Below are positions 1 through 64,000 of a stretch of 64,000 nt of DNA, one piece after another (position 1 is the stretch's first letter; each line of letters begins with the position of its first letter). The stretch spans positions 136,260 to 200,259 of the forward strand of contig NZ_BLBC01000009.1 of the NCBI RefSeq assembly GCF_009684755.1, in the 5' to 3' direction. Position numbers and translations under genes: made by a program. The stretch comes from Capnocytophaga felis (GTDB lineage Bacteria; Bacteroidota; Bacteroidia; Flavobacteriales; Flavobacteriaceae). A model generated the notes under the pieces. That model did not search any database and was not told where the DNA came from. It saw nothing but the letters and a program-made list of their open reading frames with translations.

Positions 1-689
1 ATAGGAGTTTCTTCCTCAACAGGAACTAATTTTTCATTTGTTTTAGCCCCAAATATGTGAACTATCCGTTGCCTAAAATTTGCAACGGGCAAGTTAAACA
101 GCTCACTTCCATTGTTATAAAAATAGAAATGGATATTTGGATGAGCCAATGCAACTCTGTGAAATTCATCTAACACGTGCCGAAGTTCCACAGAATCAGA
201 TTTTAAAAAATTCCGACGAGCGGGAATGTTAAAAAACAGATTTTTCATCGCGATGGACGTTCCGTTGGCAGTTACGCAAGGTTCCTGATAAGTAACTTTG
301 CTTCCTTCAATACGAAGTTCCGTTCCCAATTCATCAGACGGGCGTTTTGTAATTAGCTCTACGTGAGCAATCGCAGCAATTGAAGCCAAAGCCTCACCTC
401 TAAATCCTTTTGTTTGTAAGTGGAATAAATCTTCTGCTTTTTGAATTTTTGAAGTTGCGTGACGCTCAAAAGCCAAACGAGCATCTGTAACGCTCATACC
501 AATACCATTATCAATAACTTGCACTAAGGTTTTACCTGCGTCTTTAATGATAAGTTTAATTTCTGTAGCTTTGGCATCAATGGCATTTTCAAGCAATTCT
601 TTCACAGCCGAAGCAGGACGCTGAATCACTTCTCCTGCTGCAATTTGATTAGCTACGTGATCTGGTAATAAGCGAATTATATCTGTCAT
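1..689 (-). CDS. mutL: DNA mismatch repair protein MutL (N-terminal part)
   Basis: The first 229 residues of MutL are present; the rest lies beyond the left edge. MutL is the GHKL-type ATPase that couples MutS mismatch recognition to strand removal. Seen here: the N-terminal [14 protein letters not shown] segment, the ATP-binding [12 protein letters not shown] motif (E31, N35), DNGIGM near residue 60, and [12 protein letters not shown] near residue 93, all in family order. The ATG at 687-689 starts exactly where family members start. It lies 74 bases downstream of the small membrane protein gene on the same strand and is probably co-transcribed with it. Identity is certain; the C-terminal dimerisation domain cannot be judged. 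Confidence 0.97.
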
Positions 690-763
690 ATATTGAAGTC
701 AGAAAGCTAAAAAACATTACTTAAATTGTTCTCAAAACTTTCAAATAAAAGACTCTTTTTCTG

Positions 764-1048
764 TTACTTTTTAAATATTGATAAATCAAAATCAAGAAGA
801 TAGAGTGCTAAAAAAATAAGTATAGCCAAAACTACCAAAAAAGTTTTGTTGATTTCTCTATTTTTACGATTACGGCTCTCTTTTCGGATATCTTGCCATT
901 CTACAGTAAAATGGTTGGTTTGCGTTTCACGGTCTTTTCGTATGCGTGAATCAAACTCATACGGATTTCCCAAATCCTTACCCTCATAATATCGAGGCGT
1001 GTAATTGTATTTTTTATTTTTCTTCAGATAGAAAATCCTAACCTTCAT
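764..1048 (-). CDS. small single-pass membrane protein upstream of mutL
   Basis: A 94-residue protein with a basic, aromatic N-terminus (MKVRIFYLKKNKKYNY), a charged middle and one C-terminal hydrophobic helix at about residues 69-88, so probably anchored in the inner membrane with the N-terminus in the cytoplasm. The NPYEFDSRIRKDR stretch recurs, as I recall, in small flavobacterial proteins next to mutL that databases often misname as riboflavin synthase beta subunit; nothing here supports an enzyme. A TTG-N18-TACTTTTG promoter lies directly upstream, so this gene probably leads a transcript continuing into mutL. Function unknown. Confidence 0.8.
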   Translation of the reverse strand: MKVRIFYLKKNKKYNYTPRYYEGKDLGNPYEFDSRIRKDRETQTNHFTVEWQDIRKESRNRKNREINKTFLVVLAILIFLALYLLDFDLSIFKK

Positions 1049-1105
1049 AGTTTTACTCCTTTACTCTTTATCTTTTTATTGAGAAACCCCACTCATCAGG
1101 TTTTG

Positions 1106-1134
1106 CAAAAGTACGAAAAATTAATTTAAAACAA
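1106..1134 (-). promoter_or_regulatory. promoter of small membrane protein/mutL
   Basis: On the minus strand a TTG (1132-1134) is followed after 18 bases by TACTTTTG (1106-1113), matching the Bacteroidetes primary-sigma consensus TTG-N17-23-TAnnTTTG. It overlaps the azurin gene's terminator region. Confidence 0.7.
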
Positions 1135-1162
1135 AAAGGCTACCCAAAAAGCAGGATAGCCT
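1130..1162 (-). terminator. terminator after the azurin gene
   Basis: Inverted repeat AGGCTACCC (1137-1145) / GGATAGCCT (1154-1162), nine pairs with one mismatch, followed on the minus strand by a T-rich run. It sits 28 bases past the azurin stop codon. Confidence 0.7.
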
Positions 1163-1190
1163 AACGTAGATAATAAATTACTTATTATTT

Positions 1191-1724
1191 TTATTCAACG
1201 ATGAATTTCCCTTTCATAATTGCATAATGCCCAGGGAATGAACACATAAAATCATAAGTTCCTTTCTCGGGAGCATCAAATGTAATTGTTGTTGACTCAC
1301 CTCCACCAATCATTTTGGTATGAGCGATAACTTCTTCACTTCCAGCAGGCACATAATCTGTGGCTTTTGCATTCATCGCTTTTCCTGCAAAAGCAGCAAG
1401 GTCAGTTCCTTGTTTCAATAACACGAAATTGTGTCCCATAACTTCTACTGGCATTTTACCAACGTGTTTCAATGTCAAAGTAACTTTCTCACCTGCTTTT
1501 ACTCTGATTTCATTTGTACTGAAGGTCATTTGGTCGGTACTTTCCAATACAATTGCACCATCTTCAACTTTTTGTTCTGTTGCTGCCGGCTTTTGCTCTT
1601 GCATTGAATGGTCGTGGTTGTGAGTTGCTTCCATTGAAGAACTCGATTCATTTTTCTTAGTTTCTGTATTACCACACGATACAACAAACGCTCCCATAAG
1701 AGCCACTAAAAATACTTTTTTCAT
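1191..1724 (-). CDS. azurin-like cupredoxin lipoprotein
   Basis: A 177-residue blue-copper protein of the azurin family, an electron carrier outside the inner membrane. Residues 1-16 form a lipoprotein signal ending in VVSC, so Cys17 is the likely lipidation site. A low-complexity linker (about 20-55), rich in Ser, Gln and His (HNHDH at 35-39), leads into the cupredoxin domain. The copper ligands are all visible: His98 in GHNF, Cys161 and His166 in CSFPGH, and Met170. Family azurins are about 128 residues and usually soluble; the excess here is the signal and linker. Monocistronic, with a -7 box TATCTTTG at 1748-1755 and its own terminator. The partner oxidase or reductase is not in the window. 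Confidence 0.93.
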   Translation of the reverse strand: MKKVFLVALMGAFVVSCGNTETKKNESSSSMEATHNHDHSMQEQKPAATEQKVEDGAIVLESTDQMTFSTNEIRVKAGEKVTLTLKHVGKMPVEVMGHNFVLLKQGTDLAAFAGKAMNAKATDYVPAGSEEVIAHTKMIGGGESTTITFDAPEKGTYDFMCSFPGHYAIMKGKFIVE

Positions 1725-1747
1725 ACGAATATTAATTTAATTTCGGA

Positions 1748-1755
1748 CAAAGATA
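1748..1755 (-). promoter_or_regulatory. -7 element upstream of azurin gene
   Basis: Minus-strand TATCTTTG fits TAnnTTTG, 23 bases upstream of the ATG. No clear TTG at the expected upstream distance. Confidence 0.5.
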
Positions 1756-1918
1756 TAACATTTTTTCTATTTAAAATAATTCTGAATTACTTTTAACATT
1801 CATTTTTTCAAAAAAATAATCATCTTCTACGGTAAAAAATTTGCTGCTTCCCATTCTTATTCAATACAAAACAACATAAAAACCTATTATCTTATTATTA
1901 TAAGTAAAATAAAAAATG

Positions 1919-1926
1919 TATTTTTG
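1919..1926 (+). promoter_or_regulatory. -7 element upstream of ricT
   Basis: TATTTTTG matches TAnnTTTG. It covers the TTG at 1924 that would otherwise extend the reading frame, so translation almost certainly starts downstream, at the ATG at 2050. No good TTG -33 element seen. Confidence 0.5.
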
Positions 1927-2049
1927 CAGTTTGAAGTTCTTTCATTGAGAAGAAAAACTAACAATTATACAATTTTAACTAACTTAATAAAACAAGAGAT
2001 AAAGCATATTTTTTTATCAATCTCTTGCAAAAAATATAGAATTACAAGG

Positions 2050-3384
2050 ATGAGTTGCAATAATTGCACAACAAAAAATAAAAAAGGAGGCTGTGGAACA
2101 GGTAATTGCGGAACAGGGGGCTGCGGAAGCGGTAAATTAGCCGTTTTTGATTGGCTTTCAAACACACAAATGCCCGGTGGACAAAAACAATTCGATTGTG
2201 TAGAAGTACGTTTTAAAAACAGCCGAAAAGAATATTTCAGAAATAGTGAAAATATTCCTCTACAAATAGGCGATGTTGTTGCTACTGAAGCGAATTCCGG
2301 ACACGATGTAGGCGTTATTACATTAGTAGGAGAATTAGTTCGCTTGCAAATGAAGAAGCATCGGATTGATTGGAAAAGTGATGACGTTCCAAAGATATAT
2401 CGCAAAGCAAATCAAAAAGATATTGACATTTGGCAGGAAGCACGGAACAAGGAAGAAGCCGTTCAAAAACAATCACGTGAGCTGGCTATTGCTCTGGGGT
2501 TGGAAATGAAAATATCAGATGTTGAATTTCAAGGAGATGGCTCAAAAGCTACCTTTTATTATACGGCTGAAGGACGTGTTGATTTTCGTCAGTTGATAAA
2601 GGATATGGCTCGAGTTTTTTCTGTTCGGATAGAAATGCGACAAATTGGGTTTCGTCAGGAAGCAGCTCGCTTGGGCGGAATTGGTTCGTGCGGACGAGAG
2701 CTTTGCTGTTCCACTTGGCTAACTGACTTCAGAACAGTAACTACGGCAGCTGCTCGTTATCAGCAACTTTCATTAAATCCTCAAAAATTGGCTGGGCAAT
2801 GTGGGAAACTGAAATGTTGCATCAACTTTGAATTAGATACCTATCTTGATGCTTTACAGGATTTCCCAAAAACAGAAGTCAAACTCATAACAGAAAAAGG
2901 AAGAGCAAGTTGCCAAAAGATAGATATTTTCAAACGATTTATGTGGTTCACATACGATGATGACCCGATAAATTGGTATAAAATTTCCGTTGATAGTGTT
3001 AAAGAAATTATCACTATGAACGAAAAAAATCAGAAAGTAACCTCTTTGGATGGCTATGCCATTGTAAGTGACGGAGTTGGGATGTCAGATACTTTGAGTA
3101 GCGATAACAATAAGGAAATGTTTGAGGAAGATATCACCCGATTTGACAAAGCCAATAAACGAAAAAAAGGTAAAAAAAGCCCAAAAAATCAAAAACAGGC
3201 GAAAAATCCAAATCAACAGAAAGGAGAAAGCCAGAATAATCTCCCTAAAAATGTGAAAGAACAAAAACAGCCAAACCCTCATAAAGAAAATACTCAAAAA
3301 AATTTAAAAAACACAAACGAATCAAAGAAGCCAAATACCAAAAAGAGACCAAACAATAGAAACAATACAAACAAAGAAAAATAA
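2050..3384 (+). CDS. ricT: PSP1/RicT-family iron-sulfur regulatory protein
   Basis: A 444-residue PSP1-domain protein related to RicT (YaaT), which in Bacillus subtilis is part of the RicA/F/T Fe-S complex that assists RNase Y in mRNA processing. Whether that role holds in flavobacteria is unknown. The N-terminus is cysteine- and glycine-rich (GGCGTGNCGTGGCGSG near residues 13-28) and the core has CGRELCC and CGKLKCC motifs, plausible Fe-S ligands. The PSP1 core spans about residues 30-320; the last 80 or so residues are a Lys/Asn/Gln-rich disordered tail. I chose the ATG at 2050 because the longer frame starts inside a promoter element. It is followed at 46 bases by gldH, an arrangement common in flavobacteria. 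Confidence 0.88.
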   Translation: MSCNNCTTKNKKGGCGTGNCGTGGCGSGKLAVFDWLSNTQMPGGQKQFDCVEVRFKNSRKEYFRNSENIPLQIGDVVATEANSGHDVGVITLVGELVRLQMKKHRIDWKSDDVPKIYRKANQKDIDIWQEARNKEEAVQKQSRELAIALGLEMKISDVEFQGDGSKATFYYTAEGRVDFRQLIKDMARVFSVRIEMRQIGFRQEAARLGGIGSCGRELCCSTWLTDFRTVTTAAARYQQLSLNPQKLAGQCGKLKCCINFELDTYLDALQDFPKTEVKLITEKGRASCQKIDIFKRFMWFTYDDDPINWYKISVDSVKEIITMNEKNQKVTSLDGYAIVSDGVGMSDTLSSDNNKEMFEEDITRFDKANKRKKGKKSPKNQKQAKNPNQQKGESQNNLPKNVKEQKQPNPHKENTQKNLKNTNESKKPNTKKRPNNRNNTNKEK

Positions 3385-3430
3385 TTCTATTCTTTTAGCG
3401 ATTTCTTAAAAATTGATTAAAACCCTAAAA

Positions 3431-3907
3431 ATGAGATTTTTAAAAATATTATTTATACTTATTTTTCTAACAGGTTGCAATGATAATGTTGAATACAGCC
3501 AATATATTTCTCTTTCTAATGGTTGGGAAAAGGGAAAACCTATTCTATTTCAACTTGAGCAAACGGACACAATTACTAAGAAAAATCTGTTCATAATGTT
3601 ACGTAATGATGAAAAGTACGAATTTAGTAACTTATTCATAATCACAAAATTAGAACAACCTAATAACAAGGTAATCGTAGATACTTTACAATACGAAATG
3701 GCAACTCCTGAGGGTGAGTGGCTTGGCTATGGCTTTTCTGCTATTAAAGAAAGTAAATTATGGTATAAAGAAAATTTCAACTTTCCTTCAACCGGAAAAT
3801 ACACCATAAAAATAGAACAAGCAATGCGAAAAATTGGTGAAAATGAAGGGATTGAGCTTTTGGAAGGAATTACAGAAGTAGGTTTACGCATAGAAAAAGC
3901 CAATTAA
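3431..3907 (+). CDS. gldH: gliding motility lipoprotein GldH
   Basis: A 158-residue lipoprotein: hydrophobic signal MRFLKILFILIFLTGC with the lipid-accepting Cys16, then an all-beta-looking domain (YSQYISLSNGWEKGKP, YGFSAIKESKLWYKENFNFP) typical of GldH. GldH is required for gliding and for stability of the type IX secretion/gliding machinery in Flavobacterium johnsoniae. The ATG at 3431 is preferred to a TTG 18 bases upstream because it begins a proper signal peptide. It sits between ricT and the PBP1A gene (36-base gap), the usual flavobacterial order, and is likely co-transcribed with both. Confidence 0.93.
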   Translation: MRFLKILFILIFLTGCNDNVEYSQYISLSNGWEKGKPILFQLEQTDTITKKNLFIMLRNDEKYEFSNLFIITKLEQPNNKVIVDTLQYEMATPEGEWLGYGFSAIKESKLWYKENFNFPSTGKYTIKIEQAMRKIGENEGIELLEGITEVGLRIEKAN

Positions 3908-3943
3908 ATCTATAAAAATCAAAAAATTGATATTCAAATATTT

Positions 3944-6247
3944 ATGGTAAAAGATACAAATAATATCAAAAAAAATAAAAACTTTTTTGTAAAATGGTTT
4001 TGGCGGATATTTGCTGGTGGTGTAATATTCGTGCTACTTTTATTTATGTTTGCTTCTTGGGGATTTTTAGGAGAAATGCCTGATTTTAAAAGACTTGAAA
4101 ACCCTGAAACAAATTTAGCCACAGAAATAGTTAGTTCAGACGGAAAAACGTTAGGTAAATTTTACTTGGATGACAACCGTACCCCTGTGAAATACAAGGA
4201 TTTACCAAAACATTTGGTTGACGCATTGGTAGCCACCGAAGACGAACGTTTTTACGAACATTCTGGAATTGATGCTCGAGGAACATTGCGTGCCATTGCC
4301 TTTTTAGGAAGCAAAGGTGGAGCTTCAACAATAACACAACAGCTTGCAAAACAGCTATTTCACGGAACAAAAGCTCGCGGATTGGAGCGTTATACTCAGA
4401 AAATTAAAGAGTGGGTTATTTCCACACGTTTGGAAACTCAATACACCAAAGAAGAAATTCTGACAATGTACTTCAATATATATGATTTTGGTTATCAAGC
4501 AGATGGAATCCGTTCCGCATCACGTATCTTTTTTGATAAAGAACCACAAGATTTATTAATTGAAGAAAGTGCTGTGTTGGTGGGAATGTTTAAAAATTCT
4601 TCTCTTTACAATCCGGTGCGAAATCCAAAAGGGGTTACCAATCGTAGGAATGTAGTTCTCTCGCAAATGGCTAAAAATAATTACATTAGCAACAAAGTTA
4701 GAGACTCTTTACAACAAATTCCTCTGAAAATTAACTTTACGCCCGAAAGCCACAATGAAGGGATTGCTACCTATTTCCGTGAATATTTGCGTTCATATAT
4801 GAGAGATTGGATTGAAAAAAATCCTAAACCAGACGGCTCAAAACACAATCTGTACTTAGACGGAATGAAAGTTTACACAACCATAGACTCAAAAATGCAA
4901 ACCTATGCAGAAATGGCTGTGAGAGAACATATGATGCGACTTCAAAAAGCTTTTGATGCAGAAAATAATCCTACTAAAAATAAAACTTATCCGTTTTTAG
5001 ATATTTCCAAAGATGAATTCAACACCTTGATATCAAGAGCGATGAAGCATTCTGAACGCTGGAGAAAAATGAAATCTTTGGGATATTCTGAAAAAGAAAT
5101 CAAAGAATCTTTTGAGAAAAAAGCGGAAATGAGAATCTTTTCGTGGGCAGGCGAAAAAGACACAATTATGACCCCGAAAGATTCCATTCTTTACTATAAA
5201 GCTTTTTTGCGTACAGGAATGATGTCAATGGAACCACAAACGGGACACATAAAAGCTTGGGTAGGAGGCATCAACTACAAGCATTTCCAATATGACCAAG
5301 TGATTCAAGGTGCCAGACAAACCGGTTCTACATTCAAGCCCTTTGTTTATGCAACTGCAATCGATCAATTACATTATTCTCCTTGCTACGAATTACCTGA
5401 TATTCAAACTTGTATCGAAGAAGGAAAATATCAAAACATAACTGCTTGGTGTCCTAAGAATTCCAACGGGAAGTTCTCGGGTAAAATGATGACACTAAAG
5501 TATGCTCTGGCAAATTCAGTCAATTCCATTACAGTCAATCTGATGGATAAAGTGGGTCCTGTTCCTGTAATTAATATGGTTAGAAATTTAGGAATTACCT
5601 CTGAAATTCCGGAAATGCCTTCAATTGCTTTGGGTACTTCTGATGCTACAGTTTACGAAATGGTAGGAGCTTATGGCACATTTGCCAACGAAGGCGTATA
5701 TGTCAAACCTATTTTGGTAACCCGTATTGAAGATAAAAACGGAACCGTTCTGTTTGAAAATACTCCTGAAACTCACGATGTTGTAAGTGCTGATGTGGCT
5801 CGTGCTGTTGTAAATCTGATGGAAGGAGTTACGCAATATGGTTCGGGAGCAAGGCTCAGAACCAAAGGAGCTGATTCTTATAACAGTTTGTACAAAAATG
5901 TAATGACAGGTTATCCGTACGCATTTACAAATCCAATTGCAGGAAAAACGGGAACAACTCAAAATAATAGTGATGGGTGGTTTATGGGAATGGTTCCGAA
6001 TTTGGTTACAGGAGTTTGGGTAGGTGGCGAAGACCGAGCTGTACATTTTAAAGGTACTAGCTACGGACAAGGAGCAACAATGGCACTACCCATTTGGGGA
6101 TATTATATGAAAAAGTGTTATGAAGACAAAGAATTGAGCATATCAAAAGCCGCTTTTCCTTCTCCTCAAAATATGGAAATCCCCGTTGATTGTAAAAAAG
6201 ATGAACAATCAAGTGACGGAGATGATTTCGGGCAGATTGATTTTTAA
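3944..6247 (+). CDS. bifunctional penicillin-binding protein 1A (GT51 transglycosylase/transpeptidase)
   Basis: A 767-residue class A PBP that polymerises and cross-links peptidoglycan in the periplasm. One N-terminal membrane helix is at about 22-40. The glycosyltransferase domain shows EDERFYEHSG (catalytic Glu99), GGASTITQQLAKQLF (125-139) and RLETQYTKEEILTMYFN (162-178). The transpeptidase domain carries STFK with the acylated Ser462, SVN at 525-527 and KTGT at 668-671. Length and motif order are standard. It ends in an Asp-rich tail. It follows gldH, and its stop codon overlaps that of convergent murI by 3-4 bases, so no terminator separates the two. Confidence 0.96.
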   Translation: MVKDTNNIKKNKNFFVKWFWRIFAGGVIFVLLLFMFASWGFLGEMPDFKRLENPETNLATEIVSSDGKTLGKFYLDDNRTPVKYKDLPKHLVDALVATEDERFYEHSGIDARGTLRAIAFLGSKGGASTITQQLAKQLFHGTKARGLERYTQKIKEWVISTRLETQYTKEEILTMYFNIYDFGYQADGIRSASRIFFDKEPQDLLIEESAVLVGMFKNSSLYNPVRNPKGVTNRRNVVLSQMAKNNYISNKVRDSLQQIPLKINFTPESHNEGIATYFREYLRSYMRDWIEKNPKPDGSKHNLYLDGMKVYTTIDSKMQTYAEMAVREHMMRLQKAFDAENNPTKNKTYPFLDISKDEFNTLISRAMKHSERWRKMKSLGYSEKEIKESFEKKAEMRIFSWAGEKDTIMTPKDSILYYKAFLRTGMMSMEPQTGHIKAWVGGINYKHFQYDQVIQGARQTGSTFKPFVYATAIDQLHYSPCYELPDIQTCIEEGKYQNITAWCPKNSNGKFSGKMMTLKYALANSVNSITVNLMDKVGPVPVINMVRNLGITSEIPEMPSIALGTSDATVYEMVGAYGTFANEGVYVKPILVTRIEDKNGTVLFENTPETHDVVSADVARAVVNLMEGVTQYGSGARLRTKGADSYNSLYKNVMTGYPYAFTNPIAGKTGTTQNNSDGWFMGMVPNLVTGVWVGGEDRAVHFKGTSYGQGATMALPIWGYYMKKCYEDKELSISKAAFPSPQNMEIPVDCKKDEQSSDGDDFGQIDF

Positions 6248-7038
6248 ATCTGTTGAAGTTTTAAATTATCAATATTAGGAGCAAATTGTTGCAAAACAGA
6301 TAAATTCCCATTACTAAACCAAATGTGATGGGGTTTTCTTTGGCTATCGTTTAACAGATTACTCTGTGAAAGTACGTTTTTTGTCTGCTTCGCAACAGCA
6401 TATCCTGAATCTATCACTTTTATATTCTCTGGGATAATCTTTTGTATTTGAGGCAATAAATACGGGTAATGTGTGCAACCAAGCACAAGATAATCTATGT
6501 TTTCTTCCGCCATAGGAAGTAAATATTTTTTCAATAACTCAAATATTTCAGGGCTTTCGATTTGTCCCTTTTCAATAAGATTAACCAACCCCTCGCCTAT
6601 TTTTTCAACGATTTGAATTCCCTCTTTTTTAATCAAATCATTACTTGTTTTCATAAATAATTCACTTGAAAGTGTCCCTTTAGTTGCCAAAACACCAACT
6701 TTTTTGGTAACACTTTGTAATCCAGCGGGCTTAATAGCTGGCTCTATACCTATGAAAGAAATATCCTTGTATTTGGAACGCAAATGTGAGATTGCATTTG
6801 TTGTTCCTGTATTACAAGCAACTACAATGATTTTAACTTTGTTTTCCAGCAGAAATTCCGTATTTCTTTCACATAAAACGATAATTTCTTCTTTCGTTTT
6901 TCCTCCATACGGAGCATTTTTATTATCTGCAAGAAACAATGTATTTTCATAAGGCATAAGTTTTACTATTTCCTTCCAAATAGTGGTTCCTCCTACCCCT
7001 GAATCAAATAATCCTATTGGCTTTTCTTTATTAATCAT
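6244..7038 (-). CDS. murI: glutamate racemase
   Basis: A 264-residue cofactor-independent racemase that makes D-glutamate for peptidoglycan. It shows GLFDSGVGG near the N-terminus and the two catalytic cysteines: Cys75 in ACNTGTT and Cys188 in GCTHYP. I chose the ATG at 7036-7038, giving the MINKEKPIGLFD start usual for the family; an upstream frame extension of nine residues has no support. It is the last gene of the bamA-ompH operon and its end overlaps the convergent PBP1A gene, another cell-wall enzyme. A hairpin in the 71-base gap upstream may partly separate it from the ompH transcript. Confidence 0.95.
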   Translation of the reverse strand: MINKEKPIGLFDSGVGGTTIWKEIVKLMPYENTLFLADNKNAPYGGKTKEEIIVLCERNTEFLLENKVKIIVVACNTGTTNAISHLRSKYKDISFIGIEPAIKPAGLQSVTKKVGVLATKGTLSSELFMKTSNDLIKKEGIQIVEKIGEGLVNLIEKGQIESPEIFELLKKYLLPMAEENIDYLVLGCTHYPYLLPQIQKIIPENIKVIDSGYAVAKQTKNVLSQSNLLNDSQRKPHHIWFSNGNLSVLQQFAPNIDNLKLQQI

Positions 7039-7050
7039 AATACAAAAATA

Positions 7051-7080
7051 AAAAAGTGCCCGCAAAACACGAACACTTTT
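7051..7080 (-). terminator. hairpin between ompH and murI
   Basis: AAAAGTG (7052-7058) pairs with CACTTTT (7074-7080) around a 15-base loop, followed on the minus strand by a T-rich stretch. The stem is short, so it may attenuate and not fully terminate. Confidence 0.45.
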
Positions 7081-7109
7081 AACTAAAATTATTTGTATAT
7101 TATGGACAA

Positions 7110-7643
7110 TTAAAATCCTAATTCTTTTTTTACTGCACTATACAAATCAGTTCCTTTAGCTACAATCACTCCTGAACCATTGCTTGAATCCAAAACGTAT
7201 TGAATTCCTTGTGCAGCAGCAACTTTTTCAACAGCAGCTCTTACTTTTTTCAAAATTGGCTCAATCAATTCTTGTTGTTTTTTCTGAATTGTCATAGAAG
7301 CTGTTTGCTGTGCCTGACGCAGATTGTTCTCCATTGTTTGAAGTTCTTCTGATTTTTTAAGGAATTCTGATTCTCTTGCTTTCAATTGAGCTTCTGTTAA
7401 AGCAGCCGCTTCATTTTGATACGCTTGAGCTTTAGTTTGAAGCTCTTTGATAGATGCTTGAAAATCAGCCTCATACGTTTGTTGTAATTTTTTCAACTGA
7501 GCTTCAGCCGATTTTCTTTCAGGCATTTCCTCTAAAAGTTTTTGTGTATCGATGTGGGCTATTTTGTTTTGTGCAGTAGCCATTGATGTTGCTCCTAAAA
7601 CAAGAGCCAACGCAATCATAATTGTTTTAAAATTTCTCATCAT
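7110..7643 (-). CDS. OmpH/Skp-family periplasmic chaperone
   Basis: A 177-residue secreted protein of the OmpH/Skp family, which holds unfolded outer-membrane proteins on the way to BamA. Residues 1-25 form a signal peptide ending in ATAQ, followed by the family start IAHIDTQKLLEEMPE and a long coiled-coil (about 40-140) rich in Gln, Ala and Glu. The start has two adjacent ATG codons (7641-7643 and 7638-7640). It lies 36 bases after a second ompH-like gene and directly downstream of bamA, the standard Bacteroidetes arrangement of paired Skp-like genes. Confidence 0.92.
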   Translation of the reverse strand: MMRNFKTIMIALALVLGATSMATAQNKIAHIDTQKLLEEMPERKSAEAQLKKLQQTYEADFQASIKELQTKAQAYQNEAAALTEAQLKARESEFLKKSEELQTMENNLRQAQQTASMTIQKKQQELIEPILKKVRAAVEKVAAAQGIQYVLDSSNGSGVIVAKGTDLYSAVKKELGF

Positions 7644-7679
7644 CTTACTTTGTGTTTATAAATTATTAATGTTAGTACT

Positions 7680-8462
7680 CTATTTATTCTTTTTTTGTTT
7701 TGCTTCTTGTTGTTTTTGCTGGCGTTCAGCTTTTTCTTTCTCTTTTTGAGCTTGTTCTTCTGCTCGTTTGCGTTGTGTTTCTTCTATACGTTTTTGTTTT
7801 TCCTTTTCGTACTCGGCTTTTTTCCTTTCCTTTTCTTGTTCTAATTCTTTGCGTTTTTTTGTTCGTTCATCAACAAACTCAAAATCATAACTTTCTTTTA
7901 GAAGCTCTCCTATTTCTTTATTTCTGTCCTCCGCATTGTCTTTTCGCCTTAAAATGCGAAGTACAACATTGGTTAAATTATGCTGATTGTTTGAATAAAG
8001 CATCGAAACTTCACTTTTCTCAAAAATCATATCATATTTTCTGAGCTTCCCTATTTCTTGAACAATATTAAATACTTGGTCTTGAATTGGTTTGGCTAAC
8101 ATAAATTTTTGAGTAACATACTCACCTTTTTCAGCTCCAAACTTTTGCTCTTTATAAGCATTCAAATTGTGTTCAAGCAAATCTATTTCTTGTTGCTTAT
8201 CTTTGATGAGTTCAGCCGTTAGCAATGATTTTTCAGCTTCCAGCTTATCTTTTTCATCTTGAATTTGCTTTTGGCGTTTTTCTATTTCAAGTTGCCAGCC
8301 ATTTACTTGCAAGGCAAATTGTTCATTAGCTACCTTATATTCCTCCAAATTTGACAAAATAAAATCCATATCCACATAGCCAATCTTAACCCCTTTTTGA
8401 GCGAATATAAAACTTGTTATTAAAAACAAGCCCGAAAGCAAGATATGTTTTAGTTTTATCAT
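7680..8462 (-). CDS. OmpH/Skp-family protein with long charged tail
   Basis: A 260-residue OmpH-family protein starting MIKLKHILLSGLFL with a signal peptide cut near FAQ. The family motif VKIGYVDMDFILSNLEEYK follows, then a coiled coil. From about residue 195 the protein is almost only Lys, Glu, Arg, Gln and Ala, a long highly charged helix not present in classic Skp. The ATG at 8460-8462 is chosen because it begins the signal peptide; the longer frame would run into the end of bamA. Probably the less-studied partner of the neighbouring OmpH protein in outer-membrane protein delivery. Confidence 0.9.
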   Translation of the reverse strand: MIKLKHILLSGLFLITSFIFAQKGVKIGYVDMDFILSNLEEYKVANEQFALQVNGWQLEIEKRQKQIQDEKDKLEAEKSLLTAELIKDKQQEIDLLEHNLNAYKEQKFGAEKGEYVTQKFMLAKPIQDQVFNIVQEIGKLRKYDMIFEKSEVSMLYSNNQHNLTNVVLRILRRKDNAEDRNKEIGELLKESYDFEFVDERTKKRKELEQEKERKKAEYEKEKQKRIEETQRKRAEEQAQKEKEKAERQQKQQEAKQKKNK

Positions 8463-8523
8463 AGCTAAAAAACTTTTACGTGTTCTTCCGTTTTTATTGC
8501 ATAGAAAATATCGTGCCAAATTT

Positions 8524-11064
8524 TTAGAATTGCTGTCCAAAAATGAAATGAGTTTGCCAACCGCCATTGGTATTTGAGTTTAACGGCTTATCAAAACCAT
8601 AACCAAAATCAATTCCTAACATACCAAATTGAGGCATAAACAATCGCAAGCCCAATCCTGCCGAACGCTTGATTTGGAAAGGATTAAAATTTGAAAAACC
8701 TGAGTAAGTTCCTCCTCCCTCAGCAAAGGCTAAACCATAAATTGACGCCATTGGCTTTAACGTAATTGGGTAACGCAACTCCAAAGAAAATTTGTTATAA
8801 ATATTTTCTCCATCAGGTGATGAAAGCGAATAATTCGTATATCCACGCATTTGGATGTTGTCTCGTCCGTCCATTGAATAATATCCCAAACCATCACCTC
8901 CCATAAAGAATCTTTCAAAAGGTACGATTCCTCTATCTTTATTGTATGCACCTAAATATCCAAAATCTGCCCCGAACTTCAATACCAATTTGTCATAAAT
9001 ATTTGTGTACCAAGTTCCGTTAAGTTTTATTTTGTAAAATTCCAACCAATGGAAACGTTTTTGATCGATTTCTGCCATTTTTGCAACATCTCTGTCAGCT
9101 TCTGCCTGTAAACTTTCAGCAGATAACGATTTATAATCCACATTATTAAATAACGAGTATGGTGGCGTTACCTTTGCACTGATTGAAAAACTACTACCCG
9201 ACATCGGGAAAATTGGATTTGGTCCGCTTGAGTTTCTTGAGAGAGCAACCGTATATGCCAAAGAGTTAGATTCTCCTTCGTTGAAGGTAAACAACCCTAA
9301 AGAATAATTTCTTAAATCATAATGCTGGTAGCTCAAAGCGTGCGAAATCTGGAAGTAATCATCAGGTACTCTGAGACGTTTTGCCAATCCTACACTTGCT
9401 CCCGTGATGAAAACTCTTTTACTTCTGTCCACATCAAAAGTTCGGTAATCATATCCAAATTGCTCTGTACGATTGAATGAAACTGAAAATTGCACAGGCT
9501 GTTTTCCTCCAAACCAAGGCTCCATAAATGAGAATCCGTACGTTCTGTAATATCTACTAGCTTGTATGTTAAGAGATAAATTCTGTCCATCACCCATTGG
9601 AATTGGCATTTTATCATAAGCCTTCTTGTTGAAAATATTTCTGATCGAAAAGTTATTGAAAACCAATGCTAATGTACCAATGAAAGAACCTCCTCCATAA
9701 CCACCTTGTAGTTGTATTTGGCTAGAGCCTGTCTCTGTTAAATTATATTCAACATCTACTGTACCTGCATTAGGATCTGCATTTTTCAAATCAGGAATAA
9801 TATTCTGAGCATCAAAAAGTTGCAACTGACCTAATTCACGAACTGTACGAACCACAGCGTCTTTGTTATACAAATATCCCGGACGAGTACGTAACTCACG
9901 GAAAATTACGTGGTCATTCGTGCGTTGGTTACCAATAACTGTGATATTATTAAAATATGCTGGTTTTCCTTCCACCACACGTATCTCAAAATTAATTGTA
10001 TCATTTACCACAGAAGTTTCTACAGGAACAATCTGAGAAAACAGATAACCACTATTTTGATACAAATTTGCTATATCCTCTGAATCAGGCTTTGTTGGGT
10101 CTTGAATACGTTTTTTAAGATGAACCCCATTATAAACATCTCCTTTTTTGATGCCTAAAATTTGGTGTAAAATACGGTCATTATACACTGAGTTTCCTAA
10201 AAAACGAATATCTCCAAAGTAATATCTGTGCCCTTCCTCCAAAGCAATGTTCAGATTTACATTACCTTCAGCATCATAGGTTAATGTATCACTTACAACT
10301 CGAGCATCACGATATCCATTTTCTTTGTAAAAATCAACCAACGATACTAAATCTTCATCATAGTCCTTAGCTACATATTTTGAACGTTTCCAAAAACGAC
10401 CAAAAGTACGTTGTTTCGTATTTTTGAGCTTTCTGCGAAGTTTTTTATCAGAAAATTTCTCATTACCAGCAAACGTAATTTTATCTACCTTTACTTTATT
10501 TCCTTTGTCAATATGAACCAGCATATTCACTCCGTTGGCATCTGTGGTATCTACCTTAGTATCAATAGTTACTTTCGTATTCAAATATCCTTCTTTTCGA
10601 TATTTATTGACAATATAATTTTTGGTATCCGCAATGAAACTCTCGTTTACTTTTGTTCCTTTCTTTAAATTGGCATTTTTTATAATTTCCTCAGCTTTTT
10701 TCTCACGAATTCCGGTTACTTTTGCTTCAATAAGAGACGGAATTTCCTTAATGGCAAGTTCCAAAAATGCTTTATCTCCCTCAATTCGTTGGATATAAAT
10801 ATTTACGTCACTAAACAACTTGTATCCCCATAATTTGTGGATTATGGCACTAAATTTTTCACCCGGAATAATAATTTCATCACCCACTCTCAGCCCTGAA
10901 GTAGTCAAAATAGTTTGTGCATTGTAACGTTTTGAACCTGTTACCTCAATTCCTCCGATAATATATTTTTTCCCATTCTCTATTGATAATCTCTCTTCCT
11001 CTTGAGCATTTACAAGTCCTACTATTGCAGACAATGCTATAAATAAATATTTCTTCAATGACAT
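8524..11064 (-). CDS. bamA: outer-membrane protein assembly factor BamA
   Basis: An 846-residue Omp85 protein, the core of the machine that folds beta-barrel proteins into the outer membrane. A signal peptide (1-20, ending VNAQ) is followed by POTRA-type repeats to about residue 430 (for example KYIIGGIEVTGSKRYNAQT, KVDKITFAGNEKFSDKKLRR) and a C-terminal beta-barrel with the family stretch FFMGGDGLGYYSMDGRD and terminal phenylalanine. The ATG at 11062-11064 is four bases past the uppS stop; the alternative upstream start would overlap uppS. Operon: DUF6089 gene, uppS, bamA, ompH, ompH, murI. Confidence 0.96.
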   Translation of the reverse strand: MSLKKYLFIALSAIVGLVNAQEEERLSIENGKKYIIGGIEVTGSKRYNAQTILTTSGLRVGDEIIIPGEKFSAIIHKLWGYKLFSDVNIYIQRIEGDKAFLELAIKEIPSLIEAKVTGIREKKAEEIIKNANLKKGTKVNESFIADTKNYIVNKYRKEGYLNTKVTIDTKVDTTDANGVNMLVHIDKGNKVKVDKITFAGNEKFSDKKLRRKLKNTKQRTFGRFWKRSKYVAKDYDEDLVSLVDFYKENGYRDARVVSDTLTYDAEGNVNLNIALEEGHRYYFGDIRFLGNSVYNDRILHQILGIKKGDVYNGVHLKKRIQDPTKPDSEDIANLYQNSGYLFSQIVPVETSVVNDTINFEIRVVEGKPAYFNNITVIGNQRTNDHVIFRELRTRPGYLYNKDAVVRTVRELGQLQLFDAQNIIPDLKNADPNAGTVDVEYNLTETGSSQIQLQGGYGGGSFIGTLALVFNNFSIRNIFNKKAYDKMPIPMGDGQNLSLNIQASRYYRTYGFSFMEPWFGGKQPVQFSVSFNRTEQFGYDYRTFDVDRSKRVFITGASVGLAKRLRVPDDYFQISHALSYQHYDLRNYSLGLFTFNEGESNSLAYTVALSRNSSGPNPIFPMSGSSFSISAKVTPPYSLFNNVDYKSLSAESLQAEADRDVAKMAEIDQKRFHWLEFYKIKLNGTWYTNIYDKLVLKFGADFGYLGAYNKDRGIVPFERFFMGGDGLGYYSMDGRDNIQMRGYTNYSLSSPDGENIYNKFSLELRYPITLKPMASIYGLAFAEGGGTYSGFSNFNPFQIKRSAGLGLRLFMPQFGMLGIDFGYGFDKPLNSNTNGGWQTHFIFGQQF

Positions 11065-11068
11065 ACGT

Positions 11069-11794
11069 TTACTTAAGTTGTTCGCTTGTTTTTCCAAATC
11101 TTCTTTCTCTTTTTTGATAATTTAATATCGCCTCATTCAGGTGATTTTTATTAAAATCAGGCCAAAGTACATCCGTAAAATACAATTCGGCATACGCAAT
11201 TTGCCACAATAAAAAGTTACTGATGCGATATTCACCGCTTGTTCTGATGAGCAAGTCCACATCTGGCAAATCGTGAGTGTAAAGATATGAATTAATTACA
11301 GATTCATTTATATTTTCTTCAGAAATAACTTGATTTTTCACATCCGTAGCTATATTTTTTATAGCCGTAGAAAGCTCTTCCCGAGCTCCGTAACCTAAAG
11401 CCAAAGTGAGTGTCAGCCCCGTGTTATTCTTCAGTTTATCAATTGTTTCTAATAATGTTTCTTTCGCTTTTTTAGGAAAAAGCTCTAATCTTCCTATTGT
11501 TTTTAAACGAATATTGTTTTCATTTAAAGATTTCGATTCCTTTTTTAAGAATTTAACCAAAAGCTCCATCAAGGCATTTACCTCAATGGCAGGACGATTC
11601 CAATTCTCTGTAGAAAAAGCATATAAGGTAAGATAGCCAATATTGTTTTCTACACAATATTCCACTGTTTGCCTCACTGCTTTCATTGCATTTTCGTGAC
11701 CAAAAATTCGCATCATTCCCTGCTTCTTTGCCCAACGACCATTACCGTCCATAATAATGGCAAGATGCTTAGGATAATTTGTTATCTCTTCCAT
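11069..11794 (-). CDS. uppS: undecaprenyl diphosphate synthase
   Basis: A 241-residue cis-prenyltransferase making the C55 lipid carrier for peptidoglycan and other surface polymers. The catalytic motif MDGNGRWAKKQG (Asp16) and His33 are present near the N-terminus, and the C-terminal LLIRTSGEYRISNFLLWQ and ELYFTDVLWPDF segments match the family. Length is typical. It sits four bases upstream of bamA and 13 bases after the DUF6089 gene, so all three are likely one transcript linking lipid-carrier supply to envelope assembly. Confidence 0.97.
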   Translation of the reverse strand: MEEITNYPKHLAIIMDGNGRWAKKQGMMRIFGHENAMKAVRQTVEYCVENNIGYLTLYAFSTENWNRPAIEVNALMELLVKFLKKESKSLNENNIRLKTIGRLELFPKKAKETLLETIDKLKNNTGLTLTLALGYGAREELSTAIKNIATDVKNQVISEENINESVINSYLYTHDLPDVDLLIRTSGEYRISNFLLWQIAYAELYFTDVLWPDFNKNHLNEAILNYQKRERRFGKTSEQLK

Positions 11795-11807
11795 ATTCTT
11801 TTTAATC

Positions 11808-12497
11808 CTAATTGCAATAACACGGTGTTCTTCCGAATGTGTAAGTTAATGTTACGCCTGAAAATGTATAGTAATCTTTAGTTGCAACATTTCCAAACGA
11901 AACACCATATTTAGGAGCACTTCCATCCAAATTATTTGTAAAAGTAAAGCGTGTTCCTACCTCAACTGCCACTACAAAATATATTCCCATTTTTGCTTTT
12001 ACACCAAGCACAACGGGAAGTGCCCAAGTGCTGTATATTTTTGATGTTTTTTTCGCTTCCTGCGAACTTATCAATAAGCTTTCAAAGTACAAATCATCGT
12101 GCTCAATGTAGGAAATTCCCGTGAATAGATAAGGTGTTATGGGTCTGTCCAGTGGTTTGTGCATATTGAATTTGAAGAAATTATACTCTGCTCCCAAACT
12201 CGCTTCAACTATTTTATTGGAAAAAGAAAAACCCCGATTCGCTTTCCCCGCTACATCAGATTGTTTATCCTTACCTGTTAACTTAGTTGTGCTTACTTGC
12301 AAACGCAAAGCCATTTTGTCGTGAAAATTCCACTTATACAAACCTCCGAAAGCCAACTTGTTAGGAAGTACATAATGTGTTCTCCCAACATCACTAATAG
12401 GATTACTGCCACCCAAAAAAACACCTATTTCGTGAGTTTGGGCTGTCACTGCCTGCATCCCTAAAAGAATTGCTATGTAATATAAATACCTATGCAT
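11808..12497 (-). CDS. DUF6089-type outer-membrane beta-barrel protein
   Basis: A 229-residue secreted protein with a signal peptide (MHRYLYYIAILLGMQAVTAQ) and alternating beta strands: THEIGVFLGGSNPISDVG, LAFGGLYKWNFHDKMALRLQ, GAEYNFFKF, PYLFTGISYI, and a C-terminal YYTFSGVTLTYTF. This is the pattern of the small porin-like proteins (DUF6089) that stand upstream of uppS-bamA in flavobacteria. The ATG at 12495-12497 begins the signal peptide. Function unknown; position suggests an outer-membrane protein co-made with its assembly machine. The protein ends in GRTPCYCN, an unusual cysteine tail. Confidence 0.8.
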   Translation of the reverse strand: MHRYLYYIAILLGMQAVTAQTHEIGVFLGGSNPISDVGRTHYVLPNKLAFGGLYKWNFHDKMALRLQVSTTKLTGKDKQSDVAGKANRGFSFSNKIVEASLGAEYNFFKFNMHKPLDRPITPYLFTGISYIEHDDLYFESLLISSQEAKKTSKIYSTWALPVVLGVKAKMGIYFVVAVEVGTRFTFTNNLDGSAPKYGVSFGNVATKDYYTFSGVTLTYTFGRTPCYCN

Positions 12498-12514
12498 ACA
12501 ATAACGACAAAGTG

Positions 12515-12522
12515 CAAATATA
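12515..12522 (-). promoter_or_regulatory. -7 element of the DUF6089-uppS-bamA operon
   Basis: Minus-strand TATATTTG, 17 bases upstream of the ATG, fits TAnnTTTG. No TTG at the usual distance. Confidence 0.45.
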
Positions 12523-12751
12523 TAAGTTTTATGGAAAATCACATTTATTTTTTCAACAATATTTTTTATTTAACTATTTTATTTTAGTGCACGTGTTAAA
12601 ATTTAAGCAATATGAGATATTCAAAAAACTTGATTTTCAAACAAATAAAGACACAACATCAAAATTCAAAATCAAATCATTTTTTAACAAATAACTTTCT
12701 GGAATTTAATCCTCTTTTGCTTGATTTGACTTTTCTAATAACACAAAAAAA

Positions 12752-12779
12752 TAAGGATAAAGAATGAACTCTATCCTTA
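12752..12779 (-). terminator. sucC terminator
   Basis: TAAGGATA (12752-12759) pairs with TATCCTTA (12772-12779), with two further pairs inside, and is followed on the minus strand by a run of T. It lies 26 bases after the sucC stop. Confidence 0.7.
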
Positions 12780-12804
12780 AAAATTTATTTGACAAAATGA
12801 TTTC

Positions 12805-13998
12805 TTATTTCAGTACTTCTTTTACTTTGTCGGCTGCCTCTTGAAATAAAATTGCCGAATGCACTGCTAAGCCTGAATTGTCAATAATTTCTTTGGCTAT
12901 TTCAGCATTGGTTCCCTGCAAACGTACAATAATAGGTACAGTAATTTCTCCTCCCATATTTTTGTAAGCATCTACAATACCTTGAGCGACACGGTCACAA
13001 CGTACAATTCCGCCAAAAATATTAACTAAAATCGCTTTTACACTTGGGTCTTTTAAAATGATACGAAAAGCCGTTTCTACACGTTTGGCGTCAGCAGTTC
13101 CTCCAACATCCAAGAAATTCGCTGGAGAACCACCCGCTTGCTTAATCAAATCCATTGTTGCCATTGCAAGTCCGGCTCCGTTTACCATACATCCTACATT
13201 TCCTTCTAAGGCTACATAATTAAGTCCTACCGCTTTAGCTTCTACTTCAATCGGATTTTCTTCGCGTAAATCACGTAACTCAGCATAATCTTTATGACGG
13301 TAAAGCGAATTATCATCAAGAGTTACTTTAGCATCTACGGCTAAAATTTTATTGTCAGAAGTTTTTAAAACGGGATTGATTTCAAAAAGGCTTGAATCGG
13401 AAGAAACATACGCATTGTACAATGCCGTTACAAATTTAACCATCTCTTTGTGTGCATCACCCGAAAGCCCCAAGTTGAAAGCAATTTGGCGAGCTTGGAA
13501 AGGCAACAACCCTACGGCTGGGTCAATTTCTTCAGTAAATATCAAATGTGGAGTTTCTTCGGCAACTGTTTCAATATCCATTCCGCCTTCAGTTGAATAC
13601 ATAATCATATTTTTTCCTTTGGAACGGTCGAGCAAAACAGACATATAAAACTCTTCAGGTTTGCTTTCTCCCGGATAATAAACATCTTCAGCAATAAGCA
13701 CTTGATGTACTTTTTTCCCTTCCGGTGGCGTTTGTGGCGTAACCAAATTCATACCAATGATTTGCTGTGCAAGTGGTTCAACTTCTTGCAATCCCTTTGC
13801 TAACTTTACTCCGCCTCCCTTTCCGCGTCCGCCTGCGTGAATTTGAGCTTTAACCACATACCATTGCGTTCCGGTTTCGGCTGTTAGTTGCTTTGCAGCT
13901 TCTACCGCTTCTTTTGGGCTTTGAGCTACGATTCCGCGTTGCACGCGTACGCCAAAACTTGAAAGTATCTCTTTTCCTTGATATTCGTGTAAATTCAT
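12805..13998 (-). CDS. sucC: succinyl-CoA synthetase beta subunit (ADP-forming)
   Basis: A 397-residue ATP-grasp subunit that, with SucD, interconverts succinyl-CoA and succinate plus ATP in the citric acid cycle. The N-terminus MNLHEYQGKEILSSFGV, the GGRGKGGGVKLAKG stretch near residue 52, LFEINP near residue 204 and MVNGAGLAMATMD near residue 265 are family hallmarks. Length is standard. No sucD lies next to it, which is common in flavobacteria. A TTG-N21-TACATTTG promoter is directly upstream and a hairpin terminator downstream, so it is monocistronic. Confidence 0.97.
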   Translation of the reverse strand: MNLHEYQGKEILSSFGVRVQRGIVAQSPKEAVEAAKQLTAETGTQWYVVKAQIHAGGRGKGGGVKLAKGLQEVEPLAQQIIGMNLVTPQTPPEGKKVHQVLIAEDVYYPGESKPEEFYMSVLLDRSKGKNMIMYSTEGGMDIETVAEETPHLIFTEEIDPAVGLLPFQARQIAFNLGLSGDAHKEMVKFVTALYNAYVSSDSSLFEINPVLKTSDNKILAVDAKVTLDDNSLYRHKDYAELRDLREENPIEVEAKAVGLNYVALEGNVGCMVNGAGLAMATMDLIKQAGGSPANFLDVGGTADAKRVETAFRIILKDPSVKAILVNIFGGIVRCDRVAQGIVDAYKNMGGEITVPIIVRLQGTNAEIAKEIIDNSGLAVHSAILFQEAADKVKEVLK

Positions 13999-14025
13999 TT
14001 GTAATTAATTTATAATCCTAATTGA

Positions 14026-14057
14026 CAAATGTAAAAAAACTATTTTGATTTTTTCAA
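14026..14057 (-). promoter_or_regulatory. sucC promoter
   Basis: Minus-strand TTG (14055-14057), 21-base spacer, TACATTTG (14026-14033), 27 bases before the sucC ATG. Confidence 0.65.
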
Positions 14058-14239
14058 TTTATTGATAACAAAAATGCAACATTTTTATAAAAATTTGATT
14101 ATCAACATTAAAATAAAACAATAACCAATCTGATTTTACCTTATAATTATCTTCAAAATTAATTACTTACAACAAATCTTAATTCATATTCTAACATATT
14201 CTTCAAAAAAATATTGAAAAAATATAAAATTATTTTATC

Positions 14240-14265
14240 TACGCAAAAAGATTGCGTATCGCAAT
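14240..14265. promoter_or_regulatory. candidate operator of the RNA repair operon: three TTGCG half-sites
   Basis: TACGCAA (14240-14246) and TTGCGTA (14252-14258) form a perfect 7-base inverted repeat with a 5-base spacer; ATTGCG (14251-14256) and CGCAAT (14260-14265) form a second perfect inverted repeat with a 3-base spacer, sharing the middle half-site. They stand out as GC-containing words in AT-rich DNA, just upstream of a -7-like TTATTTTG (14268-14275), about 66 bases before hen1. This looks like a repressor or activator site; the binding protein is unknown. Confidence 0.55.
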
Positions 14266-14331
14266 ATTTATTTTGCATCGTCAAATTAACAGAAGAAGGA
14301 ATTCCTCTTCTTTAAATTAAACATCAAGAAA

Positions 14332-15645
14332 ATGATTATACAAATTCAATCAGAAAATCCGAAATTATTGGACATCCTTAACAAAAACCCAAACACCGAT
14401 TTCGGAATTTACGCAAAATCATTACGTAACGGACAAATCATAGGAAATACTTTAAATCCAAATCGTTACGATGTTATTTTTCAAGACACACGATACAGCT
14501 ATTTACCTGAGGAAAGCAACCAGATTGATTTTCAAAGTTATTGTTCTCCGCTTGTTATTTTGCACATTTGTAATGAGCTTTTTAAAGATTTGTTACAAGA
14601 GAAAGAAACCTATTTCAATCAATCCATCAAATGGCTGCATCAAACCAAACAAGAAGTTGATACAGAGGAATGTACCATTGAAGTAAAAAATATGTACATC
14701 AATTCTTCTTGGTACAAACACGGACATTTTTTGATGGAAAAATATTTCAAAAATGTGAAAATCACTCCTTTAATTGGAAATAACGTCAGCCTTTTCATAC
14801 AAGGAAATAATGTTTTTGAGGCTTTCAATTTACTGAGTTTCATTGCCGTAATTGTTCATATCACCAACGAATACGGAGAGTTCACGTACATTGATGATTC
14901 TTTTGCTCAAAAATATGCTCGTATTTTAACAAACATTGATAACGTTCCTTATTTCGTATTCTATCTGTTCATTAAAAAAGCGGTAAAAAGTGAACGCCAG
15001 TTAAATGAAATCAAACCGATGTTTGAGGCGTATTTCCGCAAACAAAACATTGAAATTGAATTCCAATTTTCAGACACACACGGAAGCCGTATGGATTTTG
15101 CTGTCAATCAGTTAGAATTTGATTTTCCTATTTTAGATATTGGTTGTGGCGAACTAAAATATTACCGCAGATTTATGCGAAAAAATTACAATTATAACCA
15201 TCCTTATTTTGCGGTGGATACCGCTCCTGAGGTACAAAAAATCGTAGAAAATTTTAAAGAAAAATACGATGCTGAAAACTTATTTTTCTTTAGCGATTTA
15301 TCTGATTTTAAATACGATAAACCTGTAAATATTTTACTAACAGAGGTTATTGAGCATAACACGCCTGAAGAAGCTAAACGTTTGGTAAAACAATGTTTGT
15401 CATTCAATTTCAACAAGTTAATTATAACCACGCCAAATAGCGAATTTAATGTACATTATTTTGATAATGAGGAGAATATGCGACATTCTGACCATTATTT
15501 TGAATGGAATAAATCTCAGTTTGAGAGTTTTGTGAAAAATTGTCTGGAAGGTAAAAATTACAAATACACTTTTCACGATATTGGGGATAAAATCAATGAA
15601 ATTTGTCCTACCCAAGCGGTTGTAATTGAGAACAATAAAAAATAA
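14332..15645 (+). CDS. hen1: Hen1 RNA 3'-terminal ribose 2'-O-methyltransferase
   Basis: A 437-residue bacterial Hen1. In RNA repair it methylates the 2'-OH at the 3' end of a cleaved RNA before ligation so that the rejoined site resists the same ribotoxin. The N-terminal half (1-250) is the Hen1-N domain that contacts the ligase. The C-terminal half is the methyltransferase: SAM motif DIGCGE (269-274), then the metal-binding set Glu338, Glu341 and His342 in EVIEH, and His388 in RHSDHYFEW. It is the first gene of a tight operon: rnl starts 11 bases later. Identity is strong by motifs and by the two neighbours. Confidence 0.94.
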   Translation: MIIQIQSENPKLLDILNKNPNTDFGIYAKSLRNGQIIGNTLNPNRYDVIFQDTRYSYLPEESNQIDFQSYCSPLVILHICNELFKDLLQEKETYFNQSIKWLHQTKQEVDTEECTIEVKNMYINSSWYKHGHFLMEKYFKNVKITPLIGNNVSLFIQGNNVFEAFNLLSFIAVIVHITNEYGEFTYIDDSFAQKYARILTNIDNVPYFVFYLFIKKAVKSERQLNEIKPMFEAYFRKQNIEIEFQFSDTHGSRMDFAVNQLEFDFPILDIGCGELKYYRRFMRKNYNYNHPYFAVDTAPEVQKIVENFKEKYDAENLFFFSDLSDFKYDKPVNILLTEVIEHNTPEEAKRLVKQCLSFNFNKLIITTPNSEFNVHYFDNEENMRHSDHYFEWNKSQFESFVKNCLEGKNYKYTFHDIGDKINEICPTQAVVIENNKK

Positions 15646-15656
15646 AATCAACAACA

Positions 15657-16841
15657 ATGGAAGATAAAAATATCATCAAAAAAAGAATTGATTGGTTCTG
15701 TAAAAATAAAATAAATGCTTTTTCTCCGACCATTTCTCCTGCTCCTAAATCATTGGAAAGAAATGAAATAGAAAGTTTGTACGAAGGAATTTTATGGTTT
15801 TTAAATGCGGGAGTTTCAGAAATAGTAATCCAGAAAAAATATATGGGTTCGTATTGTGATATTTATTTACATAAAAATCTGGAAGAAAGCTATTTAGTAA
15901 GCCGAAACGGATATCAAATCAATCATTTGGATAAAGAAAAATGGACCAATGCTTTAAAAGAACTTCACGCTCGGTTTTCATGGGAAAATACGGAAATTCG
16001 TATTATTCAATCAGAATTGATGCCTTGGTCGGTTTTAGGTAAAGGATTGATTAACAATGAATTTTCAGGATATTATATTTCGCACCAAATCCATTGTGAT
16101 TACTTAAAGGAATCTAACTTGTACGAAAAATTAAACAAAATCAAGCAAACGCCTGAATTTATTTGTTTTACAGAAGATTCTAAAACGTTGTCAGCAAAGG
16201 AATTAAAAGAAAAATACCCAATGCACGTTATCCGTCAGTACGAAGCGGTAAAAAAATTCAAATTTTTGAATCTGGAAAATTATCAAAAAAACATACAACT
16301 ATTTAAAAAACAATTAGATGTATTCGGAAAAGATGATGAAATGTATTTCAAACCTTTCAATATTCTAAAAGAAATTCATTCGGACGGCTTAGAAACTTTT
16401 ATAAATGACAATTTAAGTTTCAAACAAGTAAACGACGATAATTTTTTACACTATAAATTTGAAAATCAGGAAGATTTTGAGCAGAAATTTCCGGAAATTC
16501 AACATTGGGTAAATCAAGTAAATCAAAGCAATGAAGAAGGCGTGATGATAAAACCCCGAACTGCTTTTTTATCCGGTATGCCTCCAGCGTTCAAAGTTCG
16601 GAATAACGATTATTTAACACTCGTGTATGGAATTGATTTTCAGGATAGATTACAAGAAAATATAGCCAAAAGAAACATAAAATCAAAATTAAAATGTTCT
16701 GTCAATGATTGGGCTATCAATCAAAAAATGATTAAAACGCCTTATAAACAAATCAATGAAGAAAATTATTACTTCAAAAATTTGGTACTTGACAGAATTT
16801 TAGGAGAAGAAATTGAAAAACAATTAGATAGCAGACTATGA
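15657..16841 (+). CDS. rnl: RNA ligase Rnl of the Pnkp1-Rnl-Hen1 repair complex
   Basis: A 394-residue ATP-dependent nucleotidyltransferase that seals 5'-phosphate and 3'-OH RNA ends. Motif I is KYMGSY with the adenylated Lys61 (a Pnkp-ligase-type KxMGS in place of KxDG). A Pnkp-ligase-like motif III, ELMPWS, lies near residue 120, motif IV is EEGVMIKPR near 295, and motif V FKVRN follows near 314. The protein thus resembles the C-terminal ligase domain of the one-piece bacterial Pnkp, here split off as its own gene. Its last codons overlap the pnkp1 start (ATGA), implying translational coupling. Family known, to my recollection, from Capnocytophaga gingivalis. Confidence 0.92.
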   Translation: MEDKNIIKKRIDWFCKNKINAFSPTISPAPKSLERNEIESLYEGILWFLNAGVSEIVIQKKYMGSYCDIYLHKNLEESYLVSRNGYQINHLDKEKWTNALKELHARFSWENTEIRIIQSELMPWSVLGKGLINNEFSGYYISHQIHCDYLKESNLYEKLNKIKQTPEFICFTEDSKTLSAKELKEKYPMHVIRQYEAVKKFKFLNLENYQKNIQLFKKQLDVFGKDDEMYFKPFNILKEIHSDGLETFINDNLSFKQVNDDNFLHYKFENQEDFEQKFPEIQHWVNQVNQSNEEGVMIKPRTAFLSGMPPAFKVRNNDYLTLVYGIDFQDRLQENIAKRNIKSKLKCSVNDWAINQKMIKTPYKQINEENYYFKNLVLDRILGEEIEKQLDSRL

Positions 16842-17779
16842 CACGACAAAATATCAACAAACATACATTTGCGAAATTGCTTATTTTAGTGGGAGCTCCG
16901 GGTTCAGGAAAATCCACTTTTGCTAAATATTTTTTACGTACTGAAGACAATTGGGTGCGTGTGAATCGTGATGACTTTCGGACGATGCAATTCGGGGACA
17001 CGAAAATGAATTCCTTCTATGAAGAACGCATCTCAAAAATGGTGGAAGCCTCCGCAATTGCACTTTTGAAAAGTAAAACCAATGTGATAATTGACGCTAC
17101 CAACTGCGGACTTCGTACCATTGAAGATATGATAGAAACTTACACAGAATACGCCGATATTCAATTTAAAGTATTTGATTTACCGCTTGCAGAACTCGTA
17201 TCACGTTGCGATAAACGCAATACGGAAATCGGGAAATTTATTTCAAAAGGAGTGATTGAGAAATATGTTAATCAGTTGCGTTTCACAAAAGAGAAATTTG
17301 ATTTTCAGCCAATTCCAAGGAGATTAAAAGAAACTGAAATTAAATACGTTACACAAAGTAAAAATCTGCCAAAAGCTATAATTTGTGACTTAGACGGCAC
17401 TCTTTCCCTTTTAAACGGTCGTGACCCTTACAACGCCTCAACTTGTGACAACGATTTGTTAAACGAACCGGTTGCAAAAGTATTGAGAATGGCTAAAAAT
17501 GAGGGATATAAAATAATTTTACTTTCAGGTAGAGAAAATATTTATCGCGAGCCTACTGTCCGTTTTTTGGAAAAACATCATATTGATTATGACTTACTTA
17601 TAATGCGAAATGCAAATGATTTTCGCAAAGATAGTATCATCAAACGAGAAATTTTTGATAACGAAATTCAGGGAAAATATTTTGTAAAATTTCTTTTAGA
17701 TGACAGAAATCAAGTGGTAGATATGTGGCGAAAAGAACTCGGATTGCCTTGTTTTCAAGTAAATTACGGAGACTTTTAA
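16838..17779 (+). CDS. pnkp1: polynucleotide kinase-phosphatase Pnkp1
   Basis: A 313-residue two-domain end-healing enzyme. The N-terminal P-loop kinase has GAPGSGKST (19-27), the RVNRDDFR segment (41-48) and VIIDATNC (83-90), and would phosphorylate the 5'-OH. The C-terminal HAD phosphatase has CDLDGT with Asp184 and Asp186, LLSGRE near 228 and LLDDR near residue 288, and would remove the 2',3'-cyclic or 3'-phosphate. This order matches T4 Pnkp and differs from the trifunctional Pnkp of Clostridium thermocellum, whose phosphatase is a metallophosphoesterase. Together with Rnl and Hen1 it supplies all steps of RNA repair. Confidence 0.93.
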   Translation: MTRQNINKHTFAKLLILVGAPGSGKSTFAKYFLRTEDNWVRVNRDDFRTMQFGDTKMNSFYEERISKMVEASAIALLKSKTNVIIDATNCGLRTIEDMIETYTEYADIQFKVFDLPLAELVSRCDKRNTEIGKFISKGVIEKYVNQLRFTKEKFDFQPIPRRLKETEIKYVTQSKNLPKAIICDLDGTLSLLNGRDPYNASTCDNDLLNEPVAKVLRMAKNEGYKIILLSGRENIYREPTVRFLEKHHIDYDLLIMRNANDFRKDSIIKREIFDNEIQGKYFVKFLLDDRNQVVDMWRKELGLPCFQVNYGDF

Positions 17780-17885
17780 CATCTATTTAACAAATTAAAA
17801 GCAAAATAAAAGATAAATCGTATTCTTAGTGATTAATTTTTCATTTTTTCAGCATAAAAACTATTTTTCTTTCATAAGAAAATTG

Positions 17886-17893
17886 TAAATTTG
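17886..17893 (+). promoter_or_regulatory. -7 element upstream of pheT
   Basis: TAAATTTG fits TAnnTTTG, 39 bases before the pheT ATG, showing that pheT need not be read from the RNA repair operon. No TTG at the expected distance. Confidence 0.5.
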
Positions 17894-17932
17894 CACCTCG
17901 TCAAAATGATTTAATTTTACTAAAAACACACT

Positions 17933-20365
17933 ATGAAAATTTCATATAATTGGATTAAAAACTTCATTAAAATTGATTTACCTTCCGAGCAAACAAGTGC
18001 TTTACTAACTGATTTAGGTCTTGAAGTTGAAGGAGTTGAACCTTTTGAAAGCATAAAAGGAGGACTCAAAGGGGTTGTGGTTGGTCACGTTTTGGAATGT
18101 GAACAACACCCAAATGCCGACCGACTAAAAATAACAAAAGTAGATGTTGGGCAAGGAAACGTATTGCAAATTGTTTGTGGGGCACCCAACGTTGCGAAAG
18201 GACAAAAAGTACCCGTAGCAACAATTGGTACAGTTCTTTTTGATAAAGAAGGTAAACCTTTTGAAATAAAAAAAGGAAAAATAAGAGGAGAAGAAAGCTT
18301 CGGGATGATTTGTGCAGAAGATGAACTTGGCTTGGGCGAAGGACACGACGGAATCTTAGTTTTAGATGATAAGCACGAAGTAGGAACTCCTTGCAGTGAA
18401 GTTTTTGAGGTAGAAAGTGATGAAATTTTTGAAATCGGGCTAACTCCCAACCGAGCCGACGCAATGAGCCATTACGGCGTTGCTCGTGATTTGCGTGCGG
18501 GTTTGATGCAACGAGGAACTCACTTGGAATTAATCACTCCTTCTGTAACTAAATTCCACGTAGATAACAGATTAGCCAAAATTGATGTAGAAGTTAAAAA
18601 CAAAGATTTGGCACCACGATATGCAGGTGTTACCATCAGCAATGTAAAAGTTGCCGAATCGCCCGAATGGTTAAAAAACAAGCTCAAAGCCATTGGATTA
18701 ACTCCAAAAAATAATATAGTTGACATAACAAATTATGTTCTTCACGGACTTGGACAACCTCTGCACGCTTTCGACGTAAATCACATTGTTGGTAAAAAGA
18801 TAATCGTGAAAAAAGCTGAAGCAGGAACAAAATTCACTACTTTAGATGGGGTAGAACGCGTTCTTGATGCGGAAGATTTAATGATTTGTGATACCGAAAA
18901 ACCACTATGCATTGCAGGAGTACTCGGCGGGCTTAATTCAGGTGTAACAGCCAGCACCCGAACCGTTTTCTTAGAAAGTGCTTATTTTAACCCGATTTCA
19001 GTACGAAAAACAGCTAAACGACACACAATCAATACTGATGCTTCTTTCCGTTTTGAAAGAGGGATTAACATCAATGACGTAAAATATGCCCTGATGTATG
19101 CAGCTATATTGATAGAAAATATTGCCGGAGGAGTAATTTCTTCTGACATTATCGATTTATATCCTAAAAAACAAGAAGATTTTCAAGTTTTCTTGGCTTT
19201 TGATAAAGTAAATAAGGTTGTTGGTCAAGTTATTCCAACTGAGACTATTAAGAATATCTTGCATTCGTTGGACATTAAAGTAAATTCAATTACCGAAAGA
19301 GGTTTAGGGCTTCTAATTCCTTCGTATCGTGTTGATGTTCAGAGAGAAGCTGACGTTATTGAAGAAATACTGCGTGTTTACGGTTACAACAATATTAGTT
19401 TTTCAGAAAAAACCAACGCTTCAATGTCACATTCATCGAAATTTGATGACCATAATGTACAGAATACCGTTGCTAATCAGCTTATTGGACAAGGTTTCTT
19501 TGAAATTATGACAAATAGCCTCGTTCCTGAAAAAGTCATTACAGATTATGAACAAGATGTAACAAAAGCGGTAAAAATTCTTAATCCGTTGAGTAATGAC
19601 TTGAGTTTTATGCGTAAAAATCTGCTATTCTCCGGATTGGAAGTTATTGAATACAACATCAATCGTAAAAGTTCCGATTTGAAGTTTTTCGAATTTGGCA
19701 AAAGTTATCATTTTGAGAATGGACAGTACAATGAAGGGAAACATTTAATCGTGTATTCAACCGGAAATAAGAATAATGAGAACTGGAACATTGCTCCTGA
19801 AAAGACAGATTTCTTTTTCTTGAAAGGAACTATTGAAGCAATTTTTGAGCGTTTAGGATTGAAAAACGTCACAATAAAACCATTAGAGGAGAATAATTCT
19901 TTTGCACAAGAAGGATTCCGATGGTTTTTGGGAGAAACTTTTTTGGGTACTATTGGGGTGGTCAAAGGCAAGATTCTCAAAAATTTCGGAATTAAACAAG
20001 AAGTTCTCTTTGCCGATATTTGTTGGGATATAATTCTTGAGAACATTAAAAATCAGAAAATTATTTATCAAGAAATTTCTAAATTTCCGAAAGTAAGACG
20101 CGATTTGGCTCTGTTACTTGATGAAAATATTTCATTTAGCGATATTTATAAAATTGCTTTTGAAACTGAAAAATCCATTTTGAAAAACATAAGTTTATTT
20201 GATGTGTATCAAGGAGATAAACTTCCGGAAGGCAAAAAAAGTTATGCGGTAAGTTTCACACTTCAAGATATTAATAAAACCCTGACAGACAAGCAAATTG
20301 ATAAATCAATGCAGAATTTGTTACAAAAATTTGAAGAAAAGTTAGGTGCCGTTTTAAGAGATTAA
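17933..20365 (+). CDS. pheT: phenylalanyl-tRNA synthetase beta subunit
   Basis: An 810-residue subunit of the alpha2-beta2 enzyme that charges tRNA-Phe. The N-terminus MKISYNWIKNFIKIDLP is typical; a tRNA-binding OB domain (about 40-150, GHVLECEQHPNADRLKITKV) is followed by the B3/B4 editing region (AGVLGGLNSGVTAST near 325), the B5 domain, the catalytic-like core and a C-terminal ferredoxin-fold anticodon domain (FPKVRRDLALLLDENISF near 718). Length is standard. It follows the RNA repair operon by 153 bases, but has its own -7 box. A strong palindromic terminator lies just after it. Confidence 0.97.
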   Translation: MKISYNWIKNFIKIDLPSEQTSALLTDLGLEVEGVEPFESIKGGLKGVVVGHVLECEQHPNADRLKITKVDVGQGNVLQIVCGAPNVAKGQKVPVATIGTVLFDKEGKPFEIKKGKIRGEESFGMICAEDELGLGEGHDGILVLDDKHEVGTPCSEVFEVESDEIFEIGLTPNRADAMSHYGVARDLRAGLMQRGTHLELITPSVTKFHVDNRLAKIDVEVKNKDLAPRYAGVTISNVKVAESPEWLKNKLKAIGLTPKNNIVDITNYVLHGLGQPLHAFDVNHIVGKKIIVKKAEAGTKFTTLDGVERVLDAEDLMICDTEKPLCIAGVLGGLNSGVTASTRTVFLESAYFNPISVRKTAKRHTINTDASFRFERGININDVKYALMYAAILIENIAGGVISSDIIDLYPKKQEDFQVFLAFDKVNKVVGQVIPTETIKNILHSLDIKVNSITERGLGLLIPSYRVDVQREADVIEEILRVYGYNNISFSEKTNASMSHSSKFDDHNVQNTVANQLIGQGFFEIMTNSLVPEKVITDYEQDVTKAVKILNPLSNDLSFMRKNLLFSGLEVIEYNINRKSSDLKFFEFGKSYHFENGQYNEGKHLIVYSTGNKNNENWNIAPEKTDFFFLKGTIEAIFERLGLKNVTIKPLEENNSFAQEGFRWFLGETFLGTIGVVKGKILKNFGIKQEVLFADICWDIILENIKNQKIIYQEISKFPKVRRDLALLLDENISFSDIYKIAFETEKSILKNISLFDVYQGDKLPEGKKSYAVSFTLQDINKTLTDKQIDKSMQNLLQKFEEKLGAVLRD

Positions 20366-20383
20366 AAACATTTTTTTCAAAAC

Positions 20384-20419
20384 AAAAAGGACGGGAATTT
20401 ATAAATTCCCGTCCTTTTT
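20384..20419. terminator. bidirectional terminator between pheT and msrAB
   Basis: A perfect 36-base palindrome: 18-base arms meeting at 20401/20402 with the GC-rich core GGACGGGAATT and A/T tracts at both ends. It serves both convergent genes, lying 18 bases after the pheT stop and 22 bases after the msrAB stop. Confidence 0.92.
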
Positions 20420-20441
20420 TATCTAATTCTATATCAAGTAA

Positions 20442-21554
20442 TTATTTTAACAGTTTTATATAATCTCCGTAACCTTCTTTTTTCATTTCTTCTTTTGGAA
20501 TGAAACGCAAAGAAGCACTATTGATACAATAACGTAATCCTCCTTTGTCAGCAGGTCCATCCGTAAATACGTGTCCTAAATGAGCATCACCTGTTTTACT
20601 TCGGACTTCTACACGAGTCATTCCGTGTGATTTATCTATTTTTTCGGCAATAAGTTTCTTATCAATTGGTTTTGAAAAACTTGGCCAACCGCATCCCGAT
20701 TCAAATTTATCTGTTGAAATAAAAAGTGGTTCGCCTGTTGTAATATCTACGTAAATTCCTTCGCGAAACTCATCCCAATATTCATTATCAAACGGACGTT
20801 CGGTAGCGTTTTTCCGTGTTACATTATACTGAATTTCAGAAAGTTGCTCTTTTAAAATAGCATCATTAGGCTTTTCAAATTGTTTTTCCATAGATTTTTG
20901 TAAAGGATTGGCCTCCTTCGCCATTTGAAACAATTGGGGGTTTATGTGACAATAGCCTCCTGGGTTTTTATCCAAATAATTCTGATGATATTCTTCTGCA
21001 TCATAAAAATTTTTCAATGGTAAATTCTCAATTACAATCGGCTGGTTATACTTTGAAGCCAATTCACTAAGCGATTTCTCAATCATTTTTCTGTCAGCCT
21101 CATCAGTGGTGTAAATCCCTGTGCGATAACGTGTTCCTATATCGTTTCCTTGTTTATTTAAACTGGTAGGGTCAATAGTTTCATAGAACAAATCCAAAAG
21201 CAATTGTAAATCAACTTGTTTAGGGTCGTACACAACCTTTACAGTTTCGGTAAATCCCGTTTTATCGGTATATACTTCTTCATAACTTGGTTTTTGTGTA
21301 TTACCGTTCGCATATCCAACCTGAGTGGCAACCACACCACGAATTTGTTTAAAGAAGTGTTCTGTTCCCCAAAAACAGCCTCCTGCAAAGTAAATTTCTT
21401 TCATATTCTTCTCGTTATTCATTGTTTTCATTTCCATATTTTGCTTTTTCATTCCTGATTCCTTCATTTTCATTGATTCTTTCGATGTTTTGCATTGACT
21501 CGTAAGCAGAATCATCATAGGCAATATTGCTATAAAAGTAGTTATATTTTTCAT
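20442..21554 (-). CDS. msrAB: MsrA-MsrB fusion, methionine-rich lipoprotein
   Basis: A 370-residue bifunctional methionine sulfoxide reductase exported by a lipoprotein-like signal (candidate lipid site Cys21). Residues 28-51 hold seven methionines. MsrA (about 52-210) has GGCFWGTEH with catalytic Cys60, and reduces the S-sulfoxide; MsrB (about 240-360) has SGCGWPSF with resolving Cys288 and [11 protein letters not shown] with catalytic Cys343, for the R-sulfoxide. The zinc-binding CxxC pairs of many MsrBs are absent. It is the last gene of an apparent operon with a sigma factor, a zinc-finger protein and a DUF417 protein, which suggests regulated repair of oxidised envelope proteins. A strong terminator follows. 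Confidence 0.93.
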
Positions 21555-21573
21555 TTCAATATCTAATTTTAAA

Positions 21574-22032
21574 TTATTTTTTCACTTGTTTTCCTACCAG
21601 CATCAAGCTAAAACCCAATAACACAACGTCTTTCAGTATAAAAAAATCTGTAATGGGAAGCCATTCTACTTTTCGCCACATATTTGGAGTCGTAAACAAG
21701 TAACTAATTGTTACTAAAAAGGTTATTATCATTCCGAAGGCAGCGTATTTTCCTAATTTTGGAAAAAACGGACTGAGTAAAAGCAGTGAAGCCAATATAA
21801 TTTCAATAATACCAACAATGTTTGAAACGGCTTGTACACTCATCAAATCATACACCCAAAATGTTAAAAAATGATTTTCAACCAAAGGTTTTATCGCGTT
21901 GGCTTCAGCAGTTGTAAACTTAAAAATTCCTATCCAAAATAATATCAAAACTGTCCCAAAAAGAGATACATAATAACCTATTTTATAGATTTTTTCATCC
22001 AATAGCGGACAATTTGAAATTTGTTTTTCCAT
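21574..22032 (-). CDS. DUF417/YkgB (RclC-like) inner-membrane protein
   Basis: A 152-residue protein with about four membrane helices (near residues 20-42, 60-80, 85-105 and 127-147), including [22 protein letters not shown] cut across the first helix and [19 protein letters not shown] in the second. This is the DUF417 family, whose E. coli member RclC belongs to the RclR reactive-chlorine regulon and helps survive hypochlorous acid; its mechanism is not known. The ATG at 22030-22032 is preferred to a TTG nine bases upstream. It is 19 bases upstream of msrAB and 95 bases after the zinc-finger gene. Confidence 0.85.
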
Positions 22033-22127
22033 CTGATTCAATTATTAAAAAGTTATTTTACAAAAATGTATGATTAATCGTACATTCCCATAGTCGTTAA
22101 CTTTTTAAAAACCTGACAAAAAAAGAA

Positions 22128-22400
22128 TTATTTTTTTAATTTTTCTTTCATTTTATCTTTAAACAACTGTATTTCAGAATTATCAAAAGTAACTTTTTTC
22201 TCACTGATTTCTGTATTTTGAAGCGATTTATCCAAAAATGTTACCTTTTTGTGATACATTTCACACAAACGACACAATCGCAAATGTAAAAAAAGACGCA
22301 TTTTTTCAAAGAAAGAAAGTTTTCCCGCTGTTTTCTTTTCGATTAGTAATGAAATTTCACTACAAGGCAATATAAAATAATGTATAATTCTGCTAAACAT
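22128..22400 (-). CDS. small putative zinc-binding anti-sigma factor
   Basis: A 90-residue soluble-looking protein starting MFSRIIHYFILPCSEISLLIEKK. It has His39-x3-Cys43-x2-Cys46 (HLRLCRLC) with a further Cys13 upstream, the layout of the zinc-containing anti-sigma (ZAS) family, where the H-x3-C-x2-C site binds zinc and in some members senses oxidation. The C-terminal half is charged and helical, without a membrane segment. The ATG at 22398-22400 lies inside the end of the sigma gene (8-base overlap), so the two are translationally coupled. The anti-sigma role is inferred from motif and position, not proven. Confidence 0.65.
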   Translation of the reverse strand: MFSRIIHYFILPCSEISLLIEKKTAGKLSFFEKMRLFLHLRLCRLCEMYHKKVTFLDKSLQNTEISEKKVTFDNSEIQLFKDKMKEKLKK

Positions 22401-22944
22401 TTCCAAACCAATTTATTTCCAGACATTTTCTGAGTTGCAAACGACTCCGCTGTAATATCTTCCAAAGATTAGTCGTTGAAATTTCCATTTCCTGACAAAC
22501 TATTTCTGTCTTTTTATCTTCCAAATAATAAAGTTTCACAAGAATTTTCCAACGTGGTGGCAATTTTTCAATACATTCGTCCAAAACTTGCGAAAAATCT
22601 TCTTTTTCTGAGGAGTTTTCAGATATTTCTTGCCAAGAATTAAGAATGCTTTGGTCTGTCCAAGAACCTTCTTCGTCAAAAAAATCGGAAAGGCTTGTAT
22701 TCACAGGATTTTTATACTTATTTCGGTAAAAATCAGCAATTTTATTACGAAGAATATTGTACAACCACGTAAGCGGACTACTTTTCCCTTGAAAAGAATC
22801 AAATGAAGTGTAAGCCACAAGAAACACTTCTTGCACAATATCAGCTGCATCTTCCTTATCCGAAACCAAGTATAAAGCCCTATTGAGCAATGACTCTGAA
22901 TACATTTCAATCCACTGTGTTATTTGTTCTTCTTTTTGTTTCAC
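22393..22944 (-). CDS. ECF-type sigma factor
   Basis: A 183-residue sigma-70 family factor with only regions 2 and 4. Region 2 (about 15-85) has SDKEDAADIVQEVFLVAY and PLTWLYNILRNKIADFYR; region 4 (about 125-180) has LPPRWKILVKLYYLEDKKTEIVCQEMEIS and the recognition-helix part STTNLWKILQRSRLQLRK. Translation most likely starts at GTG (22942-22944), immediately after an in-frame stop, because the next ATG would remove the start of region 2. It heads the operon sigma, zinc-finger protein, DUF417 protein, MsrAB and is divergent from catalase. A 15-base palindrome lies in the shared upstream region. Confidence 0.9.
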   Translation of the reverse strand: MKQKEEQITQWIEMYSESLLNRALYLVSDKEDAADIVQEVFLVAYTSFDSFQGKSSPLTWLYNILRNKIADFYRNKYKNPVNTSLSDFFDEEGSWTDQSILNSWQEISENSSEKEDFSQVLDECIEKLPPRWKILVKLYYLEDKKTEIVCQEMEISTTNLWKILQRSRLQLRKCLEINWFGNV

Positions 22945-23072
22945 TTATTTAACTTATTCCTTAACAATTAAAATTCTGTTTTTGGAGATTTTATGAGTGA
23001 TTCTTAATAAATCAAGTGCAAAAATAATTTTTTGAAAATAATTTTCCAACGTTTTTACTTTCCATCTTTCCT

Positions 23073-23087
23073 AAGATTAATAATCTT
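23073..23087. promoter_or_regulatory. 15-base palindrome, candidate operator
   Basis: AAGATTA-A-TAATCTT is a perfect inverted repeat between the sigma gene and catalase, similar in size to Fur/PerR-type boxes. In such AT-rich DNA chance occurrence is possible; it is also about 127 bases upstream of the katA -7 box. Confidence 0.3.
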
Positions 23088-23213
23088 TTTCTATTCAACT
23101 GAAAATCAAAAATCATTAGAAAAATTTATAGTTTCAAGCAAAAAACATAAGTAAAATCTATTTTGATATAAAAAATAACAGTCAATAAAATGTTATATGA
23201 GTAGGAATAGTGC

Positions 23214-23221
23214 TACCTTTG
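23214..23221 (+). promoter_or_regulatory. -7 element of catalase gene
   Basis: TACCTTTG, exact TAnnTTTG match, 27 bases before the catalase ATG. There is no TTG at the -33 position, which may mean the promoter needs an activator. Confidence 0.6.
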
Positions 23222-23248
23222 CAAACACAAAACAAATAGAGAATAAAA

Positions 23249-24775
23249 ATGAACAATAACAAGCTAACAAATGCATCAGGAGCTCCTGTTGCAAACAATC
23301 AAGACACGATGACCGCAGGTAAAAGAGGTCCTGCTCTTTTACAAGATGTATGGTTTTTAGAGAAAATGGCTCACTTTGACCGTCAAGTAATTCCTGAACG
23401 CGTAATGCACGCCAAAGGTTCGGGGGCTTACGGAACATTTAAAGTAACGCACGATATTACGCAATATACCAAGGCTTCTATCTTTGCCGAAATCGGGAAG
23501 GAAACACCAATGTTCGTACGTTTTTCTACCGTTGCGGGAGAGCGTGGAGCGGCTGATGCTGAGCGTGATATCCGCGGTTTTGCAATGAAATTCTACACTG
23601 ATGAAGGAAACTGGGATTTGGTAGGTAACAACACGCCTGTATTCTTCCTTCGCGACCCACTTAAATTCCCTGATTTGAATCACGCCGTAAAACGTGACCC
23701 ACGAACCAATATGCGTTCTGCCGATAATAACTGGGATTTCTGGACACTTCTTCCTGAGGCTCTTCACCAAGTAACTATCGTGATGAGCGACCGTGGTATC
23801 CCGAAATCGTATCGTACAATGCACGGATTCGGCAGCCATACTTTCTCATTCATCAATAAAGAAGGGGTACGCCACTGGGTAAAATTCCACTTGGTTTCAC
23901 AACAAGGCATTGAAAACCTAACTGATGAAGAAGCTGCTAAATTGGTGGGAATGGACAGAGAATCGCATCAAAAAGATTTGTACGAAGCCATCGAAAACGG
24001 AAATTTCCCGAAATGGAAAATGTTCGTGCAAATTATGACCGAAGAGCAAGCCAGAAATTTGGAATACAATCCGTTCGACTTAACCAAAGTTTGGTACAAA
24101 AAAGATTTCCCTTTGATTCCTGTGGGAGAATTTGAACTGAACAGAAATCCTGAAAATTACTTTGCCGAAGTGGAGCAATCTGCTTTCAGTCCTGCGAACG
24201 TAGTACCAGGAATTGGTTTTTCACCTGACAGAATGTTACAAGGTCGTTTGTTTTCTTACGGAGACACGCACCGTTACCGTTTGGGCGTAAACCACAATCA
24301 AATCCCGGTAAATGCTCCCAAATGTCCTGTACACGGATACCACAGAGATGGTGCAATGCGAGTAGATGGTAACTACGGTTCCACCAAACATTACGAACCT
24401 AACAGCTTCGGACTTTGGCAAGAACAAAAACAATTTCAAGATCCACCTTTATCACTTAACGGAGATGCTTACAATTATGATTTCCGTGAAGACGATGATG
24501 ATTATTTCACACAGCCACGTAAATTGTTCCAATTGATGAACGATGAGCAGAAAAAAGCCTTATTTGAAAATACGGCAAGAGCCATTGGCGGAGCTCAAAA
24601 ATTCATTCAAATCCGACATATTCGCAACTGTTATCACGCTGATCCTGCGTATGCCAAAGGTGTTGCCGACGCACTCGGACTTACTATGCAAGAGGTTTTA
24701 ACCTACGAACATCCAGCATTAAATTTAGGTCCTGTGGCTCACAAAAAAATGGAATGCCCTTTCGGACATAAATAA
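23249..24775 (+). CDS. katA: clade-3-like heme catalase
   Basis: A 508-residue monofunctional catalase that converts hydrogen peroxide to water and oxygen. Catalytic His54 sits in [12 protein letters not shown]; the distal Asn is in [14 protein letters not shown] near residue 128; the proximal heme-ligand Tyr is in [14 protein letters not shown] near residue 336. N-terminus [15 protein letters not shown] and the length near 500 fit the small-subunit catalases. No signal peptide, so cytoplasmic. It is divergent from the sigma/MsrAB operon, forming one oxidative-stress block, and is followed by a dispersed-repeat-like stretch and a palindromic terminator. Confidence 0.96.
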
Positions 24776-24814
24776 AATCAGAAGTGATGCAAAAAGTATG
24801 ACACCTCAAAGAGA

Positions 24815-24910
24815 GGATATTTCTGTCAGAGCGAGTCTTGTAAATAATAAGGCTTCGATGCACATACTCAGCTCCAAGTCTTCGCTGACTTTGCTCAGCC
24901 TGACAATCGG
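24815..24910. repeat. dispersed-repeat-like element with inverted ends
   Basis: The stretch begins TGTCAGAGCGAG and ends GCTCAGCCTGACA, roughly inverted copies, and includes GGCTTCGATG. It is richer in G and C than its surroundings. Words such as GCTCAGCCTGACA next to TTCG are, as I recall, common in short intergenic repeats of Bacteroidetes genomes. Only one copy is visible here, so repeat status needs the full genome. Confidence 0.4.
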
Positions 24911-24953
24911 AACTATAATCATACTTTTTATAACACGACCATAAAATCAATAT

Positions 24954-24985
24954 AAAAAAGGAATCGAAATTTCGATTCCTTTTTT
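24954..24985. terminator. palindromic terminator after catalase
   Basis: Perfect 32-base palindrome with core GGAATCGAAATTTCGATTCC and A/T tracts at each end, able to act in either direction. It lies 178 bases after the catalase stop, beyond the repeat-like element. Confidence 0.85.
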
Positions 24986-25120
24986 GTTTACCAAAATCAA
25001 AAAAGCAATTTAACTTTTCAAGTATATCTCGTTCTAAATCTTTATCTCCTTCTTCGAGAGATTTACAATCACCAATTCGTTTTTATTTTTCATTAGTTTT
25101 AATTGTTTTTGAATAACGAC

Positions 25121-25159
25121 AATAAAAAAGTCATTAGAGTATCTAACGACTTTTTTATT
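25121..25159. terminator. terminator of the deacetylase gene
   Basis: 18-base arms AATAAAAAAGTCATTAGA (25121-25138) and its complement (25142-25159) with a single mismatch and a 3-base loop, 35 bases after the deacetylase stop; T tract on the minus strand. Confidence 0.8.
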
Positions 25160-25194
25160 ATCTGAACCTTTATAAATATTTTTTTCTCTGAAAT

Positions 25195-26694
25195 TTACTT
25201 TCCGCTGGAATATTTTTGTCCGTTTTTCAATTCTTTATGACGGAATAAATCATCAAGCGATACGATTTGATAACCTTGTGTTTTTAAGTTTTTGATTACC
25301 TGCGGAATTGCCTGTACAGTACTCTTGTGAATGTCGTGTGCCAAGATGATTCCCTGTGGTGAAGTTTTGGACATTGCTTCGGCTACACGGCTTGCATCAC
25401 GATATTTCCAATCAAGTGGGTCAACATTCCACATAATTACAGGTCTGCCCACCATTTCCAAATTCTCCTTAGTATGAGCCCCATACGGAAAGCGAAAATA
25501 ACGTGGCTTTTCACCCGTAATTCCAACTATGATTTCATCGGTTAATTTAATTTGTCGTAATGCTTCTTCTTCTGAAATTTTACGAAAATCCTTGTGGTCA
25601 TACGAGTGATTTCCAATGTTATGCCCCTCTTCTGACATACGTTTAATAGTCTGTTTTTGAACCGATGCCGATTTCCCCAACACGAAAAAAGTAGCTTTTA
25701 CATTTTCCTCTTTTAAGGCATCTAACAACTGTGAAGTGTACACTGAGGGTCCATCATCAAAAGTAAGTGCGACACACGGAACCTTAGAGCAATCTACTTC
25801 CGAATATACAGGTTCTGAAACGTTTATATCAGAAACTGGAGCGATTATTTCTTCTTTCTTGAAAATTTTTAAAAACACATCACTAACATATTTTTCAATG
25901 ATATTTTGTGAAATTTTCACTGAAAAATTCCCCATTGAACCACTGGCTATCTGATATTTATCGAAAAGAACATACCAATCGCCTTTTTCGTCAAAGAACA
26001 AAGCATCATAGTTTTTTTCAGTAGGAAACGTGCCTTCTATCAATGCTTCTTCCAAAGATTGTATTACCTCATTTCGTTCATCATCGTTATCGTAATCAGA
26101 AGATTCTTGCACACGTTTTTTCAATAAATCGCGAGCAATATTCCTAATTTCTTGAGTAAACTGCTCGAAACTTTCCTTGTTTTTGAAAAAATCTTCGGGT
26201 TGAAGTTTCTTTTTGTTTTTCAAATCAAAAACCGAAGCTACAAACGAATCATCATAAGTATTTCCGTAAGAAACATTTCGCTCGTGAAGAAAAATCATAA
26301 AATCTTCCGTATGGTATTTCACTTCAAAATGTTGATTGAAATCTAAACTTGATACGGATTCTTTATTTTGGTCTTCCTTAAACGTTTGTTTAAATTCATT
26401 CACAAAAGTTTCAGTAAAATCTCTTTCACTCTGATTTACAAAATCATATGCAGTAATAGGAAATGAAGCCGTCAAGTGGCTTTTTTCGGGGTCATTCCCA
26501 ACTTTTACGGTATAAACTTGAATATCTTCTTCGGAATTAGTAACGATAGTTTCCTCAGGAAGAGGTATAAACTCAGTAATTTCTGCGTTTGATTCTGTAT
26601 TTTCAGCAGACGAATTTGTTTTTGTTTTAGTGTTGTTACAACCTGAAAAAATCAAAGCAACAACAAAACTTATTGATATTAGTTTCTTTTTCAT
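25195..26694 (-). CDS. PdaC-like polysaccharide deacetylase lipoprotein
   Basis: A 499-residue surface or periplasmic lipoprotein (signal 1-18, lipobox FSGC, Cys19). The N-terminal half (about 55-280) resembles the DUF4163/DUF3298 pair found in B. subtilis PdaC and in the lysozyme receptor RsiV: VGNDPEKSHLTASFPI, FMIFLHERNVSYGNTY, YDALFFDEKGDWYVLFDKY. The C-terminal NodB domain (about 305-490) has TFDDGP with Asp313 and Asp314, HSYDH with His363 and His367, RFPYGAH and ILAHDIH, a complete metal-dependent deacetylase site. Predicted to remove acetyl groups from peptidoglycan or glycan amino sugars. Monocistronic. Confidence 0.87.
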   Translation of the reverse strand: MKKKLISISFVVALIFSGCNNTKTKTNSSAENTESNAEITEFIPLPEETIVTNSEEDIQVYTVKVGNDPEKSHLTASFPITAYDFVNQSERDFTETFVNEFKQTFKEDQNKESVSSLDFNQHFEVKYHTEDFMIFLHERNVSYGNTYDDSFVASVFDLKNKKKLQPEDFFKNKESFEQFTQEIRNIARDLLKKRVQESSDYDNDDERNEVIQSLEEALIEGTFPTEKNYDALFFDEKGDWYVLFDKYQIASGSMGNFSVKISQNIIEKYVSDVFLKIFKKEEIIAPVSDINVSEPVYSEVDCSKVPCVALTFDDGPSVYTSQLLDALKEENVKATFFVLGKSASVQKQTIKRMSEEGHNIGNHSYDHKDFRKISEEEALRQIKLTDEIIVGITGEKPRYFRFPYGAHTKENLEMVGRPVIMWNVDPLDWKYRDASRVAEAMSKTSPQGIILAHDIHKSTVQAIPQVIKNLKTQGYQIVSLDDLFRHKELKNGQKYSSGK

Positions 26695-26742
26695 TTTATT
26701 TCCTTATTTTTATAAAAATCTTCTGCAAAAATAGACAAATTC

Positions 26743-27918
26743 CTATTCATTTACCATTTTTCTGATGGAAAAAACTGCCAAAACTAAGTAAAAAATACAC
26801 AATGCCCACATTCCAAACCAAAAAGCCTGTATTGTTGGCAAAGTTGCTCCCATTTGAGTTAATGATACAAATCCTTTTGCTCCTAATGTAGTGGGGATAA
26901 GATAACTAAGTTTTCCCAACCATTGAGGCATCGCTTGTGAAGGCCACGCAATTCCGATTAAAAGGATAGAAGGTATAGAAGTGTACATTACCAGCAATAT
27001 GGCATCTTCCCTCCTTTTGAAAAAATTAATCAGAAAAATCCCCAAAAATACCACAGCCAGCAAAAAAGGTATCATATATGTTACCACAGAAAGGAAATTA
27101 CCACGCATCGGAATTCCAAAAATTGGCATCACAATACCAAGCATCATCAAAAGAATTATCAATCCGATAATCAGATATGCAGTCGCCTTTCCCATTACGA
27201 TAAACAAAGCACCGATAAATCCTTCTGAATTTGCATAAAGTTTATGAAATTTTCTTTCTTCACGCATTGTTCCGCCCAAAATTCCTATTGCGGTTAAAAT
27301 TGTTGTCTGAAAAATAATTACCAAAACTGCAGGAATCAAAAAAGTAGCGTATCCCAACGAAGGATTATATAAACTCACAACCTTGCCCCCTACTGCAAGT
27401 GTGTCATCCTTAGCTTGTGAAGGAAGTTTCCCTTGCGATGCTGTTTTTTTAAGCTGTACCCCTACATTCATATAGGTAGCACTCACTTTCGTTGCTGTCA
27501 AAACCTGTTTGTAATACAATAAATATGAAGCATCTGTAAAGACAGAAACCACAGGCTGTTCCCCTCGTTGCAAATCTCTGTTAAAATCCTTCGGAACAAC
27601 AACAATTCCCCTAATATGCTGTTTTTTAAACTCTTGTTCAGCTTCTTGTAAATTCGCATACGAATCAACAATAACTACCTGACTTGTAGCGTCCAACATA
27701 CGTAAAAATTGCCGACTATTAGCTGTATTGTCCTCATCTACTATTCCTATGGGAAGTTCTTGCAAGGTTTCCCTCGAATATAAATACGTATATAAAAAAG
27801 AAACCAAAACAGCGACTAAAATGAAGGATGAAAACACCGCTTTATCTCTGAAAATGTACTTCCATTCCCAGAAAAATGTTTTTATAAATGCCTGTGAATA
27901 TTCATTAAGCTTTTTCAT
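26743..27918 (-). CDS. ABC-2 type export permease (second of pair)
   Basis: A 391-residue membrane protein: one N-terminal helix (about 31-48), a large extracytoplasmic domain (LPIGIVDEDNTANSRQFLRM, RGIVVVPKDFNRDLQRGEQP) and about five C-terminal helices from residue 190 on, the ABC2_membrane_3/YhhJ pattern. It ends an operon TolC, HlyD, permease, permease and overlaps the upstream permease by 14 bases. No ATP-binding subunit lies in the operon or elsewhere in the window. Substrate unknown; related systems export drugs or lipids. Confidence 0.88.
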   Translation of the reverse strand: MKKLNEYSQAFIKTFFWEWKYIFRDKAVFSSFILVAVLVSFLYTYLYSRETLQELPIGIVDEDNTANSRQFLRMLDATSQVVIVDSYANLQEAEQEFKKQHIRGIVVVPKDFNRDLQRGEQPVVSVFTDASYLLYYKQVLTATKVSATYMNVGVQLKKTASQGKLPSQAKDDTLAVGGKVVSLYNPSLGYATFLIPAVLVIIFQTTILTAIGILGGTMREERKFHKLYANSEGFIGALFIVMGKATAYLIIGLIILLMMLGIVMPIFGIPMRGNFLSVVTYMIPFLLAVVFLGIFLINFFKRREDAILLVMYTSIPSILLIGIAWPSQAMPQWLGKLSYLIPTTLGAKGFVSLTQMGATLPTIQAFWFGMWALCIFYLVLAVFSIRKMVNE

Positions 27919-29068
27919 ATCCTCCTTTTTTAATCATTTTTACAAATTTTCCGTATCCCCATACAAACAACAACATAAAAAGACTTAACGATAATATTGA
28001 TTTCCAAGTGAATACAAAAGGTATTCCTTTAACTGCTCTGTTCACGTAATATTCCAAAAAGTGCGTAAACGGAAATATATTAGCCAAATACTGCATCGAA
28101 GCCGGTAATCCTTCCACAGGAAACGTATATACAGAAAAAGAAAAGGCAATGGCTGTAAATCCGCTCCCAATGGTGAGTGCCGTACGAAAATCAGGAATAA
28201 CAGAAGCTATGGTAATTCCTATTATTTGATAAACCACCACCAAAAGACAAGTTATCAAAGTTACCGAAAACATATTTGTTTGTAAAGGAGCTCCCACAAG
28301 TTTAAATAACAGAAAGTTCATCCACCACGACACAAAAAATAAAGCAATCGTGTAGGGTAACAACTTACCTATCAACGCTATGGCAGGATTTCCTCCACTC
28401 TGCTCAAGCCAATATTTTCCTTGCTGATATCGAAATTCTATTCCTAATACATACACCGTTACCATCATCACAACCATTTGTAACATCATCGGAAGAAGGG
28501 CTGTAAGCAAATAAAAAGCATTATTCGTGAAAGGATTGTACAACACGTGTTCGTCTATCAATATGGGTTGTGCCTCAGCAAGTGCCTTTTGAAGTTGCAT
28601 TCCTTTTTGAGTTTTCTTTTGCATCATAACACCTGCTGAAAAAGTACCAATAGTAGTTTGAAAATCTCTGGATATCAACCCAGAAGCCATTATAAACTGC
28701 CCATTGGTATAGCAAACAACTTCTTGAAAATTTCCTTGTAGAATTTTCTTATGAAAATCCGAAGGTATTTCTATAAAACCGAAAACTTTCTGTTGTTGAA
28801 TAAGTTTTTTAGCCTCCGATTCATCTGTTACAGGGACAGCTATCCGAATGGAAGGAGTAGCATCAAGCATAGTTACCAACTTTGAAGAAAGTTGAGTTTG
28901 GTCTCTATCTATATATGCCATTGGCAAATCCCTTGGCACTTCGCTTTTAAAGAGCAAACTAAAAAGAGTGAAAAGTAACAAAGGCAATGCCAATACATAA
29001 AATAAGCGTTTGGGTGCAAAAAGAAGATTCTTCCACTCGTTGTAGAAAATAAATAAAAAATGCTTCAT
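27905..29068 (-). CDS. ABC-2 type export permease (first of pair)
   Basis: A 387-residue paralogue of the following permease with the same layout: N-terminal helix (about 20-38), a periplasmic domain with LPMAYIDRDQTQLSSKLVTM and VFGFIEIPSDFHKKILQGNF, then about six C-terminal helices. The two proteins probably form a heterodimeric channel. It starts 39 bases after the HlyD-family gene and overlaps the next gene by 14 bases, so all are co-expressed. Confidence 0.88.
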   Translation of the reverse strand: MKHFLFIFYNEWKNLLFAPKRLFYVLALPLLLFTLFSLLFKSEVPRDLPMAYIDRDQTQLSSKLVTMLDATPSIRIAVPVTDESEAKKLIQQQKVFGFIEIPSDFHKKILQGNFQEVVCYTNGQFIMASGLISRDFQTTIGTFSAGVMMQKKTQKGMQLQKALAEAQPILIDEHVLYNPFTNNAFYLLTALLPMMLQMVVMMVTVYVLGIEFRYQQGKYWLEQSGGNPAIALIGKLLPYTIALFFVSWWMNFLLFKLVGAPLQTNMFSVTLITCLLVVVYQIIGITIASVIPDFRTALTIGSGFTAIAFSFSVYTFPVEGLPASMQYLANIFPFTHFLEYYVNRAVKGIPFVFTWKSILSLSLFMLLFVWGYGKFVKMIKKGGYEKA

Positions 29069-29107
29069 ATTGGAAAATCATTAAGTAAGGATTTCCTTCC
29101 TCACAAA

Positions 29108-30085
29108 TTACTCAGCAACCAAAACCGACATACCTACACGCAAATCTTTCACATCACGAACCGGATAAGCCTTGATAGCAAATGTTTTTCGGTCAAAATC
29201 ACCTTTACTTTTTGTTGCCGTCCAAGTAGCGAAATCGGCTTGTAAGGCTATGTGTTTCACTTCCAATTCAATAGTTTCATTATTTAGTGCCGGAACAATC
29301 GCTTTGAATTTCGCTCCTACTTTAAACTGATTCATTTTATCCTCTCGAATGTTGAAAACCACCCATTTATCTGTCGGGTCAATCAGATTCATAACAGGAT
29401 AACCGGCATTAACTATTTCTCCTTCATTAGGGATAATCGTCTGGATTTCAGCACGTGACGGAGCGAATACTTTTGCTCCTTCTTTATAAGCTTCTACCTC
29501 GGTGATTACCCCTTGAGCTTGTGCTACCAAAGCTTGTGCAGCTTCTTTATCCTCAGAACGAGTTCCGTTTTTTGCCATTTCATACTGAGATTGAGCTGCT
29601 TGTGCTTGTTTTTGCAAAGCAATCATTTGTGTATAAGCTTCATCTTTTTTTTGTGCAGGAAGCACCTTATCTTCATAAAGATTGCTTACTCTTTGATATG
29701 TTTTTTCAGCCAAATTAGCTGCTGCCTGAGCCTGTTGCCAAACATTATAAGCTCCTTGAATTTGTTCTGCTCTTGCTCCTTTTTGTGCTTTATTAGATTG
29801 AGCTTGAGCGGCTAACCGAGCAGCCTGAGCTTGTGAAAGTTTAGCATCAAGTTCCGTACTTTCAAGTTCCAAAAGCAAATCTCCGGCTTCTACCAAATCG
29901 CCTTCTTTTTTGTAAATTGCCTTTACCCTTCCCGGTACTTTAGGAGCTACGTTTATCTGTTTGGCTTCTACTTGCCCTTGTAAGTAAATCGGCTCGGAAC
30001 TACTGAAAATCCAAACGGATACTCCGATAACAAGTAGAAAAATAATTATTGTAGTGATAATTCCTGTTATATTTCCTCTTTTCAT
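29108..30085 (-). CDS. HlyD-family membrane fusion protein
   Basis: A 325-residue periplasmic adaptor linking the inner-membrane permeases to the outer-membrane TolC-type channel. One N-terminal helix (about 9-29), then the lipoyl-like half motif VAPKVPGRVKAIYKKEGDLV, a long Ala/Gln/Lys coiled coil (about 75-200), the second half motif VFAPSRAEIQTIIPNEGEIV and a beta-barrel domain. This is the YhiI/EmrA type. Middle gene of the exporter operon, 57 bases after the TolC gene. Confidence 0.92.
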   Translation of the reverse strand: MKRGNITGIITTIIIFLLVIGVSVWIFSSSEPIYLQGQVEAKQINVAPKVPGRVKAIYKKEGDLVEAGDLLLELESTELDAKLSQAQAARLAAQAQSNKAQKGARAEQIQGAYNVWQQAQAAANLAEKTYQRVSNLYEDKVLPAQKKDEAYTQMIALQKQAQAAQSQYEMAKNGTRSEDKEAAQALVAQAQGVITEVEAYKEGAKVFAPSRAEIQTIIPNEGEIVNAGYPVMNLIDPTDKWVVFNIREDKMNQFKVGAKFKAIVPALNNETIELEVKHIALQADFATWTATKSKGDFDRKTFAIKAYPVRDVKDLRVGMSVLVAE

Positions 30086-30142
30086 TTCTTAATTTTTTTG
30101 TGTACGAATTTTGTATCTAATATTATGTAATCTTTCTAAAAC

Positions 30143-31534
30143 TTACTTCACGTAATTCACAAATTCTTTACTCAAACCACTGGTTTCCAGAAGTTGTGCA
30201 AGTGCTTTATCCATCTCAAACATTGCTTGATAGCGTTTTATTTTAATTGCTGCCAAATAAAGGTTTGCATCTGCCACATCGGTGGAGTTACTGAATCCTT
30301 CCGTAAAAGATTTCTGACGCACACGAACTAATTCCTCGGCAAAACGCACGCTTTTTTCTAAACTTTGTAACTGTTCTTGTTGTTTTTGTATCTCGGTGTA
30401 ATACTTTTTAACCAAAGTTTGAATGTCTTTTTCTGCTTGAGCCGTTAAAAGTTCTGCACTTTCCTGGATGGATTTGGCTTGTGCTATCCGATTTTTATCC
30501 TGAAAGCCATTAAACAAATTCCATTGAAGTCCAACGCCTACGTACCAATTATTAGGCTCGGTAATAGGCAAGTTTTTTTCCAAAATATATTTTTTCCCAA
30601 CCACAGCCACATCAGGCAAAAAAGCCGATTGTTGCACTTTCGTATTTTGCTTAGCCATTTGCTTTTTCAATCGGGCTTGAACTATGGCAGGGTAATTTTC
30701 TTTTGCTTGTTGCTGGTAAAATTCCAATGGCTTAAGCACTCCTACCTCAAACAATTCAGTTGAAAGTTGTGTAAAAACAGTGCCTTGCTCTCCTCCTATC
30801 ACTCCCCAAAGAGCCGTTTGAGCAAGTTCAAAATCTTTCTGTGAAGCCAAAAGTTCTCTCTCAGCATCAGTAACTGCTCTTTCTGCTTGCATTGTTTCGA
30901 TTGGAGCAATCATTCCGTTTGCTTCAAGTTTTTGAGCATTGGTATAGTGAGATTTGGCAGATTCCAATGCTTTCTGACGCACCTCAATTGCAGATTGTGC
31001 CAATTGTGTTTGGAAATAACGTTCAGCTAACTCTGAAATAAGAGCGTTTTCGGTTTTTTCCAATTCCTCATTGACGATTTCAGCCTTAAAAGAACCTACT
31101 TTGTTTGCAGCACGAACCTTTCCCCCTGCATATAACACCCATTTAAGGTCTGCCGTAAATTTGAAAATATCAGGCTCTTGGAATTTATAACTCCAATCTT
31201 TCTGAAAATGAGGCATCACAGGAGCGAGCAATTGCCCCAAAATTGGTAACGGAGGTAAACCGGCTATGCTTTGTGTTATCTTATCACGAGCTGGGTTCAT
31301 ATCCAAATACAAAGCATCACTCATATGCAAATAACTCGCACTGAGTCCTACTTGAGGGAAATATAATCCTCTGTACGATTTTTGCTCAAAAATCGATGCT
31401 TCTTGTTGTTTTTGAACACCTTTTAGCTTTTGATTTCCTCCATACATTTTATCCAAAGCCTCTGAAAAGGAAAGACTTTGGGCAGAAAGGTTAATCGTTA
31501 ATAAACCAATGATAATTGTGAAAGAATATTTCAT
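30143..31534 (-). CDS. TolC-family outer-membrane efflux protein
   Basis: A 463-residue outer-membrane channel subunit. Signal peptide 1-18 (ending NLSAQ), then two repeats of the OEP family with long helices, e.g. ENALISELAERYFQTQLAQSAIEV cut across residues 155-180 and the second-repeat segment LQWNLFNGFQDKNRIAQAK near 365. First gene of the exporter operon; a -7 box TATTTTTG lies at 31560-31567. The Crp/Fnr gene lies 103 bases upstream on the same strand and may control it. Confidence 0.93.
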   Translation of the reverse strand: MKYSFTIIIGLLTINLSAQSLSFSEALDKMYGGNQKLKGVQKQQEASIFEQKSYRGLYFPQVGLSASYLHMSDALYLDMNPARDKITQSIAGLPPLPILGQLLAPVMPHFQKDWSYKFQEPDIFKFTADLKWVLYAGGKVRAANKVGSFKAEIVNEELEKTENALISELAERYFQTQLAQSAIEVRQKALESAKSHYTNAQKLEANGMIAPIETMQAERAVTDAERELLASQKDFELAQTALWGVIGGEQGTVFTQLSTELFEVGVLKPLEFYQQQAKENYPAIVQARLKKQMAKQNTKVQQSAFLPDVAVVGKKYILEKNLPITEPNNWYVGVGLQWNLFNGFQDKNRIAQAKSIQESAELLTAQAEKDIQTLVKKYYTEIQKQQEQLQSLEKSVRFAEELVRVRQKSFTEGFSNSTDVADANLYLAAIKIKRYQAMFEMDKALAQLLETSGLSKEFVNYVK

Positions 31535-31559
31535 AAAAATGTTTTTGAAAATTCGAGGG

Positions 31560-31567
31560 CAAAAATA
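31560..31567 (-). promoter_or_regulatory. -7 element of the exporter operon
   Basis: Minus-strand TATTTTTG, 25 bases before the TolC ATG. The nearest upstream TTG gives a spacer of only 14 bases, so the promoter may be weak or activator dependent. Confidence 0.45.
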
Positions 31568-31637
31568 ATTTGTGTTTATTTCAAAATTTTTAATATTTAT
31601 TAAAAAGCTATACGAAATAGTGAAATATCTTTGTAAA

Positions 31638-32210
31638 TCACTTATTTTTAGCCGTTTCTCGGCGAATTACGCTCAAAGTTTGCTGTGTAATTCCCAAGTA
31701 AGAAGCAATATGCCCGAGCGAAACCCGTTGCAAAATCCTTGGATGCTGAGTAAGTAAATGCAAATAACGTTCTTCTGCTGTCTGAAATTGCAAACCGTAA
31801 ATTTTATGATTGAGCATTTGTATGTAATTACTAAACTCTTTAAAAATCAATCTGTTAATTTGAGGAATTGTTTCCGAATAATTTTCTATATCTTCAAAGT
31901 TGGCAACTCTTAATACGCTATTGTCCAATATTTCTATATTCTGAAAATGTCTTTCGTGCAGAAAAATATTTTGTGTTGAAAGACAAAACATATCCTCCGA
32001 AAAAAAGAAATGAGTAATGTCCTTACCATCTTTCTGATAAAACATTCGTGCCAACCCCTTTTCAAAAAAGAATACTTGTTGCGACTTACATCCTTCTTTA
32101 AAAAGAATTGTCCCCTTCTTTACTTCCTGATAATCAAATATTTTATCAATTTCTTCTAAAAGAGGTTTTCCTAATTTTATTTCTTGACGCAAATAGCTAA
32201 TTAATTCCAT
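31638..32210 (-). CDS. Crp/Fnr-family transcriptional regulator
   Basis: A 190-residue regulator with an N-terminal cyclic-nucleotide-binding-like fold (about 10-120; KKGTILFKEGCKSQQVFFFEKG) and a C-terminal helix-turn-helix (about 145-188; RVSLGHIASYLGITQQTLSVIRR). No Fnr-type cysteine cluster and no clear cAMP-binding arginine-serine pair, so the effector is unknown. It is upstream of the TolC-HlyD-permease operon on the same strand, as is usual for regulators of such exporters. It has a full TTG-N19-TATATTTG promoter. Confidence 0.9.
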   Translation of the reverse strand: MELISYLRQEIKLGKPLLEEIDKIFDYQEVKKGTILFKEGCKSQQVFFFEKGLARMFYQKDGKDITHFFFSEDMFCLSTQNIFLHERHFQNIEILDNSVLRVANFEDIENYSETIPQINRLIFKEFSNYIQMLNHKIYGLQFQTAEERYLHLLTQHPRILQRVSLGHIASYLGITQQTLSVIRRETAKNK

Positions 32211-32235
32211 TTAAAACAAAAGTTAATTCTCCTTG

Positions 32236-32265
32236 CAAATATAACAAGGATTTTTTGTTTATCAA
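32236..32265 (-). promoter_or_regulatory. promoter of the Crp/Fnr gene
   Basis: Minus strand TTG (32263-32265), 19-base spacer, TATATTTG (32236-32243); consensus for the flavobacterial primary sigma factor. Confidence 0.75.
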
Positions 32266-32295
32266 ATACTAATATTATCTAATTATTTGACAGAA

Positions 32296-32826
32296 TCACA
32301 AATTTCCTGAAATAACTAAAACCTTTTCAAAAGCCTTGCGTGCAGAACCTCTAAAATAGACCTCACCACAATACACATAACCCAGTTTTTCAAGTATTCT
32401 AAGCATCGGGATATTATCAAAATTAGTATCAATACGTACACTAAACACATTATTTTGAATGCTTACTTTTTCAACTTTTTTAAGAATCTCTTTACCTATT
32501 CCTTTGCCTTTAAACGATTTAGCTACAGCCATTCGGTGTACAACTGCATAATCTCCTTGCGTCTTCCATTTTCCTTCAATCACTTCATAAGCAGGCTCTT
32601 TATCGAAAATTAAAGCAAAATATGCCACTATTTCCCCTTCGGATTCAATTACATTTCCATATCCTTTTTCAATATCACTCCGTATTGTTTTTTCATTCGG
32701 ATAACCGTCTTGCCATTGCTGACTTCCCTCTTGTTTACGCATTTCTTTTGCAAACAAAATAATTCCCCAAATTCCTTGTAAATCAGATAGCAAAGCTTTG
32801 CGAAATTGATAACTATTTTTCTCCAT
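32296..32826 (-). CDS. GNAT-family N-acetyltransferase
   Basis: A 176-residue acetyltransferase of the GNAT superfamily. The acetyl-CoA loop is visible in VHRMAVAKSFKGKGIGKEIL (near 98-117), and the C-terminal FDNIPMLRILEKLGYVYCGEVYF is the usual GNAT ending. The ATG at 32824-32826 is preferred to an upstream frame start that adds ten residues of poor character. Substrate cannot be told; no partner gene adjoins it. Confidence 0.85.
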   Translation of the reverse strand: MEKNSYQFRKALLSDLQGIWGIILFAKEMRKQEGSQQWQDGYPNEKTIRSDIEKGYGNVIESEGEIVAYFALIFDKEPAYEVIEGKWKTQGDYAVVHRMAVAKSFKGKGIGKEILKKVEKVSIQNNVFSVRIDTNFDNIPMLRILEKLGYVYCGEVYFRGSARKAFEKVLVISGNL

Positions 32827-32951
32827 TTCAAAAATCATAATAAAAAAATTCACCAAAGAAATTCAAACAAATATCCAAATTTCTTCAGTGAATTCATATA
32901 TTAAAGTTAAATTACATTTACTTGTAATTTACTGATAATCTGCAATAAAAT

Positions 32952-34103
32952 TTATTCTTCTACAGCTACTTTTGATTTTAATGACAATTTTAAAGTAACA
33001 AAACCAAGAACACCTGCTACTAACGAAGATATTAAGATAATTAATTTGGCATTATTTATAATCAACTCATTATCAAAAGCTAACAATGTTATAAAAATTG
33101 ACATTGTAAATCCAATTCCTCCCAGAAGTCCTATACCAAATATAGATTTCCAGTTTAATTCGGAAGGCAACTTACAAAGTCCAAAAGTTACAGCCAAAAA
33201 TGTCAATAAAAATATCCCTAAAGGCTTGCCCACTATCAAACCAAGCAATATTCCCAAACTGTAATTTTCGGTTAATGTTTCGGTAATGTTTCCGCTAAAT
33301 AAAATCGCAGTATTAGCCAAAGCAAAAATAGGAAGAATCACAAAGGCAACTGGCTTATGCAGAAAATGTTGCAATACGTACGATGTTGATTTTTCATCTC
33401 CATTTCCAAAAGGAATCGCAAAAGCAAGCAACACTCCCGTTATGGTAGCGTGAACTCCTGAATGTAGCATAAAATACCACATAACAACACCACCTATAAT
33501 ATAAGGAATCAAATTCCGAACTTTTAGTCTGTTCAAAACCAATAAACAAGCGAAAATACCCAATGCGATAAAAAGGTTTGATAAGAATAGTTCCTTTGTG
33601 TAAAATATAGCAATGATAATAATCGCCCCCAAATCATCAATTACAGCCAATGCCGTCAGAAAAACCTTTAATGACACAGGAACTCTATTTCCTAATAAAG
33701 CTAAAATCCCCAAAGCGAAGGCAATATCTGTTGCCATCGGAATTCCTGCTCCTGACTGAGTCTCTGTTCCAAAGTTGAATAAAAGATAAATCCCTGCAGG
33801 TAATAAAATTCCTCCTAATGCCCCAAAAATAGGAAGCAAGGCATCTTTGATGTTTGATAATTCACCTTTATATACTTCTCTTTCCAATTCCAAACCAATA
33901 AGCAAAAAGAATATTGCCATTAATCCATCATTCACCCAGTGAGCTATGCTATGCCCTTGAAAATAAGTATTCCAAAAACCAAGATACCCCTCTCCAAAAG
34001 AGCTATTTGCAACAAGTAACGAAATCGCTGTACAAAAAATAAGCACCACTCCACCTGCTTTTTCACTATTAAAAAATTCTTTAAATAATTTTGTTTGCTT
34101 CAT
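32952..34103 (-). CDS. nhaA: Na+/H+ antiporter NhaA
   Basis: A 383-residue inner-membrane antiporter exchanging sodium for protons. About eleven to twelve membrane helices; NDGLMAIFFLLIGLELEREV near residue 58, the double-aspartate-type motif ALAVIDDLGAIIIIAIFY near residue 151, and GKPLGIFLLTF near residue 289 mark the family. Length is typical. Monocistronic, with promoter TTG-N20-TATTTTTG at 34144-34174. Confidence 0.95.
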   Translation of the reverse strand: MKQTKLFKEFFNSEKAGGVVLIFCTAISLLVANSSFGEGYLGFWNTYFQGHSIAHWVNDGLMAIFFLLIGLELEREVYKGELSNIKDALLPIFGALGGILLPAGIYLLFNFGTETQSGAGIPMATDIAFALGILALLGNRVPVSLKVFLTALAVIDDLGAIIIIAIFYTKELFLSNLFIALGIFACLLVLNRLKVRNLIPYIIGGVVMWYFMLHSGVHATITGVLLAFAIPFGNGDEKSTSYVLQHFLHKPVAFVILPIFALANTAILFSGNITETLTENYSLGILLGLIVGKPLGIFLLTFLAVTFGLCKLPSELNWKSIFGIGLLGGIGFTMSIFITLLAFDNELIINNAKLIILISSLVAGVLGFVTLKLSLKSKVAVEE

Positions 34104-34143
34104 CTAATCCTATCTTTTTACTTAAAAATTAAAAATTCAGGGA

Positions 34144-34174
34144 CAAAAATAAGAAAAAACACACCAATAAACAA
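34144..34174 (-). promoter_or_regulatory. nhaA promoter
   Basis: Minus strand TTG (34172-34174), 20-base spacer, TATTTTTG (34144-34151). Confidence 0.6.
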
Positions 34175-34484
34175 TATTTTAAGAAAAAAATTAACAGTGC
34201 AATGCAAAATCTTTAATTTTTTATCAATATAAAAAAGAATATCAACATATCTTGAGAGCAATGATATAGTTAAGGTATAAATTTAAAAACCGATAGATTA
34301 AATAAAGCTCCGAGAAAGCAAATTACCAATCACACTCCGCAAATTATCTTCAAAAAGCTTCTAATTTGGTTCAAAATTACTTTTGTAAAAAAATAATTCA
34401 TCAAAAAGATAAAAAATAAAAACCTAATTATCAAATAATTAAAAAACAAAACACAAAAAAAATGATTTTTTTTTGCCATAGGTA

Positions 34485-34514
34485 TTGCCAGAATGAAAAA
34501 TTGTTGTACATTTG
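34485..34514 (+). promoter_or_regulatory. promoter of the tRNA-Glu/rpsT unit
   Basis: TTG (34485-34487), 19-base spacer, TACATTTG (34507-34514): an exact match to the Bacteroidetes consensus, 43 bases before the first tRNA. Confidence 0.85.
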
Positions 34515-34557
34515 CAACCGCAATGAAGCAGATGTGACATTGTAAGTTCTAAAAAAT

Positions 34558-34629
34558 GGTCCGTTCGTCTAGGGGTTAGGACGCCAGGTTTTCATCCTGG
34601 TAACAGGGGTTCGATTCCCCTACGGACTA
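34558..34629 (+). tRNA. tRNA-Glu (anticodon TTC), copy 1
   Basis: 72 bases folding as a cloverleaf: acceptor GGTCCGT / ACGGACT, anticodon stem CCAGG / CCTGG with loop TTTTCAT giving anticodon TTC, T-arm AGGGG-TTCGATT-CCCCT. The 3' CCA is not encoded. It is followed 38 bases later by an identical copy. Confidence 0.97.
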
Positions 34630-34667
34630 CAAATTTTCGTAACATAGAATAATAGTTTTGTTTTTAA

Positions 34668-34739
34668 GGTCCGTTCGTCTAGGGGTTAGGACGCCAGGTT
34701 TTCATCCTGGTAACAGGGGTTCGATTCCCCTACGGACTA
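34668..34739 (+). tRNA. tRNA-Glu (anticodon TTC), copy 2
   Basis: Identical to the first copy over all 72 bases (110-base period), so both genes arose by recent duplication or are kept alike by gene conversion. No promoter between them; probably one transcript running into rpsT 63 bases later. Confidence 0.97.
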
Positions 34740-34802
34740 CAAAAGTTTTTTAGATATACATCTATATCTTTTTCAACTAAAAAATAAAGAAAGTATCAAA
34801 CA

Positions 34803-35060
34803 ATGGCAAACCATAAATCAGCATTAAAGAGAATTAGAAGAAACGAAGCTGCTCGTCTGCGAAATCGTTACCAACACAAAACAGCTCGTAACGCTGTTAG
34901 AAAGTTACGTGCATTAGAAAATTTGGATGAAGCTAAAGAGCTTTTCCCAAAAGTTGTTTCAATGATTGACAAGTTAGCTAAGAAAAATATTATTCATAGC
35001 AATAAAGCATCAAATTTAAAAAGTAGTTTAGCAAAACATCTGAACAAGTTAGCTAAATAG
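34803..35060 (+). CDS. rpsT: 30S ribosomal protein S20
   Basis: An 85-residue, Lys/Arg/Ala-rich helical protein that binds 16S rRNA early in 30S assembly. It starts [21 protein letters not shown] and contains [19 protein letters not shown], both classic for S20. Standard length. Downstream of two tRNA-Glu genes, probably co-transcribed, and closed by a hairpin terminator. Confidence 0.98.
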
Positions 35061-35087
35061 TCATTTAGGTTTTTAGATTTATTATTA

Positions 35088-35122
35088 TAGCCGAGTTATT
35101 TCATAACTTGGCTATATTTTTG
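35088..35122 (+). terminator. rpsT terminator
   Basis: TAGCCGAGTTAT (35088-35099) pairs with ATAACTTGGCTA (35103-35114) with one G-T wobble and a 3-base loop, then a T-rich tail. Confidence 0.85.
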
Positions 35123-35185
35123 TATCTTTTTGTCAAAACTATTCCTAACTACCTTTTTTCTCTTTTTTTTCTCATTTTAAAACTC

Positions 35186-35193
35186 TATCTTTG
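35186..35193 (+). promoter_or_regulatory. -7 element of the lipoprotein/fucosidase unit
   Basis: TATCTTTG, exact TAnnTTTG match, 19 bases before the ATG at 35213. This decides the start: the longer frame beginning at 35108 would start upstream of the promoter and inside the rpsT terminator. Confidence 0.55.
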
Positions 35194-35212
35194 GGCTCTC
35201 AAAAACACAGAT

Positions 35213-36382
35213 ATGTTATATCGGTTACTTATCATAATATTACTAACAGCTTCATATTCTTGTAAAAATAATACAGATACAAGCAAACTACCTAAGGAAC
35301 ATAAGGTAAAGTCCATTGAGTTTGAAGAATTCAGCATTGCGGATATTTCTTCAAATGCACAATCTGATATTAGAAGTTGGAAGTCATTTCAATCTTTGAT
35401 GCAGGTAATTGTTAGTATGGCTCCTTCAAAAATCAAAAATACCGAAAATCTTGTAAATTCAAATCCAGATTCCTTATTGATTTACAATCGTTTAGCTCCT
35501 ATTAATACAAAAACCATCTACGAAAATATCACCGTTGAAAGAGACTGGCGTACTCATAACAATCTGAAAGACACTATTTTTCGATTAGAGAAAAAAAAGG
35601 ATAAAGAAATTTCTTTTATGCAGTGGAATAAATTTCTGGTTAAAAATATCCCCTATACTTTTTCCGTTTTTGCAAAAAATTTGAATTATAATACGGTAAC
35701 TTTAGGATTTTCTGAAAAGGAAGAAGATTTATATAAGGAAATTTTTGTTCTGGATAGTTCTTATACCGAACATACTAACACAAAGAAAGTCAAGTTACTT
35801 GATGATAATTGGAAAGAACTTCAGCTAACATTCGTCCCAAAAAATGAAGGCGTACACGGCATCAAATTATCTTTTGAAGAAGATTCAAAAAATGGAGATA
35901 ATATTCTTTTTTACCGCCCAACGCTTCAGATTCCGACAAAATATTTCTCAAAAATTGGAGAATATTCTGATAAAATTATCAAGGAACAATCCTCTGTGGA
36001 AAGTTCTTACTACACTGTGTTCTTTTGGCTTATGCAAATTGAAGAAGAATTAAAACAACTACTCGCAGAAGATGCTTTCCCTGAAAAAATTGAGGCTCCG
36101 GCCATAAAGGCTCGTTTCAGATTGTTTGAAACTCAGGTAAAAGAACTTGCTGATAATGTGAAAAATAATCCTAATTTTCAAAAAGAAGATGTTCAGAAAA
36201 GCATCAGGAATATGCAAAATACTTTCAATGACATTATCTTGAGAATTAATAATTTTTATGATAGTGACTTGGAAAATCAAATGCAATACATTAAATCACA
36301 ACCTGATACAATTCAAAGTATAAACAATAAAAACACAAAATCAACTAATGATAATTTACAAAATCCAGATAATATAATGTAA
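35213..36382 (+). CDS. lipoprotein of unknown function next to fucosidase
   Basis: A 389-residue lipoprotein (signal 1-16, Cys17 in SYSC) that I do not recognise. The middle (about 135-255) looks like a beta sandwich of the carbohydrate-binding type (NYNTVTLGFSEKEED, WKELQLTFVPKNEGVHGIKL). The region from about 265 to 370 is helical (WLMQIEEELKQLLAEDAFPE, IRNMQNTFNDIILRINNFY), and the last residues are Asn/Thr-rich. It precedes the GH29 fucosidase by 54 bases on the same strand, so it could be a glycan-binding helper of that enzyme; that is inference from position and fold impression only. Confidence 0.75.
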   Translation: MLYRLLIIILLTASYSCKNNTDTSKLPKEHKVKSIEFEEFSIADISSNAQSDIRSWKSFQSLMQVIVSMAPSKIKNTENLVNSNPDSLLIYNRLAPINTKTIYENITVERDWRTHNNLKDTIFRLEKKKDKEISFMQWNKFLVKNIPYTFSVFAKNLNYNTVTLGFSEKEEDLYKEIFVLDSSYTEHTNTKKVKLLDDNWKELQLTFVPKNEGVHGIKLSFEEDSKNGDNILFYRPTLQIPTKYFSKIGEYSDKIIKEQSSVESSYYTVFFWLMQIEEELKQLLAEDAFPEKIEAPAIKARFRLFETQVKELADNVKNNPNFQKEDVQKSIRNMQNTFNDIILRINNFYDSDLENQMQYIKSQPDTIQSINNKNTKSTNDNLQNPDNIM

Positions 36383-36436
36383 ATTCATCAAATAAAGAAA
36401 TATGTATAAAATTTATTTAATCAAATACTTATTACA

Positions 36437-38527
36437 ATGAAGACTACAAAAACGTTAACTTTTTTAATCATTGTGGGATTATTATTTTCCTGCAAAACTA
36501 TCCGAGAACCTCAAGCAGTTGGTGCAATTCCTTCACAGCGTCAATTAGATTGGCATCAGTTGGAATATTATGCCTTTATTCATTTCAATATGAATACTTT
36601 TACTGATATGGAATGGGGATTGGGTGATGAAAAACCCGAAAAATTTAATCCAACAAACTTAGATGTAAATCAATGGGTTAGAGTCATTAAAAATGCCGGA
36701 ATGAAAGGTGTTATCATCACTGCCAAGCACCACGACGGTTTCTGTTTGTGGCCCTCTGCTTATACTGAACATTCTGTAAAAAATTCTCCTTGGAAAAACG
36801 GAAAAGGAGATTTATTAAAAGACCTTTCCGAAGCTTGTAAAAAAGCAGGATTGAAATTTGGCGTGTATTTGTCGCCTTGGGATAGATATCACGCAGAATA
36901 TGGGAGAGAGGAATATGTTACATATTTCCACAACCAACTTCGTGAATTACTAACAAATTACGGAGAAATTTTTGAAGTTTGGTTTGACGGAGCTAACGGA
37001 GGTTCAGGTTATTATGGTGGTGCAAATGAAACTCGTAAAATTGACTCTAAAACTTATTATCAATGGGATAAAGTAACTCAAATTGTACGAGAATTACAAC
37101 CTAATGCTGTTATTTTCGGAGATGGAGGTCCTGATGTTCGCTGGATTGGAAATGAGTACGGCTACGGAACGGAAACTAATTGGGCTTCTTTCAACAATGA
37201 TAATACTTGGGCTGGGCATTCCAAACGTGAGCATCTGCAAAAAGGAGATGAAGACGGAGATAAGTGGGTTCCTGCGGAAGCTGACGTTTCAATTCGTCCG
37301 GGATGGTATTACCACAAACGTGAAGACCATCAAGTGCGTTCATTGGAAGAAGTTGTAGCTATTTATTATAATTCTGTGGGAAGAAATGCCTCTTTATTAC
37401 TGAATTTACCCGTAGATACCAGAGGATTGGTTCACGAAAATGATATTAAACGCCTAATGGAATTAAAAGCTGTAATCGATGCCGATTTTACTGATAATCT
37501 GGTATCTAAAGCAAAAATTAAAGCTTCTAATGTACGAGAAAAACACTCTCTTTTCAAAGTAGAAAACGTAGCTGATGAAGATAACAGCACATATTGGACA
37601 ACCGATGAAGGTATCAAAACTGCTATGTTGGAATTTTCTTTCGATGAGCCAATAACCTTCAATCGCTTTTTAGTTCAGGAGTATATTCCTTTAGGACAAA
37701 GAGTTAAAGAATTCAAACTTGAGTATCAAACAGACGGACAATGGAATAGCATTGACAAACAAACTACCATCGGTTACAAACGCATTTTACGTTTTGAGCC
37801 TGTAACCACTTCCAAAGTTCGTTTTACAATCATTGATTCAAAAGATATTCCTATCATTTCAAACATCGGAATTTATAACGCTCCTAACCTACTGGTTGCA
37901 CCTAAATTCAAACGAACAAAAGACGGTGAAATTTCATTGTCTGCTCCAGAAAAAAACACAGAAATTTTCTATACTTTAGATGGAACAGACCCTACGGAAA
38001 ATTCTCTAAAATATGAAAAACCATTCTTTTTGAATGAACCAACAACGCTGAAAACCATCGCTTTCGACAGAGTTAGAAACAAATTCAGTGACGTATCAAC
38101 TCACCAAGTAGATGTTTCAAAAAAACTATGGACTGTAACGGCTGTAAGTTCAGGTGATGTATCAAAAGCGACAAGCATTATTGATGAAAACCAGAATTCT
38201 TCGTTTTCAACTCCTCAAGAAGGTGTGAAGCAATCTGTAACAATTAATTTAGGTGAAGTGCTTGAATTAAAAGGATTTACTTACTTACCATCACAAGACA
38301 GATGGGCTTCAGGAACTATTAGTCATTACATATTTGAAGTCAGCCTTGATGGTAAAAAATGGACGAAAGCCTCTGAAGGTGAGTTCGGAAACATCAAAAA
38401 TAATCCTATTGAACAACGAATTCATTTCGATGCGAAAAAAGCTAAATTTATCAGATTAAGTTCTACTGCCGTTGTTGATAATTCAAACAGAGCTACTTTT
38501 GCAGAAATAGGAGTACTTACCAAATAA
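36437..38527 (+). CDS. GH29 alpha-L-fucosidase lipoprotein, multidomain
   Basis: A 696-residue lipoprotein (LFSC, Cys19) that should remove terminal alpha-fucose from host glycans. The GH29 barrel (about 30-340) has AKHHDGFCLWPS near residue 96 and the nucleophile Asp184 in EVWFDGANGG. After it come a discoidin-like (F5/8 type C) domain (about 355-480), a chitobiase-like C-terminal fold (about 490-560; FYTLDGTDPTENS) and a second discoidin-like domain (about 570-695). The added domains probably bind galactose-type sugars. It differs from the second GH29 at 59981, which has no extra domains. Confidence 0.93.
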   Translation: MKTTKTLTFLIIVGLLFSCKTIREPQAVGAIPSQRQLDWHQLEYYAFIHFNMNTFTDMEWGLGDEKPEKFNPTNLDVNQWVRVIKNAGMKGVIITAKHHDGFCLWPSAYTEHSVKNSPWKNGKGDLLKDLSEACKKAGLKFGVYLSPWDRYHAEYGREEYVTYFHNQLRELLTNYGEIFEVWFDGANGGSGYYGGANETRKIDSKTYYQWDKVTQIVRELQPNAVIFGDGGPDVRWIGNEYGYGTETNWASFNNDNTWAGHSKREHLQKGDEDGDKWVPAEADVSIRPGWYYHKREDHQVRSLEEVVAIYYNSVGRNASLLLNLPVDTRGLVHENDIKRLMELKAVIDADFTDNLVSKAKIKASNVREKHSLFKVENVADEDNSTYWTTDEGIKTAMLEFSFDEPITFNRFLVQEYIPLGQRVKEFKLEYQTDGQWNSIDKQTTIGYKRILRFEPVTTSKVRFTIIDSKDIPIISNIGIYNAPNLLVAPKFKRTKDGEISLSAPEKNTEIFYTLDGTDPTENSLKYEKPFFLNEPTTLKTIAFDRVRNKFSDVSTHQVDVSKKLWTVTAVSSGDVSKATSIIDENQNSSFSTPQEGVKQSVTINLGEVLELKGFTYLPSQDRWASGTISHYIFEVSLDGKKWTKASEGEFGNIKNNPIEQRIHFDAKKAKFIRLSSTAVVDNSNRATFAEIGVLTK

Positions 38528-38577
38528 AATGCAATTGCATCAGGAAGTTTAATATCGCTTCCTAAATAATCATACGT

Positions 38578-38616
38578 AAAGTGGGTGACTTAAAAATCAC
38601 TCACTTTATTTTTTTT
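38578..38616 (+). terminator. terminator after GH29 fucosidase
   Basis: AAAGTGGGTGA (38578-38588) pairs with TCACTCACTTT (38597-38607) with one wobble, followed by a T run. Confidence 0.85.
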
Positions 38617-38686
38617 CTAAAAGATTGATTTACGAACACTTGTCAAAATTGTTAAAACCTTTGTTGAAAAGTTATTCTGTTATAGT

Positions 38687-39655
38687 ATGAAAATTAATTT
38701 CTATGGTTTTATCTTTGGCAGAAATAAATCATCAAATAGTTTGGAAAAAGAAAAAGATATCGTCCTTATCACGGGTGCTAACGGGATGTTATCCAAAAAG
38801 TTAGCAAATTTACTACATCCAGACTATGAAATGCGATTTCTAACGCGAAAAGCACAAAATCCTAATGAGTATCAGTGGGATATTGATAAACAATACTTAG
38901 ATGTAAAGAGTTTAATTAGAGTAAAACATATTGTGCATTTAGCTGGAGTTTCTATTGCAGAAGGATGTTGGACAGCAACACAACGACAGAGGATAATAAA
39001 TAGTAGAGTTCAGTCCGCAAAGCTTCTTTTAGAAAAATTAAAAAATGAAGATATCAAACTGAAATCTTTCATAAGTGCTTCGGCAGTAGGGTTCTACGGA
39101 ACTAAAACAACTAACAACATTTATAAAGAAGACGCCCCTTGCGGAAACGATTTTTTAAGCCGTGTTTGCTCACAATGGGAACAGGCAGCAGATGCTTTTC
39201 GTGAAGTAGCAACACAAGTAACGAAGTTACGTTTTGGAGTAATTCTCAGCAAAGAAGGTGGAGCTTTACCTAAAATGCTACACCCCATCAACTTAGGTTT
39301 AGGAGCGGTTCTGGGAAATGGTAAACAATATGTACCTTGGGTGGCAATCAATGACGTGTGCCGATTTGTGAAATATGCCATCGAAAATTCGCTTGAAGGA
39401 ACATACAATGTAGTTGCATCAGAAAGTGTTACGCATCAGGAAATGACACATCTTTTAGCGAAACATCTCGGTAAAAAAATATATTTACCTAACATACCCG
39501 CTTTTTTAGTAAAGTGGATTTTTGGAGATGCTTCGGTACTTTTGCTTGAAGGAAGCCGAGTTTCCAATGAAAAAATAAAACAAACAGGATTTGTTTTTGA
39601 GTTTGAATCACTCAACACTTTTTTAGAAAAAGAATTAAAACTGAAAGAAAAATAA
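38687..39655 (+). CDS. TIGR01777-family NAD-dependent epimerase
   Basis: A 322-residue member of the YfcH/SDR39U1 branch of extended short-chain dehydrogenases. About 25 extra N-terminal residues precede the NAD-binding loop LITGANGMLSKKLANLL. HIVHLAGVSIAEGCWTATQR, SASAVGFYG and a C-terminal QTGFVFEFESLNTFLE are diagnostic for the family. Cytoplasmic; the substrate of the family is not known. It stands alone, 106 bases before nrdA. Confidence 0.9.
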   Translation: MKINFYGFIFGRNKSSNSLEKEKDIVLITGANGMLSKKLANLLHPDYEMRFLTRKAQNPNEYQWDIDKQYLDVKSLIRVKHIVHLAGVSIAEGCWTATQRQRIINSRVQSAKLLLEKLKNEDIKLKSFISASAVGFYGTKTTNNIYKEDAPCGNDFLSRVCSQWEQAADAFREVATQVTKLRFGVILSKEGGALPKMLHPINLGLGAVLGNGKQYVPWVAINDVCRFVKYAIENSLEGTYNVVASESVTHQEMTHLLAKHLGKKIYLPNIPAFLVKWIFGDASVLLLEGSRVSNEKIKQTGFVFEFESLNTFLEKELKLKEK

Positions 39656-39761
39656 CAATTTTTCAGCAATTGGAAAATTCTGTCAGTAGCGGAAATAAAA
39701 ACAAAAAAGAAAAAAATAAATCAAATAAAATTAATCAGATAATACTAAAGAACAAATCAAT

Positions 39762-41417
39762 ATGAATGAACAAACCAACATATGGTGGCTCAATGAAGAG
39801 TCTGAGCAAATCCTCAACAGAGGTTATTTACTAAAGGGAGAAACTGTGGAAGGAGCTATTGACCGCATCACACACGCTGCAGCTCGCAGGCTTTACAAAC
39901 CTGAGTTACAACCTGCCTTCAAGGAGATGATTACCAAAGGTTGGATTAGTTTCTCTTCCCCCATTTGGGCAAATATGGGAACGGAAAGAGGCTTGCCTAT
40001 TTCTTGTTTTAATGTCCACGTTCCGGATAGTATTGAAGGAATCACTCACAAATTGGGCGAGGTAATTATGCAAACGAAAATCGGTGGTGGAACTTCAGGT
40101 TATTTCGGAGAATTACGAAGCCGTGGTTCGGCAGTAACTGATAACGGAAAATCAAGCGGAGCGGTAAGTTTTATGAAATTGTTTGATTCTGCTATGGATG
40201 TTGTATCACAAGGAGGTGTGCGTCGTGGGGCATTTGCGGCGTATTTGGACATTGACCACCCTGATGCTGAGGAATTTCTTCAAATAAAAGACGTAGGATT
40301 TCCTATACAAAATCTTTTCTTCGGTTTGTGTGTTCCTGATTATTGGATACAAGAAATGATTGATGGCGATATTGAAAAACGTAAACTTTGGGCGAGGGTT
40401 CTGGAAAGTCGTCAGCAAAAAGGATTACCTTATATTTTCTTTACCGATAACGTAAATCGCAAGCGTCCGCAAGTATATAAAGACAAAAATATGGTGATTC
40501 GTTCAAGCAATTTATGTAGCGAGATTATGCTTCCGTCAGGAGTTGATGAATCGTTCATTTGTTGTTTGTCTTCAATGAACTTGGAGTTATTTGATGAATG
40601 GAAGGATACAAAAGCCGTAAAGTTAGCTATTTTCTTCTTAGATGCGGTTCTTTCTGAATTTATTGAAAAGACTAAAGATAATTACTATTTGCAATCGGCT
40701 CGTAATTTTGCTATTCGTCATAGAGCTTTAGGATTGGGAGTTTTAGGGTACCATTCTTATTTACAGAAAAATATGATTCCGTTTGAGAGTTTTGAGGCAA
40801 CACAATTCAATGCAAGAGCCTTCAAACATATCCGCGAAGAAGCCGACAAAGCTACTCAAGAGTTAGCTCATATCTATGGCGAACCCGAACTTTTAAAAGG
40901 TTACGGACGCAGAAATACCACAACAATGGCTATTGCTCCAACCACCTCAAGTTCAGCTATTTTAGGACAAGTTTCCCCCGGAATTGAACCGTATTCAAGC
41001 AACTATTATAAAGTAGGTTTGGCAAAAGGAAATTTTATGCGTAAAAATAAATATCTGACACAACTTTTGGAAGAAAAAGGCATAAACAATGAAGATACTT
41101 GGCGAAGCATCCGCCTCAATGACGGTTCGGTACAGCATTTGGCAGAACTTACGCAACACGAGAAGAATGTATTTAAAACATTCAAAGAGATTTCCCCAAT
41201 GGAAATCATAACGCAAGCTGCACAACGTCAAGCTTATATTGACCAAACACAAAGTTTAAATTTGAATATTCCGTCAATAATGCCTATCAAAGATGTTAAT
41301 AAAGTAATGATTGAGGCTTGGAAATTAGGAGTAAAAACTCTGTACTACCAACGTAGTCAATCCGTTGCAAAAGAAATGATAATGAATTTCGTGAATTGTA
41401 GCAGTTGCGAAGCCTAA
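39762..41417 (+). CDS. nrdA: ribonucleoside-diphosphate reductase large (alpha) subunit
   Basis: A 551-residue class I reductase alpha subunit that makes deoxynucleotides. It lacks an N-terminal ATP-cone, so dATP feedback control through alpha is not expected. Active site: Cys82 in PISCFNV, Asn250-Leu-Cys252-Ser-Glu254 holding the thiyl radical, the second redox cysteine at 267/268 (FICCLSSMNLE), and the radical-transfer tyrosine pair in KTLYYQRSQS. The C-terminal NCSSCEA carries the Cys546/Cys549 shuttle pair. The partner beta subunit nrdB is not adjacent and not in the window, which is unusual. Confidence 0.94.
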   Translation: MNEQTNIWWLNEESEQILNRGYLLKGETVEGAIDRITHAAARRLYKPELQPAFKEMITKGWISFSSPIWANMGTERGLPISCFNVHVPDSIEGITHKLGEVIMQTKIGGGTSGYFGELRSRGSAVTDNGKSSGAVSFMKLFDSAMDVVSQGGVRRGAFAAYLDIDHPDAEEFLQIKDVGFPIQNLFFGLCVPDYWIQEMIDGDIEKRKLWARVLESRQQKGLPYIFFTDNVNRKRPQVYKDKNMVIRSSNLCSEIMLPSGVDESFICCLSSMNLELFDEWKDTKAVKLAIFFLDAVLSEFIEKTKDNYYLQSARNFAIRHRALGLGVLGYHSYLQKNMIPFESFEATQFNARAFKHIREEADKATQELAHIYGEPELLKGYGRRNTTTMAIAPTTSSSAILGQVSPGIEPYSSNYYKVGLAKGNFMRKNKYLTQLLEEKGINNEDTWRSIRLNDGSVQHLAELTQHEKNVFKTFKEISPMEIITQAAQRQAYIDQTQSLNLNIPSIMPIKDVNKVMIEAWKLGVKTLYYQRSQSVAKEMIMNFVNCSSCEA

Positions 41418-41420
41418 TCA

Positions 41421-41458
41421 AAAAAACAGAGATTTGGAAAATCAAATCTCTGTTTTTT
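41421..41458. terminator. bidirectional terminator nrdA / der
   Basis: AAAAAACAGAGATTT (41421-41435) and its exact complement (41444-41458) around an 8-base loop, between the convergent stops of nrdA and der. Confidence 0.9.
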
Positions 41459-41461
41459 ATT

Positions 41462-42766
41462 TTACTTTTGTCGGAAATACACATCTATCGGAACTCCGTT
41501 AAAATTAAAATTCTCTCTCAATTTATTTTCAATAAATCGTTTATAAGGTTCTTTAACGTACTGAGGCAAGTTAGCAAAAAACACAAATTGAGGCATTGGC
41601 GTAGGCAACTGCATACAGTATTTGATTTTGATATACTTACCTTTTATTGCCGGTGGCGGATAATTCTCTATAATAGGTAACATAACCTCATTAAGTTTGT
41701 GTGTGGCAACACGTTTTGAACGATTTTTGTAAACCTCAACAGCGGTTTCTATGGCTTTGTAAATACGTTGCTTATTGAGTGCCGACACAAATATAATTGG
41801 GACATCGGTAAACGGAGCTATTTCCTTGCGAATCAAGGCTTCATATTCTTTAGTAGTGTTATTTCCTTTTTCAACCAAATCCCATTTATTAACCAAAATT
41901 ACAATTCCTTTTCGGTTTCTTTCAGCAAGCCAAAATATATTGCTATCCTGTCCTTCAAATCCGCGAGTTGCATCAATCATTAAAATACAAACATCAGAAT
42001 GCTCAATAGCTCTGATTGAACGCATTACGGAATAAAACTCCAAATCCTCCTTAACTTTTGATTTTCTGCGGATTCCTGCCGTATCAACCAAATTAAATTC
42101 AAATCCGAAACGATTGTATTTAGTATCAATGGCATCGCGTGTTGTTCCCGCAATGTTGGTTACAATGTATCGGTCTTCTCCTATCAAAGCATTTATAAAT
42201 GAGGACTTTCCGGCATTGGGGCGCCCCACTACTGCAAAGCGAGGAAGTTCTTCTTCTTGCTTGTTTTCACGTTCGGGTAATACTTTAACCAAATCATCCA
42301 GAAGCTCACCACTTCCGCTTCCGTTAATGCTCGAAAGTGTGTAAAGATTTTCAAATCCGAAAGCGTAAAACTCCTGTGCATCAGCAATACGATTGTTACT
42401 ATCTACCTTATTTACAGCAAGAAATATCGGTTTTTTAGAACGTCGGAGTAAATCAGCTACGGTTTCATCCATACCCGTTACCCCATCTTCCACATTTACC
42501 ATAAAGATGATGGCATCAGCTTCCTCAATGGCTAAATTAACCTGATTATCTATTTCTTTTTCAAAAATATCATCACTTCCCACAACATAACCTCCCGTAT
42601 CAATAACCGAGAATTCAACTCCATTCCAGTCTGTTTTTCCGTAGTGGCGGTCACGAGTAACTCCGCTCACGGCATCAACAATCGCCTCACGGCGTTTTAT
42701 AAGTCGATTAAAAAAGGTCGATTTCCCAACATTAGGGCGACCCACAATAGCTACAATAGCACTCAT
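41462..42766 (-). CDS. der: ribosome biogenesis GTPase Der (EngA)
   Basis: A 434-residue tandem GTPase needed for 50S ribosome assembly. First G domain: GRPNVGKST (8-16), DTGGY, NKVD near 119. Second G domain: GRPNAGKSS near 182, [10 protein letters not shown] near 229, NKWD near 294. A C-terminal KH-like domain ([20 protein letters not shown]) follows. Standard length. Monocistronic with -7 box TATCTTTG at 42786-42793. Confidence 0.97.
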
Positions 42767-42785
42767 AATTTCTTAATTTTGTGGG

Positions 42786-42793
42786 CAAAGATA
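42786..42793 (-). promoter_or_regulatory. -7 element of der
   Basis: Minus-strand TATCTTTG, 19 bases before the ATG. No TTG at the normal spacing. Confidence 0.45.
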
Positions 42794-42835
42794 GTTATTT
42801 TTAAATGAATATCGAAACGTTTTGGCAAATACACA

Positions 42836-45085
42836 CTAATAAACCGTATTAACTTCCGGTAATTCATACTTTCCTAAAACCTCATCATTAGGCACATCGC
42901 TCATCTCAAAGGTTAATACACCTCCTTTAAGGATATCTTTATGCCTGATATAAAGCTTTTTGTAAGGTTCTCCATTCAAATATATTGCCTTTATGTATTT
43001 ATTTTGTTCAGAAAAATTATTGGCTTTGATTTCAAATGTTTTGCCTTCTGCCAATTGAATTTTAGCTTGCTTAAAATACGGGTTTCCAAATAAATATACA
43101 CCCTGTGCAGGATTTACAGGATAAAAACCTAAGGAAGAGAAAACAAACCAAGCCGACATCTGTCCGCAGTCCTCATTGCCACAATGTCCGTCAGGCTTAT
43201 TCTTGTACTGGCTTTTCAAAATTCGTTGCGTAATTTCTTGCGTTTTTGATGGTTTTACCACATAATTGTACAAAAATCCAACGTGGTGACTTGGTTCATT
43301 TCCGTGTGCATATTGCCCTATCATTCCGGTACTGAAAATCGGGAGTTTATCTTCAGGAAGCGGATAATATGTAAACATCGAATCCAATTTTTGTTCAAAA
43401 CGCTCCTTCCCTCCTATTCTCCTTACCAATGCAGGAATATTTTGAGGCACAAACCAGAAATAATGCCACGCATTACTTTCGCAAAAATAAGGAGTATATT
43501 CCTTTGGAATAAAATGACTTACGAACTTACCTTCACTATCTTTCGGACGAAGAAAAGTTGATTTCTCATCATAATGATTTCCCCAACTTTCAGAGCGTTT
43601 TAAAAAATATTCATAATCAGAGGTCTTTCCTAAAGCTTTGGCAAACATCGCGATACACCAATCTCCGTAGGCATATTCTACCGTTTTGGAAACCGACCAA
43701 TTTTCGTGATGCCCATCGGTGGGGACATAACCTAATTTTTTGTACAAATCTATCTGACGTTCATCAACCATTGCACTTTCCTTACAAGCTTTGTATGCCA
43801 ATTCCGGATTCATAGAAAAACCTTTAAAATACGCATCAACCACCACAGGAACAGCGTGATAGCCTATCATCATATTGGTTTCGTTTCCTTGCATTGACCA
43901 AACGGGAAGCCTACCTGTTTCTTGATAATGTGCCAAAAGCGATTGAATGAAATCATTTGTGCGTTCAGGTTGTGTAATGGTAAAAAGCGGATGTGTGGCA
44001 CGAAATGTATCCCAGAGTGAAAAAGTATCATAACGTCGGAAGCCTTCTGCTTTTCTTATTTGATTATCAGCACCTTTATAGTTTCCGTTAGGGTCGCTCA
44101 AAAGGGTAGGACATAGCATTGATTGATACAGCATTGTATAGAAAATCGTCTTCTTGTCGCGGTCATCGGATACGATTCGCACCTTTTGCAATTCTTTTTC
44201 CCAAGCTTCGTTGGCTTGCTTACGATACTTATCAAAATCAAAATCATCCGTTTCCGCCTTCATTGAAGCATACGCTCCTTCCAAATTAGCAGTAGAAAGT
44301 GCTGTTTTTATGACAATTTGTTCGTTCTCTTCCGTATTGTATAACAGTTCCACCCGCGTATTCTTTCCCGTTGTAGGGTTGGTAGTTTTTTTCTCGTCAT
44401 TGAAAAGAACATAACCCGAAAAAGGCTTTGAAAACTCCATCACAAAATAAATCCGTTGGTCTTTTGCCCAACCTGTGGACTTGCGATAGCCTTCAATAGT
44501 TGTATTATTCACTACATTAATATGCGTATCGGTGGGAGCGTCCCAATTCATTGCAAAACCCAAATCGATATTAATTTTCGTATACTCGTCTTTCGGGAAT
44601 GTATAGCGATGAATTCCAACACGTTCCGTTGAAGTTAGCTCAGCTTTAATTCCGTAACTGAGTAAATCTACCGTGTAATATCCGGCAGTAGCGTCTTCTC
44701 TGTCGTGGCTAAATTTTGAAAACGGCTTGTATGAATTTTCTTTAATACGTTCGCTAAATCGGCTATTGGTAGGCATTACTAAGATGTCATACAAATCGCC
44801 CGCTCCCGTACCCGAAAGATGAGTATGCGAAAAACCGGTGATAATACTATCTTGATAAAAATAACCTGCAATTCTGTCCCAACCGGGTATCCCAATATCA
44901 GGGCTAAGTTGCACCATCCCGAAAGGAACCGTAGCACCCGGATACGTATTGCCCGGACCATCTGTACCAATAAACGGATTGACAAAATCAGTTAGTTTTT
45001 CGTCAGGAATGATTTCAGTAGATTGGTTTTCTGTACGCTGACAGGAAATAAATAGAATTACAAAAAGAAAGAAAACAGTTCTCAT
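42836..45085 (-). CDS. GH92 alpha-mannosidase lipoprotein
   Basis: A 749-residue lipoprotein (MRTVFFLFVILFISC, Cys15) of glycoside hydrolase family 92, calcium-dependent exo-alpha-mannosidases that trim host N-glycans. Family stretches: VNPFIGTDGPGNTYPGATVP near residue 35, FSHTHLSGTGAGDLYDILVMP near 82 (cut across residues), YDTFSLWDTFRATHPL near 350, HVGFLYNYV near 610, and GNEDCGQMSAWFVFSSLGFYP near 640. The ATG at 45083-45085 begins the lipoprotein signal; a longer frame has no signal. Not in an operon with the SusCD locus but fits the same diet. Confidence 0.93.
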   Translation of the reverse strand: MRTVFFLFVILFISCQRTENQSTEIIPDEKLTDFVNPFIGTDGPGNTYPGATVPFGMVQLSPDIGIPGWDRIAGYFYQDSIITGFSHTHLSGTGAGDLYDILVMPTNSRFSERIKENSYKPFSKFSHDREDATAGYYTVDLLSYGIKAELTSTERVGIHRYTFPKDEYTKINIDLGFAMNWDAPTDTHINVVNNTTIEGYRKSTGWAKDQRIYFVMEFSKPFSGYVLFNDEKKTTNPTTGKNTRVELLYNTEENEQIVIKTALSTANLEGAYASMKAETDDFDFDKYRKQANEAWEKELQKVRIVSDDRDKKTIFYTMLYQSMLCPTLLSDPNGNYKGADNQIRKAEGFRRYDTFSLWDTFRATHPLFTITQPERTNDFIQSLLAHYQETGRLPVWSMQGNETNMMIGYHAVPVVVDAYFKGFSMNPELAYKACKESAMVDERQIDLYKKLGYVPTDGHHENWSVSKTVEYAYGDWCIAMFAKALGKTSDYEYFLKRSESWGNHYDEKSTFLRPKDSEGKFVSHFIPKEYTPYFCESNAWHYFWFVPQNIPALVRRIGGKERFEQKLDSMFTYYPLPEDKLPIFSTGMIGQYAHGNEPSHHVGFLYNYVVKPSKTQEITQRILKSQYKNKPDGHCGNEDCGQMSAWFVFSSLGFYPVNPAQGVYLFGNPYFKQAKIQLAEGKTFEIKANNFSEQNKYIKAIYLNGEPYKKLYIRHKDILKGGVLTFEMSDVPNDEVLGKYELPEVNTVY

Positions 45086-45180
45086 AATGTTATTTTTATG
45101 TAACAAAGGAAGTAAAAAAGATTCATATTTCAAAATATAATTCATTCAAAAAATTACAGGTTTTGCCCTTTTCCCACACA

Positions 45181-45212
45181 AAAAAAGCTACCCATTTTTC
45201 AAGGTAGCTTTT
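45181..45212 (-). terminator. terminator of the deoxyhypusine-synthase-like gene
   Basis: AAAAGCTACC (45183-45192) pairs with GGTAGCTTTT (45203-45212) around a 10-base loop; T run follows on the minus strand. Confidence 0.85.
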
Positions 45213-45249
45213 CTTCAAACATCTTAAATTTATTATGAAAATCAGTAAT

Positions 45250-46224
45250 TTACTGTCCTAAAATATAAGCAAAAATCAGCGGAGCCACAATCGTTGCATC
45301 AGATTCAACTATGAACTTAGGCGTATTGACATCCAGTTTCCCCCACGTGATTTTTTCGTTCGGAACGGCACCTGAGTACGAACCGTAACTGGTTGTAGAA
45401 TCCGAAATTTGGCAGAAATACGCCCAGAAAGGTACATCTGTCCACTCTAAATCTTGGTACATCATCGGAACGACGCAAATTGGAAAATCTCCTGCAATAC
45501 CACCACCAATCTGGAAGAAACCTACGCCTTTTCCTCCGGAATTAGCTCTGTACCATTCCGTTAAATAGACCATATATTCAATTCCCGATTTCACTGTCGA
45601 TGCTTTCAAATTTCCTTTGATAACATTGGAAGCAAAAATATTCCCCGTAGTGGAATCTTCCCAACCCGGACACACAATCGGAAGGTTCTTTTCTGCAGCT
45701 GCTACAATCCAAGAGTTTTTCGGGTCGATTTCATAATACTGCTCCAACACGCCTGAATTTACCACTTGGTATAAAAACTCGTGCGGGAAATAACGCTCCC
45801 CATTCTTTTCGGCTTTATGCCAAACCTCTTCCAAATGTTTTTGCAAACGGCGGAAAGCTTCCTCTTCCGGAATACACGTATCCGTTACGCGGTTATAATG
45901 ATTTTCAAGGAGTTCCCACTCGTCTTGAGGCGTAAGGTCACGATAATTCGGTACGCGTTTGTAGTGCGAATGTGCCACAAGGTTCATCACGTCTTCCTCA
46001 AGGTTTGCCCCCGTACAAGAGATGATGTCCACTTTCCCCTGACGAATCATTTCTGCCAATGAAATCCCAAGCTCGGCGGTACTCATCGCTCCGGCAAGCG
46101 AAACTAACATTTTTCCGCCTTCCAAAAGATGCGTTTCATAACCTTTTGCCGCATCTACTAGTGCAGCAGCATTGAAATGCAGGAAATTCTTTTCTATAAA
46201 CTGTGAAATAGGTCCTTTATTCAT
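45250..46224 (-). CDS. deoxyhypusine-synthase-family enzyme
   Basis: A 324-residue NAD-dependent enzyme of the deoxyhypusine synthase family. The catalytic lysine context NEKITWGKL (Lys296) is kept, equivalent to the WGK lysine of the eukaryotic enzyme, as are GAMSTAELGISLAEMIRQG, STTGNIFASN and QIGGGIAGDFPICVVPM. Bacteria have no eIF5A hypusine, so it cannot do the eukaryotic job; members in bacteria have been linked to polyamine synthesis such as homospermidine, by aminobutyl transfer from spermidine or putrescine. The substrate here is unproved. Monocistronic with a -7 box at 46257-46264 and a terminator. Confidence 0.9.
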   Translation of the reverse strand: MNKGPISQFIEKNFLHFNAAALVDAAKGYETHLLEGGKMLVSLAGAMSTAELGISLAEMIRQGKVDIISCTGANLEEDVMNLVAHSHYKRVPNYRDLTPQDEWELLENHYNRVTDTCIPEEEAFRRLQKHLEEVWHKAEKNGERYFPHEFLYQVVNSGVLEQYYEIDPKNSWIVAAAEKNLPIVCPGWEDSTTGNIFASNVIKGNLKASTVKSGIEYMVYLTEWYRANSGGKGVGFFQIGGGIAGDFPICVVPMMYQDLEWTDVPFWAYFCQISDSTTSYGSYSGAVPNEKITWGKLDVNTPKFIVESDATIVAPLIFAYILGQ

Positions 46225-46256
46225 TTCTTATCTATTTTTACTATTTAATTTTGATG

Positions 46257-46264
46257 CAAAGATA
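46257..46264 (-). promoter_or_regulatory. -7 element of the deoxyhypusine-synthase-like gene
   Basis: Minus-strand TATCTTTG, 32 bases before the ATG; no clear -33 TTG. Confidence 0.45.
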
Positions 46265-46355
46265 CACTTTTTTACATATAACATTGCATATCTTCCATAC
46301 AAAAAGACTCTGAAAAACATTTGCTTATTGCCTGTTTAGCCAAATGATGCATATT

Positions 46356-46748
46356 TTACTTCACTTTTCTATATATGTGTACTACAGGGTCAATACCTCT
46401 TTCAGTTGTTGTTCGGGTTGTGAGCTTATCTCCTTCTACCGAAATTGATAAATATTGGTCATCGTTGATATAAACCTGATTATCTTCTACCTTATATGAG
46501 CTATTTTTACTTTTAATCGTTTCGCAATTTCCTTCTTTTATAAAAGAATGAGACAAAAAAACGGAATCATCATCAAACTTATAAAATGTTTTCTTTTCAC
46601 AATCTGACAAAGTTACATTGGGTTCAAATTGATTAGAAGAACTCTCCAGCATCCAAACGCCTTTAACCTTTTTAGTATCATTGAATTTACCTTTAGCACA
46701 ACTAAAAGATAAAAATACCATAACTAATAATGTCAATATTTTTTTCAT
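46356..46748 (-). CDS. lipocalin-like lipoprotein
   Basis: A 130-residue lipoprotein (signal to SFSC, Cys17). KKVKGVWMLES, TFYKFDDDSVFLSHSF, SSYKVEDNQVYIND and DQYLSISVEGDKLTTRTT alternate as the beta strands of a small lipocalin-like barrel, a fold shared by many Bacteroidetes lipoproteins of unknown role. Two cysteines after the lipid cysteine (in SDCEKK and GNCETI) could form a disulfide. No partner gene is evident. Confidence 0.7.
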   Translation of the reverse strand: MKKILTLLVMVFLSFSCAKGKFNDTKKVKGVWMLESSSNQFEPNVTLSDCEKKTFYKFDDDSVFLSHSFIKEGNCETIKSKNSSYKVEDNQVYINDDQYLSISVEGDKLTTRTTTERGIDPVVHIYRKVK

Positions 46749-46827
46749 AACCGATTAAAATTTTATTTACTCTCAATTATCAAAAGACTTTCTTGCATAT
46801 TGTACAATTCAATTCTTTTTCAGAATG

Positions 46828-47247
46828 TTATTGCTCTTCTTTAGTATCTTTTTTACGCTTTTTGCGGATATTACTCAACGCCTGTGCTATTTCGGTATTG
46901 ATTTTATCGGCAAGACTTTTATAAGGAGCTTCCCCACGAACGAAAGCATACGCACCGATTGCCTTGGCAAAATGCTCAAAACTTTCCTGTGCTTCGGCTC
47001 TGGCAACTTTAGATTTACCCGTTTCCTCTTCCGACATTTTTTCAGTACGGGCGTTGTAAATCTTCTCAAATTCCTCATTTTGCTTGCCCAAAAGTGTAAG
47101 CCACGCTTCCAGATGCAATTCGGATATGGTTTCCTTTAGTTTTTCGGATTGATTAATATCATTGATGATATTCCTGATAGATGTAGTCTCGGACTTAAAA
47201 GACTGTTTTGTAATCTTTTTGCCGTATTCTTGATGATTTGATTTAAT
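46828..47247 (-). pseudogene. N-terminally truncated remnant resembling DUF6261 proteins
   Basis: An open frame of 140 codons with no ATG at its start. It runs from just after an in-frame stop (47248-47250) and reads SNHQEYGKKITKQSF, then SELHLEAWLTLLGKQNEEFEKI, then an Arg/Lys-rich end. The first available start is TTG at 47116-47118, which would leave only 96 residues and drop an obviously coding part. The pattern (long helices, LxxWLxxLxxxNxxFExIYxxR) resembles the C-terminal half of DUF6261 proteins, usually about 240 residues. I read it as a decayed gene; family assignment is moderate. Confidence 0.55.
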
Positions 47248-47371
47248 CTACAACTTTTTTAATCCATTGTTATCATTATGATATCAAAAGTCATATATCA
47301 ATTCAACTTAATAATTTATATCAACTAGAATAAATGAGTCTATCCTAATAAACTAATCATCCAATAAATAA

Positions 47372-50152
47372 TTACTGAAATGTAACTTCTGTTTTTTGAC
47401 CGTTGTATGCAATGGCATACACTCTCGTATTTGCCGTTGGATTTTGTTTTAGATTAAACGAGTTTTTGTTGGTAACAAAAATCAGTTGACTACCTTCGTA
47501 CACTTCATAGGCAACGACATTTTGATAACCTGAAGTGGTCACTCGTGTTCCACTTTTGGTTGCCGTTCCCTTTACAATGTCAGCTCTGTCCCTAAAATAC
47601 ATCCAGTTACTATCACAAATATACTCTATTTTATCAGTAAGTTCAGCATATCCAGCTCCATTTATTTGATTTTTTATTTGATTTACGTAAGAGTTGGTCA
47701 CAGTAAGTTGCCTAGTAACATAATCCTTAACAGATTTGTCTATAGGCACATAAAAGCCCCATTTCTCAAAAAATGGGATAAGATTTGTTTGGGTTAATTC
47801 AGAAGTAATTTTAGTAAAGTCAACTTGATATTCACCATCTTGGATATTTGGCTTTAATGGAATGGTCCGAAGTTTATCATACATTTTTACAAAAAATTCC
47901 GAATCTCCTTTTACCTTAGAAAAATATAAGTTTAACTGCCAGAAAGGAACCAATTGACAGAAGACATCACCAATATCTCCGTGAGCCTTTTGAGGTACTA
48001 TGGCTATGTTGTATGCTTTTTCATATCGATTGTTATACCCTCCTTCTCTCTGCATAGATTCTCTTTCCAATCGAGTAGGGATTTCCCAAGCCGTTTGGAT
48101 GTTCAAAGAATTCATATTTACAGTACATTCGGTCATACCTATCCACATAAATACGGGAGCTACTTGGTGAGCGTGTCCTATTTCGTGGGCTGGTCCCCAA
48201 ACATCAGTTTTGGTTTTATCTGAAGCATTCCCCATTTTATCAGGATTGCACAAAGTGCCCATCGTACTCACATTATAGGATGTTCTGTATTCAGTACAAT
48301 ACATAAAACTATGATACATAACCTGAAAGTATGCTCTATTAGGTAATTCTCTACCTTTTTCCTTGGTAGTACCTGCAAAAACATGAGTTTGATGAATCAA
48401 TCTATCAAAAACATCTATAAGTTCTTTACCTCTCGAACCTGTGTGCGTTTTGTAACTTTCCACTGGGAAACAAAGATGTGCCTTTTCACCTATAACATCA
48501 AAATATTTGTTAGTCGCATTATTAATCAAGCGATTCCAATCTGCTTCGCTGTGTTTCGTTTTATCAAAATACCCGTTTACCTTACCTGTGGCAAAGTGAA
48601 CCTTTATTTGTGGAGCCGACTGGTAATCTGCTGTTTGATATTGCAGGTAGATGAGTCCTTTTTTGCCAGCTTTTATTTTATTAACTCCCTCAAACAATGG
48701 ATGATAAGATGCTTGATCAAAACCGTCTCCTTCTGGCTTGTCCAGATTTTGGATTTTAATTTGAATTTGCCGCCCTTGCGTAGGACCTACAAAAACAATT
48801 AATTCTTCTCCTTCATCTACACTAATTCCAGTGGGGTTGTCCAAGTTGCTGTAAGAATATTGCATACGATACATTTGGCGATAAGTATCCGGATTTGGCC
48901 AAGCCCTATAATTTTGAATACGAAACTCAGTAGGATACTGACCAAGCCTCATATATTGAGCAATATTTTTATAGAAGGGATTAGTAATATTCTGTATTTC
49001 TTGTTCTGTAATACCAGATTTTAATTCAGAGCAAGTGATATCAGTAAAAATAGATGTTGGATCAAAATTTTCTGTATTTCTTTTCCAAAATTCGATCTCG
49101 GCTGCAGCTGCAAATCCTTTTCTATCACCGTGTCCTGATTTTATAATTAACTTAAATGATTTTGCTCCAGTGATATGATCAAAAGAAACTCGAGTTGCTC
49201 TTCCATTTCCTTGAAAATCAAAATCAATTATTTTCTTATAAGTAGGATCTTGCTGAGTTGCCACCTGTATTTCTAATTGTTTAAAATGTCCATTACTTCC
49301 TTTTGTGCGTGGATAATACATCATATAGTCTACATCTTGTGGGGATTCAAAGAAATACTCTATAGTAATTGGAAAATAATTTTCAGGCTGATTATCCCAA
49401 TTTGAATGGTAGATAGTACCCATATCTCCATCAAAGGATTTTTCTATCTCACCTCCAGGTTGGTGAGAGGTTGTGGTACCACGAGCTATTTTCAGCTTAA
49501 CATTACCCTCAACACTTGAGGAATTATTACCTTCATAACCTGCAGATTGAGTTATAAAAACACGTTTTTCAATAGGAACAGAAAGTCCTTTAGACTTTAC
49601 TCGTATAGTTCCAGTTCTGGAAGAAGACCCCATATTTTCAACTACGTTGAATACATATCTATGCCCTGTTTTACCTTCCAAATCTTGCTTGGTCTTTTGT
49701 GAAATCCATTCGGGAAAATCGATCTCATAATCTACATTGGAAGTTACAGTAAGTTCTATTTCTTTGGTTATTTTTTCGATTTTTAATATTTCCAAATCGA
49801 GCATAATTTCAGGAGTATCACCCAATTGTTGCACCCTAATTTCTTGCACTAATCCTCTTCCTTCTACTTTAATGGTCGCAGCCCTTGAGGCTGTTACATT
49901 TTTACTAACATTTACCTTTACAGAAGAACCTTCTTTTTTTACACTAATCCAAGCTATCTCAGTAGAGACTTTTACTGTCCAGTTTTCTATATTGGTTTTT
50001 ACTTCTACACTTTTCACTGAGGCTTCTTTGGGAAAGCTCAATGTTTTGGGTTCTAGTGTTAAAAAGGGATCTTCTTCCACTTCTTTTTTACACGCCAACC
50101 AAATGATTAACGAAGTAAAAAGGAACACACTAATCAATTTTATATTTTTCAT
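47372..50152 (-). CDS. M60-family (mucinase-type) metallopeptidase lipoprotein with BACON domains
   Basis: A 926-residue lipoprotein (IWLAC, Cys21). Two BACON-like domains (about 28-110 and 115-205; NWTVKVSTEIAWISVKK, TAVIKVEG-type ends) are followed by a discoidin-like carbohydrate-binding domain (about 218-358) and the M60-like peptidase (about 430-840) with zinc motif HEIGH (His656, Glu657, His660) and a downstream Glu675. M60 enzymes cut O-glycosylated proteins such as mucins. It is the last gene of the SusC-SusD locus. The ATG at 50150-50152 is chosen over a TTG six bases upstream. A strong hairpin lies just before it. Confidence 0.92.
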   Translation of the reverse strand: MKNIKLISVFLFTSLIIWLACKKEVEEDPFLTLEPKTLSFPKEASVKSVEVKTNIENWTVKVSTEIAWISVKKEGSSVKVNVSKNVTASRAATIKVEGRGLVQEIRVQQLGDTPEIMLDLEILKIEKITKEIELTVTSNVDYEIDFPEWISQKTKQDLEGKTGHRYVFNVVENMGSSSRTGTIRVKSKGLSVPIEKRVFITQSAGYEGNNSSSVEGNVKLKIARGTTTSHQPGGEIEKSFDGDMGTIYHSNWDNQPENYFPITIEYFFESPQDVDYMMYYPRTKGSNGHFKQLEIQVATQQDPTYKKIIDFDFQGNGRATRVSFDHITGAKSFKLIIKSGHGDRKGFAAAAEIEFWKRNTENFDPTSIFTDITCSELKSGITEQEIQNITNPFYKNIAQYMRLGQYPTEFRIQNYRAWPNPDTYRQMYRMQYSYSNLDNPTGISVDEGEELIVFVGPTQGRQIQIKIQNLDKPEGDGFDQASYHPLFEGVNKIKAGKKGLIYLQYQTADYQSAPQIKVHFATGKVNGYFDKTKHSEADWNRLINNATNKYFDVIGEKAHLCFPVESYKTHTGSRGKELIDVFDRLIHQTHVFAGTTKEKGRELPNRAYFQVMYHSFMYCTEYRTSYNVSTMGTLCNPDKMGNASDKTKTDVWGPAHEIGHAHQVAPVFMWIGMTECTVNMNSLNIQTAWEIPTRLERESMQREGGYNNRYEKAYNIAIVPQKAHGDIGDVFCQLVPFWQLNLYFSKVKGDSEFFVKMYDKLRTIPLKPNIQDGEYQVDFTKITSELTQTNLIPFFEKWGFYVPIDKSVKDYVTRQLTVTNSYVNQIKNQINGAGYAELTDKIEYICDSNWMYFRDRADIVKGTATKSGTRVTTSGYQNVVAYEVYEGSQLIFVTNKNSFNLKQNPTANTRVYAIAYNGQKTEVTFQ

Positions 50153-50175
50153 ATGCAAATAATTTTAAATAAATC

Positions 50176-50216
50176 AAAAAAAGGATTTTCTGTTTTTCTT
50201 AGAAAATCCTTTTTTT
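50176..50216. terminator. strong hairpin between DUF1735 lipoprotein and M60 genes
   Basis: Perfect 16-base arms AAAAAAAGGATTTTCT (50176-50191) and complement (50201-50216), 9-base loop, T tract on the minus strand. It lies 12 bases after one stop and 23 bases before the next start, so the M60 gene is expressed by read-through or reduced dose. Confidence 0.88.
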
Positions 50217-50228
50217 ATGTATAGATTT

Positions 50229-51560
50229 TTATTTTCCGTAAACAGCAAGCTCTGCCATACTAAAGAATGTAGGAGCTGTTCCTGAATTGGTTTTATGAAC
50301 TTCTATTAGGAAATAAGAAAAAGATTCTTCTGAAACAAAGGTAAATGAATCGTACTTAGAAGCTGCAGCTGTTGGTAACCCAGAACTAATTCGAGTCAGT
50401 TCTTTCCAATCATTATTCCCATTATTAGATACCCATATCTTAATATCTTGTATTTTTCCGTTAGTGTTATTACGATTTTGATAACTAAACGCTATTTTAT
50501 TGACTGATTTTTTCAAATTTACCATTACATAATGAGGTGCATCTCCTGCATTAGGGCTCCATCTACTATGATAAAAAGTACTGGCATCATTATCTATAAG
50601 TGCAGGCAAGCCATCTCCATCTTTCGGGTTTAACTGAGGAAAGTTTGAAGATAACATATCGGCTGTCAAAGTGATTTTGTTATTTTCTCCACCGTAAATA
50701 ACCTCTAAATTAAATGGGTTTTCTGGAAGCTGAACACCTGATTTACTAGAAGAAACTATAGTTATAGGCACAAGAGCTTTTTTACCCACAAGATCACCTA
50801 TTTTTGCAACTTTTATTGAAAAAGTCTCACTCACTGAACGCCCTTTTTTAAAGTATAGTTTGTTGCCATTTTCGAAGAAAATTTGATCAGAGGTAAGTAC
50901 TCCGTTTTCAGGCAGTACTACTTCGCATTCAAAATCCCAAGGACTAACAAAAGGAAGTGATAAGGTAAAATTATAGGTTGCAACATCTGTACCTGAAATA
51001 TCAACCGTAGCTCCGTTTGAGCTGTAATTTACTTCAGGAATTACAATTCTTGGTTTTAATAACAGAATCTTTTTTTCTGCATTTACTGAGTCCTTGGCAT
51101 TTGCCTCAACCAATTCCAAAGGCAATATATAATTGCGATTCGAAGTATTACCGCCTAATAACTCCTTGATTTCGTTTGTTTTAAAAACTACTTTTGATTT
51201 CTTATATTTTTCAGATGACGAAAATGTTATAATCTCTTCCCCTAATTGATATGTGGAAGAAGGAAGTGCCACATAGTTTCTGCCTATTGATTGTGAATAA
51301 AACTCTAGCTCAGTTGCGTCCATTGCTTTCAATTTAACTTGCGCAGAAGCATTCGGCATATTTCCTGATTTGAATATAGTTACATCATACTCTCCATCTT
51401 CTCCTGTACTGTAAAGAGTTACATTTTGCTCCCCTTCTTCTTGAAACACAAGAATAGTGTCATACTGACTTGGTATTAAATCATCGTATCTTTTTTCACA
51501 AGAAAAAAGTGTTATAAGACCTAATACAAATAACGATGATATATATACATTTTTATTCAT
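50229..51560 (-). CDS. DUF1735-type surface glycan-binding lipoprotein with discoidin domain
   Basis: A 443-residue lipoprotein (LFSC, Cys21). The first part (about 35-160) fits DUF1735 and the next (about 165-285) the BT_3987-like/DUF4361 region, both found in SusE-position proteins. The C-terminal third (about 295-443) is an F5/8 type C domain: LPALIDNDASTFYHSRW, HYVMVNLKKSVNKIAFSYQ, SYFLIEVHKT. Likely a cell-surface binding protein for the glycan or glycoprotein taken up by SusCD. It lies 228 bases after susD, with a hairpin in the gap. Confidence 0.88.
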   Translation of the reverse strand: MNKNVYISSLFVLGLITLFSCEKRYDDLIPSQYDTILVFQEEGEQNVTLYSTGEDGEYDVTIFKSGNMPNASAQVKLKAMDATELEFYSQSIGRNYVALPSSTYQLGEEIITFSSSEKYKKSKVVFKTNEIKELLGGNTSNRNYILPLELVEANAKDSVNAEKKILLLKPRIVIPEVNYSSNGATVDISGTDVATYNFTLSLPFVSPWDFECEVVLPENGVLTSDQIFFENGNKLYFKKGRSVSETFSIKVAKIGDLVGKKALVPITIVSSSKSGVQLPENPFNLEVIYGGENNKITLTADMLSSNFPQLNPKDGDGLPALIDNDASTFYHSRWSPNAGDAPHYVMVNLKKSVNKIAFSYQNRNNTNGKIQDIKIWVSNNGNNDWKELTRISSGLPTAAASKYDSFTFVSEESFSYFLIEVHKTNSGTAPTFFSMAELAVYGK

Positions 51561-51738
51561 AAATATAATTTTTTTGATTTATAATCATTTTTGACCTTTT
51601 TCTTGTTCTTTGAGTGTTTTGTATATTTTATGTAGCAAATACACAGAATTTCCCAAAAAACTAATAACAAAAATACATTAAATATCTACCAACTTACTAA
51701 AAAATTTGATGTATCCATAATATTTTTATTTATCTTAA

Positions 51739-51772
51739 GTAGTAGTTAGCTCTGTAAAACTAACTACTACTC
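51739..51772. other. intercistronic hairpin after susD
   Basis: Perfect 12-base inverted repeat AGTAGTAGTTAG (51739-51750) / CTAACTACTACT (51761-51772) around a 10-base loop, 17 bases after the susD stop. No T run follows on the minus strand, so it looks more like an mRNA-stabilising or attenuating hairpin than a terminator. Confidence 0.7.
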
Positions 51773-51788
51773 TATTAAATACCAACGA

Positions 51789-53711
51789 TTAATACCCTGG
51801 AGCTTGTACCATCTGTGGATTTTTATATACCTCTATATGAAACACAGGTAATAGATACATCCTATTATTCCATCTGAATTCTTGATTAACTGGTTTCACT
51901 GTATTGAATTGTTCAAATGTAGGATTTTTAATTCCGTAAGCATTCAAACCTTTTCGCATACCTGAACCCATCGTTTGAGGAGCAATCATCCAGCGACGAA
52001 CATCATAATAACGATGTCCTTCATTCCATAGTTCTATAAATCTCTCATTTTTTACCCATTCTTTTATATTCTGTACAGATAGGTCAGCTGTGGTTAAGTC
52101 TGGAACACCAGCACGATTACGCACCACGTTTAAATTTTCAATAGCTGATACCACATTGTCTAATTCTGCCTCACATTCTGCAAGATTCAAGTACAATTCT
52201 GCTAAACGGATAAGTGAGCGGGGTTTTGTTTGATTGGAACCTCCATCACTACCACTTAGGTTGTAATTTAACGAAGGAAGAACAAATTTTTGAGAGAAAT
52301 ATCCTGTAACATTGTTGTCTCTATTAAAAAGTTCTGGATTGTATCCATTTTTCTGAGCATCTCTCAAATCTATTTTTAAAGGGGAGCCATTAGCTATTTT
52401 TGAACCATAATCACCACCGTCAAATCCAAACCAAGCATAAAAGCGAGGCTCACGATTTACATTTAAATTAATAATTCCTGGCCTGTTCGCTATATTGGCT
52501 GAACTAAACCAACCATCACTTGAAGTAAAACTGTCATCATGAACAGGACGTTTTCCATTCTTTGTGTAAAAATATTCTATAGAGGTGTTCAAAACAGGGG
52601 ATACTCCGCTCCAACCGTTTACATAATTACCATCCGTTTTTTTCAAGATTCGATGAGGTAATGACCCCTGAACAATATTCCCTTGATCAGCAATTCCCCA
52701 AATAATTTCTCTATTACCTTCTGTTGACCGTGTTGTTACGAGGTAACGCATAAGCATCACTTTTTTCAAAAAAGCCTTACCTTCGGGTGTATTTGCATCA
52801 ACACCAGGTACAAATGGCAACGCGATGCCTTCTTGTGCGTAGTGATCCTCATCTGTATAGAGAGATGAGCCTCCTTGTGAAAGTGCAAAGTCTAATGCCT
52901 CTTGACAAGCTTTTCTCGCTCTCTCCCATTTCGCTTTATCATAAGTCAAACTAACCAAATCTTTTCCGTAACCAGGAGTTTCAAAGTTAAGATTTTTCCA
53001 TTGAGGGCTAGGAAAACCTCCATTCCATAAAGGAGAGGCTGCATAAAGTAATAAGCGGGCTTTCATTGCCTTAGCTATAGTTGCTGTTGCACGCCCCCAT
53101 TTTTCTCCAGTGTAAGATGGAGGTAAAACGGCAGCCGCTTCATCAAATTTATTGACTATCCAATCTGTTACATAGTCAAAATGGTAGCGCCCAACGTATT
53201 CCTTCTCTGGAGTTTCTGGATCAATATACTTATCTGTTATTGGACAAGGTCCATACAAAATAAGTGTTTGCATATGATAATATCCTAGTAAAAATTTTAC
53301 CTCAGCTTCCCATATTTTTTTATCTTCGTCAGAAACTCCTCTCATATTTGGCAACTCTTGTAAAAAGAGATGACACTGTCCTACAAAGCGGTAGTAAGTT
53401 CCCCAAAGCCAACCATCAGCAATATTTGCAGATGTATTCAAATCATAAGTCATTATCTGTGGTCTACCATTCCACAAAGGAGGAAGTACCCACTCATCAG
53501 AGGCTCCTTGTACTGTCAGATACCCTATCGGGTTGACAATACCTCCATAACAACTATATAAAAATCCTAAAGAAGTATTGTAATTTTTACTAGCATCGGG
53601 AAGTCCAGGCTGCTCTGGTGGCACAACATCCAAGTAATCAGAGCAAGATGCCACCCCAAGAACCGCTAATAATGTAATACTACATAATTTTATTTTTCTA
53701 AACATATTCAT
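51789..53711 (-). CDS. susD: SusD/RagB-family glycan-binding lipoprotein
   Basis: A 640-residue lipoprotein (GVASC, Cys23) that caps the SusC channel on the cell surface and binds the glycan. SDYLDVVPPEQPGLPDASK is the usual SusD start, NYNTSLGFLYSCYGGI and the TPR-like helices follow, and the C-terminal part has RLAELYLNLAECEAELDN and ERFIELWNEGHRYYDVRRW, hallmarks of the family. Start taken at 53709-53711, four bases after the susC stop; another ATG lies at 53703-53705. Specificity cannot be read from sequence; the M60 peptidase suggests glycoprotein. Confidence 0.95.
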   Translation of the reverse strand: MNMFRKIKLCSITLLAVLGVASCSDYLDVVPPEQPGLPDASKNYNTSLGFLYSCYGGIVNPIGYLTVQGASDEWVLPPLWNGRPQIMTYDLNTSANIADGWLWGTYYRFVGQCHLFLQELPNMRGVSDEDKKIWEAEVKFLLGYYHMQTLILYGPCPITDKYIDPETPEKEYVGRYHFDYVTDWIVNKFDEAAAVLPPSYTGEKWGRATATIAKAMKARLLLYAASPLWNGGFPSPQWKNLNFETPGYGKDLVSLTYDKAKWERARKACQEALDFALSQGGSSLYTDEDHYAQEGIALPFVPGVDANTPEGKAFLKKVMLMRYLVTTRSTEGNREIIWGIADQGNIVQGSLPHRILKKTDGNYVNGWSGVSPVLNTSIEYFYTKNGKRPVHDDSFTSSDGWFSSANIANRPGIINLNVNREPRFYAWFGFDGGDYGSKIANGSPLKIDLRDAQKNGYNPELFNRDNNVTGYFSQKFVLPSLNYNLSGSDGGSNQTKPRSLIRLAELYLNLAECEAELDNVVSAIENLNVVRNRAGVPDLTTADLSVQNIKEWVKNERFIELWNEGHRYYDVRRWMIAPQTMGSGMRKGLNAYGIKNPTFEQFNTVKPVNQEFRWNNRMYLLPVFHIEVYKNPQMVQAPGY

Positions 53712-53715
53712 AACA

Positions 53716-56700
53716 TTAAAAATTAAGTTGAACACCTAAGTTATACATTCTTTGTAAAGGATAAGTACTCCAATGAAGCTCTGGATCCCATTGTTTAAAA
53801 CTACTAAACATAGCGATATTCTCACCTCTTACATAAACACGTCCAAATTTAAACTTGTAACCAACTTCTAAAGCCTTCCAACGCAAAAAGCTACCATCAC
53901 GCATCCAAAAAGTACTTGACTGGTTATTATTAGCAATATCAGAGGTTTGAAGCCCCAAACGAGGATATGCAGCATTAGGGTTAGGGTTGCTTTCCGTCCA
54001 ACGATTATCCGCAATGTATTGGAAAACATGTCTGTCACCCTCTCCAAAGGGAGCTAATAACCCAGTAGTTATAGTTCGTTTTGCTTGACCATTAAACTGA
54101 GCATTAAAATCAAATTTTTTGTAGAATAGATTAATTCCAAAACCGTATTGAATACGAGGAGCTCTCCCATATGGAGATATCATCGTTTTATCATCATCAG
54201 TAATCAAACCGTCTCCATTAATATCTCGGTATTTAATATCACCAGGCATTGGAATACTACCTAAGTTTTGTTTTGGACTATTATCTATCTCCTCTTGTGA
54301 AGTAAACAAACCATCTGCTATAAATCCTTCAATATGGCTTAACGGTTTATTAGTTCTTGATTGCCAAGGATATTTATAAACAGGATCATCAACATCCACA
54401 TACTTATTCTGTGTATAGGAAAAAGTGGAGTTTATCCTGAAACTAAAACTGTCCGTGACTTTTTGTTGCCAGTCAAGCCCGAACTCGTATCCCCATTTAT
54501 AAACTTTTCCTTTGTTTGCGTGCGGTTTTGCAGCATGATAACCTAATGACTGTGGCCAAGCTTCACGCTTTAACATAATATCGTACCTATCTTCTGTGTA
54601 GTAGTCAGCCGTAAGACTCAATGCATCTTTAAAAAATTTTATATCTGCACCAATATTAAACTGTAATGATTTTTCCCAGCGAGCATTTCTAACTGGCCAA
54701 CCAAGCACCTCTGGCCCCGAAAGTCTAAAACCAAGAGATTCCCCAGTAGTGTAGCCAATATTATCTAGCCTCACATCACCTATGTATAAGAAGTGAGGAC
54801 CTCCTGTTTCATCACTACCCGTAAGACCATAAGTACTTCTGAGCTTTAAGAAAGATATAACATTTTCTAATGGAGCAAAGAAATCTTCTTTACTAACTGC
54901 CCAACCAATAGCCCCAGAAGGGAAGAATTCAAAACGATCTCCTTTTGGTAAACGTTCTGTTCCTGTGTACCCAAAAGAAAACTCTGCAAAGTACTTATAT
55001 CCAAAGTTATAGGTAAAACGACCTGAAATAGACTGATTACGATGAGGTAAAATTCCCTCCTTATATTCACGCTGTCTGTACAGTAGCATACCTGTTACAT
55101 TATGATTTTCTCCAAACTTTCTATCATAATCAACGGAGGTGTTAAAATCAAATGTTTGATCACCTGACAAGAATTTTGCAGAAGTAGTAATGTAGTCAGA
55201 CCCCCCAGTTCCCAAACGTTCCGTTTCATATTCCTGTGTAACAGGATTATAACTTCCTTCTTTAACTCTATAAATATAAGGATCCACGAAGCGGTGATAA
55301 CTATTCTGTGACCAATTTTTGAAGTTAATTAACATCGACATACTAAGCCCCTTAGTTATAAAATCAAATTTTTGTTTTAACTTTAGTGCAGTGTTGATAG
55401 TATTAGATCTTGTTTCATGAAATCCTGTATTCATATTAGCAAAGGGATTGCTTTTGAAATTATTACCTGAAACGACTGAACTACCAAACTTAAAGTGCTC
55501 GTCCCCAGGTTTTTGAGGATAATACACTGGGAAATTTATCGGATTAGAAGCTAAAATTTGTCCAAAAAAGCTAGTCAAGTTAACGTTAGGTGCATGATCG
55601 CCTCGTCTTTCAAAATTAGGACCTTCTGTTTGACGAATCTGGGCGTTCATTCTTAATTCTATCGTGGAACTTTCAGATAAATTATAAGTAATATTATTTT
55701 GAAAATTATATGCCCATCTGTTTATATTGTTGTCCCATGAATATATTTTTTGAGTTCTTAGCAATCCTTCATCATTGTTAGCTTGGATACTCATATAGTA
55801 AGTAGCCTTATCACCTCCTCCTTGAATATTTATGTTAGCTCGTTTATTTACTGCCATATCACGAAAAAGAACCTTTTCCCAATTTACATCAGGATAAACA
55901 TAAGGATTTACACCGGAACGAGTTGCATCAATTCTTTCTTGTGAATACCGAATAGGGGCACTTGGATTACGAGTAAGAAGTGCTTCGTTGAATAGTTCCA
56001 TCCAAGTAGCACCATCAACAAATTTTGGAAAATTGATAGGCGTGTTAAATGATTGATCATAAGTGATTCCTATTTTTGTTTTCTCATTCCTATTTCCATT
56101 TTTTGTTTTGATCACCATTACCCCATTGGAACCTCTTGAACCATAAATGGCAGTAGCAGAAGCATCTTTCAGAACGGAAAAACTCTCAATTGTTTCGGCG
56201 GGAATGTTATCCAAATCCGTAGCAGATATTTCAACATCATCCAACAAAATCAAAGGCGTGGTTCTTCCTCCAAAAGTACTAATCCCCCTAATGTAAAATT
56301 CAGCAGCCGAGCCTGGCTCTCCACTTCTAGAAGAGGAAAATACACCGGCAAGCTGTCCAGCGAACGCACTTGTCAAGGAAGACGAAGGTGATCTTAATTC
56401 TCCTCCTTTGACAGTTGCTACTGCACCAGAAACACTCACTTTTTTCTGAGTGCCGTGTCCAATAACTACCACCTCATCGATTTGACTAGCCTCCTCCACA
56501 AGTTTCACATTAATTATCAGTACCTTATTCGATCCTGACACTTTTTTTGTTTGGACTTGGTAACCAAGCGAAGAAAACTCCAATACATCACCACTCTTGG
56601 TTTGTATTTCGTAATTTCCATCAAAGTCTGTTGCGACACCTTTCGATGTTCCTTTTATCACAACACCCACTCCTGGTAATGGAACTCCATTACCATCGGT

Positions 56701-56793
56701 AACGTTTCCTTTAACCAATAATGTTTGTGCTATAATGGGACTTAAAGCCCATCCAAACACAAAGGCTAACAATGTTAAAATTTTTACTTGCAT
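53716..56793 (-). CDS. susC: SusC/RagA-family TonB-linked outer-membrane transporter
   Basis: A 1025-residue TonB-dependent transporter. Signal peptide 1-22 (SPIIAQ), a carboxypeptidase-like domain (about 25-110; GNVTDGNGVPLPGVGVVIKG), the TonB box EVVVIGHG near residue 108, the plug with SLTSAFAGQLAGV and VLKDASATAIYGSRGSNGVM, and the C-terminal barrel ending in LQRMYNLGVQLNF. It imports the substrate caught by SusD. It heads the locus susC, susD, DUF1735, M60, and has a full TTG-N19-TAACTTTG promoter. No dedicated regulator (SusR, hybrid two-component, ECF pair) adjoins it. Confidence 0.96.
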   Translation of the reverse strand: MQVKILTLLAFVFGWALSPIIAQTLLVKGNVTDGNGVPLPGVGVVIKGTSKGVATDFDGNYEIQTKSGDVLEFSSLGYQVQTKKVSGSNKVLIINVKLVEEASQIDEVVVIGHGTQKKVSVSGAVATVKGGELRSPSSSLTSAFAGQLAGVFSSSRSGEPGSAAEFYIRGISTFGGRTTPLILLDDVEISATDLDNIPAETIESFSVLKDASATAIYGSRGSNGVMVIKTKNGNRNEKTKIGITYDQSFNTPINFPKFVDGATWMELFNEALLTRNPSAPIRYSQERIDATRSGVNPYVYPDVNWEKVLFRDMAVNKRANINIQGGGDKATYYMSIQANNDEGLLRTQKIYSWDNNINRWAYNFQNNITYNLSESSTIELRMNAQIRQTEGPNFERRGDHAPNVNLTSFFGQILASNPINFPVYYPQKPGDEHFKFGSSVVSGNNFKSNPFANMNTGFHETRSNTINTALKLKQKFDFITKGLSMSMLINFKNWSQNSYHRFVDPYIYRVKEGSYNPVTQEYETERLGTGGSDYITTSAKFLSGDQTFDFNTSVDYDRKFGENHNVTGMLLYRQREYKEGILPHRNQSISGRFTYNFGYKYFAEFSFGYTGTERLPKGDRFEFFPSGAIGWAVSKEDFFAPLENVISFLKLRSTYGLTGSDETGGPHFLYIGDVRLDNIGYTTGESLGFRLSGPEVLGWPVRNARWEKSLQFNIGADIKFFKDALSLTADYYTEDRYDIMLKREAWPQSLGYHAAKPHANKGKVYKWGYEFGLDWQQKVTDSFSFRINSTFSYTQNKYVDVDDPVYKYPWQSRTNKPLSHIEGFIADGLFTSQEEIDNSPKQNLGSIPMPGDIKYRDINGDGLITDDDKTMISPYGRAPRIQYGFGINLFYKKFDFNAQFNGQAKRTITTGLLAPFGEGDRHVFQYIADNRWTESNPNPNAAYPRLGLQTSDIANNNQSSTFWMRDGSFLRWKALEVGYKFKFGRVYVRGENIAMFSSFKQWDPELHWSTYPLQRMYNLGVQLNF

Positions 56794-57483
56794 AAGTTTA
56801 TTTTTGTTAAAGATTTCTTGGTTACAAAGTTAAATAATTCTTTTATATCAGCAATTTATTTCTTTTAAAATTATTCCACAAGTTTACTTATTTAGAATAT
56901 TTTTAACATAAGTCTATCAAACCTTTTGTAATAAACCTCAAGTACAATATTACTTATCAAATTGGATTTAGGGTTTCATATATTATTATCAAAACTTTAA
57001 CACCATCTATCCGAGTAAAACCTCACTTTATTTTAAAACGTTTTATACAATTACGTATCAAAATAAGCATCTTCTCCTTTCCCATTTCTTCATCATCCAA
57101 TTTAATGTAAGATATATTTAATTTTCATCTTTTTTGAATGAATAAATTGATTCCTCCCTAAAAATTAACGTCTTTACTTATTAAAGTGATAATACACAGA
57201 CTACTAACTTTATTTTTTACTCTCCAAGATATATCTCTTAGAGAGTTTCTTCCATTGACATTCTGTTCTTAACCATTTTATAATCACAGAAAAATCAACG
57301 AAAAATTAAATCTTGCTTTAGAATTTCTTTTTCCTACGTCAAAATAAGGAATGATTCATTTTTTTATGTATTTTTGCTAAAAATTATTGATATTTAATAT
57401 TTTAGATAATATAAAAAATATTATTTTTCACGAAACTTTTACCTTGTAAAAAAATTATTTCAAAATCATTAAAAAGTTAAATT
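56794..57483. other. gene-free region upstream of susC
   Basis: 690 bases, the longest gap in the window, strongly A+T. It holds the susC promoter on the minus strand (56825-56854) and a -7-like TATTTTTG on the plus strand (57369-57376) about 108 bases before the next gene. No reading frame or RNA fold that I could support in between. Confidence 0.6.
56825..56854 (-). promoter_or_regulatory. susC promoter
   Basis: Minus strand TTG (56852-56854), 19-base spacer, TAACTTTG (56825-56832), 31 bases before the susC ATG. Confidence 0.8.
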
Positions 57484-58584
57484 ATGGAGTTCATAAAGGA
57501 GATTGAATCACGTTTTAAAGAAGCACAAGAAAATTATCTATCACTAAAAAAAGAAATTGAAAGTAAAGTAGTTAGGTGGTTTTGGGCAAGTAATAGTATA
57601 TTTACATTAAACCCTTTTTGGTTTGAACAAAATCGATATCCAAAAGGAAAAATCTTGAAGGAAGAACCTACCAAAAATCAAGAATATGCCCATTTATATG
57701 GTGTAAATGCCCAAAATGAAATCATTGTAAATAGAGAAATGACCAGTTTTAAAGAGAATTTCTATGAAACTTTCTATTTCAGAGCTAAAAATGAAATTTT
57801 AAGCTACCATTTTGACTATGGAAAAGAAAAAAAACTCATAAATGTCAAAAAATATACATACAAAAACGACCGATTGGTAGCAATTTATTCCTTTTTTGAG
57901 AAAAATGGATATTGGATAGAGCATTTCGTCTATGAAAATGAGAAACTTATCCGCAAAGAATGGCAGGGCGTGGATAATTATGGTAAAAATTTTAATCGTA
58001 CAATGAATTACGATTACGATGAAATCGGGCAGTTAAAAACCATCAAAGAGGACGATTATATCTGGCACCAAAAACCTGATAAAAAGCTATCTTACAAGAA
58101 ATTAACAGAGCTTTCACAAGAAAAATTACTTTCTTTATTAAAGGAAACTATTCGAAAAAACGCTCCGAATGAAAAGTTGTATTGTATCAATTTGAGTTAT
58201 TTTGGTGAAAATATGATTCCACCACAAATTGGCTTCGGTACACAGTCCGACAGAAAAGAATGGACTGAAAATGAGTATCATATCGATATTATTTGGAATG
58301 TAGCCGACTATTCACACTCAGCAGAAATTACGCCTGACGATGAAACTTCCAACTTGTTCGACCTTTTCAATCAAGAAACAGAACTGAATGAAAAATACAG
58401 CACCGCTATCAAAGTTGTCATTGAATGTGCAAAAACCTTAAAAAAAGATTTACAGGAGCTTAAACTACAAACAACCGATGATTTTGTGGTAGTTGCCGGA
58501 TATTTTGACCAATCCGATTTCAGAAAAAACTTCAAACAAATCAACCCTGAACTTTTTGAAGTTTTTAAAAAGAAATTGCCATAA
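57484..58584 (+). CDS. unknown protein with YD-like repeats, first of a small accessory cluster
   Basis: A 366-residue cytoplasmic-looking protein without signal peptide. I do not recognise a named family. Residues about 115-205 hold three loose Tyr-Asp-type repeats (KYTYKNDRLVAIYSF, HFVYENEKLIRKEW, NYDYDEIGQLKTIKE), like those in Rhs or YwqK-like proteins. The C-terminal third is a mixed alpha/beta domain (YCINLSYFGENMIPPQIGFG, EYHIDIIWNVADYSHSAEI) with a helical end, reminiscent of proteins that pair with bacterial toxins as immunity factors. It is followed by three more short unknown genes on the same strand. Confidence 0.75.
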   Translation: MEFIKEIESRFKEAQENYLSLKKEIESKVVRWFWASNSIFTLNPFWFEQNRYPKGKILKEEPTKNQEYAHLYGVNAQNEIIVNREMTSFKENFYETFYFRAKNEILSYHFDYGKEKKLINVKKYTYKNDRLVAIYSFFEKNGYWIEHFVYENEKLIRKEWQGVDNYGKNFNRTMNYDYDEIGQLKTIKEDDYIWHQKPDKKLSYKKLTELSQEKLLSLLKETIRKNAPNEKLYCINLSYFGENMIPPQIGFGTQSDRKEWTENEYHIDIIWNVADYSHSAEITPDDETSNLFDLFNQETELNEKYSTAIKVVIECAKTLKKDLQELKLQTTDDFVVVAGYFDQSDFRKNFKQINPELFEVFKKKLP

Positions 58585-58666
58585 AATTAAGATTTTCTTC
58601 AAAAAAGAAGAACAAACTATTATTTCTTCAAAAATTAAAATAATTTAGTTTCAAAAATAATAATGA

Positions 58667-59074
58667 ATGAACATCGGAAGACTTTTTCAAAATCAAGAAT
58701 TTATATTTTCTGGTTTCGACGGGCAAAAAATAGAAAAATTAATTGCAGTATATGATGAACCCCTCTGCAAAAATGTGGTAATGGTTTATCTCAAAGTAAA
58801 AAATCATTTGTGGCATCAATTCTTTTTGGATATTGGCATCGGTTTTTGGGAAAATTGGGAAGAAAACGAAATAGAAAAAGATGAAAATTTCATTTACATC
58901 GATAAAACTGACGATTTTCAAATCAAAAATAAAACTATTGAAAAAATTTGGTGTGAAATTGACAAAAATGAAAATAGTCAAATTAACATCAAACTTACTG
59001 ATGGTAAGCAAATTACTCTAAAAACAGTATATAATGCACATTCGGAAAGTGAAGATAAATTAGAAATCAAATAG
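58667..59074 (+). CDS. unknown small protein of the accessory cluster
   Basis: A 135-residue acidic protein, no signal or membrane segment. It opens MNIGRLFQNQEFIFSGF and contains an aromatic middle (HLWHQFFLDIGIGFWENWEE) and a C-terminal beta region (INIKLTDGKQITLKTVY). Size, charge and beta/aromatic character fit immunity-type proteins but no family is recognised. The frame starting at 58667 is used; a nearby ATG at 58663 is in another frame and quickly stops. The next gene begins three bases after its stop. Confidence 0.7.
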   Translation: MNIGRLFQNQEFIFSGFDGQKIEKLIAVYDEPLCKNVVMVYLKVKNHLWHQFFLDIGIGFWENWEENEIEKDENFIYIDKTDDFQIKNKTIEKIWCEIDKNENSQINIKLTDGKQITLKTVYNAHSESEDKLEIK

Positions 59075-59077
59075 AAT

Positions 59078-59554
59078 ATGTCAATAATTAACAAAATTTG
59101 GAAAACAGAAGAAAAGAAATTGCCTTGCACTAATTGTATTGTTTTTGGCAATGACAATGTTATTATCCTTGATTTTGTAACATACTATGAATCAAATACA
59201 AAGAAAAGATCTGCCGAAGTTTCCCCTCTGTGCGACACCACAATAAGCAGTATCTTAAAGTACAATCCGTGTGAAAATTGGGCTTGGGTGGATATATGGA
59301 ATGAGTTAATCGCTGATGACAAGCAAAAATTTGTTTGCGGAGATGGTTCGTATGGGAATGAAGGTTTTGTTGTTTGTGAAGATTTGGAAGGAAATTTGAT
59401 TTGGGGAATATTTTTTGACCAAACTAACCCGATTGCAGAGCTGAAAATCATTGATAATAAGCTAATTGGCATCACAGAGCATCGTGAATCACAGATAGAA
59501 ATTAATCTGAAAGACATCACGGATATTAAATTCATAATTTATGACAGAGACTAA
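59078..59554 (+). CDS. unknown small protein of the accessory cluster
   Basis: A 158-residue acidic cytoplasmic protein with five cysteines (including CTNC at 17-20). LVIL-type beta strands alternate with turns: NDNVIILDFVTYYES, GNEGFVVCEDLEGNLIWGIFF, NKLIGITEHRESQIEINL. No family recognised; the fold impression is an all-beta or SUKH-like immunity protein. It starts three bases after the previous gene and overlaps the next by 14 bases, so the three are tightly coupled. Confidence 0.72.
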   Translation: MSIINKIWKTEEKKLPCTNCIVFGNDNVIILDFVTYYESNTKKRSAEVSPLCDTTISSILKYNPCENWAWVDIWNELIADDKQKFVCGDGSYGNEGFVVCEDLEGNLIWGIFFDQTNPIAELKIIDNKLIGITEHRESQIEINLKDITDIKFIIYDRD

Positions 59555-59840
59555 TATTTTCAAATTTCGTAATTGGATTTACACTAAAAAGATTCCAAAC
59601 TTGGAAATGGAAATCAGATACATTCACTTTGAAGAAGGAGAAACACAAACCAAATCAATTGTAGTTGATTTAACCAACAAGAAATACGTTGGTCGTTTTA
59701 CAATGTGGGAAGATAATAGTTGTGTTATGGAACTTATTGATATAGAATCAGAAAACAATATTTTATTTGATAGATTTGAATTTTCCGAATTCGATGATTT
59801 TAAAGCCAAATACAATGAATTACAATCGTTCTTTACATAA
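59541..59840 (+). CDS. unknown small protein of the accessory cluster
   Basis: A 99-residue acidic protein: NIFKFRNWIYTKKIPNLEME, KSIVVDLTNKKYVGRFTMW, and a Phe/Glu/Asp-rich C-terminal helix (FDRFEFSEFDDFKAKY). It overlaps the previous gene by 14 bases, a sign of translational coupling. No recognised family. Likely the last gene of the four-gene unit; 140 bases separate it from the fucosidase, which has its own -7 element. Confidence 0.7.
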   Translation: MTETNIFKFRNWIYTKKIPNLEMEIRYIHFEEGETQTKSIVVDLTNKKYVGRFTMWEDNSCVMELIDIESENNILFDRFEFSEFDDFKAKYNELQSFFT

Positions 59841-59941
59841 ATTTTAATAATTAACTTAAAATCGAATTGTATTTAGTAAAACCTTATGATGAAAGAAGCC
59901 TATTTTCTTTCGTTCTTTATGATTTTTCGATGTATTTTTTA

Positions 59942-59949
59942 TATCTTTG
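59942..59949 (+). promoter_or_regulatory. -7 element of the second GH29 gene
   Basis: TATCTTTG matches TAnnTTTG, 31 bases before the ATG; no TTG at the usual distance. Confidence 0.5.
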
Positions 59950-59980
59950 AGGCATTAGATTTTTAAATTTTCGAAATTAT

Positions 59981-61327
59981 ATGATAAAAAAATTATTTCT
60001 TTCGGTATTTTTCTTAATGTTTTTGAATTTATATTCACAAAATGAGCCTACTAACGACAGATTAGATTGGTTCAAAAATGCCAAATTAGGGATTTTCATT
60101 CATTGGGGATATTACGGAGTAAACGGAATCACAGAATCGTGGTCGATGTATCATAAACGTATTTCCCACGCCGATTATCTAAAACAAGGAGCACAATTTA
60201 CGGCATCAAACTACAATCCTGAACAATGGTTGGATTTATTTAAAAAAATAGGTGCTAAATATGTGGTTCTCACAACAAAACATCACGATGGCATAGCTTT
60301 GTGGAATACAAAACACAGCTCTTTAAGTACCGTAAAACACGCAGCTGCAAAAAAAGATTTGCTCTCCCCTTTTGTCAATGCTGTTCGTAAAAGAAATATG
60401 AAATTAGGGTTTTACTACTCGCTTTGTGATTGGTCACACCCTGATTATTCACCAGTTACTTTTGAACGCATTAAAAACACTAAAAAATTCTATCCGCAAA
60501 AAGGAGAACAAAAATTAACCGCTTGGGAACGTTTTGTTAAATTCAATTTTAATCAGTTGGAAGAATTAAATGCTTATCGTCCTGATTTATATTGGTTTGA
60601 TGGTGATTGGGAACACAAAGCTGAAGAATGGAAATCTGCTGAAATTAAGCAATTTTTACTTGATTGGAATCCGAATGTAATTGTAAATTCACGGCTTAAT
60701 GAATATGGTGATTACAAAACTCCGGAACAAGGAGTTCCTATTGTTCGTCCTGAAGGTGCTTGGGAATTTTGTATGACGATGAACGATAATTGGGGCTACT
60801 TCCCTTCTGACAAAAATTACAAACCTGTGGCTCAAATCATTCGTACTTTCGTTGAAGTTATCAGTAATGGAGGAAATCTTTTGCTTAATATAGGTCCGAA
60901 ACCCGATGGAACAATCGCAGAAGAACAAATCGAACGTTTGGAAGCACTTGGCAAATGGATTGAAAAACACAAAACAGCTGTTTACAACACTGAAGCTGGG
61001 CTTCCGTATGGGCATTTTTACGGACCTACAATGTTAAGTAAAGACCATAAAAAACTTTACTTATGTTTGTTCGACTCTCCGAAGAATTATATTCAACTGA
61101 AAGGCATTCAAACAAAAGTAAAGTCTGTTAAAGTATTGGATTCTGGTGAAAATCTCACTTTTGAACGTAATGGAGGTGCAGCTTGGAACAATATTCCGGG
61201 TATTTTACGCATTTCCGTTCCTTCAGAAAAATCCCTTGACCCTTACGTAACCATTTTAGAAATAGAATTAGAAGACAAACTCATACTTTATCGAGGTCAC
61301 GGAAATGCCGTAGAACTGAATATGTAA
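59981..61327 (+). CDS. GH29 alpha-L-fucosidase, single-domain secreted form
   Basis: A 448-residue secreted enzyme with a signal peptide (1-20, ending LYSQ) and no lipobox, so probably periplasmic. GH29 marks: LGIFIHWGYYGV near 36, TTKHHDGIALWN near 99, and nucleophile Asp207 in LYWFDGDW; ISNGGNLLLNIGPKPDGTI near 290 closes the barrel. A short C-terminal beta domain follows. It should remove alpha-fucose from glycans already imported, complementing the surface GH29 at 36437. Its stop codon directly abuts that of convergent rpe with no spacer. Confidence 0.94.
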   Translation: MIKKLFLSVFFLMFLNLYSQNEPTNDRLDWFKNAKLGIFIHWGYYGVNGITESWSMYHKRISHADYLKQGAQFTASNYNPEQWLDLFKKIGAKYVVLTTKHHDGIALWNTKHSSLSTVKHAAAKKDLLSPFVNAVRKRNMKLGFYYSLCDWSHPDYSPVTFERIKNTKKFYPQKGEQKLTAWERFVKFNFNQLEELNAYRPDLYWFDGDWEHKAEEWKSAEIKQFLLDWNPNVIVNSRLNEYGDYKTPEQGVPIVRPEGAWEFCMTMNDNWGYFPSDKNYKPVAQIIRTFVEVISNGGNLLLNIGPKPDGTIAEEQIERLEALGKWIEKHKTAVYNTEAGLPYGHFYGPTMLSKDHKKLYLCLFDSPKNYIQLKGIQTKVKSVKVLDSGENLTFERNGGAAWNNIPGILRISVPSEKSLDPYVTILEIELEDKLILYRGHGNAVELNM

Positions 61328-61972
61328 TTAGCTATTTTTTAATCGTTTAATTGTTTCTATCGGATTTTCCGAATTAAAAACAAAACTTCCTGCCACCAAA
61401 GCATCGGCACCAGCGTCAACAAGTTGTTTGGCGTTTTTATCACTTACACCTCCGTCAACTTCAATTAGGGCTTTAGAATTTGCTTTTGCAATAAGCTCTT
61501 TGGTTTGACGGATTTTTTTATACGTATTTTCAATGAATGATTGCCCTCCAAAACCCGGATTTACACTCATCAGAAGAACTAAATCAATATCTTGGATAAT
61601 ATCTTCCAAAACTAAAACCGGAGTATGCGGATTAAGTGCCACACCAGCTTTCATTCCTTCATTTTTAATAGCCTGAACAGTTCTGTGTAGATGCGTACAA
61701 GCCTCATAATGAACAGTTAATATTTCACTTCCTAATTTCTTAAAAGTGGAGATATAACGGTCAGGATCAACAATCATTAAGTGTACATCCAAAGGTTTTT
61801 GTGTGTGTTTGTTAATCGCATCAAGTACAGGCATTCCGTAAGAGATATTCGGAACAAAAACACCGTCCATTATATCTATATGAAACCAATCGGCTTGACT
61901 TTGGTTAACCATTTCCACATCACGTTGCAAATTTCCAAAATCTGCTGCTAACATTGAAGGTGCTAATATCAT
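61328..61972 (-). CDS. rpe: ribulose-phosphate 3-epimerase
   Basis: A 214-residue TIM-barrel enzyme of the pentose phosphate pathway interconverting ribulose 5-phosphate and xylulose 5-phosphate. LAPSMLAADFGNLQRDVEMV, WFHIDIMDGVFVPNIS, LDVHLMIVDP, VNPGFGGQSF and IEVDGGVSDKNA carry the metal and phosphate sites in the usual order. Standard length. It lies 123 bases downstream of rpoD on the same strand, with an imperfect terminator hairpin between them, and abuts the fucosidase gene at its 3' end. Confidence 0.97.
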   Translation of the reverse strand: MILAPSMLAADFGNLQRDVEMVNQSQADWFHIDIMDGVFVPNISYGMPVLDAINKHTQKPLDVHLMIVDPDRYISTFKKLGSEILTVHYEACTHLHRTVQAIKNEGMKAGVALNPHTPVLVLEDIIQDIDLVLLMSVNPGFGGQSFIENTYKKIRQTKELIAKANSKALIEVDGGVSDKNAKQLVDAGADALVAGSFVFNSENPIETIKRLKNS

Positions 61973-62018
61973 TTCTGTTTTATTTTTGCTTTAAGATAAG
62001 TTTATTTTTAAAAAGAAA

Positions 62019-62066
62019 AAACACAAACTTTCAACCTCTTAAAATTCAGGTTAAAAACTTGTGTTT
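62019..62066 (-). terminator. rpoD terminator
   Basis: An imperfect 20-base stem: AAACACAA at the left (62019-62026) pairs with TTGTGTTT at the right (62059-62066), and AACCT/AGGTT inside, with four mismatches; T-rich run on the minus strand. Confidence 0.6.
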
Positions 62067-62095
62067 ATCTATCATCTACACTATATATCAATTAA

Positions 62096-62956
62096 TTACA
62101 AGTACGTTTTCAAAATTTTGCTTCGGGAAGTATGCTTCAATCGGCGAATTGCTTTTTCCTTGATTTGACGCACACGCTCGCGAGTAAGTTCAAAGGTTTC
62201 CCCGATTTCTTCAAGTGTCATCGCGTGTTGGTCTCCCAATCCGAAGTACAAACGAATTACGTCCGCTTCACGAGGAGTCAATGTTTCCAAAGCTCGTTCT
62301 ATTTCGGTACGTAAAGAATCCAATATCAGCTCTTTATCAGGATTTGGTGACTCACTACTACGCAAAACATCATACAAATTTGAGTCCTCACCTTCTACCA
62401 AAGGAGCATCCATTGAAATGTGACGACCTGCATTCTTCATTGATTCTTTTACGTCATTTACTGACATATCCAACTCCTTAGCAATTTCTTCCGCTGAAGG
62501 AACCCGCTCGTGAGCTTGTTCCAAATAGGCATACATTTTATTGATTTTGTTAATCGAGCCTATTTTATTTAGTGGCAAACGAACGATTCTGGACTGTTCC
62601 GCTAATGCCTGTAAAATAGATTGACGAATCCACCAAACGGCATACGAAATGAATTTAAATCCTCGTGTTTCATCAAAACGCTGAGCAGCTTTTATAAGTC
62701 CAAGATTTCCTTCATTAATTAAATCAGGAAGCGTAAGACCCTGATTTTGATACTGTTTTGCTACTGACACCACGAAACGTAAATTTGCTTTCGTTAGTTT
62801 TTCCAAAGCAATATTATCCCCAGCCTTAATACGTTGTGCCAACTCTACCTCTTCATCGGCTGTAATTAAATCCACCTTTCCAATCTCTTGAAGATATTTA
62901 TCAAGAGAAGCAGTTTCACGATTGGTTACCTGTTTGGTAATTTTTAGTTGTCTCAT
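62096..62956 (-). CDS. rpoD: primary sigma factor RpoD (sigma-A)
   Basis: A 286-residue primary sigma factor, lacking the long region 1.1 of E. coli RpoD as is normal in Bacteroidetes. Region 1.2 [18 protein letters not shown], region 2 with [19 protein letters not shown], region 3, and region 4 with [21 protein letters not shown]-type helix-turn-helix near 240-265. This protein is what should recognise the TTG/TAnnTTTG promoters listed throughout the window. Upstream it faces a divergently placed glycosyltransferase gene. Confidence 0.97.
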
Positions 62957-62992
62957 TTAAAAATTATCCTTATTTTTGTGGTTTCTAAAAAG

Positions 62993-63000
62993 TACTTTTG
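62993..63000 (+). promoter_or_regulatory. -7 element of the glycosyltransferase gene
   Basis: TACTTTTG on the plus strand, 77 bases before the ATG. The nearest TTG upstream leaves a 14-base spacer, shorter than usual. Confidence 0.4.
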
Positions 63001-63077
63001 TAACGATTACAACTCATTTTACGTTATTTGTAGAAAGAAAGTTACAAAAAGAATTAATTTTAACATTAATTTAACTA

Positions 63078-64000
63078 ATGAAGTATTCATTCATTATCCC
63101 TGTATATAACCGCCCTGAAGAAATTGATGAACTTTTAAACAGCATATCAAAACAAACATATGAAGATGATTTTGAAGTAGTTATTATTGAAGATGGTTCT
63201 TCTATTTCTTCGGAAAAGATTTGCAGAAAGTATGCAAATAAGTTGAACATCAACTACATATTTAAGGAAAATACAGGTCCTGGGGCTTCTCGTAATTATG
63301 GGATGCAACGAGCAAAAAATGATTATTTCATAATTTTGGATTCAGATTGCTTATTACCAGAACATTATCTTGAATCTGTTGATGATTTTATTCAAAAAAA
63401 TTATGTAGATTGTTTTGGAGGTCCTGATACTGCCGATGATACTTTCACGGATATTCAAAAGGCAATAAATTACGTAATGACTTCATTATTAACCACTGGA
63501 GGTATTCGAGGGAATAGCAAAAGTGTACAAAAATTTGAACCACGTAGTTTCAATATGGGGCTTTCCCGAAAAGCCTTTGAAGCCACAGAAGGATTTGGAA
63601 AAATACACCCCGGAGAAGACCCTGATTTAGTAATCCGTTTATGGCAGAAAGGATTCAAAACAGCATTTATTGAAGATGCTTTCGTTTATCACAAACGCAG
63701 AATTTCGTGGGCAAAATTCAAAAAGCAAGTTAGTAAATTCGGACAAACACGTGCCATTCTAAATCACTGGTATCCAAACACTAAAAAACTAACGTATTGG
63801 TTACCTCTATGTTTTTCATTAGGGCTTATTCTCTCTGTTTTGTTTGCTTTTTTAGGACGTCCTCAGGGAATTTTTGTTTATGGTTCCTACTTCATTTTTT
63901 TAATGTTGGATAGTGCCAGAACAAATAAAAGTATAAAAATCGGCTTTTTATCTGTTTGGGCTATTTTGGTGCAGTTTTTCAGCTATGGCTTTAGCTTTTT
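63078..64000 (+). CDS. family 2 glycosyltransferase, membrane anchored (C-terminus beyond window)
   Basis: The first 307 residues of a GT-A glycosyltransferase; the gene runs off the right edge. The N-terminal nucleotide-sugar domain shows KYSFIIPVYNRPEEIDELL, VVIIEDGSS, NTGPGASRNYGM and the DxD-type metal site ILDSDCLLP; a GEDPDLVIRLWQKGF stretch near residue 180 holds the likely catalytic base. Two or more membrane helices follow from about residue 240 (LPLCFSLGLILSVLFAFL), so it probably works at the inner membrane on a lipid-linked acceptor for surface polysaccharide or glycolipid. The start ATG at 63078 is clear. Confidence 0.92.
   Translation, partial: MKYSFIIPVYNRPEEIDELLNSISKQTYEDDFEVVIIEDGSSISSEKICRKYANKLNINYIFKENTGPGASRNYGMQRAKNDYFIILDSDCLLPEHYLESVDDFIQKNYVDCFGGPDTADDTFTDIQKAINYVMTSLLTTGGIRGNSKSVQKFEPRSFNMGLSRKAFEATEGFGKIHPGEDPDLVIRLWQKGFKTAFIEDAFVYHKRRISWAKFKKQVSKFGQTRAILNHWYPNTKKLTYWLPLCFSLGLILSVLFAFLGRPQGIFVYGSYFIFLMLDSARTNKSIKIGFLSVWAILVQFFSYGFSF

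What the first reader, a model, noticed from the sequence alone, without database searches (positions are those of the whole stretch)
14332..17779. Complete three-gene RNA repair operon Hen1-Rnl-Pnkp1
The genes supply kinase, HAD phosphatase, ligase and 2'-O-methyltransferase with intact active-site motifs, in a tight operon (11-base gap, then ATGA overlap). The split architecture (separate Pnkp-like ligase, T4-like kinase-phosphatase) is the Pnkp1-Rnl-Hen1 type reported as a heterohexamer from Capnocytophaga gingivalis, so the enzymes are not new, but databases often label them hypothetical. No ribotoxin lies beside it, so it should guard tRNAs against toxins of rivals, a stand-alone immunity system.
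Basis: partly seen in the sequence, partly recalled or inferred. Interest (0 to 1): 0.7.

Follow-up and report, generated by a model that had tools for sequence, protein, structure and literature searches.

The report
RNA repair operon with shared switch
A mouth bacterium carries a known three-enzyme kit that mends cut RNA, and a 19-letter DNA switch in front of it recurs before RNA-repair genes in many related bacteria, which suggests that these genes are turned on together when nucleic acids are damaged.

Summary
The operon is real and intact: hen1 14332-15645, rnl 15657-16841, pnkp1 16838-17779. All three proteins are orthologues of the crystallised C. gingivalis Pnkp1-Rnl-Hen1 complex; the enzymes are not new. 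The published main text puts hen1 far from rnl-pnkp1. Here they are joined, as in 41 of 46 loci; a split hen1 was seen only in five Capnocytophaga genomes.

It recurs (at least 13 of 14 positions) before the first gene in 39 of 56 upstream regions, each time with TTTG 13 or 14 nt behind; shuffles give about none. In relatives it also precedes a T4-like RNA ligase, RlaP, TROVE, RtcB and a tRNA-like RNA. In 20 Capnocytophaga genomes, palindrome-plus-box (up to one mismatch) and one WYL-family regulator occur in the same seven.

Best reading: a known repair complex inside an apparently undescribed RNA-damage regulon, probably WYL-controlled. Binding, direction and inducer are inferred. No toxin lies beside it; "stand-alone" is not supported.

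The parts
14240..14258 (.). 19-bp perfect palindrome TACGCAA-N5-TTGCGTA, candidate operator of the RNA-repair regulon
   Evidence: exact; identical in two close relatives; at least 13 of 14 positions before the first gene in 39 of 56 regions; with up to 2 mismatches 29 of 55 regions against a maximum of 5 for 300 permuted half-sites
14268..14275 (+). TTATTTTG, the window's form of the Bacteroidota -7 promoter box (consensus TAnnTTTG, recalled), 9 nt behind the palindrome
14332..15645 (+). hen1: 3'-terminal RNA ribose 2'-O-methyltransferase with N-terminal ligase-activating domain
   Evidence: PF22032 Hen1_N 208.7 bits; 4XRP chain C E 1.3e-210; E338, E341, H342, H385, H388 the same in 9 of 9
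15657..16841 (+). rnl: ATP-dependent RNA ligase of the Pnkp ligase type, nucleophile K61 by alignment
   Evidence: PF16542 66.8 bits; 4XRP chain B E 1.1e-208; alignment to bacterial Pnkp ligase
16838..17779 (+). pnkp1: T4-Pnkp-like 5'-kinase and HAD 3'-phosphatase, overlaps rnl by ATGA
   Evidence: PF25109 170.8 bits, PF13671; 4XRP chain A E 3.4e-162, T4 Pnkp 1LTQ E 4.9e-40
17886..17893 (+). TAAATTTG, a full match to the -7 box consensus before the next gene pheT; suggests that the operon ends with pnkp1

Best explanation
[quoted passage not shown] Pnkp1 phosphorylates the 5'-OH end and removes the 2',3'-cyclic phosphate from the 3' end of a cut RNA; Hen1 methylates the 3'-terminal 2'-OH; Rnl, activated by Hen1, seals the break. 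These steps are shown for the C. gingivalis proteins in print and inferred here from orthology. Transcription starts at a promoter whose -33 region is taken up by a 19-bp palindrome. A WYL-family regulator, encoded elsewhere in this genome (G000:C4:34992-35990) and near the operon in several relatives, probably binds it as a dimer and activates, or derepresses, the promoter on sensing damaged nucleic acid. The same switch serves other RNA-repair genes in Bacteroidota, so the operon is one limb of an RNA-damage regulon. The palindrome and its promoter geometry are shown by sequence; the regulator's identity rests on co-occurrence and gene proximity; binding, direction of control and inducer are inferred.
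For: Orthology and intact sites. The Pnkp1-Rnl contact residues named in the 2015 paper are kept in the window at 8 of 8 positions, one as K for R. All three genes together in 9 of 20 genus genomes, all three absent in 11 of 20. Palindrome in 39 of 56 upstream regions, 39 of 39 with TTTG 13 or 14 nt behind (ties between sites went to the one with the box); 40 rounds of shuffled upstreams gave 0 regions 39 times and 1 region once. Of all 111 sites in 72 loci, 104 have that TTTG on one side; assigned targets are hen1 (39), a RING-type gene with its leader (29 sites in 19 loci), T4-like RNA ligase (16), TROVE (4), RlaP (3), RtcB (1) and others. In C. gingivalis both split pieces carry it. WYL orthologue and palindrome-plus-box occur in the same 7 of 20 Capnocytophaga genomes; Fisher p 1.3e-5 if genomes were independent, which they are not. 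WYL genes of this family lie in the fetched neighbourhood of 15 loci. The 30 PDB matches of the WYL model with E up to 0.001 are all DriD, PafBC, CapW or BrxR. DriD binds a 20-bp pseudo-palindrome overlapping the -35 element and is activated by ssDNA (PMC12340889).
Against: Four Capnocytophaga genomes with all three genes (G010, G013, G015, G018) lack the WYL orthologue and a clear palindrome-plus-box, so the switch is not required. 17 of 56 regions miss it; two of those have under 75 nt of upstream sequence. 23 of the 39 positive regions are Flavobacterium, so they are not 39 independent events. In the genus scan, 33 sites with up to one mismatch stand against 12 for the reversed control pattern, and only 13 of the 33 have a box; sites with two or more mismatches were not sought genome-wide. 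In the window genome the WYL gene is not next to the operon and no palindrome-plus-box was found in the 15 kb around it. The tree does not prove that the six genus proteins and the operon-adjacent ones form one clade. The WYL model has low confidence (pLDDT 60, pTM 0.33; TM to query 0.22-0.29). No expression or binding data were available.
Confidence: 0.75

Rival explanations
1. A stand-alone immunity operon: constitutive repair of tRNA cut by toxins of competing bacteria, with no regulon.
For: No toxin among the ten neighbours scanned. The palindrome is missing before the operon in G013 and G015, which keep it. The 2015 paper assumes damage by toxins of nearby species, without in vivo proof.
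Against: A promoter-linked palindrome found from Capnocytophaga to Dysgonomonas, Saprospiraceae and Chitinophagaceae and shared with other RNA-repair genes.
Confidence: 0.12
2. The palindrome is a real operator but is bound by a regulator other than the WYL protein.
For: The WYL gene is not adjacent in the six Capnocytophaga genomes looked at, and shows no palindrome-plus-box nearby. Co-occurrence in 20 related genomes can follow descent.
Against: Same 7 of 20 genomes; WYL gene in the fetched neighbourhood of 15 loci; target length and promoter position like those of DriD.
Confidence: 0.2
3. The inverted repeat acts as a hairpin in the 5' leader RNA, for example as a site where the repair complex regulates its own mRNA.
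For: Perfect 7-bp arms around a 5-nt loop.
Against: A TTTG at a fixed 13 or 14 nt behind it in 39 of 39 regions puts the repeat upstream of the likely transcription start. The same module precedes genes with unrelated leaders.
Confidence: 0.03
4. The operon answers an anticodon nuclease of the cell itself (PrrC/RloC-like), as in T4-PrrC conflicts.
For: PrrC-like AAA_13 proteins (PADLOC PDC-S06) occur full length in G005 and G015, which have the operon.
Against: No AAA_13 match in the window's genome. Full-length matches: 2 of 9 genomes with the operon, 1 of 11 without; any match: 3 of 9 and 3 of 11. Only this one nuclease family was searched genome-wide.
Confidence: 0.08

Closest known systems
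C. gingivalis Pnkp1-Rnl-Hen1 complex (PDB 4XRP, 4XRU; PMC4411300)
   Different: Genes joined in one operon here; the paper's main text says that rnl-pnkp1 is far from hen1 and infers assembly order from that. No operator is described in the parts that I read (1-4 of 6)
Bacterial Pnkp-Hen1 heterotetramer
   Same: Four activities and a Hen1-type methyltransferase (PMC4411300)
   Different: There kinase, phosphatase and ligase are one polypeptide with a phosphatase of another superfamily; here separate Rnl and HAD-type Pnkp1 (NCBIfam TIGR04075: Rnl 50.7 bits, Pnkp1 32.2 bits, cut-off 750)
T4 Pnkp and Rnl1
   Same: Pnkp1 is T4-Pnkp-like (1LTQ, E 4.9e-40)
   Different: T4 Rnl1 is another ligase family; in relatives a T4-like ligase is an extra gene behind the same palindrome. 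T4 has no Hen1 (recalled)
Salmonella rsr-yrlBA-rtcBA operon under RtcR (PMC7790460)
   Same: RNA-repair genes with a Ro/TROVE protein and a tRNA-like Y RNA under one damage-responsive regulator (passages)
   Different: There a sigma54 activator with a CARF domain; here a palindrome at a housekeeping-type promoter and a WYL protein
DriD, PafBC, CapW, BrxR (WYL regulators)
   Same: WYL and WCX domains in the window-genome protein; winged-helix-like N-terminus in a weak model of a Flavobacterium relative; PDB matches; DriD's target overlaps the -35 element
   Different: Those control DNA-damage or phage-defence genes (listings, and recalled); here the linked genes are RNA-repair genes

Membership tests
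[quoted passage not shown]
[quoted passage not shown]
   (roles recalled)
[quoted passage not shown]
   8 of 8 positions, one as K for R; in the one Flavobacterium Rnl aligned, 3 of the 4 Rnl positions differ or are missing
[quoted passage not shown] repair only with all three proteins | not testable with these tools
   shown for C. gingivalis in PMC4411300
[quoted passage not shown]
   joined here; hen1 upstream of rnl in 41 of 46 loci
Pnkp-Hen1 system | Kinase, phosphatase and ligase in one polypeptide | tested here: not met
   separate genes; TIGR04075 far below its cut-off
WYL-controlled regulon | WYL regulator with DNA-binding domain in the genome | tested here: met
   G000:C4:34992-35990, 457 bits to the profile of operon-linked WYL proteins; WYL and WCX; winged helix only from a weak model of a relative
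WYL-controlled regulon | Shared palindrome at a fixed promoter position before several target genes | tested here: met
WYL-controlled regulon | Regulator binds the palindrome and answers to a ligand | not testable with these tools
   co-occurrence only
Anticodon-nuclease counter-system | PrrC/RloC-type nuclease (AAA_13) in the same genome | tested here: not met
   other nuclease families not searched genome-wide

The most novel reading that the evidence does not exclude
Across Bacteroidota a WYL-family activator that senses broken nucleic acid switches on an RNA-damage regulon through the palindrome TRCGCAA-N5-TTGCGYA placed over the -33 element: the Pnkp1-Rnl-Hen1 complex, a T4-like RNA ligase, RlaP, TROVE/Ro, RtcB, and a non-coding RNA with a tRNA-like domain lacking the anticodon arm. 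This would be an SOS-like response for RNA.
Probability: 0.5. Interest if true: 0.82.

Novelty: new variant of a known kind. Interest (0 to 1): 0.6.

Why it matters
The 2015 paper states that the in vivo substrates of this complex are unknown and that the damage is hard to reproduce in the laboratory. A defined DNA switch and a candidate sensor turn 'when is RNA repaired, and what is repaired?' into ordinary promoter experiments: find what induces the palindrome genes and sequence the RNA ends that appear. It also names candidate partners of the complex and weakens a premise of the published assembly-order argument, since the split hen1 is the exception in the loci seen here.

Tried and rejected
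Sigma70-type promoter scan: 19 sites against 20.3 expected, no signal. The overlapping palindrome ATTGCGTATCGCAAT (14251-14265) is not kept in the two closest relatives and was dropped for the 14240-14258 repeat. A second 13-of-14 site inside hen1 (14410) has no promoter box and lies in a conserved coding stretch; taken as chance. A simple empty site was sought: among the genomes with the operon, sucC and pheT flank it only in the window, G019 and G005; in G016, without the operon, they lie about 11 kb apart with bamA and uppS between, so gain and loss cannot be told. The stop codon reported in pnkp1 of G013 lies before its start codon. ARAGORN misses the tRNA-like RNAs that Rfam finds. NCBIfam named neither the WYL protein nor the 257-aa protein. 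The structure model of the WYL family is weak, so its fold matches serve only as family support. Papers: PMC4411300, parts 1-4 of 6 and passages; PMC11208441, PMC7824862, PMC4012209, PMC7790460 and PMC9503650, passages; PMC12340889, abstract, outline and passages; the other papers as search listings only. Burroughs and Aravind 2016 (PMC5062991) was not seen, only recalled and met in reference lists; it may describe some of these neighbourhoods. 'Not found in print' rests on searches.
Full report
Observation. Pfam, NCBIfam and PDB comparisons identify Hen1, a Pnkp-type RNA ligase and a T4-like kinase-phosphatase. Each aligns over nearly its whole length to the crystallised C. gingivalis proteins. 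Catalytic positions are intact, and the Pnkp1-Rnl contacts named in the 2015 paper are kept at 8 of 8 positions, one as K for R. One hen1 match was found in the genome at E up to 0.01. The next gene, pheT, has a full TAAATTTG box of its own, so the operon probably ends with pnkp1.

Distribution. In 20 genus genomes, all three genes are present in 9 and all three absent in 11. In 397 genomes drawn evenly from the family, 3 have Rnl at E up to 1e-5: the window's, G005 and one Flavobacterium (the name). A scan of named genomes with an Rnl alignment gave 46 loci: Capnocytophaga, Flavobacterium, Dysgonomonas, Bacteroides, Taibaiella, Niabella, Arachidicoccus, Apibacter, Saprospiraceae, a Prevotella MAG and a few other MAGs. 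More distant ligases occur in 3 viral contigs, 5 phage records, four of them over 300 kb, and 5 plasmid records, two of which are annotated as the fused Pnkp. The 2015 paper knew 10 species.

Gene order. In 41 of the 46 loci hen1 lies upstream of rnl; four of the other five are Capnocytophaga with hen1 elsewhere, and one contig begins too close to rnl to tell. A pnkp1 match lies downstream in 45 of 46. A few have an inserted gene, for example a 5'-nucleotidase between hen1 and rnl in L056. In the genus, 4 of 9 genomes have the joined order (G000, G005, G015, G019) and 5 have hen1 elsewhere (G006, G010, G012, G013, G018); in G013 the two pieces are about 1.2 Mb apart on one contig. The joined order is therefore the common one and probably ancestral (inference). 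The 2015 main text describes only the distant arrangement and infers from it that Rnl and Pnkp1 assemble before Hen1; its supplementary figure was not seen.

The palindrome. Aligning the upstream region with two close relatives showed a fully conserved block with the repeat TACGCAA-AAAGA-TTGCGTA at 14240-14258. A scan of the other loci found it again. In the definitive count I took the window, 13 genus stretches and the 42 loci L049-L090, leaving out L043-L048 and L032 as duplicates and L091 as too distant: 56 upstream regions, split genomes giving two each. 39 have at least 13 of 14 positions of T[AG]CGCA[AG]-N5-[TC]TGCG[CT]A within 700 nt: 23 Flavobacterium, 6 Capnocytophaga regions from 5 genomes, 3 Dysgonomonas, 2 Taibaiella, and one each of Bacteroides, Niabella, Saprospiraceae, Arachidicoccus and a Prevotella MAG. 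In all 39 a TTTG lies 13 nt (11 cases) or 14 nt (28 cases) behind the palindrome; where sites tied in score, the one with the box was taken. Forty rounds of mononucleotide shuffles gave 0 regions 39 times and 1 region once. In an earlier count with up to 2 mismatches, the real half-site was found in 29 of 55 regions, while 300 permuted half-sites gave a mean of 0.07 and a maximum of 5. The 17 misses are: G015; both pieces of G013; hen1 of G010 and G018; rnl of G010 and G018 (12 of 14, box not in place); rnl of G012 and the Apibacter locus (12 of 14 with the box); L049, L050, L053, L057, L060, L081 and the two viral loci. L057 and L060 have under 75 nt of upstream sequence; L057 has the palindrome before pnkp1 and L053 before RlaP.

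Geometry. TTTG is the end of the Bacteroidota -7 box TAnnTTTG (consensus recalled). The box begins 9-10 nt behind the palindrome, whose centre is thus about 19-20 nt upstream of the box, where the -33 element should be. That fits a DNA operator better than a leader hairpin. The window's box, TTATTTTG (14268-14275), departs from the consensus at its second position.

The regulon. Across 72 loci (window, genus stretches, L049-L091, and stretches around other sites) there are 111 sites of at least 13 of 14, 104 of them with the TTTG in place on one side. Fifteen of these loci were fetched because of the palindrome or the WYL gene, so they are not independent evidence; the RtcB, the 257-aa and the Capnocytophaga RING targets come from them. 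Assigned targets: hen1 39; a RING_SCO0854-like gene 29 sites in 19 loci, with a leader of about 190 to 900 nt; T4-like RNA ligase 16; TROVE 4; RlaP 3; a 257-aa protein in the window genome and its two nearest relatives 3; a 256-aa protein 2; and one each of RtcB, pnkp1, a 182-aa gene that leads rnl-pnkp1 in C. gingivalis, and a 194-aa gene; four sites have no target, one of them inside the RtcB gene. In C. gingivalis both split pieces carry the element, which would keep the parts of one complex co-expressed.

The regulator. A WYL-family gene lies in the fetched neighbourhood of 15 loci. A profile of eight of them finds a full-length orthologue (over 440 bits) in six Capnocytophaga genomes: G000, G004, G005, G006, G012, G019. 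In G014 it is interrupted by 10 N. The next best are 297 bits (G003), 271 (a second G006 gene) and 270 (G001); most other matches are near 100 bits. In the genus scan there are 33 sites with up to one mismatch, against 12 for the reversed control pattern. I looked at each of the 33: 13 have a promoter box, and these lie in exactly the seven genomes above; the other 20 have none, most of them inside open reading frames. In a tree the four next-best genus proteins form their own supported branch, but the tree is midpoint-rooted and open at that fork, so it does not prove that the six and the operon-linked proteins form one clade. Fisher p is 1.3e-5, which overstates the case because the genomes are related. 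The closest solved relatives are DriD and PafBC by sequence and DriD, PafBC, CapW and BrxR by fold, from a low-confidence model. DriD binds a 20-bp pseudo-palindrome overlapping the -35 element and activates on binding ssDNA (PMC12340889). That WYL regulators may sense RNA with cyclic ends and control RNA repair has been proposed in general terms (PMC9503650).

Interpretation. The enzymes probably work as published. What is new here is where they sit in the cell's wiring: one limb of a co-regulated set of RNA-repair genes with a candidate sensor. Regulation by the WYL protein and the inducer are predictions. Results against: G010, G013, G015 and G018 keep the operon without a clear switch and without the WYL orthologue; in the window genome only two palindrome-plus-box units were found (hen1 and the 257-aa gene); RlaP is absent there, while RtcB is present on another contig and was not among the palindrome sites.

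The ribotoxin question. The ten neighbours scanned show no toxin. Genome-wide I tested only the PrrC/RloC-type family AAA_13: no match in the window genome; full-length in G005, G015 and G008, partial or weak in G004, G007 and G012. There is no association with the operon: full-length in 2 of 9 with and 1 of 11 without; any match in 3 of 9 and 3 of 11. Other toxin families were not searched. Whether rivals' toxins, phage or self-inflicted damage is the natural cue remains open.

Verdict. Ordinary as an enzyme system, an orthologue at 68-77% identity to the C. gingivalis copies. The operator and regulon lift it. I found no paper that describes them in nine searches of the held library; the main review of the field, Burroughs and Aravind 2016, did not come up in those searches and was not read.

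Noticed in passing
L061 2759-2876, L064 1624-1740, L082 387-504, L132 6750-6869 (-), L133 5870-5991 (-): tRNA-like RNAs of 117-122 nt (Rfam tRNA 44-48 bits, missed by ARAGORN) in 5 of 9 loci searched, with acceptor, D and T arms but about 65 nt in place of the anticodon arm, between the palindrome promoter and a RING_SCO0854-like gene. Burroughs and Aravind 2016 reported a novel tRNA-like molecule (recalled, not seen); it may be the same.
   Followed up: partly
24 of 185 loci, e.g. L061 2683-3059, L132 6713-6815: Repeated 20-nt box GGTCAA-N7-TTACTTC, mostly 4-7 copies per Flavobacterium locus (one copy in L075) and 2 in the Capnocytophaga RING loci, inside and around the tRNA-like RNA; none in the window.
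   Followed up: partly
G000:C14:76741-76759; ORF L128 from 5920 (-); also L129, L130: Second palindrome-plus-box unit of the window genome: a protein of about 257 aa with no Pfam or NCBIfam family (the G005 copy was scanned), conserved in the two nearest relatives.
   Followed up: partly
L131 2152-3576: In G014, which lacks the three genes, the exact palindrome lies 57 nt before an RtcB gene that sits next to a restriction-type methylase gene.
   Followed up: no
L099, L100, L101: PrrC/RloC-like AAA_13 ATPases (PADLOC candidate PDC-S06) in G005, G015 and G008; in G015 on the same contig as the repair operon, about 19 kb away.
   Followed up: partly
L054, L084: Taibaiella loci with a second pnkp1-like gene upstream of hen1 and a T4-like RNA ligase upstream; L084 also has further small genes that look like nucleotidyltransferases by eye.
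   Followed up: no
L089, L090: Large viral contigs (335 kb and 185 kb) with hen1 and rnl but no pnkp1 match in the stretch fetched, and without the palindrome.
   Followed up: no
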